The notes beneath the pieces were generated by a model that made no database searches, was not told the DNA's origin, and worked only from the letters and a program-made list of their open reading frames with translations. From a bacterium (GTDB taxonomy: Bacteria; Fidelibacterota; UBA8477; JABMPR01): a stretch of 49,180 nt of DNA. Made by a program: the position numbers and the translations under genes. Below, piece after piece: positions 1 through 49,180 of this stretch. Location: the NCBI GenBank assembly GCA_013202895.1, contig JABMPR010000048.1, positions 1-49,180 of the forward strand, given 5' to 3'. The first letter of the stretch is position 1; each line of letters begins with the position of its first letter.

Positions 1-2
1 AG

Positions 3-146
3 CAGGAATTCAATGAGCTTGCAGCGCTGTGTGACCAATATGGAGCCCGGCTATTCTGTGGTGGAGTTGGAATGGGACGGCTGGACCTGGGTGAAAATAT
101 CCCATTCAGACTTTTAAATTCATTTCACGAGGTTCAGAATTCCTAA
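3..146 (+). CDS. C-terminal fragment of an unidentified protein (truncated by window edge)
   Basis: An open frame runs from the left edge for 47 codons to a TAA at 144-146. It includes the segment LCDQYGARLFCGGVGMGRLD and ends FHEVQNS. The pattern (helix, 'ARLFCGG', loop, short C-terminal helix) resembles the end of a Rossmann-like domain such as the B12-binding domain attached to MerR-type regulators, but the fragment is too short to assign. It is convergent with mutM and stops 8 bp before the mutM stop codon. Reading frame and composition look coding; the function is unknown. Confidence 0.45.
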   Translation, partial: QEFNELAALCDQYGARLFCGGVGMGRLDLGENIPFRLLNSFHEVQNS

Positions 147-154
147 ATAATGAT

Positions 155-955
155 CTACTTGAAAAATTTTGGCTGACATCGGGGACAAAAATGAGTCCCC
201 CGTTGTCCGAGCTTGATTTTCTCAATGGGTGTTGAGCAAACCAAACATTCCTCAGATTTTCGTCCATACACCTGAAGGGCTGCCTGATAAGTTCCGCTTT
301 GATTGTCGCCATGACTGAAATTGAAAACCGTTGTGCCCTGGGCGATGATGCTTGCTGATAAAATGCTCTGAATGGCAGCATGTAATAGTTGAGCCCTTTT
401 TGGGGGAATGCTTGAAGCAATGCTTTCCGGATGGATTCCCGCCTGAAATAATGCCTCATCGGCATAAATATTTCCCATACCTGCTAGGAAGCTTTGATCG
501 AGAAGCAGTGGTTTGATACGGCGCTTTTTTGATTGGAGCATATTAAAAAACATGGGAGGCGTGAAATTTGGACTCAGAGGTTCTGGTCCCAAATGACCAG
601 TTAATTCGACTGCTTCCTCGGCATAAACCATGCGACCGAATTTCCGCATATCCTGAAAATAAAGTGATCGTCCCGACCGAAAGTGCACGATCACAGTAAC
701 ATGTTTCTCCGGAGCTATGGGTGTCAGCTTGCCAGTCATTCGTAAATGCACAACCAGAACGCCCTTATCCAGGGAGATAATGATGAATTTTGCCCTGCGA
801 GAAACCTCCTGGATGGTCTTTCCTACAAGAGAATCATAAGCAGAGTCAGGTTGAAGTGCTTTTTCCCAGGGAACCTCAATATCAACAATGGTTTCACCCA
901 CAATTGTATTTTGCAGCCCTTGCACAACAGTCTCTACTTCAGGTAATTCTGGCAT
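155..955 (-). CDS. mutM: Formamidopyrimidine-DNA glycosylase (Fpg/MutM)
   Basis: Bifunctional DNA glycosylase/AP lyase that removes oxidised purines such as 8-oxoguanine in base excision repair. The 266-residue protein begins MPELPEVETV, so the processed N-terminal Pro2 (Schiff-base nucleophile) and Glu3 are in place. Lys56 lies in VSRRAKFI, and HLRMTGKL (about 70-77) and the GNIYADEALF segment of the helix-two-turn-helix are intact. The C-terminal zinc finger has Cys237, Cys240, Cys257 and Cys260 with the DNA-contacting QRGTHF loop between them. Length is normal for the family. No clear Shine-Dalgarno precedes the ATG. It lies downstream of exonuclease III on the same strand, separated by a 150-bp gap that carries an inverted-repeat element. 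Confidence 0.97.
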   Translation of the reverse strand: MPELPEVETVVQGLQNTIVGETIVDIEVPWEKALQPDSAYDSLVGKTIQEVSRRAKFIIISLDKGVLVVHLRMTGKLTPIAPEKHVTVIVHFRSGRSLYFQDMRKFGRMVYAEEAVELTGHLGPEPLSPNFTPPMFFNMLQSKKRRIKPLLLDQSFLAGMGNIYADEALFQAGIHPESIASSIPPKRAQLLHAAIQSILSASIIAQGTTVFNFSHGDNQSGTYQAALQVYGRKSEECLVCSTPIEKIKLGQRGTHFCPRCQPKFFK

Positions 956-987
956 AATGTTTTAATTCACTATGAAAGTTAATGGGG

Positions 988-1102
988 TCATCCTGAGCGA
1001 AGCGAAGGATCTTGATCCTTTATAGAAAGCCAGTGGAAACATCCTTCGAAATTAGGCTTTATCTCGATAAAAATTGGAGATTCTTCACTTCGACTAGAAT
1101 GA
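988..1102. repeat. Inverted-repeat (MITE/REP-like) element between xth and mutM
   Basis: The 25-mer at 988-1012 (starts TCATCCTGAGCG, ends GAAGGATCT) reappears in inverted, diverged form at 1078-1102: its reverse complement starts TCATTCTAG and ends GAAGAATCT. About 19-20 of 25 positions match. The two arms enclose about 65 bp without coding potential. Each arm is also partly self-complementary (ATCCT...AGGAT). A related single copy lies at 39549-39578. Similar TCATCCTGA...AGGATCT repeats are dispersed in many bacterial genomes (general recollection, not tested here). It could act as a weak transcript-end structure for xth. Confidence 0.6.
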
Positions 1103-1106
1103 TTAG

Positions 1107-1871
1107 TTATACCTTCAACACCAAACTGATGGGAGCGTGATCCGAGCCCATGACATTGGGATGAATTCGGGACGCCTCTACACTATCAGCGATCTTTTCA
1201 CTCACCAGGAAGTAATCAATTCTCCAACCAACATTATTAACACGTGCATTGGCCCGGAAGCTCCACCAAGAATAGTACCCTTTTGCACCGGGATATTCCT
1301 GGCGAAAGGTATCAACAAATCCTGTGTCAAGATAGCGATCAATCCAGACTCTTTCCTCAGGGAGAAAACCAGAGGTTTTTTCGTTGGGCCTTGGCCTTGC
1401 GAGATCTATATCAGTGTGGGCAGTATTAAAATCGCCAACAATTATCACAGGTTTAATTTTATCCTTTTCACGCATGTGCTCCTGCAGAGCACCATAAAAC
1501 CGCAGTTTGTAATCAAGCCTGTCCTGATCCTTCTGTCCGTTAGGAAAATAAACATTATACAGAAAGAATTTGGGATGCTCGGTGAGCAAAATACGACCTT
1601 CACGATTGAAGGAGTCATCCAGAATAGCGGTTTCTACCGAAAGAGGTTCCTTTTTACACCAGGTTGCCACACTACTATAACCGTTACGTTCTGCTGAGTG
1701 ATAATATGCATGATAGCCCAATGGTCGGGTGAGTGATTCATCCAACTGCTCCGGCTGAGCCTTGGTTTCCTGAAAGCACATGATATCAGGGGTTTCCAGG
1801 TTGTACCAATCCCAAAATCCCTTTTTAACAACGGCTCGGATACCGTTAACATTCCATGAAATAATACGCAT
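1107..1871 (-). CDS. xth: Exodeoxyribonuclease III (AP endonuclease, EEP family)
   Basis: Mg2+-dependent AP endonuclease and 3'-5' exonuclease, acting after glycosylases such as the neighbouring MutM. The 254-residue protein starts MRIISWNVNGIRA (Asn7). It has the metal ligand Glu35 in CFQETKAQ, Asp147/Asn149 in VGDFNTAH, a WRIDYF segment, and catalytic His245 in GSDHAPISL. The ATG at 1871 is chosen over an upstream in-frame codon because AAGGAG sits about 6 bp before it and it gives the exact family N-terminus; the longer reading would add 50 unrelated residues. It is divergent from the YdeI/OmdA gene. It might be named exoA or xthA in other schemes. Confidence 0.95.
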   Translation of the reverse strand: MRIISWNVNGIRAVVKKGFWDWYNLETPDIMCFQETKAQPEQLDESLTRPLGYHAYYHSAERNGYSSVATWCKKEPLSVETAILDDSFNREGRILLTEHPKFFLYNVYFPNGQKDQDRLDYKLRFYGALQEHMREKDKIKPVIIVGDFNTAHTDIDLARPRPNEKTSGFLPEERVWIDRYLDTGFVDTFRQEYPGAKGYYSWWSFRANARVNNVGWRIDYFLVSEKIADSVEASRIHPNVMGSDHAPISLVLKV

Positions 1872-2009
1872 GAGAAGCTCCTTTATCTGCGATGAAATTA
1901 CTCCGAATTTAGAGAAGGCATATTTTTTTATACCACGCTGGCATCTAGCAAATGGATCATTTGAATTACCCGAAAGAAGGTATATTTTAACTTTCATCAT
2001 AGGATTTTT

Positions 2010-2600
2010 ATGAATTATCAAATCATCAATGATAAACCGACCTTGAGTGTCAGATCTCGCGAGGAGTGGCGGCTTTGGCTTTCAGAAAATCACAATGACC
2101 ATGATCAAATGTGGCTCATTATCTACAAAAAGCACACGGGAAAGCAAATAATGACCAAAACTGAGGCAATGGACGAAGCCATCTGTTTTGGCTGGATTGA
2201 TAGCCTGGTCAAAGGCATCGATGATGAAAAGTATATGCAGAAATTCACACCGCGGAAACCAGATAGTCAATGGTCTGAGGTGAATAAGAGTCGAGTTGCA
2301 CAGCTCGAAGCACAGGGTCTGATTGAACCTGCCGGAAAAGCATTGATTGAGCATGCCAGAGAGACAGGAGAGTGGTTTGTAACCCGGAGCACCCCTAAAA
2401 ACATTGAGATGTCACCGGGTTTGACAAAGGCACTTGGTAAATCATCTGGGGCGAAGGAAAGATGGGATACACTTCCTGCTTCTCACAGACGAAAATATCT
2501 GCAATGGATTAGCCAGGCAAAACGTGAGGCTACCAAACAAAACCGAATCAAAAAAACCATAAAAATGCTTACTTCGGGGCAATCGCCAAGTATGTTGTAA
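2010..2600 (+). CDS. YdeI/OmdA (OmpD-associated) family protein
   Basis: Cytoplasmic 196-residue protein of the YdeI/OmpD-associated family. Members are often labelled bacteriocin-protection proteins, but their biochemistry is poorly known. Recognisable elements are the N-terminal block SREEWRLWLSENH, the central AICFGWIDSLVKGID and KFTPRKPDSQWSEVNKSRV segments, and the C-terminal helical OmdA tail (LPASHRRKYLQWISQAKREA, then a Lys-rich helix). Length is typical. AGGA lies 5-6 bp before the ATG. It is divergent from xth and 20 bp upstream of the amidase gene. A second OmdA-tail protein, fused to DUF1801 and interrupted, lies at 43.9 kb. Confidence 0.88.
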   Translation: MNYQIINDKPTLSVRSREEWRLWLSENHNDHDQMWLIIYKKHTGKQIMTKTEAMDEAICFGWIDSLVKGIDDEKYMQKFTPRKPDSQWSEVNKSRVAQLEAQGLIEPAGKALIEHARETGEWFVTRSTPKNIEMSPGLTKALGKSSGAKERWDTLPASHRRKYLQWISQAKREATKQNRIKKTIKMLTSGQSPSML

Positions 2601-2620
2601 TCAACTCGGAGGAATCATAA

Positions 2621-3244
2621 ATGTCACTGCAACAAATGCTGACTGTCTCTCTACTCGCTATACTGGTTTGGTCTTGTGCGCAAAAAACAATCGACCCCAG
2701 AGAGGATTCAGTAGAGCTAACAAAGTCAGAATTGGAGATCATTACCCGGGCAGACTGGGGCTGGGTTCCCCTGACTGATAGTATCCCGGTCCACGAGATT
2801 AAATACATCACCATCCACCATGGTGGAGAGGATTTCCCTGAAGACAAGGATCCCATCAAATACCTTCGAGGTCTGCAATCCTGGAGTCAATCTGATAAAC
2901 ATTGGATAGATAACCCCTATCATTACATGATTGATCTAAAGGGGAAAATTTATGAAGCCCGACCCATCAAATATCCCGGGGATACCAATACGGACTATGA
3001 TGTAAGAGGTCATGCGCTGATCTGTGTTATGGGAAATTACGAGCACCAGATTTTAAGTGATACTCAATTCGAGCAATTAGCCCGGCTAACAGCATTATTG
3101 GCTGAAAAATACAACGTTTCGACGGAATTGATAAAAGGTCATAAAGATTATACCGAGACACTTTGTCCAGGCAAGGATCTTTACCGCTATTTAGAAAATG
3201 GTAGCTTTTTAAGCCGTGTCGCAGAAATTCAAAAAGCATTGTAA
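2621..3244 (+). CDS. N-acetylmuramoyl-L-alanine amidase (PGRP/Amidase_2 fold), putative lipoprotein
   Basis: Predicted zinc amidase cleaving the MurNAc-L-Ala bond of peptidoglycan in the envelope. Residues 1-19 form a signal peptide with a lipobox-like VWSC (Cys19), so it is probably a lipoprotein, although Trp at -2 is unusual. The PGRP/T7-lysozyme-type domain spans about 40-195. Zinc ligands are visible as His66 (YITIHHGG), His174 (IKGHKDYTE) and Cys182 (TLCPGKDL), with the WIDNPYHYMID substrate-groove segment between them. GGAGG lies 8 bp before the ATG. A role in cell-wall recycling or defence against other bacteria cannot be decided from the sequence. Confidence 0.92.
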   Translation: MSLQQMLTVSLLAILVWSCAQKTIDPREDSVELTKSELEIITRADWGWVPLTDSIPVHEIKYITIHHGGEDFPEDKDPIKYLRGLQSWSQSDKHWIDNPYHYMIDLKGKIYEARPIKYPGDTNTDYDVRGHALICVMGNYEHQILSDTQFEQLARLTALLAEKYNVSTELIKGHKDYTETLCPGKDLYRYLENGSFLSRVAEIQKAL

Positions 3245-3287
3245 CTCACCAATGATGAAAAGAACAAATAGATTGAGATAAAACGTC

Positions 3288-3743
3288 ATGTCATCACGTA
3301 TTAAACAGAAATATTTCAAGCAGTCAGGTGTGATACCCGTATACAAGGGTAAGGTTGTTCTCATTACAGCCAGGGGGAGCAATCGCTGGATTATTCCAAA
3401 GGGTTCAATTGTATGGGATCTCTCCGCTCAGGATTCAGCAGCCAAGGAGGCTTTGGAAGAAGCCGGTGTAAAAGGGGACGTTTCAGCAAATGAGATCGGA
3501 ACCTATACCTATGAAAAATTGGGTGGTCGATTTAAAGTACGCCTGTACTTCATGGAGGTCACCAAGCTTAAAGATAAATGGCAAGAAAAAGACTTCCGAA
3601 AACGAAAACTGGTAACACCCAAGCAGGCGATAAAAAAGGTCGTTCCGGCTGCTGTTTCCAAAATTATGGCCAGCTTCTTTCATGAAAATCGCCATTTGAT
3701 TAAGAAAAAAAAGAAACGGTCAAAGAAGAAAAAAAGGGGATAA
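3288..3743 (+). CDS. Nudix hydrolase (diphosphoinositol-polyphosphate/diadenosine-type) with Lys-rich tail
   Basis: A 151-residue Nudix protein. The Nudix box spans about 39-61, with LSAQDSAAKEALEEAGV. The catalytic core Glu54/Glu57/Glu58 is present, but the usual Arg before the first Glu is Lys53 and the early Glu is replaced by Leu. This form (IPKGS...L....AAKEA.EEAGV) is typical of the DIPP/ApnA-like branch rather than MutT, so likely substrates are nucleoside or inositol polyphosphates; that is inference from family. The last 14 residues are almost all Lys/Arg, a possible nucleic-acid- or polyanion-binding tail. No strong Shine-Dalgarno is visible. Confidence 0.88.
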   Translation: MSSRIKQKYFKQSGVIPVYKGKVVLITARGSNRWIIPKGSIVWDLSAQDSAAKEALEEAGVKGDVSANEIGTYTYEKLGGRFKVRLYFMEVTKLKDKWQEKDFRKRKLVTPKQAIKKVVPAAVSKIMASFFHENRHLIKKKKKRSKKKKRG

Positions 3744-3813
3744 GATCACGGGGAGTTCAATTGCAGGCCTTTGAAAGATGTTGACCTTGAAGAGAGTTGA
3801 ATAAATAATAATT

Positions 3814-3838
3814 TTGCGAAGGTTTTAAATCTTCGCAA
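3814..3838. repeat. Perfect inverted repeat (8-bp stem) upstream of the ATL gene
   Basis: TTGCGAAG at 3814-3821 and CTTCGCAA at 3831-3838 are exact reverse complements around a 9-nt A/T-rich loop; GGTT follows. It lies between the Nudix and alkyltransferase-like genes, 16 bp before the latter's ATG. It has no T-run, so it is a poor terminator. It could be a dispersed palindromic repeat or an operator. Confidence 0.5.
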
Positions 3839-3853
3839 GGTTCAAAGGAATAG

Positions 3854-4204
3854 ATGAACAAGCAAAGCAAATGGGAACAGATTTACCAGGTGGTCAAACA
3901 GATTCCCCCAGGTAAAGTTGCAACCTATGGCCAGATCGCAACACTTGCAGGATATTATCGCCAGGCTCGCCAGGTGGGGTACGCCCTGCATGCGGTACCC
4001 TCAGATGATATTCCCTGGCACCGTGTCATCAATGCCCAGGGCAAGATCAGTCTCAATTTTGAAATGGGGGGCGCGGTTCAGCGAAAGTTGTTGGAGAGTG
4101 AAGGGGTGGTTTTTACTCCCGCCAGTGTCATTCCTTTGCGCCAATATCAATGGCAACCAGTGATAGATCCCCGTGAAGACCAGCATCAAGAGGAGCTGAA
4201 TTAA
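3854..4204 (+). CDS. Alkyltransferase-like protein (ATL), catalytically Cys-less MGMT homologue
   Basis: Small (116-residue) homologue of the O6-alkylguanine-DNA alkyltransferase DNA-binding domain. The N-terminal half has the helix-turn-helix region (IPPGKVATYGQIATLAG) and the arginine-finger segment (YYRQARQVGYAL). The active-site PCHRV of true alkyltransferases is PWHRV here, with Trp55 replacing the acceptor Cys. By family knowledge, ATL proteins bind O6-alkylguanine without repairing it and pass the lesion to nucleotide excision repair. The length matches stand-alone ATLs. An AAGGA-like site lies 7-8 bp before the ATG. Confidence 0.94.
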   Translation: MNKQSKWEQIYQVVKQIPPGKVATYGQIATLAGYYRQARQVGYALHAVPSDDIPWHRVINAQGKISLNFEMGGAVQRKLLESEGVVFTPASVIPLRQYQWQPVIDPREDQHQEELN

Positions 4205-4231
4205 GCCAGCTTTTATAAGAACATACAATTA

Positions 4232-4594
4232 TTAATATTGATTTTTTGTCAAATGCCAGCCATTCCCGTGCTCGCATTCATAGATATAAAGTGTGACACC
4301 CTGTTCCTCGTGTAAAATACCTGCCCTGAGCTGAGCATCGTTCTCACTCTGATACGATTCTTTCAGCATTCCATCGGCACCGCGACAAATGGTGCAAGCC
4401 TTACTTGGCGTTTGTCTGCCAGTAGGTGAGATATGCCAGAAACCGCAGCGATCACATTTATAGGGAACCAGATTTTCCCCGCTAAAGTTTTTATTGGCAT
4501 AATTGGCAGCCGATTTTGCTTCCGCTTTAGTCTCGTATTCTGTGAGAGGACGACCGCTTTTTCTAGCTTTGCAGGTAGGGCTTTTTCGATTCAC
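4232..4594 (-). CDS. Hypothetical duplicated zinc-ribbon-like protein
   Basis: A 120-residue protein not matched to a named family. It appears to be built of two similar halves. Each has a helix rich in Ala/Glu/Lys followed by a strand and a Cys/His-Trp-His signature: YKCDRCGFWHISP (Cys47, Cys50, Trp53, His54) and YECEHGNGWHLTK (Cys107, His109, Trp113, His114). A third CxxC (Cys67/Cys70) sits between them. This suggests metal-binding ribbons arising by internal duplication, the second with His in place of a Cys. It is convergent with the ATL gene and upstream of the DUF2723 gene on the same strand. Nucleic-acid binding is plausible but not shown. Confidence 0.65.
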   Translation of the reverse strand: MNRKSPTCKARKSGRPLTEYETKAEAKSAANYANKNFSGENLVPYKCDRCGFWHISPTGRQTPSKACTICRGADGMLKESYQSENDAQLRAGILHEEQGVTLYIYECEHGNGWHLTKNQY

Positions 4595-4712
4595 TTAATC
4601 ACTCCGGATTATTGATTCTCAATATAAGCACTTTAGGGAAATTGCAGCCAATTAAAGCGATCGTGTTTGTTTATTAAAGAGCTGTTGTTGGAAAGTAAAA
4701 AATTCCTTCAAA

Positions 4713-4745
4713 TAAAAGAGCCTCGGAATATCCGAGGCTCTTTTA
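4713..4745 (-). terminator. Intrinsic terminator after the DUF2723 gene
   Basis: A 14-15 bp perfect stem (AAAAGAGCCTCGGA against TCCGAGGCTCTTTT) closes a 3-nt loop, 20 bp beyond the stop codon of the minus-strand gene. The stem base gives a U-run on both strands, so it could work bidirectionally, but the neighbouring gene layout only requires the minus direction. Confidence 0.9.
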
Positions 4746-4764
4746 TTCGGCTTAATGCGAATAT

Positions 4765-7700
4765 TTAAGAATCAGGCACTGCTTCTGCTGCCTTTAATTG
4801 GTTGATCCGGATCTGAAGGGTTTGCGTTTCCCTGGCATTCGGTACCAATGTGGCCAAACGAGTTACCCACTCCTCTCCATCACTTAAATTCTCATCCTTG
4901 ATAAATGCTCGCGCTATTTCGTAGACCAACTGTGCATTCATGGGAGCTTCCATGCTAAGCGGTAGAAGGATATCAAGTGCTTTTTCTGTCTCATCAAAGA
5001 GATCGTTCCAGACGGAAGCAACTTTTACCTTATCCAGGATCGGTGAATCCTCGCGACCATTTTCCAGGGCCGTTTCCATATATTTCCAGGCACTGGAATC
5101 ATCCTCGAGTTGATAATACATTTGAGCGATCTGGAGATAGAGATCCATATAGGTGATAGGAATGGTTTTATCTGGAACCAGTTCATCCATTTTTTGGAGG
5201 ACATGCAGCGCCTTTGACCGATTTTCGTCATTGTCCATCCCATATTCATACACCAACTGCAGAAACCCCTTACGATAATTCTGGAGGAGGCGTTGAACGT
5301 TCGGAGGATAATACACATTCGGGTTATCCAGATTGGTGTAACGATAGGTGTCGACGATTTTATCGTACATGATATCCGCATCTATACTCAGACCCACTTT
5401 ATAGGGCATAAGCTGATAAGCCTGACCGTCCATGCGTAAAAAGTCGCCCAGCCCGATCTGGTTGCTCGGGGAAACAGTGACTGCAAAATACACAGGTTTT
5501 TTCCATTCATTTATGCGTAGAATCTCGTAAATCATAATATCCTGAACACGTAAACCTCCAGCAAGCTTTCCAGTTTGGGGATTGCGCTGCCTTGAAATGG
5601 TTGGTTGTAAATTCCACCTTAAACCAGAGGATCCTTCTTCTAGTGTGCCCGATTCAGGTTTATCGTAGCCGGTGGCGGGAGCTGGTATATACATGTCCTT
5701 TTCTTCCCATCTATATAAACCCAAACCTTCAATCTCCTCATCAGAAAGACTAATGGGTACTTCTGGCTCCATGTGTTTTAGCTGCTTGATGTACCAAGGT
5801 GTGTTTAGCAGACTCAGGTTGACCACCCGGACATCTTTACGAATGCCTTCAACTTCCTGGAGATACCACAAAGGGAAGGTATCGTTATCACCATTGGTAA
5901 AGATAATTGCATCAGGTCCACATGTATTGAGCAGGTTGTATGAATACTCCCAGGCGACATAATTACCCGAACGATCATGGGTAAAATAATTAGCCCGAAG
6001 CATATTGAAGGGTAGCACAAGTAACATTACAGCTAACAAAGCACTGTAGATGACGGGAGAATCCTTTCGCCATTTCTGCAGTTTTTCCAGGGCGGCAGCT
6101 GCTCCAATACCTATCCAGATGGCAAAAGCATAAAAGGAGCCAACATATGAATAGTCTCGCTCTCGTGGTTGTGGATCATCCTGATTGAGGTAGAGGAGAA
6201 TAGCAAACCCAGTAAGCATAAACAAAGCCAGAACTGAGAAAGCCCGGCGAGAATCCTTGGAGAAATGATGTCCTAAACCCAATAAGCCCAATAGGAATGG
6301 AAGCCCCCAGAGTTGTGAAATATCAGCCTGTTCACCCACACGTCCCCAGAACTGCCATTTAAAGTAACGGATGTACATATGATTGATCTGATAACGCCAA
6401 AAGAAATCTAAACTGGACCGATAGCTATTGGTGATAGTGCTGAGATTAGACAAGCGTTGGTTTACTTCACGTCCACCAATATTCAGTATTACCAGGTCTC
6501 CCTGAGCTGAGATCACTTCCCCGATTTTCCCGGTGCTCTTGACCTTAACCACGCGTCCTGGGGTAGCAGAATTTTTGGTAAGGGGAGCCTCGCCCCAACG
6601 ATCCCGGTAAAACATGGGGTAACTACCATATTGTTCTCGCTCAAGATATGATACTGCTCTTGCCACGGTCTCTGGATCATTCTCGTCGATATTTGGGTTT
6701 TGAGCTGAGCGGATGAAAATGGTCTCATAGGAGGTAAATCCAACCAGGACCATAAGCAGCGCCATGAGGGAAAGCCTGAGCTCGGTTGTTCGTGCTTTAT
6801 AAATAGATGGAGCGAAATAGATCAGAGCCATAAGGAGGACGATACTGACTGCAAAGGTTGTCCCAATTGCAGACACGGCATTGTTTGTATTCAGAAGGTT
6901 GCCCATGAAATTAGCCATTTTTGACATGCCTTTAATAATGCCAAGGTAAATGATCAGATATGCCGCCCCGGCAGCCCCCATAAGAAAAACCTGCTTCCAG
7001 AGCCGATTACGACGACCGGCATTGAATACCTGTGAGAGCCCCCACAGGCCTCCTGCGGTAATAAGAGCAAAGATAACACCCAAAATCAGGAGCTTTGAAT
7101 TCAGATCTTCTGGTACCAGTCGCATGTATTCCATAGAAGTTTCGGGTAAAGCCATCTCAATAGCTATTAGAAGGGCTACGGCCATAATCCCAATAACGGC
7201 CAGCATATTGACCATCATTTCAACCCCATCTTCCTTTGGATTGAGCTTCATATACATGATCAAAGCGATGAAAGGAATGGTAAGCAGATTCAACATGTGG
7301 ACCGAGATGGCTAAGCCCATCATATATGAGATTATCAGGATATAGCGTGACCCTGCACCTCCTTCATCCACCTTTTCAGACCATTTGAGAATGAGCCAAA
7401 CTACAATTGCGGTAAAAAAGATACTCATTGAATAGACTTCAGCCTCCACAGCGTTAAACCAGTGGCTGTCAGAAAATGCGATAGTCAGGGATCCTACTAA
7501 ACCCCCACCATAGGCGATCCATTTATCTGCAGAATCTTTAATGGGACCTCGCCATTCAATTACCAGACGCACAATGATCAGAAACAGGAACATGTTTGCG
7601 AAGGCAGTGGCAATGGGTGATAACATGGTAATACGGTATGCAATCGTATGGAACTGAGGCTCATTGAGCAGAGGATCTAAAGCTGCACCGCCGTTAAAGG

Positions 7701-7911
7701 GAAGCATAGAAATAACCCGTCCTAATAAAAGGTAGAGCGGGGAGCCGGGTGGGTGAGGTACACTTAGGGTATGAGAAACAGCAATAAACTCACCACAATC
7801 CCAGAAAGAGACCGTCGGAGCCATGGTGTCCAGATAGATCAGATAAGTGAATACGAGCACAAAAGCTGCGAGCAATGTTTTCAGCATGTCTCGGGGTTTA
7901 AGAAATTCCAT
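4765..7911 (-). CDS. DUF2723 (GT117-like) multi-pass membrane protein with C-terminal TPR region
   Basis: Large (1048-residue) integral membrane protein of the DUF2723 family, which is related to GT-C protein O-mannosyltransferases and common in the FCB group. The N-terminal helix is followed by the signature FWDCGEFIAVSHTLSVPHPP and GSPLYLLLGR (about 35-65), which carries the acidic Asp/Glu expected in the first periplasmic loop. About a dozen hydrophobic segments follow to about residue 640. A soluble domain contains the family motif TNGDNDTFPLWYLQ, and the tail has TPR-like helices (from about 870). Residues around 455-490 (VVKVKSTGKIGEVISAQGD) look like a small SH3/KOW-type insertion. The start at 7911 is preferred to 7947 because AAAGGA precedes it. 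Glycosyltransferase activity is inferred only. Confidence 0.9.
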   Translation of the reverse strand: MEFLKPRDMLKTLLAAFVLVFTYLIYLDTMAPTVSFWDCGEFIAVSHTLSVPHPPGSPLYLLLGRVISMLPFNGGAALDPLLNEPQFHTIAYRITMLSPIATAFANMFLFLIIVRLVIEWRGPIKDSADKWIAYGGGLVGSLTIAFSDSHWFNAVEAEVYSMSIFFTAIVVWLILKWSEKVDEGGAGSRYILIISYMMGLAISVHMLNLLTIPFIALIMYMKLNPKEDGVEMMVNMLAVIGIMAVALLIAIEMALPETSMEYMRLVPEDLNSKLLILGVIFALITAGGLWGLSQVFNAGRRNRLWKQVFLMGAAGAAYLIIYLGIIKGMSKMANFMGNLLNTNNAVSAIGTTFAVSIVLLMALIYFAPSIYKARTTELRLSLMALLMVLVGFTSYETIFIRSAQNPNIDENDPETVARAVSYLEREQYGSYPMFYRDRWGEAPLTKNSATPGRVVKVKSTGKIGEVISAQGDLVILNIGGREVNQRLSNLSTITNSYRSSLDFFWRYQINHMYIRYFKWQFWGRVGEQADISQLWGLPFLLGLLGLGHHFSKDSRRAFSVLALFMLTGFAILLYLNQDDPQPRERDYSYVGSFYAFAIWIGIGAAAALEKLQKWRKDSPVIYSALLAVMLLVLPFNMLRANYFTHDRSGNYVAWEYSYNLLNTCGPDAIIFTNGDNDTFPLWYLQEVEGIRKDVRVVNLSLLNTPWYIKQLKHMEPEVPISLSDEEIEGLGLYRWEEKDMYIPAPATGYDKPESGTLEEGSSGLRWNLQPTISRQRNPQTGKLAGGLRVQDIMIYEILRINEWKKPVYFAVTVSPSNQIGLGDFLRMDGQAYQLMPYKVGLSIDADIMYDKIVDTYRYTNLDNPNVYYPPNVQRLLQNYRKGFLQLVYEYGMDNDENRSKALHVLQKMDELVPDKTIPITYMDLYLQIAQMYYQLEDDSSAWKYMETALENGREDSPILDKVKVASVWNDLFDETEKALDILLPLSMEAPMNAQLVYEIARAFIKDENLSDGEEWVTRLATLVPNARETQTLQIRINQLKAAEAVPDS

Positions 7912-8135
7912 TATCAATCCTTTTCTGTTCAAATGGGTTGAGCACACAAAGAGTATTCTATTCGGTACTGTGTCAGTTTTCTATCTGCGAAAATGAGATT
8001 CAGTTAGATGTCACTCAAGTTTATTTGTTTTCAAATCTAGGCCTGTCGCATCTGGTTAAGGCCGAGCAATATATATGGTTTGAAGTCTGTTGCCAACATG
8101 ATGTTCCTGAAAGCTTTTAAGGGTTTTGATAAAGA

Positions 8136-8163
8136 AAAAGGCGCAGGATACTCTACGCCTTTT
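8136..8163 (-). terminator. Intrinsic terminator after the C25 peptidase gene
   Basis: AAAAGGCG (8136-8143) pairs with CGCCTTTT (8156-8163), extended inward by partial pairing. On the minus strand the hairpin is followed by TTTTTC. It lies 27 bp beyond the peptidase stop codon. In the 279 bp between the peptidase stop and the start of the DUF2723 gene I see nothing else convincing. Confidence 0.8.
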
Positions 8164-8190
8164 ATGCATTCGTCTAGATTGATTTAATAC

Positions 8191-11100
8191 CTACTTCATC
8201 AACATCAGCTTTAAGACTACAGTATTATCACCAGAAATAATGCGACAGAAATACAAGCCAGACTCTATGTTTCGACCATCACTCGCAGCTCCGTCCCAGC
8301 TTAATTCATAATGTCCAGCAGCTTGGGGGGCATTTTGGAGTGTTTCAATCTCACGACCTTGAATGTCAAATATCTGGACACTTACAACACCGGCCCTTGG
8401 AAGATCATAGCTAATTGTAGTTCGAGGATTAAACGGATTGGGGAAGTTTGGATATACCAGAAACTGTTCTGGTAAGCCTAATCGACCGACATCAACCGTA
8501 AGGACCTGACCTCCGGCAAACGCAACCTGGAGTTTCAGGATTTTGAAGTCTGAGTTCACCTGACCAAGTCGAAGTTGGGCAGCCGCTTTGGCGGCATCTA
8601 GAGCATAAATGACAACCCGAGTGACTCCTTCTGAGCTGATCTGTACCAGATGATAGCCATCAAGATCAGCGGCTAGCAGTCCCTGATAGCTAAGATCAAT
8701 TGCCAGAATGCGTGCATCACTTGCCAGGAAAAGCATATTATCGCTTAAGCGAGCTTCCAGAGTTTCAACCATTGTGAAGCGTCCGAGGTGATCACCCATA
8801 ATGATATCAACCAGTAATACAAGATCACCAATATCAATCTCCCCATCACCATTCACATCAGCACAAAACAGCTCGTATTCCTGGGCAACTGCACCTTGTC
8901 CAAGAATGATATTCACCAGGCGGATAATATCCTGGACATTAATCTGGGCATCGGCAGTGACGTCCCCAATGATACTGCCCGGGACCTCGGACAAGGGCAA
9001 AACAATGAAGTCAATCCAGGCGCAATCTGATCCTGAAGAGCCCGAAAAATTCTTGCTATACTTCCAGGTCAACTCGTGTGCTCCGCCGGAAAGGATATAG
9101 TTTGCTTCATTCCAGGGGATTTCTCCCTGCCAGTTGGCCATTTCCGCACCATCAATCAAAAATTGGAGACCATCAGAACCTGCTTCAGAGGATACCATAT
9201 AATTAAAGCGCAATATGGCATCATCATCAACATCTATAAAAAGGCTCATCTCAGAATTCTGACTATTATTGATATTTCCTGAACGGGCTGAATATTGACC
9301 TTCATAGAACTCACTGTTGTCAATCACCCAGTTTTGATGACCAGCAAAAAGCCAATCAAAAGCGTCAAAATCAGCACTTTCAAAATCTTCCACCACCAGC
9401 CCGGCCACCAGCGTGAATGTTCCACCTGCTGTATATCCCAGATCACCTTCCAGCGACCATTCAAATTCAATTTCCTGCCCTGGTGGAGTGGCATATTCAA
9501 GATCAATGGAAAATGAACAAAAATCCAGGCTGCCAGCAGCAAAACCATCAAGCGTGGTTACAGGTCCAAGTGAAGCCACAAAGGGGTTACCACTTGATAA
9601 TGAGATATTCGCAGAAGTGAGCCCGGAGCCACCGAGATTGTTGAGGCACAATTCTAAATCGGCTGATTCACCGATATCAAGTCGGCCATTCCCAGCATCC
9701 AGAACCGTAACATAATCGAGGATAATAGAAGGTGCATTTAGGGTAAGTACAATCTCGGAGTCCCAGAAATCAACACCATTATCCATGAGGATAGAAACTA
9801 CTACCCCATGACCATCAGGCGCAGCATCAGAAATAATCAATTCAAAAGGACCCTGGGCGAAAACTTCATCAGCAGCTAATGGACCAGAATTGATAAAATC
9901 TTCACCAAGCGTCACGTATTCATCCTCCAGCGAGATGAGACAATTTACCGTTTCGCAAACATCCGCTCCCACGTTATGAATCTGGATATCCATTTCAACG
10001 GACTCTCCAAAATCGAGGATACCATTTCCATTTCCGTCAACTCCATCGCTTATTTCAAACCCTTCAACCACAAGCCAGGGACCTGCGGGTGAAATGATAA
10101 GTAATTCTGCTTGCCAGGGAATAAGGTTCTGGCCGGTTATGATTAGCATACAGGTGTCGACCTCAGTGAGTGGTTCAAAAGTCAATGTTGTCGTACCAAA
10201 CGCTGATAGTGGTGCTGTCGCCAGCAATTCACCATGTTTGCTCAGGCTGACCACGGCATTGTTGATTTCACCAGCAGAAACTTCGATTTGTGAGCTTCCC
10301 AGGATCAGAACATCAGGGGTTGTTACACCAGATACAGTCTCAGGAATTCGAGTTCTCATGGGCATGCTGGGATCCCCAAATATGTGCCAGGTGGCATACA
10401 TCTCGAAACCGCCAGTGCCATATTCATCGATCATCTGTGCTGATCCGGAAAACATAAGAGCACCTATCGTCATGTGGGCATCGGCAGCCAGAAGATCTAC
10501 AAATTCATCCTGTGCGCACATGGGTGGAGCCCAGGACTGATTGATTGTGGAGGCGTACATGGCAACTGCTCCCCGTTGATCCCCAGCCGTCCCTGCTCGT
10601 AACCAGGCCTCGGCAAAACAGGTTGTCGATTGAAAATTGCCATTAACACAAGCAACAGAAACAATAACAGGCAGTTTCCCTGTATTATTCAGGCTGGCGA
10701 CATTTGAGCTTGAAAATCCTGTAGTGGACCAGGCATTTGTTGATCCATGACCAACATAATTGATAAGTCCCCGTCCTTCATTGACCCCCGAAGAAACCAT
10801 CGAAACACTGGCAGACGGATCATAGATCTGATCCACCGGGTCATAACCATATCCAAGCAGGTCTGTTCGGATATTATCCATATGTTCAATATCAGCTTCT
10901 CCATCATCACCAATTCCGGCGCCTTCAGCTGAAGCGAGCCCCATGGCTTTCTGATACCAATCACCAAAAGGGTCTGGATTTGCTTCATAATCAATAATCT
11001 TAGCAACCTGGGTTTCCACCTGGCTTACAGTACTGGCTGATAATCTTCCCACAAAAATATCCGGGTATTGATCCCCATTTCCACCATCGAGAAGAGCATA

Positions 11101-12078
11101 TGATGGATCAGAGGCAGCCCCGGATGAGATGGCTGGAACAACATCAGGCCCGTCTCCAACAATCAGTAGAAAGGTGAGTCCTTCCAGGGATGAATAGCGA
11201 GCTTGAACAGCATTTAAAATGGCAGAAGCGTTGTTTCCGATCTCAGAAACTGCAATAATCTCGGTTGAAAGCCCCCGCGTTTGTTTCCAATCAACCAGAG
11301 GCAACACAGCATCATAGAAGCCATCCGCTGTAATGATCAACATATTTCCGATCTCAACTGGCAGGTCATAAAAAATCGAGAAGGGATCGAAATTTATAAA
11401 ATGATTTTTATATACCGGGAGGAAACCACGGTGAACGCTTGTTGTTGACCTGGATTTAATCCCTTTCTGAGCAGGACCGTCTGCTTCCAGGTTGAGGCGC
11501 AAATGGGTGTATACACGTAATATTCCACTAATCGGATTATAACGAAAAGGGTGAATCTGTACTACAGCTCCACGCAAATCCCGCATGACATAGGGATCAC
11601 TTAAAGTGGCGATCTGCTCTGGGTAAAAAGCATCATTCTGATACTCCTCACCAAATTGAAATTGCACTGATGCAGGATTTATAGTTCGACTTAAATTCCC
11701 CTTGGACGGGACAAGATTTTCAAGCGGAATATCTTGAAAAGCTATAACTTCCACAGTAAGACGCATGTGTGCATCATCTGGAATGATAACACTTCGATAA
11801 TATTTTGGAAGATCAGGCGCTCCTGCTTTTAATATTGGCGTCATCTCGGGTGCTGAAATCAGAAGATGGGGTACTCCCTCGATATCAATTTCGCTTTGAT
11901 AGTATCCCGGTAGATTGAACTCAAGTTCTATTGCTGATAGTTCATTATTGTGGATAATTACAGAAGGCTTATTCGAAGGCTGGTCTTCCAGGCCAATCCA
12001 TTGATTTCTGGCTTGAACCACGTTTGCAGAGATCAATAACAATAGTACGATAATGCGAATTTGTAGCCGAAAAATCAT
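8191..12078 (-). CDS. Secreted gingipain-like cysteine peptidase (C25) with dockerin pair and T9SS sorting domain
   Basis: A 1295-residue secreted protease. A signal peptide (about 1-24) is followed by a gingipain-type propeptide (about 25-235) and a C25 catalytic domain (about 240-575). The His-Cys dyad is visible as His444 in NYVGHGSTN and Cys477 in VSVACVNGNF. Next come Ig/CARDB-like regions (about 590-890, with repeated G.LDFGES/GRLDIGES motifs) and a MAM or jelly-roll-like domain (about 900-1028). Two dockerin-type Ca-binding repeats follow (GDVTADAQINVQDIIRLVNI and ADVNGDGEIDIGDLVLLVDI, about 1038-1096), then a beta-rich segment, then the C-terminal sorting domain (about 1205-1295) starting FPNPFNPRTTISYDLP. 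AGGGG lies 6-8 bp before the ATG at 12078; an ATG 6 bp earlier is the alternative. Export by type IX secretion is inferred. Confidence 0.93.
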   Translation of the reverse strand: MIFRLQIRIIVLLLLISANVVQARNQWIGLEDQPSNKPSVIIHNNELSAIELEFNLPGYYQSEIDIEGVPHLLISAPEMTPILKAGAPDLPKYYRSVIIPDDAHMRLTVEVIAFQDIPLENLVPSKGNLSRTINPASVQFQFGEEYQNDAFYPEQIATLSDPYVMRDLRGAVVQIHPFRYNPISGILRVYTHLRLNLEADGPAQKGIKSRSTTSVHRGFLPVYKNHFINFDPFSIFYDLPVEIGNMLIITADGFYDAVLPLVDWKQTRGLSTEIIAVSEIGNNASAILNAVQARYSSLEGLTFLLIVGDGPDVVPAISSGAASDPSYALLDGGNGDQYPDIFVGRLSASTVSQVETQVAKIIDYEANPDPFGDWYQKAMGLASAEGAGIGDDGEADIEHMDNIRTDLLGYGYDPVDQIYDPSASVSMVSSGVNEGRGLINYVGHGSTNAWSTTGFSSSNVASLNNTGKLPVIVSVACVNGNFQSTTCFAEAWLRAGTAGDQRGAVAMYASTINQSWAPPMCAQDEFVDLLAADAHMTIGALMFSGSAQMIDEYGTGGFEMYATWHIFGDPSMPMRTRIPETVSGVTTPDVLILGSSQIEVSAGEINNAVVSLSKHGELLATAPLSAFGTTTLTFEPLTEVDTCMLIITGQNLIPWQAELLIISPAGPWLVVEGFEISDGVDGNGNGILDFGESVEMDIQIHNVGADVCETVNCLISLEDEYVTLGEDFINSGPLAADEVFAQGPFELIISDAAPDGHGVVVSILMDNGVDFWDSEIVLTLNAPSIILDYVTVLDAGNGRLDIGESADLELCLNNLGGSGLTSANISLSSGNPFVASLGPVTTLDGFAAGSLDFCSFSIDLEYATPPGQEIEFEWSLEGDLGYTAGGTFTLVAGLVVEDFESADFDAFDWLFAGHQNWVIDNSEFYEGQYSARSGNINNSQNSEMSLFIDVDDDAILRFNYMVSSEAGSDGLQFLIDGAEMANWQGEIPWNEANYILSGGAHELTWKYSKNFSGSSGSDCAWIDFIVLPLSEVPGSIIGDVTADAQINVQDIIRLVNIILGQGAVAQEYELFCADVNGDGEIDIGDLVLLVDIIMGDHLGRFTMVETLEARLSDNMLFLASDARILAIDLSYQGLLAADLDGYHLVQISSEGVTRVVIYALDAAKAAAQLRLGQVNSDFKILKLQVAFAGGQVLTVDVGRLGLPEQFLVYPNFPNPFNPRTTISYDLPRAGVVSVQIFDIQGREIETLQNAPQAAGHYELSWDGAASDGRNIESGLYFCRIISGDNTVVLKLMLMK

Positions 12079-12131
12079 GAGCATCCCCTTAGTAAAAAAT
12101 CCAACTTCCTGATTGAAATCATTATGCGCTT

Positions 12132-12159
12132 ATTATAGCTTGTATTTTACATCATTATA
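12132..12159 (-). promoter_or_regulatory. Candidate promoter region of the C25 peptidase gene
   Basis: Two exact TATAAT hexamers read on the minus strand (plus-strand ATTATA at 12132-12137 and 12154-12159), 54 and 76 bp upstream of the chosen ATG in an A/T-rich gap. Neither has a good TTGACA at the standard distance. This lineage's consensus is not known to me, so this is a weak call. Confidence 0.3.
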
Positions 12160-12203
12160 GTTAAAAAAAGTATTATGAATTGTAGCCAGTGTCCTTTCAG
12201 GGT

Positions 12204-12962
12204 CTATTGCTCTGTCAGCGCGTACAGTGCGATCCCGGCTGCAATGGCTGCATTCAGGGATTCTCCACCGCCTCTTTTTTCAATAGCCAGAGCTGTTGTC
12301 AGCTGTAACAAATCAGGGTGTACCCCATGCGACTCAGAACCCACAACCAGAAAAAGTCCCTTTTCAGTCTGAAAATCCTCCAATGCGGTTCCAGACATAT
12401 GTAAAGCAGTTAGCTCGCCTCCAGCTTGTTGCCATGTCAGGGCACTTGCTTTTAGATCCTCACTGTGGTGGATGTTTAAAGAAAGAATAGCGCCCATGCT
12501 GCTGCGAACAACTTTCGGGCTGTAAGCATCAACGCAATCTGGTCCTAGCAGAATATCATCAATCCCAAACCATAATGCGCTGCGAAAAATAGTTCCCATA
12601 TTGCCGGGATCAGCCATGCCGTCCAAGACCAATAAAGTTTTCCCTGATGTTGGCAATGGCAGTAAAGCAGGTCCGGGAATTTTTGATACACAGATGATTC
12701 CCTGAGGGGTTTTGCTATCACTTATTTGTTGAATTTGAGTTGGGCTGGCGACAAAGGGGATTATTTGCTCGGGAAGGGCAAGTTTGTCAAAGCCCTTTGA
12801 GATTATACAGGCTTCAATTTCAAATTGGGACTTAAAAAGTTCTTCACACAGCTTGATTCCTTCAAGGAGGAAGAGAGCTTCATTTTTCCGATTTTTCGAG
12901 CGCTTCAAACCCCTGTAGAAGTTGACCTGAGCTTTGGTCAATAATTTTGGTTGCCCAATCAT
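12204..12962 (-). CDS. SpoU/TrmH-family RNA 2'-O-ribose methyltransferase
   Basis: SAM-dependent methyltransferase of the SPOUT fold that modifies ribose 2'-OH in rRNA or tRNA. The 252-residue protein has an N-terminal substrate-binding region (KNEALFLLEGIKLCEELF) of the SpoU_sub_bind type. The catalytic domain carries all three SPOUT motifs: DPGNMGTIFRSA (Asn121, Arg127), FLVVGSESHGV (about 214-224, Glu220) and GGGESLNAAIAAGI (about 231-244) in the trefoil knot. The RlmB or TsnR-like target cannot be assigned from motifs alone. It is 45 bp downstream of hisS on the same strand, probably cotranscribed. Confidence 0.93.
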   Translation of the reverse strand: MIGQPKLLTKAQVNFYRGLKRSKNRKNEALFLLEGIKLCEELFKSQFEIEACIISKGFDKLALPEQIIPFVASPTQIQQISDSKTPQGIICVSKIPGPALLPLPTSGKTLLVLDGMADPGNMGTIFRSALWFGIDDILLGPDCVDAYSPKVVRSSMGAILSLNIHHSEDLKASALTWQQAGGELTALHMSGTALEDFQTEKGLFLVVGSESHGVHPDLLQLTTALAIEKRGGGESLNAAIAAGIALYALTEQ

Positions 12963-13007
12963 TGCAGTTTAACCCTCGAAGTGTTTGCTAATGACCTGGT
13001 CACAGAG

Positions 13008-14273
13008 TTATGCGTCCTTGATAATCACCTCTGCCACTTTTTCAATTGCGACAGTGGTTTGTTTGCCTGATTCAAAATTCTTCAGCTGAACAACACCCTG
13101 AGAAAATTCATCCTCACCCAGAATTGCTACATATCTGGCACCTTGACGGTTGGCTTCACGCATCTGAGCCTTCATACTACGCCTCAGAGTGTCAGCATCG
13201 CAACTCAAACCTGCTGATCGCCAATTTCGAATGATTCCAGGTGTTTCAGTTCGGAGATCAGACCCGGTCACAACCAGAAATAGATCCAGAACAGGATCTG
13301 TAGAGAGAGGCTTTATTGCATCAACCACCAACAGCAGTCTTTCTATTCCAGAAGCCCACCCAATGGCTGGAACATCGCTTCCACCGAGCTCTTTGACCAA
13401 ATCGTTATATCGCCCACCTCCACAAATAGCATCTTGGGCGCCAAGAGCATCACTGGTAAATTCAAAAATAGTATGGGTATAATAATCCAGGCCACGAACC
13501 AATAAATCATCTTGAAAGTAAGGAATAACCATCTTATCCAACATTGCTAAAACCTCTTCATAATGAGCAGCTGAGGATTCATTCAAACAGTCCCGGATTT
13601 TTGGGGCATTCTTTATTATTTCTCTGTCGTTGGGAGCTTTACTATCCAGAATTCTAAGGGGATTGGATTCAAAACGATTTCGACTGGTCTCTGATAATTT
13701 ATTTAGCTGGGGCATTAAATAGTCTCGCAATGCACTTCGATAAGCTGCTCTACTCTCGCTATCACCCACACTGTTAATTTTCAAGGTTACGGATTTTTCA
13801 ATTCCCAGCTCACGCAATAATGCATAAAAGAGGTCGATAATCTCTACATCCTGTTCAGGGTTGGGCGAACCTATGGCTTCCGCACCTAATTGCCAGAACT
13901 GGCGATAACGACCCTTTTGCGGACGCTCCTGACGAAACATGGGACCTTCGTACCATAATTTTTGTACGGGGGAGACCTGCTGAAGATTATTCTGAATGTA
14001 ACTCCGGACCACACCAGCGGTAAGTTCGGGACGTAGGGTAAGAGATAAACCGCCCATGTCGGAGAAAGTGTACATCTCCTTTGAGACAATATCAGTGTCT
14101 TCACCAACTCCCCTGGCGAAAAGGTCTGTTTTTTCAAAGATAGGAGGTCTGATTTCGCCATAGGCGTATCCTGCCATTACATTCTGAATAATTGTTTCCA
14201 AGGCTTGCCATTGTCTCACTTCAGCAGGGAGAATATCATTGACACCTTTTACTCTTTGAACTTTATCAGGCAT
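13008..14273 (-). CDS. hisS: Histidyl-tRNA synthetase
   Basis: Class II aminoacyl-tRNA synthetase charging tRNA-His. The 421-residue length is normal. Visible class II and HisRS motifs: the N-terminal GVNDILPAEVRQW, motif 2 with TLRPELTAGVVRSY and MFRQERPQKGRYRQFWQLG, the histidine-binding LVRGLDYYTHTIFEF, GGGRYNDLVKELGG, and motif 3 GWASGIERLLL. The C-terminal anticodon-binding domain is complete (SMKAQMREANRQGARYVAIL). No strong Shine-Dalgarno is seen. It sits between the DUF2007 gene (upstream) and the SpoU methyltransferase gene. Confidence 0.97.
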   Translation of the reverse strand: MPDKVQRVKGVNDILPAEVRQWQALETIIQNVMAGYAYGEIRPPIFEKTDLFARGVGEDTDIVSKEMYTFSDMGGLSLTLRPELTAGVVRSYIQNNLQQVSPVQKLWYEGPMFRQERPQKGRYRQFWQLGAEAIGSPNPEQDVEIIDLFYALLRELGIEKSVTLKINSVGDSESRAAYRSALRDYLMPQLNKLSETSRNRFESNPLRILDSKAPNDREIIKNAPKIRDCLNESSAAHYEEVLAMLDKMVIPYFQDDLLVRGLDYYTHTIFEFTSDALGAQDAICGGGRYNDLVKELGGSDVPAIGWASGIERLLLVVDAIKPLSTDPVLDLFLVVTGSDLRTETPGIIRNWRSAGLSCDADTLRRSMKAQMREANRQGARYVAILGEDEFSQGVVQLKNFESGKQTTVAIEKVAEVIIKDA

Positions 14274-14457
14274 GGGTTTTTAAACCTTTATTGTGTTAAT
14301 CTTTATTGTCGGGCCAATATAGAAACGAGGTCTATAAGTAGGCATTTATTCTATTATCAACTTTTGGTTATATCAAAACGGGGTCGCTGTGGCCTCATCA
14401 CTAAAGCAGATTGGGAGCTGTTCGCACACGGCGAAAATTGTGAAAGGAATTTGTCGG

Positions 14458-14715
14458 TTATTCTTCCTCTTCTTCAGGCTCGAAGTCAATGGCGTCCAAA
14501 ACAGCTGTCGCCTCAGATAGTTTTTCTTCCGGTACGAATAAAGTTGCTTGATTCCCAGCCAGCGAAACAGAATGCGCACCCAGACCCGAAGCCAACATGC
14601 TGCGTTTGATCTCACAGGGAATATCGGCATTATTTAGTGCCTCACATAACATCTCAGCGGTGATATCACCCTCGACAACGCGCAGGGGGACCCAGGGTTT
14701 ATGTGTTGATTGCAT
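14458..14715 (-). CDS. DUF2007 domain-containing small protein
   Basis: An 85-residue cytoplasmic protein with the DUF2007 ('putative signal transducing protein') fold: an N-terminal strand (WVPLRVVEG), a helix (TAEMLCEALNNADIPCEI), a variable loop and a second strand-helix unit (TLFVPEEKLSEATAVLDAI). It ends in a run of five Glu. A good GGGAGG lies 9 bp before the ATG. It is upstream of hisS on the same strand, with 184 bp between them. The function of the family is unknown. Confidence 0.85.
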   Translation of the reverse strand: MQSTHKPWVPLRVVEGDITAEMLCEALNNADIPCEIKRSMLASGLGAHSVSLAGNQATLFVPEEKLSEATAVLDAIDFEPEEEEE

Positions 14716-14917
14716 GATAATGACCTCCCGATTATAGTTAGTACCTGAAAGTAACCTAAATTAGGAAAATATCATCCCTTTATCCAATAGGATATCGAGC
14801 AATTCATCAAGAAAAAAGATCTTTGCTGCTAACCTAATCACGATACGAAATGATGGATTCTGACAAAAACCCAATTATTATCAGAGGCTTGGTCGGGGGT
14901 GATGAAAGGTTAATTGG

Positions 14918-17491
14918 GTGAAGCCCAACGAAATAGAACATATTTTGCATACGCGGATACTTTCAAAAGTATCCAAGCCAGGTCGATACCTGGGTAATGA
15001 ACACAATATTATAACCAAAAACTGGGATAATCTCAATGCAAGCATGGCGCTGGCTTTTCCCGATGTCTATGATACCGCCATGCCCTATAACGGGTTTCAG
15101 ATTCTGTATCATATTCTAAATCGGGAAAATGATATTGCAGCTGAGCGTGTGAACGCTCCCTGGCCAGATATGGAAGCCCTGATGCGTGAGCATGGATTGC
15201 CCCTGCACAGTCTCGAAACCAAACGCCAGCTGCGCGATTTTGACATTATAGGTTTTTCTCTGCCATACGATCTGCTCTATACTAACATCATCAATATGCT
15301 GGATTTATCTGAGATCCCGATCTGGACCAGGGATCGCAAAGATGAAGATCCATTCATCATAGCCGGGGGGACAAATGCCTATAACCCTGAACCTGTCGCT
15401 GATTTTTTTGATTTGGTGGTCATTGGTGATGCAGAAGAACTCATTGTAGAATTGGTCCGCCGAATTGGGAGGGGGCGCCGGAATGGGCTCCCTCGTAGAC
15501 AAATTCTGGAAGAATTGGTCAACATGCCTGAAGGAATTTATGTCCCGGAATTTTATGATTTTAAATTTGAAAAATCAGGCAAACTGCAATCTATCAACAG
15601 GACATTTAAAAAGGCTCCTGAACGTGTCAAATCAGCCAAGATTCCTATTCTGGATGCCGGGAATTATCCAGTAAAACCAATCGTTCCAATTGTGGAAACA
15701 GCTCAGGATAGATTTGCCCTGGAAGTCATGCGTGGCTGTACCCAGGGCTGCAGATTCTGTCACGCCGGTATGGTCTATCGTCCAGTACGTGAACGCAAGC
15801 CAGAAGAATTAATTGAATCAGCCAAAAATACCCTCCAGGCAACCGGTCAAAAAAACCTGTCGCTTCTGTCTCTATCAACCAGTGATTATACCGGATTGAG
15901 TGAGGTGGTTGAGGGCATGAAGCCATATTTGAGAGAAAACCGAGTTTCTGTTTCATTCCCATCAATGCGACTTGATAGTTTTACCAGGGAAATTGCCAGC
16001 ATTGCTGCTGAAGAAAGAAAATCTGGATTAACCTTTGCCCCAGAGGCTGGAACCTGGCGTATGCGAAGGGTCATCAATAAACTTATTAGTGATGAAGATT
16101 TGTATTCCTCAGTCCAAATCGCCCTGGATGGCGGCTGGAAAACCTTAAAATTCTATTTCATGTTAGGTCTGCCAACTGAGACCCAGGCTGATCTACAAGG
16201 AATTATAAATTTGATTAATGATGTTCGTGATATGGCGAAAACATATGGTAGAATTAAGATCAATGTCACGCTCTCCTCGTTTATCCCGAAACCTGAGACA
16301 CCTTTCCAGTGGGAAGCTCAGGATAGTAAAGAGGTTATTAGAGAAAAAATTGATTTCCTCATGCAACACCTGAAGCAGAAGAATGTACGCGCTTCTTATA
16401 GAGACCCAAAATATTCTGAAATCGAAGGAATTATCTCTCGCGGAGACCGTCGACTCTCACAGGCAATCTATTTTGCCTGGAAGGATGGAGCTCGCTTCGA
16501 CAGTTGGGGTGATTTTTTTCGCTATGAGCGTTGGATGAAGGCCTTTGAACAAGCTGGAGTTGATCCAGACTTCTATCTGCGGGAACGGAACGATTTGGAA
16601 TTGCTTCCCTGGGATGTGGTTGATAATGGGATATTGAAAAAGTTCTTACGGCGTGAGAAACGCAAGGCTTATCAAGAAGCCACAGTCGTGGACTGTAGGG
16701 ATGGTTGTATCGCATGCGGGGTCTGTGATTTTGATGAACTCATCATGCGAATTGCGGCAGAGGGAACCAGCGGTGAATCAAAACTAAAACCGGCACCCTT
16801 TGTAGCGCGGGAAAAAGAGCCTGAACCTGATTTAAAAAACGATACACCAGTTCATACAGCACGACTAAAATTCTCAAAAACAGGCCTGGCCAGCTATCTG
16901 GGTCACCTTGATGTACAAAACTCATTTATCCGGGCAATTAGCCTGGCTGATATCCCAGTGGTGTACTCACAGGGCTTTAACCGGCGCCCCCGAATTTCTA
17001 CGGGTCCAGCATTACCCCTGGGCTATACATCAGAAAGCGAGTATCTTGACATTCTCACCTTCCGACCAATCCCAAGCATAATTGAAGACCTGAATACCCA
17101 CTTACCCAGCGGGATCATAGTCCAGGATGTGGTGTGGCATGCAGGACGAATCAACGCTCTCACGGGTCAAATTTCCACGGTTAAGCAACGTATTGATTTT
17201 GAAGAGCTTCCAGCGGAACCGTCATTGGAAGCAATGAAACAGAACTTTGAAAGACGAAAAAATGTGTATATTGAACGCGAGCGAAAGCGTCGCATAATAT
17301 CTCTGGATATAAAAGCCTATATCCAGTCTATTGAAATAAAGGGCAATAGCCTCGAGGTAACCACCCTCGTTCAGAATGGCAAGGGAATCCGGTTAAACGA
17401 ATTCCTGCCCGTGTTTTTTGATGTTCCGATCGAAGGCTTACCCATCCATACCGTTCACCGACAAGCGGTTTTCATGAATGAAACGGTATAA
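14918..17491 (+). CDS. TIGR03960-type radical SAM protein fused to DUF2344 (TIGR03936)
   Basis: An 857-residue two-part protein. The first part (about 1-600) is a B12-binding-like region followed by a radical SAM domain with the Fe-S motif RGCTQGCRFCHAG (Cys274, Cys278, Cys281). A further Cys-rich segment, DCRDGCIACGVCDF, follows at about 592-605. The second part (about 645-857) is DUF2344, starting TARLKFSKTGLASYLGHLD and including SQGFNRRPRISTGPALPLGY. This fused architecture is found widely and often sits beside rng, as here. Its reaction is not established; RNA modification or a ribosome-linked role is inferred from that neighbourhood. The start is GTG at 14918 with AAAGG about 8 bp upstream. 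Confidence 0.92.
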   Translation: MKPNEIEHILHTRILSKVSKPGRYLGNEHNIITKNWDNLNASMALAFPDVYDTAMPYNGFQILYHILNRENDIAAERVNAPWPDMEALMREHGLPLHSLETKRQLRDFDIIGFSLPYDLLYTNIINMLDLSEIPIWTRDRKDEDPFIIAGGTNAYNPEPVADFFDLVVIGDAEELIVELVRRIGRGRRNGLPRRQILEELVNMPEGIYVPEFYDFKFEKSGKLQSINRTFKKAPERVKSAKIPILDAGNYPVKPIVPIVETAQDRFALEVMRGCTQGCRFCHAGMVYRPVRERKPEELIESAKNTLQATGQKNLSLLSLSTSDYTGLSEVVEGMKPYLRENRVSVSFPSMRLDSFTREIASIAAEERKSGLTFAPEAGTWRMRRVINKLISDEDLYSSVQIALDGGWKTLKFYFMLGLPTETQADLQGIINLINDVRDMAKTYGRIKINVTLSSFIPKPETPFQWEAQDSKEVIREKIDFLMQHLKQKNVRASYRDPKYSEIEGIISRGDRRLSQAIYFAWKDGARFDSWGDFFRYERWMKAFEQAGVDPDFYLRERNDLELLPWDVVDNGILKKFLRREKRKAYQEATVVDCRDGCIACGVCDFDELIMRIAAEGTSGESKLKPAPFVAREKEPEPDLKNDTPVHTARLKFSKTGLASYLGHLDVQNSFIRAISLADIPVVYSQGFNRRPRISTGPALPLGYTSESEYLDILTFRPIPSIIEDLNTHLPSGIIVQDVVWHAGRINALTGQISTVKQRIDFEELPAEPSLEAMKQNFERRKNVYIERERKRRIISLDIKAYIQSIEIKGNSLEVTTLVQNGKGIRLNEFLPVFFDVPIEGLPIHTVHRQAVFMNETV

Positions 17492-17997
17492 GGGGCATGG
17501 CGATCGGGTTTAGGAAGTAGTGATAAGAACCTGTTCAGGACCAATAACCTCGTTGAATAGCGGTTTATCCATGTTTGTTCTTAAGAACAACCCCGGCATT
17601 TGACTGGTGGGATATTCTGATAAATTGTGTGCTGATGAATCCATGAATAGGTCAACACGTACCCGCTTTAATAAATTGATACTTAAGTAGGGCTATGCTT
17701 ATCACCACAGGAATTTAGAGGTAGATATTGATAAATCTACCTCATGAAAAAGGCAAGCCATTGGGCTGCCAGAACCAGAATTGGTAAAAGAAATTACTCG
17801 CTTCGATGAAAATATTCCGAATCGAGAATGCGCAAGATCCTACAGGTCGGGCTGAGAATAAGCCCTCTTCCACAGAGTAAGCGCAGCAAAATTTTTTGTG
17901 ATCGGCTCATTCAAATGAAATGCATGAGTCTTCGTTGGGATAAATCATCTCAACCTTCTTCTTTTACCCATTCGAAATACAGTTAAGGAATTTGGAA
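17492..17997. other. 500-bp gap upstream of rng: palindrome, hairpin and a weak minus-strand ORF
   Basis: No recognised gene. It holds a 16-bp perfect palindrome at 17575-17590 (TTGTTC-TTAA-GAACAA) and a 9-bp perfect hairpin at 17718-17743 (GAGGTAGAT/ATCTACCTC, 8-nt loop). A minus-strand frame of 44 codons (ATG at 17644, stop at 17510) has protein-like composition, including the segment SQMPGLFLRTNMDKPLFNEV. The open frame extends a further 15 or so codons upstream of that ATG. No homologue is recognised and no ribosome-binding site is seen, so it may be a gene remnant or chance. The gap probably also holds the rng promoter, which I cannot place. Confidence 0.4.
17575..17590. promoter_or_regulatory. 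16-bp perfect palindrome (possible operator)
   Basis: TTGTTCTTAAGAACAA is its own reverse complement with no mismatch. It lies in the non-coding gap 84 bp after the radical SAM gene and about 410 bp before rng. No regulator can be named from the sequence. Confidence 0.3.
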
Positions 17998-19551
17998 ATG
18001 AAGAAGGATATCTTTATTAACCAAACGCATAAAGAAACACGGATCGCCATCCATGAGGATGACGTATTGGTTGAGCTTTATGTAGAAAAACCGGAAAACA
18101 TCCGCATCGTTGGAAATATCTACAAGGGTGTTGTAGAAAATGTACTACCCGGTATGCAGGCAGCATTTGTAGATATTGGTATAGGGGCGAACTCTTTTTT
18201 ACCATTTTCTGAGGTAGAGGGAGAATCATTTCTCCTGGATCAGGATGAAAGGGGTGATGACGAGCAATCAAAACCTTCCAACAAAGGACGTTCACGAAAT
18301 CGTGGTCGTCGTGATACGAGAAACCCAGCAAACCCAAAACTTAAAACCGGACAGGAAATTTTAGTCCAGGTCATTAAGGAACCTTATATGGGTAAGGGGG
18401 CGCGAGTTACTACCAATATCTCATTCCCCGGGCGGTTTTTAGTACTGGTTCCAAACGCCGATTATGTTGGCATTTCTCGAAAAATTTATAACAATTATGA
18501 ACGTCGTCGTCTGCGTAAGACCTGCCACGACATGAAGCCTGCAGGTTTTGGCTTGATTGCCAGAACTGTCACAGAGGGCAAAGACGAGGAAACCCTGGCT
18601 GCAGATCTGAACAATCTCATGGATTCCTACAAACGCATGGAAAAGACGCTCAAAACCAAACCGGGACCACTCTTGGTATATAAGGACATGGAAACCGTGT
18701 CCAGCCTGATCAGGGATCTCTTCACCAATGATGTACAGCGTGTCATTACTGACAACAAAGGCATGTTTAAACAATTGAATAGTTATCTGAAGGGTGCTGC
18801 ACCCCAGTTGGTTGATCGACTTGATTTTTATAAAAAGAAAATGCCCCTATTTGATTCTTACAACGTACAAAAGGGCATCGATGTTTCCATGTCCAGGAAA
18901 GTTGGGCTAAAAAGCGGCGCCTCAATCGTCATCGAACAAACAGAAGCCCTGGTTTCCATTGATGTAAACTCTGGTAAATTTATTGGCCGCAAGGATCATG
19001 AAGCAAACGCTGTCAAGATTAACCTTGAGGCTGCCAGAGCTATCGCACAACAGTTGCGATTACGAGATCTGGGGGGCCTAATCGTCATTGACTTTATTGA
19101 TATGTCGCGTGACGAAAATAAAAAGAAAGTTTATTATGAGCTACGTCGTGAACTGCGCAAGGACCGCGCGAAGGTAGCTGTGAACTATATATCTGATTTT
19201 GGTCTTCTGGAGATGACGCGTCAACGTATAAGACTCAGCTTGCTGCTTTCAGCGACTGAAGAATGTCCAGTTTGTAAGGGACGAGGTAGAATCATGTCAA
19301 AAGCCGCTATGACAACTCAAATTGAAGGCTGGTTTAGGCGCTTCCATTCCAAAAAACGTGAATTCAGACTCCAGCTCGTGGTGAATCCCGAGATGGGAAA
19401 ATTCCTTCGCTCAGGTCGGAAAAATGTGGTGCGCTCTATCCAGTGGCAGCATTTTATAAAAGTAGAAATCATTGCGGATGAATCTAAAAACATGGATGAA
19501 TTCCGAGTGATTAGTAAAAAACAGGGAAAAGATATCACGGACGATTATTGA
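17998..19551 (+). CDS. rng: Ribonuclease G/E (Rne/Rng family)
   Basis: Single-strand-specific endoribonuclease for rRNA maturation and mRNA decay. The 517-residue protein starts MKKDIFIN. The S1 domain is recognisable (NIYKGVVENVLPGMQAAFVDIG, later TGQEILVQVIKEP) but is split by an insertion of about 40 residues rich in Arg, Gly, Asp and Asn. Catalytic Asp322 (SIDVNSGKF) and Asp365/Asp368 (IDFIDM) are present. The zinc-link CPVC (Cys423, Cys426) is followed by a short RNase G-like tail without an RNase E scaffold. ATG at 17998 is preferred over TTG at 17992 because AAGGA lies 8 bp before it. Confidence 0.95.
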   Translation: MKKDIFINQTHKETRIAIHEDDVLVELYVEKPENIRIVGNIYKGVVENVLPGMQAAFVDIGIGANSFLPFSEVEGESFLLDQDERGDDEQSKPSNKGRSRNRGRRDTRNPANPKLKTGQEILVQVIKEPYMGKGARVTTNISFPGRFLVLVPNADYVGISRKIYNNYERRRLRKTCHDMKPAGFGLIARTVTEGKDEETLAADLNNLMDSYKRMEKTLKTKPGPLLVYKDMETVSSLIRDLFTNDVQRVITDNKGMFKQLNSYLKGAAPQLVDRLDFYKKKMPLFDSYNVQKGIDVSMSRKVGLKSGASIVIEQTEALVSIDVNSGKFIGRKDHEANAVKINLEAARAIAQQLRLRDLGGLIVIDFIDMSRDENKKKVYYELRRELRKDRAKVAVNYISDFGLLEMTRQRIRLSLLLSATEECPVCKGRGRIMSKAAMTTQIEGWFRRFHSKKREFRLQLVVNPEMGKFLRSGRKNVVRSIQWQHFIKVEIIADESKNMDEFRVISKKQGKDITDDY

Positions 19552-19571
19552 TATCCTGGTTAGGAGAGAGA

Positions 19572-20036
19572 ATGAAAAAAGCAGAAAAATTAGCTAGAGA
19601 AATATTCAGTGACCAGGATCTTCAGCAGATCTCAGAAGCGATAAAGACCTTTGAAGGACGCACTAGTGGTGAGATTGTCATAAGCTTTAATACGACATCC
19701 CACAACCAACCCTATAAATCTGCCAGACGCATTTTTGAGAAGGCCAGACTTGACCAGACAAAAGAGCGCAACGCTACTCTTATTGCTCTGTTTCTGGCGG
19801 AGAAAAAATTCGCTGTATATGGTGATGCGGGTATTCATGCAAAAGTGCCAGAACACTTCTGGGAATCAACAGTAGCTGAAATGAAAACCCATTTTGCTGA
19901 TGGGAATATGATTACTGGATTACTGCATGGCATCAATCAGCTGGGTGAGAACCTGGCAAAGTTTTTCCCGGTGGCAAAAGACGATTCCAACGAATTAAGT
20001 GATGAGATCAATTTTGGTGAAGACGAACATGAATAA
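19572..20036 (+). CDS. TPM domain protein
   Basis: A 154-residue protein dominated by a TPM (TLP18.3/Psb32/MOLO-1) domain: helix FSDQDLQQISEAIKTFE, then GEIVISFNTTS, ATLIALFLAEKKFAVYGDAG and the terminal helix HFADGNMITGLLHGINQLGE. Unlike YgcG-type members it has no signal peptide or membrane anchor, so it should be cytoplasmic, and its tail is acidic. ATG at 19572 follows GGAGAG; an upstream TTG overlapping the rng stop would add 8 residues. Its last codons overlap the nucleoside-kinase start by 8 bp (ATGAATAA), indicating coupled translation. The function is not known. Confidence 0.82.
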   Translation: MKKAEKLAREIFSDQDLQQISEAIKTFEGRTSGEIVISFNTTSHNQPYKSARRIFEKARLDQTKERNATLIALFLAEKKFAVYGDAGIHAKVPEHFWESTVAEMKTHFADGNMITGLLHGINQLGENLAKFFPVAKDDSNELSDEINFGEDEHE

Positions 20037-21381
20037 CCCTCTCTTACTGACCCACGTTTTTAAAAGAGATGGCACCCTCGTTCCCCACTCTCGTCAGCGT
20101 ATCGCAAATGCTATCTATCGGGCCGCCGTGGCGATTGGTGGTCGTGACAAGGAGAAGGCTGATGACCTGGCCTCAACGGTTGAAGCAATTGTATGCGCTA
20201 ATTATTCCAATCAGCACCCCCCCATGGTTGAGCAGATTCAGGATATTGTTGAAAAAGTGCTGATTGAAGAAGGTCACGCAGCCGTGGCTAAACAATTTAT
20301 ACTGTACAGAGCTACTCAAGATGAGAAACGCAAAGCCAAACTAAGCAAAAGCAAAGTACACACGGGCAATATTCCTTATCAAAAAATTTATGAAGTCCTG
20401 GTGTGGGCTTCTGACCATAATTTGAATTCGATTGAAAAATTGAATTATCGCATCGCCAAGGGTGAATTTGAGGAAATCTGTCGGGAATCCGATTCTGCCT
20501 ATGAATCTGATATTCAGGCAGCAGCTGAATTGATTTCGGAGCGCAAGGAGAAAACGCGCATCGTTGTGGTCGCCGGTCCCTCTTCGTCAGGAAAAACAAC
20601 CACTACGCGAAAACTTGCTCAGTATCTTTCCCAAAAGGGAATGGGTATGGTCGAATTGAATGTTGACCACTATTTCTTTGATCTCGAAATGCATCCTATT
20701 GATGAATTTGGTGACCATGATTTTGAAACCCCTCAGGCCCTTGATCTGGCTTTGATAAATAAGCATATCAAACAACTGCTTTCTGGAGAAGAAGTTCTCA
20801 TACCTAAATATGATTTTAAGACCGGTACTCGTGCCCTGGAAAAAATCCCCATGAAGATCAAACCCACCGATGTCATTCTTATTGATAGTCTCCATGGTCT
20901 TTATAGTGAGATGCTGGATGGGATAGATACTGATGATATTTTTAAAGTATATATTGAAACGCTGCTGCAAATGAAGGGCAGTAACGGAAAATTTATTCGC
21001 TGGACAGATTTGCGACTCATGCGTCGAATGATCAGAGATGAGCAGCACAGGGCTTATGATCCAGGGCAAACCCTGACACACTGGCATTATGTCCGAAACG
21101 CTGAGCTACGCAATATCCTGCCCTATATCAATACAGCAGATTACATCATCAATGGTGCTGTTCCATATGAGCTGCCAATCATGAGAAGTCGACTCTTTGA
21201 GCATTTTAAAAAATGGGAACTGGAATATAAGGATGATCCCCGAAGGGTGGATGCCTATATTCGTGCCAAACGTGTACGTGAGATGCTGGAATCTGTAACA
21301 CCTGTCGCAGATGAATCGCCCATCTCAAAAACCTCACATTTCAGAGAGTTTATTGGTGGTAGCGTCTATGATGTACACTAA
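20029..21381 (+). CDS. ATP-cone domain fused to uridine kinase/phosphoribulokinase-like nucleoside kinase
   Basis: A 450-residue fusion. Residues about 8-98 form an ATP-cone (VFKRDGTLVPHSRQRIANAI ... GHAAVAKQFILYRATQDEKR), the allosteric nucleotide-sensing module of ribonucleotide reductases and NrdR. A linker helical region (110-170) follows. The P-loop kinase of the uridine kinase family (about 175-400) has Walker A GPSSSGKTTTT (183-193), the substrate motif DHYFFD (about 213) and DVILIDSLHGLY. By homology it phosphorylates a nucleoside, perhaps under control of ATP/dATP bound to the cone; that regulation is inferred. The start chosen is the ATG overlapping the TPM stop. Confidence 0.9.
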   Translation: MNNPLLLTHVFKRDGTLVPHSRQRIANAIYRAAVAIGGRDKEKADDLASTVEAIVCANYSNQHPPMVEQIQDIVEKVLIEEGHAAVAKQFILYRATQDEKRKAKLSKSKVHTGNIPYQKIYEVLVWASDHNLNSIEKLNYRIAKGEFEEICRESDSAYESDIQAAAELISERKEKTRIVVVAGPSSSGKTTTTRKLAQYLSQKGMGMVELNVDHYFFDLEMHPIDEFGDHDFETPQALDLALINKHIKQLLSGEEVLIPKYDFKTGTRALEKIPMKIKPTDVILIDSLHGLYSEMLDGIDTDDIFKVYIETLLQMKGSNGKFIRWTDLRLMRRMIRDEQHRAYDPGQTLTHWHYVRNAELRNILPYINTADYIINGAVPYELPIMRSRLFEHFKKWELEYKDDPRRVDAYIRAKRVREMLESVTPVADESPISKTSHFREFIGGSVYDVH

Positions 21382-21446
21382 TTTAGGATCTGGTCGAGTA
21401 TAAAAACAATGCCTCAACTGAGTGAAGTGCTGGATAGGTTCTCTGG

Positions 21447-22388
21447 ATGAATCGAAAATTAGTTGAAATCAAGTTAATTAAGAAAGCGCTTCCCTACATC
21501 AATATAGCCAAAAGGGTATCTTTTCCTGGTTTCGACAAAGTCCCTGTTTTTAATGTGGCCCTGTTTTTTTATAGAGGCATAAGAGATGGCGCAATAACAA
21601 CTCGAGCAGCCGCAGTCGCCTTTAGCTTGATTCTTGCTTTTTTCCCAGCAATAATCTTTCTTTTCACCCTGATTCCAATGATTCCAATCACCAATTTTCA
21701 GTCTGAATTGCTACTGCTGATTCAATCCATTGTACCTGTTAGCACCTATGAGATAATTCAACAAATCATAGAGGATATTATCACAATTAAACACGGGGGT
21801 TTTCTGTCCATCGGTTTTATCCTGGCTCTAGCATTCTCTACCAATGGGATCGTCTCACTTATCGAGTCATTCAATGCTTCTGTACATGTGGAAGATACAC
21901 GCAGTTGGATTATGCAACGAGCCATTGCACTATTGTTGGTAGTAATTCTTTCTCTCCTGGTGACAATCGGTATTTCCATGATCACCTTCACTCACACGGT
22001 CTTAGATTTTCTGGTGAGTAAAGGACTTATGAAACTGGACTGGATTTATTACATGGTGGCTGGCGGTAAGTGGTTTGTCATTCTGGGGGTATTCTATTTT
22101 GCATTTTCCTTTTTTTACTATCTGGGTCCAGCTGAGAAAAGTAAATATCGATTTATTTCAGCAGGCGCTAGCCTGGCAACAGTCCTAACGATTTTGATCA
22201 CACTGGGGTTTGGATTTTACATTGATCAATTTGGTAGTTACAATGCACTTTATGGATCTATAGGTACCCTGCCTGCGATTATGCTGATGATATATTTTAA
22301 CTGTTTAGCCATTATTTTAGGATTCGAGCTAAACATCGGAATTATCGCAGCCCGGAAATTGCATCTAAGTGATCCTTTGAAAGATTAA
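21447..22388 (+). CDS. YihY/virulence factor BrkB family membrane protein
   Basis: A 313-residue inner-membrane protein with about six hydrophobic segments and the YihY/BrkB signature blocks: RDGAITTRAAAVAFSLILAF with FFPAIIFL near 50-75, FSTNGIVSLIESFNASVHVE, and the C-terminal GTLPAIMLMIYFNCLAII. This family was once misnamed RNase BN. Its transport or export role is not settled. It lies 65 bp downstream of the nucleoside kinase and upstream of cstA on the same strand. Confidence 0.9.
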   Translation: MNRKLVEIKLIKKALPYINIAKRVSFPGFDKVPVFNVALFFYRGIRDGAITTRAAAVAFSLILAFFPAIIFLFTLIPMIPITNFQSELLLLIQSIVPVSTYEIIQQIIEDIITIKHGGFLSIGFILALAFSTNGIVSLIESFNASVHVEDTRSWIMQRAIALLLVVILSLLVTIGISMITFTHTVLDFLVSKGLMKLDWIYYMVAGGKWFVILGVFYFAFSFFYYLGPAEKSKYRFISAGASLATVLTILITLGFGFYIDQFGSYNALYGSIGTLPAIMLMIYFNCLAIILGFELNIGIIAARKLHLSDPLKD

Positions 22389-22521
22389 TCCCGCTAATCC
22401 TGCCAACAGCGTCAGCCCAAAAAAGTGCTTAAATCCGGCAGTTCATTCTTGGTTGAATTGTGTGACCTCCTATCTTCACACTCCAAATAATTAATGAGAT
22501 GAATGATGAAAGGATTCATTC

Positions 22522-24252
22522 ATGGACGCCATCGCACTCATGCTTGTTTCATTTCTTGGCTATATCGTTGCTTACCATACATATGGGAAATTTCTGGCAA
22601 AGAAAATCTTCCGGCTCTCCTCTGATAGAACTGTACCCTCAGTAGCACAGGAAGATGGCCTGGATTACATACCTACCCAAAAAGGAATCATTTTTGGTCA
22701 TCACTATACATCCATTGCAGGTACTGGTCCAATTGTGGGACCAGCAATTGGTATTATCTGGGGCTGGATACCTGCGATGTTATGGATCTTTCTGGGATCA
22801 ATCTTTATGGGAGCTGTTCATGATTTTGGTTCTCTGGTTCTTTCGTTACGTAACAAAGGTGAATCCCTCTCCGAATTTGCTGCACGATATGTGAATTCCA
22901 GACTCCGCTATATTTCATTCTTAATTATCTTTCTGGAACTGCTGATCATCATCGCCATTTTTGGACTAATCATCGCAGTAATTTTTAAGCTGTTTCCTGA
23001 ATCGGTTTTTCCAGTATGGTGTGAAATTCCCATCGCCTTAGGGCTGGGGTGGATTATCTATAAACGAGGGAAAAATGTCATTCTTCCAACCATGGCAGCA
23101 GTAACCTTAATGTACATGACGGTGATAATTGGACATTATTTGCCCCTCAATCTACCAGACTTCGGGTCGCTCCCTGCAACGGGTGTCTGGACTCTCATTC
23201 TGCTAGCGTATGCGTTTATTGCCTCAACCATCCCCGTTAACCGCTTGCTGCAACCCAGAGATTATATCAATGCCTGGCAACTTTTTATTGCCATGGGATT
23301 GCTGGTAATCGGTGTACTGGGTTCGGGGTTCAGTGGCAAAATGGAAATTGTAGCCCCAGCCTATAATCTGGCAGCCACAGGCGCACCCCCAATCCTGCCG
23401 TTTTTATTTATCACCATCGCATGTGGAGCAATATCTGGGTTTCATTGCGTTGTCTCTTCAGGAACCACGTCTAAACAACTTGCCAATGAACCCGATGCAT
23501 TATTTGTGGGTTACGGCTCCATGCTTATGGAGGCGGCGCTTGCAACCCTGGTTATTATTGCAGTGGCTGCCGGTATTGGTATGGCCTATGAGACGGCAGA
23601 TGGCTCTATTCTTACGGGGTCAGCAGCCTGGCAGGAGCATTATGCTACCTGGGCAGCCTCAGAAGGTTTGGCATCCAAAATAAATGCCGTTGTTATTGGG
23701 TCTGCAAATATGATGGAGTCTATACTGATTCCCAAAGCGCTGGGTATCGTCGTTATTGGTGTTTTTATCGCTTCATTTGCAGGAACCACCCTGGATTCAG
23801 CCACGCGGATTCAGCGCTATGTCATCACGGAGCTGTTTCGGGACATCAAGCTGGTAAAAATCAATAACCGTTATGTGACCACCGGAATTGCGGTTGCTAC
23901 CGCAGCCGGGCTAGCTTTTACCACAGGTGCAGATGGAAAAGGAGCGCTCACACTCTGGCCGCTTTTTGGGGCTGTTAATCAACTTCTGGCAGCCCTGGCT
24001 CTGCTTGTAATATCCATTTATCTTAAAAAAAACCGTCAGGGATTCGCTTTCCTTGTAACAGCTATTCCCTGTCTGATAATTCTAGTTTTTACAGTGTGGG
24101 CTCTTTTTTTAAATCAGATTTCTTTTATTGAAAACAAGCAGAGTCTGTTAATATTTTTAAATGGGTTAGTATTTTTACTTTCCTTGTGGATGGTCGCTGA
24201 GGGCGCCATAACAATATTGAAATTAGATCCTGCAAAAATAGAAGGTGGATAA
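22522..24252 (+). CDS. cstA: CstA-family peptide/pyruvate transporter
   Basis: Integral membrane transporter of the carbon starvation protein A family, implicated in peptide or pyruvate uptake. The 576-residue protein has many hydrophobic segments and the characteristic blocks YHTYGKFLAKKIF, IIFGHHYTSIAGTGPIVGPA, GSIFMGAVHDFGSLVLSLRN, GFHCVVSSGTTSKQL and SFAGTTLDSATRIQRYVI. It is shorter than the roughly 700-residue E. coli protein and resembles the compact CstA forms. AAAGGA precedes the ATG by 7 bp. No CstA-linked DUF466 (YbdD-like) gene follows. Confidence 0.94.
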   Translation: MDAIALMLVSFLGYIVAYHTYGKFLAKKIFRLSSDRTVPSVAQEDGLDYIPTQKGIIFGHHYTSIAGTGPIVGPAIGIIWGWIPAMLWIFLGSIFMGAVHDFGSLVLSLRNKGESLSEFAARYVNSRLRYISFLIIFLELLIIIAIFGLIIAVIFKLFPESVFPVWCEIPIALGLGWIIYKRGKNVILPTMAAVTLMYMTVIIGHYLPLNLPDFGSLPATGVWTLILLAYAFIASTIPVNRLLQPRDYINAWQLFIAMGLLVIGVLGSGFSGKMEIVAPAYNLAATGAPPILPFLFITIACGAISGFHCVVSSGTTSKQLANEPDALFVGYGSMLMEAALATLVIIAVAAGIGMAYETADGSILTGSAAWQEHYATWAASEGLASKINAVVIGSANMMESILIPKALGIVVIGVFIASFAGTTLDSATRIQRYVITELFRDIKLVKINNRYVTTGIAVATAAGLAFTTGADGKGALTLWPLFGAVNQLLAALALLVISIYLKKNRQGFAFLVTAIPCLIILVFTVWALFLNQISFIENKQSLLIFLNGLVFLLSLWMVAEGAITILKLDPAKIEGG

Positions 24253-24276
24253 GCAAAAATCAAAATTCAAAGAATC

Positions 24277-26631
24277 ATGAAGTTAATAGCGATATTCGTC
24301 ATTTTGATACCCTGCATCTTATCTGCCAACGATGCATATATGCTGTATGATGATAGTGAAGTCGCCATTATCGAAATCAGTGTGGCACCTGAAGATCTGG
24401 TCTGGATATATGAGAACGTTAACAGCGATTCTCTCCACGAGGCAACCGTCCATTTTACAAATGCACTTATCGACGAAACCATTGAACAGGTCGGATTTCG
24501 CCTAAGGGGTAATACTTCCCGGGACGCCCAGAAGAAATCATTTAAATTGTCTTTTAATTCTTTTGTCCCAGGTCGTCAATTCTACGATGTAGAAAAACTA
24601 AATCTCAATGGAGAGCACAACGATCCTTCAATCATTCGCAGCAAGTTGTGCTGGGATCATTACCAGAAGACCAGTATGGTTGCCACGCAGGCAGCCCACT
24701 GCGCTGTGTTTATTAATGATGAGTATTTTGGACTCTACATATCCGTTGAACATATCGATGAAGAATTTCTGGAGAATCATTATGATGATGATTCTGGGAA
24801 CCTCTGGAAATGTCTCTGGCCCGCCGATCTAACTTACCAGGGACCTGATCCAGAAGACTACCATCCCTATGTCGGCGATGCCCGCCCGTATGAGTTAAAA
24901 ACCAATATAGATGAATATGATTATGCTAAGTTGGCAAAATTAATTGATATAATTAATAATACCCTGGCCGTCGACTTTCCGGATTCTCTTGAGCGAGTGC
25001 TGGTCGTTCCAGAAGTGCTCCAATACGCTGCCATGAATGTGCTTACCGGAAATTGGGATGATTACTGGTTTTTGATGAATAATTTCTACCTTTATCATGA
25101 ACCCGCTATTGACCGAATTCATTGGATTCCCTTTGATAATGACAACAGCTTTGGCATTGACTGGTTTAGTACTGACTGGACCCAGGTAGACCCATATAGC
25201 TATGCGAACATTGAAGAGACCCAGGGTAATGATCCTGGCCCGCGTCCCCTTATGGAAAACATTATGGACAACGCCCAGTACCGAAACCTTTACACCCATT
25301 TTATCCAGTTTTTTCAGGATAACTTTTATGCCCTTGATTTATGGGAATCTCGCCTGGATAGCCTGAAAGACATGATCACCCCCTGGGCAGAGGCGGATAC
25401 ATACCGCCAGCTGGATTATGGGTTTACTATACCAGATTTTCATCAATCCTATTCACCAAACCCCTGGTCTCAGCAGCATGTAAAAAACGGATTAAAGGAA
25501 TTTATCATTCTGCGCAACACATCGCTTCTGAATCAGCTAGTCTGGGAGGACGTACCCCCGATTATTTATGATATTGAATATAGCCCCCGATTCCCGGGTC
25601 CTTCCGACAGCATATATATCACGGCAGCAGCATTCAGCCATGCTGGTCTGGCGGAGCTTACTATTGCATTTCATCCCGGCGACCTGGCTGTTGTAGAATC
25701 ATATCCCATGACTTTCGAACCGCTGGAGTCATCGACTATAGTTGAGGAAGCTGACCGCTGGGTAGGTGTTATACCCCCAATGGGTGATTTTGGATATGGT
25801 CGTTTCCAGATAGGAGCGGAGGATCTGAATGGCCAGAGCATGATCTTCCCCAGAAGTGATTTTGTTTACCTCGAGGTGCCGGCTTCAGCAGAAAGTCCAC
25901 TTGTTATCAATGAATTTCTGACTCAAAATGACAATGTCAATACGGATGAAAATGGTGAATACGACGATTGGGTTGAAATCTTTAACCCAGATGAAGAAGA
26001 TATCAACTTAAGTGGATTGTATCTCACCGATGACCCCTCAAATCTCACCAAATGGCAGTTCCCTTTTGCGGGGGTCATGCTGGCAGCAGGAGAATATCTC
26101 CTGGTCTGGTGTGATGAGGATCAGGAACAGCCAGGTCTGCATGCCAATTTCAAACTTAGCGCCAGTGGTGAATATATTGCTCTGGTTGCCAGTGACGGCA
26201 TGTCGATAATTGATGGGATGTATTTCGGGGAGCAGCAGCCTGACGTTTCATATGGAAGATTCCCAAATGGCTCAGATAGCTGGAGCTTTTTTGCTGAGCC
26301 AACACCGGGCGCTGCCAATACCACGAGTGGGATCGAACCAACCCCTGTTGCTCCGGAGACATTCAAATTACATAATTTCCCTAATCCCTTCAATGCTGAA
26401 ACCACCATTCGGTTTAATCTGCCCTGGAATGGAACCGTTAGCGTGTCGGTCTTTGATCTAAGCGGAAGACTGGTTTCTGAACTTTTTCATGGTATGAGTC
26501 AAAAAGGAGAGTATGAAATAGCATGGAATGCAAGAGACAGTTCAGGACAGCCAGTTTCAACTGGAATCTATCTATACCAGATACAGATCAAGGGCTATAG
26601 AAAAACTCAAAAAATGCTCCTGCTCAAATAA
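24277..26631 (+). CDS. Secreted CotH-kinase-family protein with lamin-tail domain and T9SS sorting domain
   Basis: A 784-residue exported protein. The signal peptide is about 1-17. The CotH protein-kinase-like domain (about 25-425) has GFRLRGNTSRDAQKKSFKLS, AVFINDEYFGLYISVEHID and the metal/catalytic WIPFDNDNSFGID. A beta-rich linker follows (about 430-540), then a lamin-tail domain (about 543-670: LVINEFLTQNDN ... DDWVEIFNPDEEDINLSG). It ends with a type IX sorting domain (about 703-784) starting NFPNPFNAETTIRFNLP. CotH itself phosphorylates spore-coat proteins; whether this secreted homologue is an active kinase is unknown. It sits 24 bp after cstA, possibly cotranscribed. Confidence 0.93.
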   Translation: MKLIAIFVILIPCILSANDAYMLYDDSEVAIIEISVAPEDLVWIYENVNSDSLHEATVHFTNALIDETIEQVGFRLRGNTSRDAQKKSFKLSFNSFVPGRQFYDVEKLNLNGEHNDPSIIRSKLCWDHYQKTSMVATQAAHCAVFINDEYFGLYISVEHIDEEFLENHYDDDSGNLWKCLWPADLTYQGPDPEDYHPYVGDARPYELKTNIDEYDYAKLAKLIDIINNTLAVDFPDSLERVLVVPEVLQYAAMNVLTGNWDDYWFLMNNFYLYHEPAIDRIHWIPFDNDNSFGIDWFSTDWTQVDPYSYANIEETQGNDPGPRPLMENIMDNAQYRNLYTHFIQFFQDNFYALDLWESRLDSLKDMITPWAEADTYRQLDYGFTIPDFHQSYSPNPWSQQHVKNGLKEFIILRNTSLLNQLVWEDVPPIIYDIEYSPRFPGPSDSIYITAAAFSHAGLAELTIAFHPGDLAVVESYPMTFEPLESSTIVEEADRWVGVIPPMGDFGYGRFQIGAEDLNGQSMIFPRSDFVYLEVPASAESPLVINEFLTQNDNVNTDENGEYDDWVEIFNPDEEDINLSGLYLTDDPSNLTKWQFPFAGVMLAAGEYLLVWCDEDQEQPGLHANFKLSASGEYIALVASDGMSIIDGMYFGEQQPDVSYGRFPNGSDSWSFFAEPTPGAANTTSGIEPTPVAPETFKLHNFPNPFNAETTIRFNLPWNGTVSVSVFDLSGRLVSELFHGMSQKGEYEIAWNARDSSGQPVSTGIYLYQIQIKGYRKTQKMLLLK

Positions 26632-26666
26632 GCAGTGTTTCTCATGAACCAGAGGATAGGATTAAA

Positions 26667-27311
26667 TTGATTTTTGATGCAAGAAATATTAAAGCGATTT
26701 ACGCTGGTGAATTAGCTCAAAAATATGATTTTTCCATGCCCCCCTTTTTTAGCAGGTGGAAACGGAAAGCCATTGATGATTCGACCTTAAAATCGGGAGA
26801 TAGAGTGTTAGTTTTTTGCTGTGGCAGCGGTCTGGATTTCCCACATATTTTAAGTAAAATCGGAAATGCAGGAAAAATTGTCGGCGTCGATTTTTCAGTC
26901 CAAATGTTGAGAAATGCCCAGCAAAAAATCGATACACAAGGTTGGGTAAATATTGAATTAATTGAAGCAGATATCACCACTTTCAAAGACACGACAGAGA
27001 AGAAATATGACGTAGGTATCTGTACCTTAGGCATGTCGATTATCCCTGATTTCAAATCTGCATACAACAACCTGATCTCCGAGATTAAACCCCAGGGCGA
27101 AATTATCATTGGAGATATGCAGCTGGCTTCGGGTTGGCTTGCTCGTTTAAACCCCTTAACCATCTTTCTGGCAGAAAAATTTGGTGGGACCCACAAAGGG
27201 CACCAGAATAGTCTGGAATTATGCAGCATAATGAAACAAGACCTATCAGCTATCAGGAAAAAAGAGTTTTTCTTTAAGTCATATTATTATTGTATCGGGA
27301 AAACGCAATAA
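26667..27311 (+). CDS. Class I SAM-dependent methyltransferase
   Basis: A 214-residue Rossmann-fold methyltransferase. Motif I is VLVFCCGSGLDFPHIL (about 48-63), the acidic ribose-binding residue is in KIVGVDFSVQML, and post-I motifs ADITTF and YDVGICTLGMSII follow. The UbiE/COQ5-like layout gives no substrate. The start is TTG at 26667 with AGGAT just upstream; the N-terminal DARNIKAIYAGELAQKYDF is typical of such enzymes, so the TTG start is credible. The stop overlaps the next gene's candidate ATG (TAATG), suggesting coupling with the PHP-domain lipoprotein. Confidence 0.88.
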   Translation: MIFDARNIKAIYAGELAQKYDFSMPPFFSRWKRKAIDDSTLKSGDRVLVFCCGSGLDFPHILSKIGNAGKIVGVDFSVQMLRNAQQKIDTQGWVNIELIEADITTFKDTTEKKYDVGICTLGMSIIPDFKSAYNNLISEIKPQGEIIIGDMQLASGWLARLNPLTIFLAEKFGGTHKGHQNSLELCSIMKQDLSAIRKKEFFFKSYYYCIGKTQ

Positions 27312-28444
27312 TGGTCAAACATCAAATTCAAACAATTGCATGCTGCAAAATGAAAAACATTCTGCTTCCGATTATCATCATCACTTCTCTTTTATTTCAG
27401 GGCTGTAGTTTAGCTCCGAAATGGTATCGAGGGAATACCCACGCCCATACGGTCATTTGTGGACATGCGGACTCTTCTCCTGAGGTTGTAGCAAGCTGGT
27501 ACCATGATCATGGATATAACTTTTTAATCCTCAGTGAGCACAACCATTTTATTGATCCGGATTCCGTAGGAATGCCCCCAGAGAAACGGCAGGATTATAT
27601 CCTTATCCCGGGAGAAGAAATATCTGGCCCCCAAATAGTGCACACAACAGCGATGAATATTGGAGGCCTGGTAACCTCCAACAAGAAACTTGAGAAAAAA
27701 TCAGAAATTCTCCAAAACCATGTGGATGTGACACTCGCCGCTGGCGGAAATACAATTCTTAATCACCCCAATTATGTATATACAGTTTCTGCAGACGACA
27801 TTCTACCGGTCAAGAGACTATACCTTTTTGAGCTCTTTAATGGACATCCATATGTAAATAATGCAGGTGATGATGAGCATCCTTCTACGGAAACACTATG
27901 GGATGATCTACTCACAAAGGGTATGATTATATACGGTGTTTCATCAGATGACGCTCACCACTTTAGTGAAATTGATACGCAGTATTCAAACCCAGGTCGT
28001 GGATGGGTGATGGTAAAAACGACAAAGCTAAGTCCTGGGAAAATTAGCAAAGCCATGCAGCAGGGGCTTTTTTATGCGAGCAATGGGGTGATGCTAAAAC
28101 GTTATTCGCGCTCAAAAAGAAGGTATCTCATAGAAGTTGACTTAGATAAAACACTAAAGGAGCTCGATTCGCCTGATATACACGGGAAACGAATTAGCAC
28201 CGGCGAACCGGGCTTTTTCATAGAATTTATTGGCCCCGGAGGTGAAATATTATCAGTATCAAAGTCTCCCAAAGCCTCTTATGCTGTCAATCATTCGGCT
28301 GCTTATGTTCGTGGGAAAATTACGTTTCGGCGGAAACACCAGGATGGGGGTATGGAAGAGTTCTATGCCTGGGGGCAGCCAGTATTTACAGATGGAAGAA
28401 CAAAATATGAAGAAACCCTGGCCGACCGAGGAGACGAACCTTAA
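27311..28444 (+). CDS. PHP-domain metallohydrolase, putative lipoprotein (CehA/McbA-like)
   Basis: An envelope-anchored metal-dependent hydrolase. A leader with MKNILLPIIIITSLL ends in a lipobox FQGC, so the mature protein is probably a lipoprotein. PHP motifs follow: RGNTHAHTVICGHADSSPEV, FLILSEHNHF, LIPGEEISG, TILNHPNYVY, ELFNGH and GVSSDDAHHF, giving the usual His/Asp metal cluster. Substrate (phosphoester, ester or carbamate) is unknown. ATG at 27311 overlaps the previous stop (TAATG); the internal ATG at 27350 gives a more standard lipoprotein leader and is a real alternative. Confidence 0.85.
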   Translation: MVKHQIQTIACCKMKNILLPIIIITSLLFQGCSLAPKWYRGNTHAHTVICGHADSSPEVVASWYHDHGYNFLILSEHNHFIDPDSVGMPPEKRQDYILIPGEEISGPQIVHTTAMNIGGLVTSNKKLEKKSEILQNHVDVTLAAGGNTILNHPNYVYTVSADDILPVKRLYLFELFNGHPYVNNAGDDEHPSTETLWDDLLTKGMIIYGVSSDDAHHFSEIDTQYSNPGRGWVMVKTTKLSPGKISKAMQQGLFYASNGVMLKRYSRSKRRYLIEVDLDKTLKELDSPDIHGKRISTGEPGFFIEFIGPGGEILSVSKSPKASYAVNHSAAYVRGKITFRRKHQDGGMEEFYAWGQPVFTDGRTKYEETLADRGDEP

Positions 28445-28583
28445 AATTCAGCCCTTACCTGTGGCAAGCAAGGTGTTTGCGGAATAGATTGAAGAAAATT
28501 AAGTCGTTTTATCCAAGACCCTGGTGTCTCGATTAACTGATCTAAAAGAGCTTGAATAAATTTGGTTTAACCGGGAGGTTTGA

Positions 28584-29389
28584 TTGAGTAAACAAAAAAA
28601 CGATAGGGCGCTTCGTTTTTATAATGAGGTTCTGGGATTGGATAGGCTGCATTATGGGATGTGGGAATCCGGGGATGAGCTGACATTTGCCAAATTGCGC
28701 GAGGCCCAGATCAGATATGAAGAATTCCTGGTGAATCATATTCCCCATGGTGTCAAGCGTGTACTGGATGTGGGTTGTGGAACGGGAATGCTGGTAAAAA
28801 AACTGCTCGACAATGGATATAACGTCGAAGGACTATCACCAGATATCAACCAGAAGCGCAACTTTGCCGAAAATATTAACGCCCCTTTTCACCATCTCGG
28901 TTTTGAAGAGTTTACAGCAAGTGAGCGATATGATTGTCTAATAATGAGTGAGTCTGCCCAGTACATCAACATGGAAAAATTATTTCAAAATGCCAGACAG
29001 GCTCTCAAACAAGACGGCTATTTAATGATCTGTGATTATTTTGTTTTCAAGAATGCTACTGGAGAGAAATCAGCAAAAGCGGCCATGTGTTCGAAGCTTT
29101 TTACCGCTTGTTTGAGAAGTATAACTTCAGCATAATCGCAGCAGAAGATATAACCCCGAGAATTACGCCAACCCTTGATATGGGTAAGGACATTGCGGAT
29201 AGAGTTCTGATTGCCCTGGAGATCGGAACGGAAAAATTCAGGAATAAACACCCCTTGATCACAAGAATGTTTTTCAGGCTGTTTAAGAAAAAAATTGAGA
29301 AAGCAAAACTTCAAAGTGAATTGTTGGATTCGAAGAACTTTATGGATAATAAATCCTACAACTTTTTCCTGCTTCAAAACAAAGGATAA
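28584..29389 (+). pseudogene. SAM methyltransferase, frameshifted by a one-base deletion
   Basis: Two overlapping frames make one methyltransferase. The first (TTG at 28584, GGGAGG 5 bp upstream, running to a stop at 29135) has motif I RVLDVGCGTGMLVKKLL, the acidic loop VEGLSPD and SAQYINMEKLFQNARQALKQ. Its native reading ends near AAAAGC at 29075-29080. The continuation in the next frame (SGHVFEAFYRLFEKYNFSII ... to 29389) supplies the rest of the domain. Adding one A to the AAAA run would give ...EKSAKSGHVFEAFYR and about 268 residues. It is either a sequencing/assembly indel, a recent mutation or, less likely, slippage. Confidence 0.8.
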
Positions 29390-29429
29390 AATCACGAAAT
29401 GATTCCATTGTTGTTCTGAGATATTGTAA

Positions 29430-30653
29430 ATGCTGACACTTTCGAAAGAACAGGCACGTCGCTTTATCTTGGCACATCAAGGTCTGGGACCAAAACCTGA
29501 ATTTCGTGGAAAATCGGGTGCTCTTGATTTCGTTAGACGGGTCGGGTGCATCCAGTATGATCCTCTGAATATAGTTGGCGGCAATTCAGATTTGGTACTC
29601 CAGGCTCGGATTCCGGAATATATGCCCTCCATACTCACTGAACTACTGTATCATGATAGAAAGCTATTGGATGGCTGGGATAAAAACATGTCAATATATA
29701 GCACGGGGGATTGGCCCTATTTTCAACGACTCAGAAAAGCAGCAAATAACAATGCCAGAATTTCGGACCCAATTGATAAAATCCTCCCTCAAATCCGCCT
29801 GGCAATAGAGAAACAGGGTCCACTCTCTTCTCTCGACCTGAATTTTAAAAAAAAGATTGATTGGTCCTGGGCTCCAGCACGACTGTCCAGAGCGGCATTA
29901 GAGAGTATGTATTTCTGGGGGGAGCTAACAATTCACCATAGAATCCACACCCGCAGAGTCTATGATTTTATGTCCCGCCATTTCTCGGAAGAGCTGTTAT
30001 CAGCCACCGATCCAAATGAGACGGAGGCTCAATATCATGATTGGTATGTGCACAGAAGGCTTGGAAGTGTGGGACTGATGTGGGACAAAGCAGGTGATGC
30101 CTGGCTGGGAATGTCTGGAATTAAAAGCAAAGAACGCAAAGCCACGTTAACCCGATTGCTAAAAAGGAGTCTGGTTCGTCAGATCCAGGTGGCAGGTATT
30201 AGTGAATTATGTTACGTACGTACTGTAGATGTTGAACACCTGAACAAATGTCTGGAAACAAAATCCCGCTCATCTCGGGCCATCATCCTGGCTCCTCTTG
30301 ATAACCTGCTCTGGGATCGCCGATTTATAAAGGCGTTGTTTGACTTTTACTACATCTGGGAGGTATACAAACCGGCAGCTGAGCGACGATTTGGTTACTA
30401 TGTGCTGCCTATTTTGTATAAAGATAAATTCATTGCTAGATTTGAGCCAGGGCGAGATAAGCCAAGTAATGCCCTGATTATTAAAAAATGGTGGTGGGAG
30501 CCGGGAATAAAACGGAGTGCAAAAATGCAAGCAGATCTTATTTTGTGTTTCAGGCGATTTTTAAAATATCTTGGCTCAGAAAAAATATTGATCGAGAAAA
30601 AGACACTGCATGATGGGGAGCTGCATTGGTTAAATATCCAGGCAAAAAGTTAG
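29430..30653 (+). CDS. YcaQ/AlkX-like winged-helix DNA glycosylase
   Basis: A 407-residue protein of the HTH_42 family, the group containing the E. coli interstrand-crosslink glycosylase YcaQ/AlkX. Recognisable blocks: the N-terminal KEQARRFILAHQGLG, VRRVGCIQYDPLNIVG with the catalytic QxD-type motif (Gln-Tyr-Asp), ELLYHDRKLLDGWDKNMSIY, SRAALESMYFWGELTIHHR, and the C-terminal ILAPLDNLLWDRRF with YYVLPILYKDKFIARFEPG. By homology it unhooks N-alkylated or crosslinked bases. It follows the broken methyltransferase by 40 bp. Only a weak GAGAT precedes the ATG. Confidence 0.9.
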   Translation: MLTLSKEQARRFILAHQGLGPKPEFRGKSGALDFVRRVGCIQYDPLNIVGGNSDLVLQARIPEYMPSILTELLYHDRKLLDGWDKNMSIYSTGDWPYFQRLRKAANNNARISDPIDKILPQIRLAIEKQGPLSSLDLNFKKKIDWSWAPARLSRAALESMYFWGELTIHHRIHTRRVYDFMSRHFSEELLSATDPNETEAQYHDWYVHRRLGSVGLMWDKAGDAWLGMSGIKSKERKATLTRLLKRSLVRQIQVAGISELCYVRTVDVEHLNKCLETKSRSSRAIILAPLDNLLWDRRFIKALFDFYYIWEVYKPAAERRFGYYVLPILYKDKFIARFEPGRDKPSNALIIKKWWWEPGIKRSAKMQADLILCFRRFLKYLGSEKILIEKKTLHDGELHWLNIQAKS

Positions 30654-30709
30654 ATCGATTGATTTGAGTTTTGGAAAAAACCACACCGGGGGTAACAGGA
30701 GAAGAAATA

Positions 30710-31186
30710 GTGACTGAAGAAAAAAAGTTAAGCATTCCTGAAGCCCAGAGAACTTTTGCCGCAGGAATTTTCAATAAAGCTTGGGAATTATTAGAAACTG
30801 AAAAACGTACAGCTGATGAAGATGAACTGATGATCAATGCAGCCCACGCATCACTTTATCACTGGCGTAAAATTGGGGAGCCCCTCAATTTCCAACGAGG
30901 TGAATGGATGGTTGCCCATGTATACACAATCTTAGCCATGAAAGAATCCGCCAGACATCATTCTCAACTTTGCCTCGATTTAACAGAAGAATACGGTTTT
31001 GTTGACTTTGATCTGGGTTTTGCCTATGAAGGGTACGCCAGAGCAGCAGCCCTGAATGGAGATAAGTCAATATGTAAAAAGTACTACAAATTAGCAGTTG
31101 AGGCAGGAGAGAAGATAAGGAAAAAGGGAGATCGGGATTATTTCAAAGAGGTGTTGGAAGAGGGTCCCTGGTTCGAGATGAGGTAA
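30710..31186 (+). CDS. Hypothetical helical (TPR-like) protein
   Basis: A 158-residue, all-helical, soluble protein with no named family that I recognise. Segments such as AQRTFAAGIFNKAWELLE, LMINAAHASLYHWRKIGEPL, WMVAHVYTILAMKESARHH and FAYEGYARAAALNGDKSICK look like consecutive TPR-type helix pairs. I chose GTG at 30710 because AGGAG lies 8 bp upstream; an upstream in-frame TTG at 30671 lacks a ribosome-binding site. It ends 6 bp before the BtpA-like gene, so the two are probably cotranscribed. Confidence 0.72.
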   Translation: MTEEKKLSIPEAQRTFAAGIFNKAWELLETEKRTADEDELMINAAHASLYHWRKIGEPLNFQRGEWMVAHVYTILAMKESARHHSQLCLDLTEEYGFVDFDLGFAYEGYARAAALNGDKSICKKYYKLAVEAGEKIRKKGDRDYFKEVLEEGPWFEMR

Positions 31187-31192
31187 TAAGCT

Positions 31193-32008
31193 ATGTTAAC
31201 GAATAAATTCTCAAAATTATTTTCAGAACCAAAGCCGCTGATCGGAATGATTCATATTCAGGCTTTACCGGGAACGCCGAAGCATCATTTAAGCATTACT
31301 GACATAGTAAAGCAAGCAGTCAGTGAGACTAGAATTTTGACTGAAGCTGGTGTGCAGGCGATCATGCTAGAGAACATGCATGATGTCCCGTATATGAACA
31401 GAATTGTGGGCTCGGAAATTATTGCTGCCGTAACACGGGTTGCTTCTGAAGTCCGCAGTGCAACAGATCTCCCGCTTGGCTTGCAGATATTGGCCGGAGC
31501 CAATCAGGCAGCGTTGTCGGTAGCTCTAGCAGCTGAGATAGAATTTATACGTGCTGAAGGCTTTGTGTTTGGACATCTGGCGGATGAAGGATTATTCCAG
31601 GCAGATGCTGGTGAACTACTACGATTTCGTAAAAATATTGGGGCAGAACACATTCAGATATACACAGATATCAAGAAAAAACACAGCAGCCATGCGCTTA
31701 CAGCAGATGTTTCACTGCAAGACACGGTTGAAGCTGCCGAATTTTTTCTCAGTGATGGTGTTGTAATAACTGGAACCCATACTGGAAAAGCCGTGAAAAA
31801 ACAGGATCTTACTGAAGTTTATACTTCGGCCCAATCACCTGTACTGGTGGGGAGCGGTGTAACACCTGATGGTTTATCTGAGAGATGGGATATGGCTGAT
31901 GCATTTATTGTCGGCAGCTACTTTAAACGCGATGGTGATTGGCGAAATGATCCTGATCCACAACGGCTTGAAAGCCTTGTTCAATCCAGAAGAAGATGTC
32001 TTTCATGA
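31193..32008 (+). CDS. BtpA/SgcQ family TIM-barrel protein
   Basis: A 271-residue protein of the BtpA family, named for a cyanobacterial photosystem I biogenesis factor but widespread in non-phototrophs, where its function is unknown. Visible blocks: LIGMIHIQALPGTPKH, the barrel strand AGVQAIMLENMHDVPY, GLQILAGANQAALSVALAAE, FIRAEGFVFGHLADEG, DGVVITGTHTGKAV and PVLVGSGVTPDGL. GAGG precedes the ATG by about 9 bp. Its stop overlaps the amidohydrolase ATG (ATGA), so the pair is translationally coupled; a shared metabolic role is inferred only from that. Confidence 0.9.
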   Translation: MLTNKFSKLFSEPKPLIGMIHIQALPGTPKHHLSITDIVKQAVSETRILTEAGVQAIMLENMHDVPYMNRIVGSEIIAAVTRVASEVRSATDLPLGLQILAGANQAALSVALAAEIEFIRAEGFVFGHLADEGLFQADAGELLRFRKNIGAEHIQIYTDIKKKHSSHALTADVSLQDTVEAAEFFLSDGVVITGTHTGKAVKKQDLTEVYTSAQSPVLVGSGVTPDGLSERWDMADAFIVGSYFKRDGDWRNDPDPQRLESLVQSRRRCLS

Positions 32009-33576
32009 GCAAAGGAATGGCTGATAAGCTATTCATTGAGGGTATCATCTTGAGCCAGGATGAAAACCAGCAACAATATTCCCAAATGGCTATCCAGGGA
32101 AACCATATTCTGGCCGTTGGTGACAACCTTTTAGAATTCTCGTCACCTGATACAGAAACAATTGATTTACATGGAGCGGTAATTGTCCCTGGGTTTATAG
32201 ATGCACACCTCCATTTTCTTTCGGGGGGTAAAAACCTTTTGGCTGCACCCCTTAATGAAGCACGATCAAAAGAACAATTCATTCGACTTGTTTCCAGGTT
32301 TGCCAAAAATCGTACGGCTGGCTCCTGGATAGAAGCCGGGGGTTGGAATGAACATCTTTTTGCTGATAAAGAACTACCCCATCGTGAATGGTTGGATACT
32401 GTAGCACCCGGCCATCCAATGCTGCTTTATCGTCATGATGGACATTCAGGGATTGCCAACACCCTTGCATTAGAGCTTGCTGGAATAACAAGTAAAACCC
32501 CGAATCCTGATGCCGGCGTTATTGATCGTGATTCCTACGGAGAACCTACTGGCCTGCTACGTGATTCTGCCATGGGATTGGTAGGGGCTCTGATCCCCAA
32601 TGACTCCGAAGAGGAGCTTGAAAGGAATTTGATAACGTCTCAACAATATCTGCTTGAGCAGGGCGTGACGGCAGTTGGGGATATGATTAATAACATGAAT
32701 CAATTTAAATTTCTTCAAAAAATGGCGCGGGCAGGCAAATTAAAAATTAGAATTAGCGCTTACACACCGGTCTTACAATGGACTGAAATGAAGGCTCTGC
32801 TGGAGGACGGCATTTATGAGGATGAATGGTTCCAATTCAAGGGTTTAAAGGGTTTCTCAGATGGCAGTCTGGGGTCACATACCGCACTAATGCTGGAACC
32901 ATATGACGACACACCTGATTCGGCAGGAATATATGCTACTGACTGGGAGGATCCTGGTCTGATACGAAACATCCTAATTGAAGCAGACCTGCTAGGTCAT
33001 CAAGCTGTTATACACGCTATTGGCGATCGGGCAAATCGTGAGGTCCTTGATTTATTTGAATCCGTTATTGAAGCCAATGGAGATCGGGATAGACGCTTTC
33101 GAATTGAACATGCCCAACACGTGCATTCAGGTGACCAGGATCGATTCGCCACTCTGGATGTGATCGCTTCTGTGCAGCCAGCCCATTGTGTTGATGACTC
33201 ACGCTATGTTGAAAAATTACTAGGTACTCGTTGCAGCTATGCATATCCCTTTAAGAGTTTACTAAATAAGCATACTCGCTTGGCTTTTGGGTCGGATTGG
33301 CCGGTTTCAGAGGCAGATCCAGTCACAACAATTCATGCTGCAATTCACCGTGCCGGTTGGCGTGTGGAGGAAGCCCCTGGTTTTTCAACCGCCTTGAAGG
33401 CGCATACAAGAGACGCTGCTTTTGCTGGATTTCGAGACCACGACCTGGGAATGCTTCGACCAGGATATCTGGCAGATTTTGTGATACTTGATAAGCGTTT
33501 TTTAACTCTTCAAGCTATTGAAACAGCACCAGGGAATTTGATTCAAACCGTTTACGTGGATGGGGAGAAAATTTAA
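32005..33576 (+). CDS. YtcJ-like amidohydrolase (Amidohydro_3)
   Basis: A cytoplasmic metal-dependent amidohydrolase of about 523 residues. The N-terminal beta-sandwich is followed by the metal-binding VPGFIDAHLHFLSGG. The barrel contains YRHDGHSGIANTLAL, FKGFSDGSLGSHTALML (YtcJ hallmark), HAIGDRANREVLDLFE, RIEHAQHVHSGD and AFGSDWPVSEADP with the catalytic Asp, and the composite C-terminus PGYLADFVILDK. Substrates of this branch are rarely known. The start at 32005 overlaps the BtpA stop; 31996 and 32017 are alternative ATGs. Confidence 0.93.
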   Translation: MSKGMADKLFIEGIILSQDENQQQYSQMAIQGNHILAVGDNLLEFSSPDTETIDLHGAVIVPGFIDAHLHFLSGGKNLLAAPLNEARSKEQFIRLVSRFAKNRTAGSWIEAGGWNEHLFADKELPHREWLDTVAPGHPMLLYRHDGHSGIANTLALELAGITSKTPNPDAGVIDRDSYGEPTGLLRDSAMGLVGALIPNDSEEELERNLITSQQYLLEQGVTAVGDMINNMNQFKFLQKMARAGKLKIRISAYTPVLQWTEMKALLEDGIYEDEWFQFKGLKGFSDGSLGSHTALMLEPYDDTPDSAGIYATDWEDPGLIRNILIEADLLGHQAVIHAIGDRANREVLDLFESVIEANGDRDRRFRIEHAQHVHSGDQDRFATLDVIASVQPAHCVDDSRYVEKLLGTRCSYAYPFKSLLNKHTRLAFGSDWPVSEADPVTTIHAAIHRAGWRVEEAPGFSTALKAHTRDAAFAGFRDHDLGMLRPGYLADFVILDKRFLTLQAIETAPGNLIQTVYVDGEKI

Positions 33577-33944
33577 AAGATTACAGGGAGTCGCCTAACG
33601 CAAACCGCTGGTACTGGATGATCAATGGGAGTTTCAATACTGTAAATTGGGATGAATTAACTTGAAATCAAAACCTCTCATCGGGCTATCATCTAAATGA
33701 TCATATTTTGACACCACGATTAACGCCACATCGAACAAGAAGCGTTATATAATCTATAAATGCATCTAAGGTGTTTGAATGAATTCACGCCAACCATCAC
33801 CAAAAGCAAAATTATAGAGGCCATCTTTTGGGATTCTCTGATTTTAGAGGGCTCTGTTTTACTCACCATTCAGTAGTAGAAATCAGAAAAACGATAACTG
33901 CTCAATGATTTGAATCCCAGAGCTTACAGTCTATCTTAAAAGCT
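33577..33944. other. 368-bp gap before the glycosyltransferase gene
   Basis: No complete gene, tRNA or terminator is seen. On the minus strand two short adjacent frames (33766-33843 and 33701-33770) read like protein (DGLYNFAFGDGWREFIQTP, then LDAFIDYITLLVRCGVNRG), hinting at a decayed gene, but both are too short to trust. The promoter of the following glycosyltransferase must lie here; I cannot place it. Confidence 0.35.
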
Positions 33945-34997
33945 ATGATATCCGATACTCAGCCACGTCCCAAAGTTGCTGTAATCATTCCTCATTGGAA
34001 TGGTGTCGAAATTTTGGAACCTTGTCTTAATTCATTGAAACAATGTAATTATGCCAATCTTGAAGTGGTTGTGGTGGATAATAATTCAAGTGATGAAAGT
34101 GTGGAATTTATCAGACGAGAATTCCCGGAAATCACACTAATTGAGAATTCTGAGAACCTGGGCTTTGCAGGGGGTTGTAATACGGGTCTTGCCAAAAGCG
34201 ATGCTGAATTGTATCTGATTCTGAACAACGATACAACACATGAACCAGATTGGATCGAACACCTCGTCACTCAAATGGAATCAGAACCCAAAATCGCAGC
34301 AGTTCAACCCAAGATAATGTCGTCTCAAAACCCCAAAATCTTTGATTATGCAGGCGGGGTTGGAGGACTTATGGATGTTCTGGGATTCCCGTTTGCCCTG
34401 GGACGGATTTTCACCACCCTGGAAGAGGATGATGGGTTTTATGATACTCCTCAAGATATCTTTTGGGCTAGTGGTACGGCTATGTTATTACGTGGAACCG
34501 CCCTCAAGGAAGTCGGCTTTTTTGATGAAGACTTTTTTGCTCATATGGAAGAGATCGATTTATGTTGGCGCTTGCATAATGCTGGCTGGAAGGTAGTCAA
34601 CGCGCCTTCCTCAAAAATTTACCATCACTCTGGCTGGTCATTACCTCCGAATCGTTATCAAAAGAAATATTTGAATCATCGCAACAATATAATGATGATT
34701 ATTAAGAATTATCCTTTCGCCTATTTGGCAGCAATCCTTCCTGCCCGCCTGGCTCTGGAGGGGGTAGCTTTTGTTTTTTCTGCCCTTATCCGAGACTGGA
34801 AACGAATGGGAGCAATAATAATGGCCCTGGCTTGGAACTTTACCCATCCTTTTTTGCTATTTAGAAAACATATGAATATTAAAAGAACTCGAAAAGAGCA
34901 CGCCGTAGCTGAAACTTTAAACCACATGTACAGTGGCTCAATATTTTTTCAGTATTTCTTGCGTGGAAACAAACGAACCAGGGATGTAATGAGATAA
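33945..34997 (+). CDS. Family 2 glycosyltransferase (rhamnosyltransferase WbbL-like)
   Basis: A GT-A-fold nucleotide-sugar glycosyltransferase, 350 residues. Motifs: VAVIIPHWNGVEILEPCL, VVVDNNSSDESVEF, LGFAGGCNTGLAKS, the DXD-like LILNNDTTHEPDW, the acceptor-site WASGTAMLLRGTAL, and the catalytic HMEEIDLCWRLHNAGW. A C-terminal hydrophobic stretch (about 265-310) suggests membrane association. The likely product is part of a surface polysaccharide or lipid-linked glycan. It is a stand-alone gene, not in a visible polysaccharide cluster, 3 bp before the small DUF423-like ORF. Confidence 0.94.
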   Translation: MISDTQPRPKVAVIIPHWNGVEILEPCLNSLKQCNYANLEVVVVDNNSSDESVEFIRREFPEITLIENSENLGFAGGCNTGLAKSDAELYLILNNDTTHEPDWIEHLVTQMESEPKIAAVQPKIMSSQNPKIFDYAGGVGGLMDVLGFPFALGRIFTTLEEDDGFYDTPQDIFWASGTAMLLRGTALKEVGFFDEDFFAHMEEIDLCWRLHNAGWKVVNAPSSKIYHHSGWSLPPNRYQKKYLNHRNNIMMIIKNYPFAYLAAILPARLALEGVAFVFSALIRDWKRMGAIIMALAWNFTHPFLLFRKHMNIKRTRKEHAVAETLNHMYSGSIFFQYFLRGNKRTRDVMR

Positions 34998-35000
34998 GCT

Positions 35001-35159
35001 ATGGCGCCATATTTTTTTTGTTTTATTGGCGCTGCTTATGGGGGCCTCACAATTGCACTGGGTGCTTTCGGGGCTATTACTCCACTCGGCGGGATTGGCT
35101 CTTCGATTGGACGGTACTGGTTAGCGATCTCTCTCAACAAGGTGTCATTACATTCATGA
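35001..35159 (+). CDS. Small DUF423-like membrane ORF (52 codons), possibly truncated
   Basis: ATG at 35001 opens 52 codons ending in TGA at 35157-35159, which overlaps the next gene's ATG (ATGA). The first 25 residues (FIGAAYGGLTIALGAFGAIT) match the first membrane helix of DUF423/YgdD proteins, whose hallmark is ALGAFGA. Full DUF423 proteins have about 120 residues and four helices, and the rest here is unrelated. It starts 3 bp after the glycosyltransferase stop. It may be a truncated remnant or a genuine small leader-like membrane protein; only a weak GAGAT precedes the ATG. Confidence 0.5.
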   Translation: MAPYFFCFIGAAYGGLTIALGAFGAITPLGGIGSSIGRYWLAISLNKVSLHS

Positions 35160-35650
35160 TAATTATCAGAGCGTGGCGCCGCAAAGACCTGGCAGCTATC
35201 CGTCAAGTGGCTTGGGACACATGGGCAGATGCATATGGAGACTTTATCCCGGAAGCGGATCGGCGCGTCTTTCATAACTCTTACTACACTCTTGATAAAT
35301 TACTGCATCTGTTTAGCTCAAAAATAGTGGAGGGTTGTGTTGCCGAAATAGACAGCCGGATTGTTGGGTACAGCAAAACCCACTGGAATGATCAATCGCA
35401 ACAGTTCTTTATTACATCCTTATATGTTTTACCAGAGTACCAGAAACAGAATCTTGGCAAACAAATGTTGGAATATGGCATAGAAACAGCCAGGGGCTTG
35501 AATCTAGATCGTGTTTGGTTGGGTGTTATGGTGGAAAATAAGCCGGCGATTCAATGGTATATTCGCCAGGGCTTCATATTTATAGAGAGTAAACCCTTTA
35601 CCATTGGTGACACAACCATTGATGATTTGATCGGATACAAGCTGATATAG
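35156..35650 (+). CDS. GNAT-family N-acetyltransferase
   Basis: Acetyl-CoA-dependent acyltransferase, 164 residues. It begins MIIIRAWRRKDLAAIRQVAW and carries the GNAT strand SQQFFITSLYVLPEYQKQNL, with motif A Q-x-x-G-K (NLGKQMLEYGIETA), the beta5 segment DRVWLGVMVENKPAIQWY and the terminal GFIFIES. The start at 35156 is chosen because it overlaps the upstream ORF stop and yields the normal GNAT N-terminus; an earlier in-frame start would add 46 residues read through the DUF423-like ORF. The acyl acceptor is unknown. Confidence 0.9.
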   Translation: MIIIRAWRRKDLAAIRQVAWDTWADAYGDFIPEADRRVFHNSYYTLDKLLHLFSSKIVEGCVAEIDSRIVGYSKTHWNDQSQQFFITSLYVLPEYQKQNLGKQMLEYGIETARGLNLDRVWLGVMVENKPAIQWYIRQGFIFIESKPFTIGDTTIDDLIGYKLI

Positions 35651-35677
35651 GTCAGCAATATCCATTTCGGAGGAATA

Positions 35678-37045
35678 ATGCCAATTTTAATATCAGGAAT
35701 TTCAGGAGTGCGCGGGATAATCGATGATGGCTTTGATACTGGAGTCGTAGAGGTCTATACACAGGCCTTTGCCCAACTTATGGATAGCGGGAGAATTGTG
35801 ATTGCCCAGGATAGTCGCCCATCCGGGAAGATGTTTAAGGGTGTGGTGGAGAAAACCTTGAGACGGATGGGTTGTGAAATAATTGACTGTGGTATTTGTC
35901 CAACGCCAACGGCACAACTAATGGTAAAAGACCTGAATGCTAGGGGGGGTATTATAGTAACAGCCAGTCACAACCCCATCGAATGGAATGCCTTAAAGTT
36001 TGTAGGTGCGGAAGGTCTGTTTTTGGATTCTGAAGAGCACAAACAACTCCAAACAGAACTATCTAGAGTCAAAGAAAGCGGTCTCTCGCAGGCCGAACCG
36101 GCTGGAGGGGTTCGGCAATTGGATGAATGTATCGAGCTACATATCGAGAACGTTCTTGCTCTAGATCTGGTGAATACAAAGGCTATTCGGGACCTGCATC
36201 CAAAAGTTGTGATCGATGCAATCAATGGAGCTGGTTCAGAAGCATTGCCGGCTTTTCTGGAACGACTTGGATGTGAGGTAATCCGGTTAAATTGTGATAA
36301 TAATGGCAATTTTGTGCATATTCCAGAACCGCTTCCCGAGAATCTTACAGAGTTAAGAAATGAGGTCCCTCGTCAAGGAGCTGATATTGGTTTTGCTACT
36401 GATCCCGATGCAGATAGACTGGCAGTTATTGATGAATTTGGTAATCCCCTGGTGGAGGAATATACACTGGTGTTAGCTGCTTATCATGCTTTGAGAAATG
36501 CAGCCGATGATGATAAGCGCCCCATCGTTACCAACCTCAGCACAACCATGGCTTTGGATGAATTAGCAAATCGATACAATCGAACGGTAATACGAACACC
36601 TGTTGGCGAAATCCATGTTGCTCGCAAAATGCAGGAGCAAGACAGTCTTATCGGTGGCGAAGGAAATGGAGGGGTCATTCTGGCTGAATCTCATCTTGGC
36701 CGAGATTCATTAGTTGCCTCAGGTTTGATTCTTTCCTTAATGGCTGAAACCAGACAATCTGTCCGTGAGATCGCCAATGATCTGCCTCGTTACGAAATGT
36801 TCAAAGACAAAATCAACATTCAAGGATATCAGCCAACGGATATTCTAAAGACACTGGCTGAGAAATATGCTAGCCTGCTTCCCAATCTTGAAGATGGTGT
36901 TAAAATCACCTGGAAGGATCGCTGGGTCCATTTCCGTGCTTCAAATACAGAACCAATAGTCCGAATTTTTGCTGAAGGCAGCAGCCAAACAGTGGCTGAA
37001 GCCCTGGTAAAAGAGTTCAAAACCGAAATCCAGAACTTGATGTGA
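35678..37045 (+). CDS. glmM: Phosphoglucosamine mutase-like phosphohexomutase
   Basis: Alpha-D-phosphohexomutase of 455 residues, most likely GlmM (glucosamine-6-P to glucosamine-1-P for UDP-GlcNAc). The N-terminus is SGISGVRGIIDDG. The phosphoserine loop is VTASHNPIEWNALKF with Ser97. The metal loop is DPDADRLA with Asp242, Asp244 and Asp246. The sugar-specificity loop is GGEGNGGVI (about 328-336), and the phosphate-binding RASNTEPIVRIFAEG is at the C-terminus. GEGNGG rather than GEQSGH leaves phosphomannomutase/phosphoglucomutase specificity possible. GGAGGA sits 5 bp before the ATG. Confidence 0.9.
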   Translation: MPILISGISGVRGIIDDGFDTGVVEVYTQAFAQLMDSGRIVIAQDSRPSGKMFKGVVEKTLRRMGCEIIDCGICPTPTAQLMVKDLNARGGIIVTASHNPIEWNALKFVGAEGLFLDSEEHKQLQTELSRVKESGLSQAEPAGGVRQLDECIELHIENVLALDLVNTKAIRDLHPKVVIDAINGAGSEALPAFLERLGCEVIRLNCDNNGNFVHIPEPLPENLTELRNEVPRQGADIGFATDPDADRLAVIDEFGNPLVEEYTLVLAAYHALRNAADDDKRPIVTNLSTTMALDELANRYNRTVIRTPVGEIHVARKMQEQDSLIGGEGNGGVILAESHLGRDSLVASGLILSLMAETRQSVREIANDLPRYEMFKDKINIQGYQPTDILKTLAEKYASLLPNLEDGVKITWKDRWVHFRASNTEPIVRIFAEGSSQTVAEALVKEFKTEIQNLM

Positions 37046-37093
37046 TGGAGAAACACTGAGAAGATTTCTAAGCTTCGAAGAGGTACATGGAGT

Positions 37094-37651
37094 ATGAGTA
37101 ATTACCCAGAGCTACATACTGACAGGTTGGTTCTCAGGGCGTTTCAATTATCCGATGCTACCGAAGTACAAATGCTGGCGGGTGCCCGCGAAGTTGCTGA
37201 GATGACTCTTAATATTCCGCATCCTTACTCAAATGGATTGGCGGAAAACTGGATCTCAAGCCATAAGAAAGATTTTGAAGCAGGTATGGGCATGAGATTC
37301 GCAATCGTTGAAAAAGAAACAGCCAAACTTATAGGCGCAATTGGCTTGATCATCACCGAAAGATTTAACCGTGCTGAACTGGGGTATTGGGTAGGTAAAC
37401 CGTATTGGGGTAAGGGTTTTGCCACTGAAGCCACAAAAGAATTGCTGCGATATGGGTTTCAAGAATTAAAGCTGAATAAAGTTTATGCGACCCACATGAC
37501 CCGCAATCCAGCCTCGGGCAGGGTGCTGCAAAAGATTGGTATGCAATTGGAAGGTTTGTTAAAACAGCATGCACTTAAATGGGATCAATTTGTCGATCTG
37601 GCAGCTTATGGAATTTTAGCCGAATCCTGGCATAGCAGTCAAAAACATTAG
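37094..37651 (+). CDS. RimJ/RimL-type GNAT acetyltransferase
   Basis: A 185-residue acetyltransferase of the RimJ/RimL/YdaF subgroup, which acetylates protein N-termini or small molecules. Visible: ELHTDRLVLRAFQLSDATEV, AIVEKETAKLIGAIGLI, the signature ELGYWVGKPYWGKGFATEAT with the acetyl-CoA P-loop, and KVYATHMTRNPASGRVLQKI with GMQLEG. GAGG precedes the ATG by roughly 10 bp and an ATGGAGT lies closer. It is 48 bp downstream of the phosphohexomutase and 6 bp upstream of the flavoprotein gene. Confidence 0.92.
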   Translation: MSNYPELHTDRLVLRAFQLSDATEVQMLAGAREVAEMTLNIPHPYSNGLAENWISSHKKDFEAGMGMRFAIVEKETAKLIGAIGLIITERFNRAELGYWVGKPYWGKGFATEATKELLRYGFQELKLNKVYATHMTRNPASGRVLQKIGMQLEGLLKQHALKWDQFVDLAAYGILAESWHSSQKH

Positions 37652-37657
37652 GTAATT

Positions 37658-38932
37658 TTGTTAGAAACTCACTATAACACCGTTATCATTGGAGCTGGTC
37701 CAGCCGGGCTAATGGCGGCCGTGGAAGCTTATAATCCTGACCACAGTATTGTTCTTCTTGAAAAAATGCACAAAACAGGAATGAAATTACGGATTTCAGG
37801 AAAGGGACGCTGCAATATCACCAATGAGGAGGGAATGCAAAGTTTCCTCAATCGCTTTGGAAAAAAAGGGCGGTTTTTAAAATATCCCTTTGCACAATTT
37901 TTTAACCATGATTTATTGAAATATTTGAACGAGATGGGTGTGCCTACCAAACTTGAGCGGGGTGGGCGATATTTCCCCCAAAGCGATAGAGCCACGGACA
38001 TTGTGGTCGCCTTTGAGGAAAAGCTGAAAGCCTTGAAAATTCCCATCGTGATGCAGGCACCAGTAACTGGTTTGCAAAAAAATAAAGAAAATCGATTCGT
38101 ATTGCAGATAAACCATGCTGGTAAATCGGTCCAAATACAGGCTGATCAGGTCTGTATTACATCCGGAGGTCTCTCTTATCCAGCAACTGGATGTACTGGA
38201 GATGGCTATCTGATGGCTCAAAGCTTCGGTCATACGATCACCGACACGGCACCTTCACTGGTACCGGTTCTCACTGCGGGTGATACAGCCAAACGAGTAC
38301 AAGGTGTCAGTTTGCGCAATGTCTCGGTCTCAGTATGGAGTGAAAATAAAAAGGTGACTGAGATGTTCGGGGAAATGATGTTTACCCGAAAAGGGGTTAC
38401 AGGACCCATTATTCTTACCTTGAGTGAAACCCTTGTAAGCATGTTGGACAATAAAAAGGATGTACATATCAAGATCGATCTTAAGCCGGCTCTGGATCAT
38501 AAAAAACTGGATCAACGATTACTCCGAGAAATCTCTGAGCATAGCAAACAGAACTTTAAAAACATGCTTAAAACCCTCTTACCTCGAAAGATGATTGATC
38601 TATTTGTGGACATTTTGAATATTGATCCCGATAAACAACTTCATCAAGTGACAGGTGAAGAGCGCAAACGATTGAGGATGTTGTTAAAGGAGTTCCCCAT
38701 GCAGGTTATTGGTCACGATTCCTATGATCACGCCATTGTAACTTCAGGTGGGATTTCATTAAGAGAAATAAATCCCACAACAATGGAATCCAAATTGGCT
38801 TCAAACCTATTTTTGGCTGGAGAGGTAATTGATGTTAATGGAGAGACCGGTGGCTACAATTTAACATCGAGCTGGTCAACCGGTTTTCTTGCTGGTAGAT
38901 CCATGAGAAACAACGAATTGAAAGAATTTTAA
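37658..38932 (+). CDS. HI0933/BaiN-family FAD-dependent oxidoreductase
   Basis: A 424-residue NAD(P)/FAD-dependent flavoprotein of the HI0933 (YhiN/BaiN) family. The N-terminal dinucleotide-binding loop is VIIGAGPAGLMAAV. The family signature is TGMKLRISGKGRCNITN (about 40-57), then TKLERGGRYFPQSDRATDIV, CITSGGLSYPATGCTGDGY and FTRKGVTGPIIL. The C-terminal FAD loop is LFLAGEVIDVNGETGGYNLTSSWSTG. The start is TTG at 37658 with AGGTAA close by. The physiological substrate is unknown; BaiN homologues reduce steroids or flavin-linked substrates. Confidence 0.92.
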   Translation: MLETHYNTVIIGAGPAGLMAAVEAYNPDHSIVLLEKMHKTGMKLRISGKGRCNITNEEGMQSFLNRFGKKGRFLKYPFAQFFNHDLLKYLNEMGVPTKLERGGRYFPQSDRATDIVVAFEEKLKALKIPIVMQAPVTGLQKNKENRFVLQINHAGKSVQIQADQVCITSGGLSYPATGCTGDGYLMAQSFGHTITDTAPSLVPVLTAGDTAKRVQGVSLRNVSVSVWSENKKVTEMFGEMMFTRKGVTGPIILTLSETLVSMLDNKKDVHIKIDLKPALDHKKLDQRLLREISEHSKQNFKNMLKTLLPRKMIDLFVDILNIDPDKQLHQVTGEERKRLRMLLKEFPMQVIGHDSYDHAIVTSGGISLREINPTTMESKLASNLFLAGEVIDVNGETGGYNLTSSWSTGFLAGRSMRNNELKEF

Positions 38933-38933
38933 A

Positions 38934-39533
38934 ATGAATAAGAATAGACGATCAGGACAATTTAAAAATTTATTGGGCCACGCCTGGATGGCATTGAAAG
39001 GCTGGGATTTTGAAGGGAAGTTTCCCCCACAGGGTAAATTTGTATTGATCTGCGCTCCCCATACCAGCAACTGGGATTTCATGTATTTGCTGGCAATTAT
39101 GTTTATGGAACGGGTTAAGGTTGCCTGGTTCGGGAAACACACACTCTTTAAAAAACCCTTTGGCGGGCTTATGCGTTGGTTGGGTGGAATTCCAGTAGAT
39201 CGAAGCAGCGCTCATGGTGTGGTGGATCAGATTGTAGAGCACTTTTCAAAGCAGGAAAATTTGATTATTGCCATCGCTCCAGAGGGCACTCGCAAAAAAA
39301 CGGACTACTGGAAATCAGGTTTTTACCACATCGCTCACAAGGCCCAGATTCCAATCCTCTTGGGTTATGTTGATTATGCCAATAAAAAAGCGGGCACTGG
39401 TCCTGCCTTTATTCCGACTGGCAATATTAAACAGGATATGGATCAGATCCGTGACTTTTACAAAGATATCCGTGGGGATCACCCGGAGATGGAATCGGTT
39501 ATCGTCTTAAGGGAAGAGCTGGCAGAGAGCTAA
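38934..39533 (+). CDS. PlsC-like 1-acylglycerol-3-phosphate acyltransferase
   Basis: A 199-residue glycerolipid acyltransferase of the small 1-acyl-sn-glycerol-3-phosphate acyltransferase group. The catalytic HX4D is HTSNWD in LICAPHTSNWDFMYL. The substrate site is GGIPVDRSSAHGVV, and the phosphate-binding motif is IAPEGTRKKTDYWKSGFYHIA. Family members of this length often lack a membrane anchor, as here. It starts 1 bp after the flavoprotein stop, so they are coupled. The product would be phosphatidic acid or a related lipid. Confidence 0.9.
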   Translation: MNKNRRSGQFKNLLGHAWMALKGWDFEGKFPPQGKFVLICAPHTSNWDFMYLLAIMFMERVKVAWFGKHTLFKKPFGGLMRWLGGIPVDRSSAHGVVDQIVEHFSKQENLIIAIAPEGTRKKTDYWKSGFYHIAHKAQIPILLGYVDYANKKAGTGPAFIPTGNIKQDMDQIRDFYKDIRGDHPEMESVIVLREELAES

Positions 39534-39548
39534 AGCATTCTGATTATG

Positions 39549-39578
39549 TCATCCTGAACCATCGGTGAAGGATCTTGA
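39549..39578 (+). repeat. Dispersed TCATCCTGA...AGGATCTTGA repeat copy
   Basis: A 30-bp sequence starting TCATCCTGAACC and ending AGGATCTTGA resembles the arm at 988-1012. It can fold on itself (CCTgaACCatcGGTgaAGG), and a GTC/GAC pair flanks it. It lies between two convergent genes (plsC-like and radC), where it could serve as a transcript-end structure. Confidence 0.5.
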
Positions 39579-39614
39579 CCCGACACCGTGATTCATGATT
39601 GCCGTCACTGAGTC

Positions 39615-40298
39615 TTACAATAGATGGTGATCCGCAAAGGAAAAGAATTCATTCCCGCCCACGATTAGATGATCCAGGATCTCTACATCAATAGCTGTCA
39701 GAGCAGTCTGCAGCTTTTTTGTTACGGCGCGATCGCTATTAGATGGTGTGGTTCCACCTGATGGATGATTGTGAACCAGAATCACGCTGGCAGCATCATT
39801 ATCCAGTATCTTTTGGACCACTTCGCGAGGATAAATTGCTGAGGTGTTTAGCGTTCCAGAGAACAATTCTTCCATTTTTATGATCTGATTTTGACCATCA
39901 AGAAAAATGACTAAAAATACTTCCCTGTTTCGTTCCCGTAGATTGTGGGTGAGATAATCTTTAACCGTTCTGCTGGAACGAAGATAGTCTTTCCCTGTCG
40001 CCTGCTCGAACAAGTAACGACGCCCAACGGCATGAGGCAGTTTTAAGGCAAAAATGTTTGTTATGCCTATACCCGACACATCCTTCAAAATGGAAATGGG
40101 TGCCTCCAGGACTCCCGATAGTGATCCAAACCGCCTGATCAGCTCTTTTGCCTGTGGTTTCATGTCCTTCCGGGGGGTTGCCAATGTTAGCAATAACTCT
40201 AAAACCTCATAATCCAGAAATGATTCAATGCCGTTTTGAAAAAACCGTTCTCTTAAACGTTGACGATGACCCTGTGGCGAGCGAGACTTCATTACCAT
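39615..40298 (-). CDS. radC: RadC family protein (JAB/MPN metalloprotease-like domain)
   Basis: A 227-residue protein of the UPF0758 group. The N-terminal helix-hairpin-helix region (PISILKDVSGIGITNIFALK) precedes the JAB/JAMM domain (about 100-227) with the metal-binding VHNHPSGGTTPSNSD (His-x-His and Asp) and upstream Glu in EELFSGTLNTSAIYPREVV. The name derives from a misassigned DNA repair locus and its role is unclear. ATG at 40298 is chosen because GGAG lies 6 bp upstream; a TTG 12 bp earlier also exists. It is on the strand opposite to its neighbours upstream, in tandem with pyrG. Confidence 0.93.
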   Translation of the reverse strand: MVMKSRSPQGHRQRLRERFFQNGIESFLDYEVLELLLTLATPRKDMKPQAKELIRRFGSLSGVLEAPISILKDVSGIGITNIFALKLPHAVGRRYLFEQATGKDYLRSSRTVKDYLTHNLRERNREVFLVIFLDGQNQIIKMEELFSGTLNTSAIYPREVVQKILDNDAASVILVHNHPSGGTTPSNSDRAVTKKLQTALTAIDVEILDHLIVGGNEFFSFADHHLL

Positions 40299-40504
40299 GT
40301 TGCACTCCAATTATTTTTGAATGAAATAGAGCACGAATTTATGCTCTGAGTAAAAAATATACTGAGTGGGTGGTTAACGAATCAGGCTGTTAAGTTGGGA
40401 TCGACAGGAATGAAAGAAAAGTAATTTATTAATGTAAAACTGTAAAATCTGTCCGCTAAGCATGAGGACTCGCAGCAGATAATAATTTGCTGTTACAACA
40501 GAGA

Positions 40505-42127
40505 TTACTTGTTTTTAAAGATTAGCGCCGCTTTCACAAAATCCCTGAAGAGGGGATGCGTATTTGTGACTCTGGATTTGAATTCAGGATGAGCCTGAGT
40601 TGCCAGGAACCAGGGGTGATCGGCAAGCTCTATCATTTCCACTAGCTCATTGTCAGGAGAAGTTCCAGAAATAATCATTCCAGCTTCATCTAGTTGATCA
40701 CGATAAGCATTATTGACTTCAAATCGATGACGGTGACGCTCTGAAATGTTCTTTTTGCCATAAGTATCATAGGATTTTGTGCCAGTTTTAAGCGTACAAT
40801 CATAGGCACCTAACCTCATACTGGCACCTTTATGTGTCACATGATGCTGTGAGAGCATCAGGTGGATCACTGGATGAGGGGAATCTTCATCAAATTCTTC
40901 TGAATTGGCATTTTCCAGCTTGAGCACATTTCGGGCATAGTCGATTACAGCAACCTGCAGACCTAAACACAAGCCCAAATAGGGGATTTTATTTTCTCGG
41001 GCATATTGAGATGCCCTTATCTTGCCTTCAATTCCTCGTGAACCAAAACCACCGGGGACTAACACACCCTGAACGTGGCCTAGAATTTTTTCCAACCCAG
41101 AATCAGTTTCCAGATCTTCAGCATCGACAAATTCGATATTTACTTTGCAACGATTGTCAACCCCCGCATGTACAAACGACTCAATAATACTCTTGTAAGC
41201 ATCAATCATAGCTGTGTACTTGCCAGCTACGGCAACCGTAATTTCGTGTTCTGGATTGAGTATTCGGTTGACAAATATTTCCCACTGAGTGGTGTCGGAT
41301 TCAATATTCTCGAGAGCCAGTTTCTCCATGACTATTCCAGCAAGATGCTCCTGCTGTAGCAAGAGGGGTACTTCATAGATAGAATTGGCATCCAGCCCCT
41401 GGATAACAGCCTCAGGTCTAACATTTGTGAACAAAGCCAGTTTTTGACGTACATCCTCAGAAAGCGGATACTGGGTGCGGCAGAGAAGAATGTCCGGCTG
41501 GAGCCCGATTTCTCTGAGCCGCATGACCGAATGCTGACTGGGTTTGGTCTTTAGCTCTTCGCTGGCTTTGATATAAGGGATCAACGTCACATGCAGAATA
41601 ATGACATTCTCCCGCCCACGGGACTGTTGGAACTGGCGAACGGCTTCCAAGAAGGACAGACTTTCAATATCACCCACAGTTCCACCGATTTCTGTAATTA
41701 CAATATCCAGATCCGGATCTATTTTTTCTGGTTTCTCAATTCGTTTTATAATCTCATCTGTAACATGAGGGATGATCTGAACGGTCCCACCCAAATAGTC
41801 ACCCCGGCGTTCTTTTTCGAGGACCTCAAAATAAATACTGCCTGCTGTGCTATTGTTTGCTTTGGTCATATTCACATCACAAAAGCGCTCATAATGACCC
41901 AGGTCAAGATCAGTTTCAGTACCATCATCCAGGACAAATACTTCACCATGCTGAAAAGGATTCATGGTCCCAGGATCAACATTTAGATAAGGATCTAATT
42001 TCTGAATGGTGACTTTTTTATGCTTGAGCTCCAATAGCATACCAAGTGAAGCGGCGGCAATTCCTTTGCCCAGCCCAGAGATGACTCCCCCTGTTATAAT
42101 AATATGTTTGGCCTGCTGATCTTTCAT
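40505..42127 (-). CDS. pyrG: CTP synthase
   Basis: Converts UTP to CTP using ATP and glutamine; 540 residues, normal length. The synthase domain has HIIITGGVISGLGKGIAAAS, KLDPYLNVDPGTMNPFQHGEV and ITEIGGTVGDIESLSFLEA. The C-terminal class I glutaminase domain has the oxyanion segment GVLVPGGFGSRG, nucleophile Cys in LGLCLGLQVAV, and the His/Glu pair in QAHPEFKSR. GAGGA lies about 5 bp before the ATG. Its upstream region carries two dyads (reported separately). It is followed by radC on the same strand after 190 bp. Confidence 0.98.
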   Translation of the reverse strand: MKDQQAKHIIITGGVISGLGKGIAAASLGMLLELKHKKVTIQKLDPYLNVDPGTMNPFQHGEVFVLDDGTETDLDLGHYERFCDVNMTKANNSTAGSIYFEVLEKERRGDYLGGTVQIIPHVTDEIIKRIEKPEKIDPDLDIVITEIGGTVGDIESLSFLEAVRQFQQSRGRENVIILHVTLIPYIKASEELKTKPSQHSVMRLREIGLQPDILLCRTQYPLSEDVRQKLALFTNVRPEAVIQGLDANSIYEVPLLLQQEHLAGIVMEKLALENIESDTTQWEIFVNRILNPEHEITVAVAGKYTAMIDAYKSIIESFVHAGVDNRCKVNIEFVDAEDLETDSGLEKILGHVQGVLVPGGFGSRGIEGKIRASQYARENKIPYLGLCLGLQVAVIDYARNVLKLENANSEEFDEDSPHPVIHLMLSQHHVTHKGASMRLGAYDCTLKTGTKSYDTYGKKNISERHRHRFEVNNAYRDQLDEAGMIISGTSPDNELVEMIELADHPWFLATQAHPEFKSRVTNTHPLFRDFVKAALIFKNK

Positions 42128-42146
42128 AATGTCCTCATGTCCTAAC

Positions 42147-42181
42147 CGATGACCTTATAATCATCGACCAAAGTATACTTT
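42147..42181 (-). promoter_or_regulatory. Two dyads in the pyrG leader/promoter
   Basis: CGATGA (42147-42152) and TCATCG (42161-42166) flank CCTTATAA, and AAAGTATACTTT (42170-42181) is a perfect palindrome. Both lie 20-55 bp upstream of the pyrG ATG on the minus strand. Either an operator pair or a 5' leader hairpin is possible. pyrG in other bacteria can be controlled by CTP at the transcript start or leader, but this is not shown here. Confidence 0.35.
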
Positions 42182-42482
42182 AATTTGAAGGTGCTGGGGT
42201 CGCTGTCTGGTGAGAAGACAAGCTTTATCCTGTGATTCACCAGATATTTCATGATTAACGTTTAAAGGGTCCTAAATAGACAATTATGGATCTCTTGTTC
42301 AGAGACATTGGTGTAGCTAAAAAATTTGTTTCAATTGAAAGTGTAAACATTACATGAGAACCTGTCTTCATGTGGAGCAATATAGGCATGGCTCCCCGAA
42401 GGCAAAACCATTTCAAGGACAAAACCAATTAATTCTTTTGCAATCTTTAAAATCTCACATGTATGTGAACAACTGGAAAAAT

Positions 42483-42504
42483 TCGAGATATCCGAAAATC
42501 TCGA
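42483..42504 (+). promoter_or_regulatory. 7-bp inverted repeat upstream of the Fe-S protein
   Basis: TCGAGAT and ATCTCGA flank an 8-nt loop, about 52 bp before the ATG of the winged-helix/Fe-S gene. This position fits an operator or small hairpin; no function can be assigned. Confidence 0.3.
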
Positions 42505-42556
42505 TCAGGATATTGATATTCAAAACTATATTAGCGCATTATAAAAACGAGGTAAT

Positions 42557-43834
42557 ATGGGACACATCGTCAATCATCACCGGGATTATCGCTTACTTCA
42601 GGAACGTTTTGACCGACATGTAACCGGGGCTCCTGCATCACCTACCTTCACTAAAATTTTACAGCTTCTCTTTTCTCCTGAAGAGGCCAGATTGGTGCGT
42701 CGCTTTCCTACACTTCCAACCTCACTATCCAAGATGGCGGTGAAATTAAAAATGGAGGAGCAGCAGCTAAATGATATTGTTCAGGATCTTGCCCATCGTG
42801 GCCTGCTTATCGATGTCGAGCATAAGGGTAAGCGGTATGTGGCACTTCCTCCAGTAGTAATCGGTTTTTTTGAATACACCTTTATGAGAACTCGTGATGA
42901 AGCCCCCATGGAAGAGATAGCGCGTTTGTTCGATCAGTATATGGTGGAAGATGATCGTTTCAGTAGATCTGTTTTTCAGAAACAAACACAAATTGGGCGC
43001 TCTATGGTCAGGGAAGAGTCTCTGCCTATGGGTGACCATATAGAAATACTGGATTGGGAACGAGCATCACGCGTTGTCGAAAAAGCATCTGCGCATGCAG
43101 TATCACTGTGTGCCTGCCGGCATAAAGCAGAACATCTGGGGAAAGCCTGTGACCATAATCAGAGCAACTGTCTTTCATTTGGCAGGCCTGCTGAAGTTCT
43201 CATTCATAATGGTCTGGCCAAACCAATTACAATGTCAGAATCCATGGGTTTATTAGAGAGCAGCAAGGAGGCGGGACTAGCCCAAACTGGTGATAATGTC
43301 CAAAATAATCTTAGTTATATTTGTAATTGCTGTGGCTGCTGCTGCGGGATGGTGGAGGCTATAAAAACCTTTGGCATCAACAATGCCATCGTGTCTTCCA
43401 ACTGGATTGTGGAAATAGATGAAGAAACATGTGATGGTTGCGCTAAGTGTGAAGTCGCTTGCCCCGTTGATGCGTATGAAATGGTGAAATACGAGAAAAA
43501 TGGCAAAAAACGGCAGATGGCAATCAGAGATGCCGAGGTTTGTCTGGGGTGCGGAATTTGTCCCACTGTTTGCCGGTCAGGCAGTGCCACAATGAAAGCC
43601 AGAGAACAGCGTGTGTTTACACCAGAGAGTAGTTTTGATAAATATGCGGCTATGGCGATTGAACGCGGGAAACTGGCCAATCTTATTTTTAATGATTATG
43701 ATTCGCTGAGCCATAGAACTTTAGGTCGGATACTTGGTGTATTGGAAAAGTCGGCTCCTGTAAAAGCACTGCTCGCCATTGAACCCTTAAAATCAAGCTT
43801 CCTTAATGCCCTGGTACGGAATTCCGGACGCTAG
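42557..43834 (+). CDS. Winged-helix / polyferredoxin-type 4Fe-4S protein
   Basis: A 425-residue protein. Residues about 20-95 look like a winged-helix domain (KMAVKLKMEEQQLNDIVQDL then a wing with HKGKRYVAL). A central Cys-rich part has CACRHKAEHLGKAC and SNC (Cys185, 187, 198, 205) and the cluster CNCCGCCCG (from Cys256). Two standard 4Fe-4S ferredoxin motifs follow: CDGCAKCEVACPVD (Cys292, 295, 298, 302) and CLGCGICPTVCRSG (Cys329, 332, 335, 339). The family is known from anaerobe genomes as an uncharacterised 4Fe-4S dicluster protein. A redox sensor or electron carrier is inferred. GAGG lies 5 bp before the ATG. Confidence 0.85.
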   Translation: MGHIVNHHRDYRLLQERFDRHVTGAPASPTFTKILQLLFSPEEARLVRRFPTLPTSLSKMAVKLKMEEQQLNDIVQDLAHRGLLIDVEHKGKRYVALPPVVIGFFEYTFMRTRDEAPMEEIARLFDQYMVEDDRFSRSVFQKQTQIGRSMVREESLPMGDHIEILDWERASRVVEKASAHAVSLCACRHKAEHLGKACDHNQSNCLSFGRPAEVLIHNGLAKPITMSESMGLLESSKEAGLAQTGDNVQNNLSYICNCCGCCCGMVEAIKTFGINNAIVSSNWIVEIDEETCDGCAKCEVACPVDAYEMVKYEKNGKKRQMAIRDAEVCLGCGICPTVCRSGSATMKAREQRVFTPESSFDKYAAMAIERGKLANLIFNDYDSLSHRTLGRILGVLEKSAPVKALLAIEPLKSSFLNALVRNSGR

Positions 43835-43855
43835 AAGTAGACGCCAATCTGAAAT

Positions 43856-44449
43856 ATGATCAGAGCAAAGACAGTTGATGAATATATTCAAAATCAATCC
43901 AGTTGGGCTGCCGAACTAAAGCGCTTAAGAACTATTTTTCTGGATTTGGGTCTTGAGGAAACTGTTAAATGGGGCGGACCAGTATATACCTTTAATAACA
44001 AGAATATAGTTGGCTTGGGTGGATTTAAGGCCTTTGTCAGCTTGTGGTATTATCAGGGAGCGCTGCTCAAGGATAAACAGAAACTATTGGTGAATGCCCA
44101 GGAGGGTGTAACCAAAGCACTTCGACAAATGCGATTTAGGAGTATTAAAGAAATCGATGATTCGATCATTAAAGCATACACAGCAGAAGCGATAAATAAT
44201 CAAAAACAAGGACAAGTAATAAAGGTCGATCGACGTAAACCGTTGACAATTCCTCCAGAATTGCAGGCTTCATTCAAGAAGACTGAGAAATTAAAGCAAG
44301 CGTTTGATATATTGAGTTTAGCGAAACGTCGTGAATTCACAGAATAAATTCTCTCTGCAAAACGTATCGAAACAAAAATCAAACGCTTGGAAAAAATAAT
44401 CCCCATGATCCTCGATGGAGTGGGGCTCTCTGATAAGTACCGACCTTAA
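43856..44449 (+). pseudogene. DUF1801-YdeI/OmdA fusion with an in-frame stop
   Basis: The upstream frame (43856-44347) encodes a DUF1801 domain (MIRAKTVDEYIQNQSSWAAE ... ETVKWGGPVYTFNNKNIVGL, FVSLWYYQGALLKDKQK) and the beginning of an OmdA tail ending KRREFTE. Just past TAA at 44345-44347 the same frame continues ILSAKRIETKIKRLEKIIPM and DGVGLSDKYRP to a second stop at 44447-44449, exactly the expected OmdA tail. Family sequences usually read EF(T/x)EYI.SAKR.ETK at this join, so a Tyr codon (TAT/TAC) appears to have become TAA. It is interrupted or misread; the full length would be 197 residues. Confidence 0.85.
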
Positions 44450-44555
44450 GCATTCACCCGCCTAAAATTCTCCTTGTTATGAGGAATTGAGCTTACATAT
44501 TAAAAGATGACTTAAGCAGTCATATTATTTTAAACACACTGTAAGGAGATTGATA

Positions 44556-44933
44556 ATGAGCAAAGCAAATGTGGTTGGCTGGTTTGAGATATATGTCAGT
44601 GACATGAAACGGGCTCTTAAATTTTATGAAGCCGTTTTCCAGTTTGGTGAATTCACAGATTTCAGCTTTGGAGGTGAACAACTCATGGAATTTCCCTCGG
44701 TCGAGGATGGAGCCTATGCCTCTGGTGCTCTGGTAAAAGGTGATGGGTGGTCACCTGGCAAAGGTGGTACCATGGTCTATTTCAACTCTGTTGATTGTGG
44801 GGTAGAAGAAAGTCGCGTTGTTGAAAATGGTGGCCTGGTTGTAAGACCCAAACATGCCATTGGTGAACATGGTTTTATAGCCATTGTTGAGGATACGGAG
44901 GGGAATGTTATCGGGATTCATTCAAGACAGTAG
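44556..44933 (+). CDS. VOC-family (glyoxalase/dioxygenase superfamily) protein
   Basis: A 125-residue VOC (vicinal oxygen chelate) fold protein: the paired beta-alpha-beta-beta-beta modules start WFEIYVSDMKRALKFYEAVF and end HGFIAIVEDTEGNVIGIHSR. The usual first metal ligand His is replaced in the WFEIYV strand, so it may bind a ligand rather than catalyse. This type resembles small stand-alone VOC proteins common in Bacteroidota. AAGGAG lies 7 bp before ATG 44556; a TTG 6 bp earlier is less likely. It is followed 8 bp later by the DUF4199 gene. Confidence 0.88.
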   Translation: MSKANVVGWFEIYVSDMKRALKFYEAVFQFGEFTDFSFGGEQLMEFPSVEDGAYASGALVKGDGWSPGKGGTMVYFNSVDCGVEESRVVENGGLVVRPKHAIGEHGFIAIVEDTEGNVIGIHSRQ

Positions 44934-44941
44934 GAAAGAAT

Positions 44942-45439
44942 ATGCAAAAATTCAAAACAGAGCTGAAATGGGGATTGATCTTTATAGTCGTTATCCTGGC
45001 TTGGAATTTCATGGAGCGATTAGTGGGGCTTCACAGCACCCTCATTGATAAACATGCGACTTACTCGAACTTTTTCATGATTGTCGCTATTGCAGTATAT
45101 GTCTTTGCCTTGATAGATAAGCGGGACGGAGATCTGGGTGGCAAAATGACCTGGAAAGAGGGTTTTCTCAGTGGCGTCATTATATCAGTTGTCGTTGGCG
45201 TTTTAACTCCTCTGGCTCAGTTCATCATGGCTTACGTGATTTCACCGGACTATTTCACAAATGCTATTCGCTATGGCGTAGAACACGGACTGACCACGCA
45301 AACTGAAGCCGAGGCTTATTTTAACCTTAATAATTACATCATCACGAGTACCATATTTGCGCCATTAATGGGCATTGTTACCAGTGCGGTGGTGGCGTTC
45401 TTTATAAAGACCAAAGCAGAGACAGCGGTTACAGACTAA
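44942..45439 (+). CDS. DUF4199 domain membrane protein
   Basis: A 165-residue integral membrane protein with about four hydrophobic segments: ELKWGLIFIVVILAWNFMER, YSNFFMIVAIAVYVFALIDK, GFLSGVIISVVVGVLTPLAQ and IFAPLMGIVTSAVVAFFIKT. The pattern R/K-G-D-L-GGKM(T)W-KEGF followed by a helix is the DUF4199 signature, found mostly in the Bacteroidota/FCB group. The function is unknown. AGGAAAG precedes the ATG by 5 bp. It is downstream of the VOC gene in what looks like a two-gene operon. Confidence 0.85.
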   Translation: MQKFKTELKWGLIFIVVILAWNFMERLVGLHSTLIDKHATYSNFFMIVAIAVYVFALIDKRDGDLGGKMTWKEGFLSGVIISVVVGVLTPLAQFIMAYVISPDYFTNAIRYGVEHGLTTQTEAEAYFNLNNYIITSTIFAPLMGIVTSAVVAFFIKTKAETAVTD

Positions 45440-45582
45440 GCTTCAAAAACACCTGATTCTTCGGGGGTGTGTACATATCATCGGCTTGTATCTGAGCCAC
45501 ATTATTTGCATTGTCATAATGCTTTTACTTTTTGATGGTCTCGATTAATTTGCTCTCAAATTAATAACTGAGGGGAGGCATT

Positions 45583-46218
45583 ATGCCCAGCGATTTTTCA
45601 AAACAAGCCTTGATGATTCTACGTGATGGTTCACAATTTCAATGGTATGTCATACCGCTCCTGGCTTTTGTGTTTTATGTCTACGCCTGTGAGATGGAGA
45701 AAAAGAACTATAGTTTGATTTTGGCAGGCTTGGCGTTCTGGGGAATGGATTGGTTTAATGAGATCATAAATTCCCTGATTTTCCATTTTACGAATTATGC
45801 ACCATTGTGGTGTGCTCCTGGTGATACAGCATTCCTTATATTAATCGGTCTTAATATCGAGATTATGTTCATGTTTGCCGTGGCTGGTATAGTGTGGACC
45901 AAAATGTTGCTCCCCAATAAAGAAGATAAAATTTTAGGTATTCCCAATCGCTGGTTCGTGGCTGTGGCCGGTTCTGTTTTCAGCGTCATTGTTGAGTTTT
46001 TCCTGAATAGTATTGATGCCTTGACCTGGGACTATGCATTTTGGGATATGAACACGCCCTGGCTGATAATTCTTTTTGGATATCTGACATTTTTTATTGC
46101 AGCCTTCTGGGTATACGATATGCAGGAAATGCGTAAGAAAGTCATCGCCGTCTCTGCAATCTGGGGCTTTGATCTGCTCTGTATTCTGGGATTTGGGTTG
46201 GGCTTAGGGTGGCTGTAG
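45583..46218 (+). CDS. Hypothetical multi-pass membrane protein
   Basis: A 211-residue protein with about six predicted membrane helices and no family recognised. Notable features are conserved-looking polar or aromatic positions inside the membrane: WGMDWFNEIINSLIFHF (Asp, Asn, Glu, His), CAPGDTAFLILIGLNIEIMF, VIVEFFLNSIDALTWDYAFW and FWVYDMQEMRKK. Charged residues in helices are typical of enzymes or channels rather than simple anchors. GGGAGG lies 5 bp before the ATG, so translation should be strong. It follows the DUF4199 gene by 143 bp. Confidence 0.7.
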   Translation: MPSDFSKQALMILRDGSQFQWYVIPLLAFVFYVYACEMEKKNYSLILAGLAFWGMDWFNEIINSLIFHFTNYAPLWCAPGDTAFLILIGLNIEIMFMFAVAGIVWTKMLLPNKEDKILGIPNRWFVAVAGSVFSVIVEFFLNSIDALTWDYAFWDMNTPWLIILFGYLTFFIAAFWVYDMQEMRKKVIAVSAIWGFDLLCILGFGLGLGWL

Positions 46219-46425
46219 CAGTCGGACCATATACCAATAACAGGGTTTTCCCTTAAACTATATTATTTGGCAGATAACGAACCTGGGGGATTAAACTTAA
46301 TTTAGAGTAAGTTGATCGATTGTTGATAGGGTGGGTTTCAATATACCACCATCTGTCTGAATCGCTCCGCAGGCAAGTTAAAATCAGTGGATGGAGTTTA
46401 GCCTTTAATAGGAAAGAAGTCTAAT

Positions 46426-48153
46426 ATGAATTCATTCACTGAAACAGAATTACTGCCCGATATTTTAAGAGCCATCGAAGAACTGGGTTTTATTAAGCCA
46501 ACCCCCATTCAAGCAAAAACAATCCCACACCTCTTATCCGAAGATCGGGACATTATTGCTTCGGCCCAAACAGGCACTGGAAAAACTGCTGCCTTTGGAT
46601 TGCCAGCCATCCAATTAACCAAACTGGAAGATAAACGAACCCAAACTTTGATCCTGTGCCCCACAAGAGAGCTTTGCATGCAGATCACAAAGGATTTGAG
46701 CAATTATGGAAAATATTTGGATGGTCTGGGGGTTGTACCCGTATATGGCGGGGCGAATATCGATACTCAATTACGAGCTCTAAGGAAAGCGGCACAAATT
46801 GTAGTGGCTACCCCGGGTCGAGCCATGGATCTTATCCGGCGTAAAAAATTAGTACTTAAAACCGTGGTGCGCGTGGTTTTGGATGAAGCCGATGAAATGC
46901 TGTCTATGGGTTTCAAGGAAGATCTTGAGTCCATTTTAGCAGAAACACCACAGGAACGACAAGTTTTACTGTTTTCTGCCACGATGCCCCGTGCGATTAA
47001 TTCCATGACCAAACAATATATGAAAGACCCGCTGAAAATCGCTGCAGCCCATGAGGATGCGGTGGCGCAAAATATTAAACATATATTTTACATGGTTCAT
47101 GCCCATGATAGATACGAATTGCTAAAACGGGTCGCTGATATGAACCCCAAAATTTATGGTATTGTATTCTGTCGAACACGTCGTGAAACAAAGGAAATTG
47201 CCCATAAACTGATGCACGATGGTTACAATGCAGATGCGATTCATGGTGATCTCTCTCAAGCTCAACGCGATGAGGTCATGGGACGGTTCAGGAGCCATCA
47301 CCTGCAACTTTTGGTTGCGACCGATGTGGCTGCCAGAGGTCTGGATGTCGACGATCTAACTCATATCATCAATCTAAACTTGCCTGATGATGCTGAAATT
47401 TATATCCATCGTAGTGGGAGAACAGGCAGGGCGGGGAAGAGTGGCGTCTCTATCGCCATCATTAACACGCGTGAGATGCGTAGTATAAGTACCATAGAGA
47501 ATAGGTATAAACTCAAATTTGAAAAACAAATGGCTCCCAGTGGCAAAGATATTTGCACCAAACAGTTGTATACACTCATCGATAGAATCGAAAAAGTTAA
47601 GGTAGATGAGAAGCAAATCGGTCCCTTTTTGCCGGCTATTCTTGAAAAATTGGAGTGGTTGAGTCGAGAGGAGTTAATCAAACATTTTGTATCCGCTGAA
47701 TTCAACCGTTTCCTGGAATATTATAAAAACGCCAAAGATATTAACGTGGGGGATCGTCCAAAAAGAGAGAAGCAAACCAGGCAGGAAAGGCGTAAGACTT
47801 TATTCTCAAGGTTATTTATAAATGTGGGTTCACTCAACAATCTTAATCCAGTGCGTCTCATTGGTTTGATCAACGAAAGTCTAAATTCCAGTGATGCAAC
47901 CATTGGTAATATTGAAGTCATGAAAAAATTCGCCTTCTTTGAAATAGAAGAATCAAAGGCAAAGCAACTAATTAAGATTTTGAATGGTGGTGAGTTTGAG
48001 GGCGTGAAACTTGTAGTAGAGAGCTCACAAGAAAAACCAGTAACTAAGGAAAGTTCTGATCATTGGCCCTCCAAGAAAAGAACCTATGCTAAAAAAGACG
48101 GCAAAAATAGTGGTGGAAAAAAACGTGGTGGTGGACGTCGAAACAGGAAATAA
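46426..48153 (+). CDS. DEAD-box RNA helicase with DbpA-type RNA-binding domain
   Basis: ATP-dependent RNA helicase, 575 residues, of the DeaD/CsdA-DbpA type acting in ribosome assembly or mRNA decay. The Q motif is GFIKPTPIQA. Walker A is AQTGTGKT (47-54), DEAD is at 153-156 (VLDEADEML), SAT at 184, and motif VI HRSGRTGR at 328. The C-terminal region has an RRM-like DbpA domain (about 463-540: LFINVGSLNNLNPVRLIGLI) and a Lys/Gly/Arg-rich tail (about 545-575). The 207-bp upstream gap may hold a long leader; AGGAAAG lies about 9 bp before the ATG. It is not possible to tell DeaD from CshA-like roles. Confidence 0.93.
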   Translation: MNSFTETELLPDILRAIEELGFIKPTPIQAKTIPHLLSEDRDIIASAQTGTGKTAAFGLPAIQLTKLEDKRTQTLILCPTRELCMQITKDLSNYGKYLDGLGVVPVYGGANIDTQLRALRKAAQIVVATPGRAMDLIRRKKLVLKTVVRVVLDEADEMLSMGFKEDLESILAETPQERQVLLFSATMPRAINSMTKQYMKDPLKIAAAHEDAVAQNIKHIFYMVHAHDRYELLKRVADMNPKIYGIVFCRTRRETKEIAHKLMHDGYNADAIHGDLSQAQRDEVMGRFRSHHLQLLVATDVAARGLDVDDLTHIINLNLPDDAEIYIHRSGRTGRAGKSGVSIAIINTREMRSISTIENRYKLKFEKQMAPSGKDICTKQLYTLIDRIEKVKVDEKQIGPFLPAILEKLEWLSREELIKHFVSAEFNRFLEYYKNAKDINVGDRPKREKQTRQERRKTLFSRLFINVGSLNNLNPVRLIGLINESLNSSDATIGNIEVMKKFAFFEIEESKAKQLIKILNGGEFEGVKLVVESSQEKPVTKESSDHWPSKKRTYAKKDGKNSGGKKRGGGRRNRK

Positions 48154-48329
48154 TAACTGCGGATATTTTCTGTTTTGGGGATGAGTGAGGATAAAAAGAT
48201 CAGTCTTCTCCTTTCATTAGTCAGCGCGAGATTTAAAGAGTTCTCGACTTTTGTTTCAGTTTAATAAATAGATCAATATGTTCCCTTATTACTTGAGTGA
48301 TTAAGGACTCTACTGAGGAGAATTAGAAG

Positions 48330-49180
48330 TTGAAAAACACATCGCGAACAATGCTTTGGACTTTCACTGTAATTACAATTATTGTGTCTTCAACGCAGGG
48401 GCAAACCTGGTTTGGTGACACCCTTACCCTTAATCCCATCACCTTCAATACACAAAGCCCTGAGGGCTGGAATGCTCAATATAAAGTTCTGGTTAACTTT
48501 CCTAAAGCTGACACGAAATGGTCAAAAATCCTTATGATTCAGACCTTGAAATGTGATTCAGCAACTGCTGGGGATACGTTCCCCTGTGGTGAATGGGATT
48601 ATATCTGGAATACTCTTGTGCTGATACCAGCAGGCGATTCTCTGGAAACATATAGTCTGGGTAGTTTTGTCACACCCTATGGTATGCGCCTAAAACTGGG
48701 TGGTGACAAAGGCTGGGAATGGGAATATGATATTAGCGAATATGCCCCATTATTAAAGGGTCAGCGCGAACTCATCTCAGGCAATAACCAGGAACTTCTA
48801 GACCTCAAATTCAGATTTATAAAGGGAACACCAATACGGGATGTTTTGTCTGTTGAAAACATTTATCCACAGGGAGAGTATCGTTATGAACATCTCGCAA
48901 CGGATAGCCTGCTTAAGGAACGACAAATAATACTTTCGGACAATGCCACAGCGTTTCGTCTTAAAGCCGTGGTATCAGGTCATGGGCATGCCGGCCCACA
49001 TAATTGTTGTGAATGGGACAGCAAAACACATTCGTATTATCTAAACAAATGGGAAACTTATCGCTGGAATGTCTGGAAGGATTGTGGGAACAATCCAATT
49101 TTTCCACAAGGGGGCACCTGGCCTTTTGATCGAGCGGGATGGTGTCCCGGAACAAAAGTAGATGAGTATGAATTCGAGAT
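48330..49180 (+). CDS. Secreted PNGase F-like protein (partial, runs off the window)
   Basis: The open frame from TTG at 48330 (GAGGAG 9 bp upstream) runs off the right end, about 283 codons seen. A signal peptide (about 1-25: SRTMLWTFTVITIIVSSTQG) is followed by blocks resembling the jelly-roll pair of peptide:N-glycosidase F: ILMIQTLKCDSATAGDTFPC, CGEWDYIWNTLVLIP, YGMRLKLGGDKGWEWEYDIS, VSGHGHAGPHNCCEW and WRWNVWKDCGNNPIF-like segments (as read: YRWNVWKDCGNNPIF). The conserved CGEWDY and CCEW motifs with Asp/Glu are typical of that family. The predicted role is cleavage of N-linked glycans or binding of glycoprotein. A T9SS tail beyond the edge is expected but not visible. ATG at 48351 is an alternative start. 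Confidence 0.85.
   Translation, partial: MKNTSRTMLWTFTVITIIVSSTQGQTWFGDTLTLNPITFNTQSPEGWNAQYKVLVNFPKADTKWSKILMIQTLKCDSATAGDTFPCGEWDYIWNTLVLIPAGDSLETYSLGSFVTPYGMRLKLGGDKGWEWEYDISEYAPLLKGQRELISGNNQELLDLKFRFIKGTPIRDVLSVENIYPQGEYRYEHLATDSLLKERQIILSDNATAFRLKAVVSGHGHAGPHNCCEWDSKTHSYYLNKWETYRWNVWKDCGNNPIFPQGGTWPFDRAGWCPGTKVDEYEFE

Follow-up and report, generated by a model that had tools for sequence, protein, structure and literature searches.

An apparently ordinary nonsense substitution in an accessory DUF1801-OmdA gene of a Neomarinimicrobiota metagenome-assembled genome

An in-frame TAA codon stands inside a DUF1801-OmdA gene in the stretch of DNA analysed here (49,180 nucleotides, hereafter the window), and the reading frame continues beyond it. 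The question raised by this locus is whether the codon ends a protein in the living organism, is translated as sense, or was introduced into the draft sequence.

A nonsense codon in an otherwise intact gene

The gene with both of its parts spans positions 43856-44449 of the forward strand, corresponding to a full-length protein of 197 aa. As written, the ORF (43856-44347, 163 aa) contains a complete DUF1801 domain and the first half of an OmdA domain, and it is closed by TAA in place of residue 164 (44345-44347). The DUF1801 domain (PF08818; 43904-44194) was matched in full at 69.6 bits and, in the truncated ORF, at 68.7 bits, well above the curated cut-off of 27.2 bits. The stop lies inside the OmdA domain (PF13376; 44243-44419), which covers residues 130-188 of the read-through protein and model positions 2-60 of 60. 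The score of this domain was 21.8 bits in the ORF as written, below the curated cut-off of 25.6 bits, and 24.5 bits in the tail after the stop, whereas the read-through protein reached 59.1 bits.

The same frame resumes straight after the TAA, so that a frameshift at 44345-44347 was ruled out. It continues for 33 sense codons (44348-44446), which encode the remainder of OmdA, to a second TAA (44447-44449), where the full-length gene would be expected to end. In 79 of 80 loci from named genomes, the end of the relative's gene lay 0-3 codons from this position; the sole exception was locus L058, whose own TAA falls just within the matched stretch. The tail was coding-like, with a codon score of 0.31 bits per codon compared with 0.20 in the body of the gene and -0.44 in each of the other two frames of the plus strand. 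These results bear out the initial annotation, which had described a TAA within a DUF1801-OmdA gene, the OmdA tail downstream in the same frame, and a single substitution without a frameshift.

In domain order, length, and the residues around the site, the protein resembles the DUF1801-OmdA (YdeI/OmpD-associated) family defined by PF08818 and PF13376, from which it differs by the in-frame TAA at residue 164. NCBIfam assigned no family to it, and a search of solved structures returned no match at E ≤ 1. A second OmdA-domain protein, with a score of 64.2 bits and without a DUF1801 match, is encoded on the same contig at window positions 2010-2600. The initial annotation had also counted a second lesion in the window without naming it; this probably corresponds to a probable one-base frameshift at about 29075-29090 in an SAM methyltransferase gene (28584-29389), near an AAAA run at 29075-29078.

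The TAA codon was then placed in a wide alignment of 93 rows, composed of 13 loci from the search of relatives and the best 80 of 231 loci from named genomes. A letter was present at the stop column in 92 rows, including the query, and L015 had a gap there. The 91 homologue rows (88 distinct, as three named rows duplicate three others) had 64 Tyr, 25 His, 1 Leu, and 1 Asn at this column, and a stop was found in none of them, with the named-genome loci again limited to the best 80 of 231. Six congeneric orthologues, 61-66% identical to the query protein, carried TAT (five) or CAT (one) and no stop at the site, and the best-segment identity to the 80 named relatives kept was 46-65%. The earlier statement that the stop replaces Tyr therefore holds within the genus, but farther out His is common (25/91). 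With coding sequence on both sides of the stop and uninterrupted orthologues at the site, the gene has the marks of a nonsense lesion and is intact apart from it. A sense codon, most likely for Tyr, would have been converted to TAA by one substitution; as written, ribosomes would end at the TAA and release a protein of 163 aa with the whole of DUF1801 and half of OmdA.

The alignment to DUF1801/OmdA homologues, which the initial annotation had proposed as a check, showed no row ending at the column (0/91). Homologues with natural ends there, which would have counted against that annotation, were thus absent from these rows, and a natural C-terminus at the TAA was ruled out. A short form kept by selection, in which half of OmdA is enough, would have the complete DUF1801 domain within it, but its discarded tail still fits the OmdA consensus, and we regard this explanation as very improbable.

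A close orthologue was found in 7 of the 19 genomes of the genus, the query genome included. In genome G006 the orthologue (L009, G006:C27) is interrupted elsewhere, by an in-frame TAA at codon 12, a position filled by Gln or some other residue in the remaining orthologues; its next ATG occurs only at codon 45.

Other stops, probably stray, in the draft genome

The window belongs to a draft metagenome-assembled genome of 3.59 Mb, made up of 362 contigs and estimated at 87.74% completeness. A codon-score scan was applied to 467.5 kb of it (the window and 40 further stretches, 13% of the genome), and the candidates were then checked by homology. The scan listed 18 sites in this genome, 10 in G012, and 11 in the control genome G002, which by eye were mostly neighbouring genes in one frame or non-coding frames. 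Homology checks, which covered sites of the query draft and of G002, supported four sites in the query draft (the OmdA stop at 44345, L122 at 2499, L138 at 12137, and L151 at 13748) and one in G002 (L209 at 7370); L197 at 11207 and L203 at 19487 in G002 and L135 at 8079 in the query draft stayed as mere candidates, and L206 at 3557 in G002 lies at a CxxC and is taken up below. The 467.5 kb thus contained three further nonsense codons present in this draft only, with TAA, TGA, and TAG each occurring once and at unrelated residues.

The TAA (L122, G000:C95, 2499-2501) interrupts the triosephosphate isomerase (TIM) gene, the only match to this enzyme in the genome. The site is occupied by Asp or Glu in about 18-19 loci of relatives, and none of the other 20 TIM loci across the genus (19 genomes) contained a stop. 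This stop removes the last 37 residues of the enzyme, a loss that a cell should scarcely, if at all, survive. The TGA (L138, G000:C45, 12137-12139) interrupts CcmF; 17 orthologues, as read, had 15 Gly and 2 Asp at the site, and the 17 other full-length loci of the genus were free of stops. Of the 18 other congeners, 17 have an uninterrupted CcmF, and from this it appears to be indispensable. The TAG (L151, G000:C245, 13748-13750, minus strand) interrupts a flippase-like membrane protein whose orthologue in G001, at 64% identity, is open throughout and has ACT at the site.

The stops in TIM and CcmF would be lesions comparable to that in OmdA but in genes that should not be losable, which is established for TIM and likely for CcmF. 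Living cells should not retain such lesions, and the draft consensus therefore probably holds stray stops. A viable cell with its only TIM truncated is hard to credit, suggesting that some stops of the draft are probably not those of the living genotype. The control genome G002 also carries a nonsense codon (a TAG within a PDDEXK_3 gene), so the lesion rate of the query draft is not demonstrably unusual.

An all-against-all tblastn comparison of the sampled stretches was swamped by shadow frames, and CcmF was its only clear case. The CcmF search also returned extra stop-bearing matches at four loci of relatives; in the three that were checked (L272, L273, and L278), the stops precede the ccmC start. 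As to the possible base changes, a G to T substitution could account for the stops in both TIM (GAA or GAG to a TAA/TAG-type codon) and CcmF (from GGA), and an ancestral TAC would imply C to A in OmdA. No mutational signature is claimed, since three events are too few and the orthologues carry TAT.

Possible error, strain variant, or loss of an accessory gene

On the sequence comparisons above, the lesion is best described as what appears to be an ordinary nonsense substitution, not a recoded codon, in an accessory DUF1801-OmdA gene of this Neomarinimicrobiota genome assembled from a metagenome, and the OmdA stop would be one of several stray stops in the draft. It shares with the ordinary nonsense lesions of draft genomes, whether errors or pseudogenes, a single substitution, intact flanks, intact relatives, and the company of other such stops, and we identified no difference from them.

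We consider it the likelier explanation, with some reserve, that the living population carries another base here and that the TAA entered the draft either through a consensus error or because the assembler settled on a rare strain variant. A wrong or unrepresentative base is favoured because stops found in this draft alone also interrupt its only TIM gene and its CcmF gene. The 33 codons downstream of the OmdA stop, undecayed by both domain score and codon score, are likewise in its favour. Two of the three causes put forward by the initial annotation, sequence error and population variation, fit this picture, whereas the third, readthrough of the stop, was not supported, as described below.

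The main alternative, less probable but still to be taken seriously, is a true and recent null or truncating allele of a dispensable gene, from which the cell would make either no protein or one of 163 aa in which DUF1801 is complete. The patchy presence of the gene (7/19 congeneric genomes) and the independent TAA at codon 12 of the G006 orthologue, whose next ATG comes at codon 45, suit genuine recurrent loss and count against an error in the draft, and the completeness of DUF1801 ahead of the stop also agrees with a truncating allele. However, the gene shows no further decay, and the stops in the draft's only TIM and in CcmF favour a shared cause that is not biological. An erroneous or unrepresentative base thus remains our preferred reading. 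As a coding feature the OmdA stop carries little weight, but in a draft with further stops in its only TIM gene and in CcmF it cautions against inferring recoded codons from metagenome assemblies at draft stage.

The OmdA stop compared with recoded stop codons

Translation of the TAA by readthrough or an ochre suppressor, yielding the full protein of 197 aa, was also considered. The OmdA gene has in common with stop-codon recoding (selenocysteine, suppressor readthrough, or code reassignment) a frame that is open beyond the stop, intact and coding-like, and TAA also interrupts TIM, where relatives have Asp or Glu. In recoding, a stop would be expected at the same place in relatives, but here it was found in none of the six congeneric orthologues and none of the 91 homologue rows. 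The codons and residues are also inconsistent across genes: the two TAA sites particular to this draft replace different residues (Tyr in one, Glu or Asp in the other), and TGA and TAG interrupt other genes of the draft too.

The machinery of termination was also represented in the draft. Release factors were not lost: RF1 (prfA model, 482.8 bits) and RF2 (prfB model, 503.4 bits) were both above cut-off as profile matches, and TAA was the commonest stop, ending 137 of 272 long ORFs in the sampled genome. Reassignment of TAA to Tyr was ruled out by these TAA ends, by the presence of both release factors, and by the TIM TAA at a Glu/Asp site. ARAGORN found no UUA-anticodon or other suppressor tRNA in the window and the 40 stretches (467.5 kb), in an incomplete tRNA set. 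Throughout the genome, the UUA-anticodon pattern occurred at 24 sites, none of them a tRNA, and a reversed control pattern occurred an equal number of times. The tRNA genes recovered from the draft number only 9, of which ARAGORN typed 8, and these are too few to exclude a suppressor.

Readthrough or recoding of the OmdA TAA is not supported by these comparisons, because the stop is unshared, RF1 and RF2 are present, all three stop codons interrupt genes of the draft, and no tRNA with a UUA anticodon was found in the incomplete tRNA set; we judge it highly unlikely. Equally doubtful is the broader proposal of some degree of TAA tolerance or suppression in this species, by which OmdA and TIM would still be made at full length. 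Such suppression, if real, would be most unexpected for a free-living marine bacterium.

The genus itself contains a stop that does look recoded. In secreted Omp28-type proteins, some of which are about 880-910 aa long, an in-frame TGA stands at the first cysteine position of a CxxC-type motif (FTNAG-TGA-PSCGPAG and variants). Of 20 fetched loci, 17, belonging to 15 genomes, had TGA in the same motif. Two of these loci are in the query genome (L120, G000:C139, 8615-8617, minus strand; and L298, G000:C317), and the others (L280-L293 and L297) are in 14 other genomes. A PF11551 match of 52.7 bits follows the TGA, and the fold predicted downstream of the draft's own Omp28-type TGA is stable at -20.5 kcal/mol, as calculated for a single sequence. 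A tRNA-Sec was detected above the Rfam cut-off in 17 of the 19 genomes, the two without it being the query draft and G010. These features suggest that the Omp28-type TGA proteins are a probable selenoprotein family of the genus. In the literature collection searched, no paper mentioned selenoproteins together with Omp28, and none mentioned them together with Neomarinimicrobiota. The conserved Omp28-type TGA has the appearance expected of a recoded stop, to which the OmdA TAA bears no resemblance, giving a clean contrast within one genus.

Another TGA of this kind was observed in genome G002 (L206, C12, 3557-3559, minus strand), at the first CxxC position of a Thioredoxin_2-type protein (YEFYAKW-TGA-GSC). 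A PF13098 match spans this TGA, which may encode selenocysteine, and the genus would thereby have a second candidate selenoprotein.
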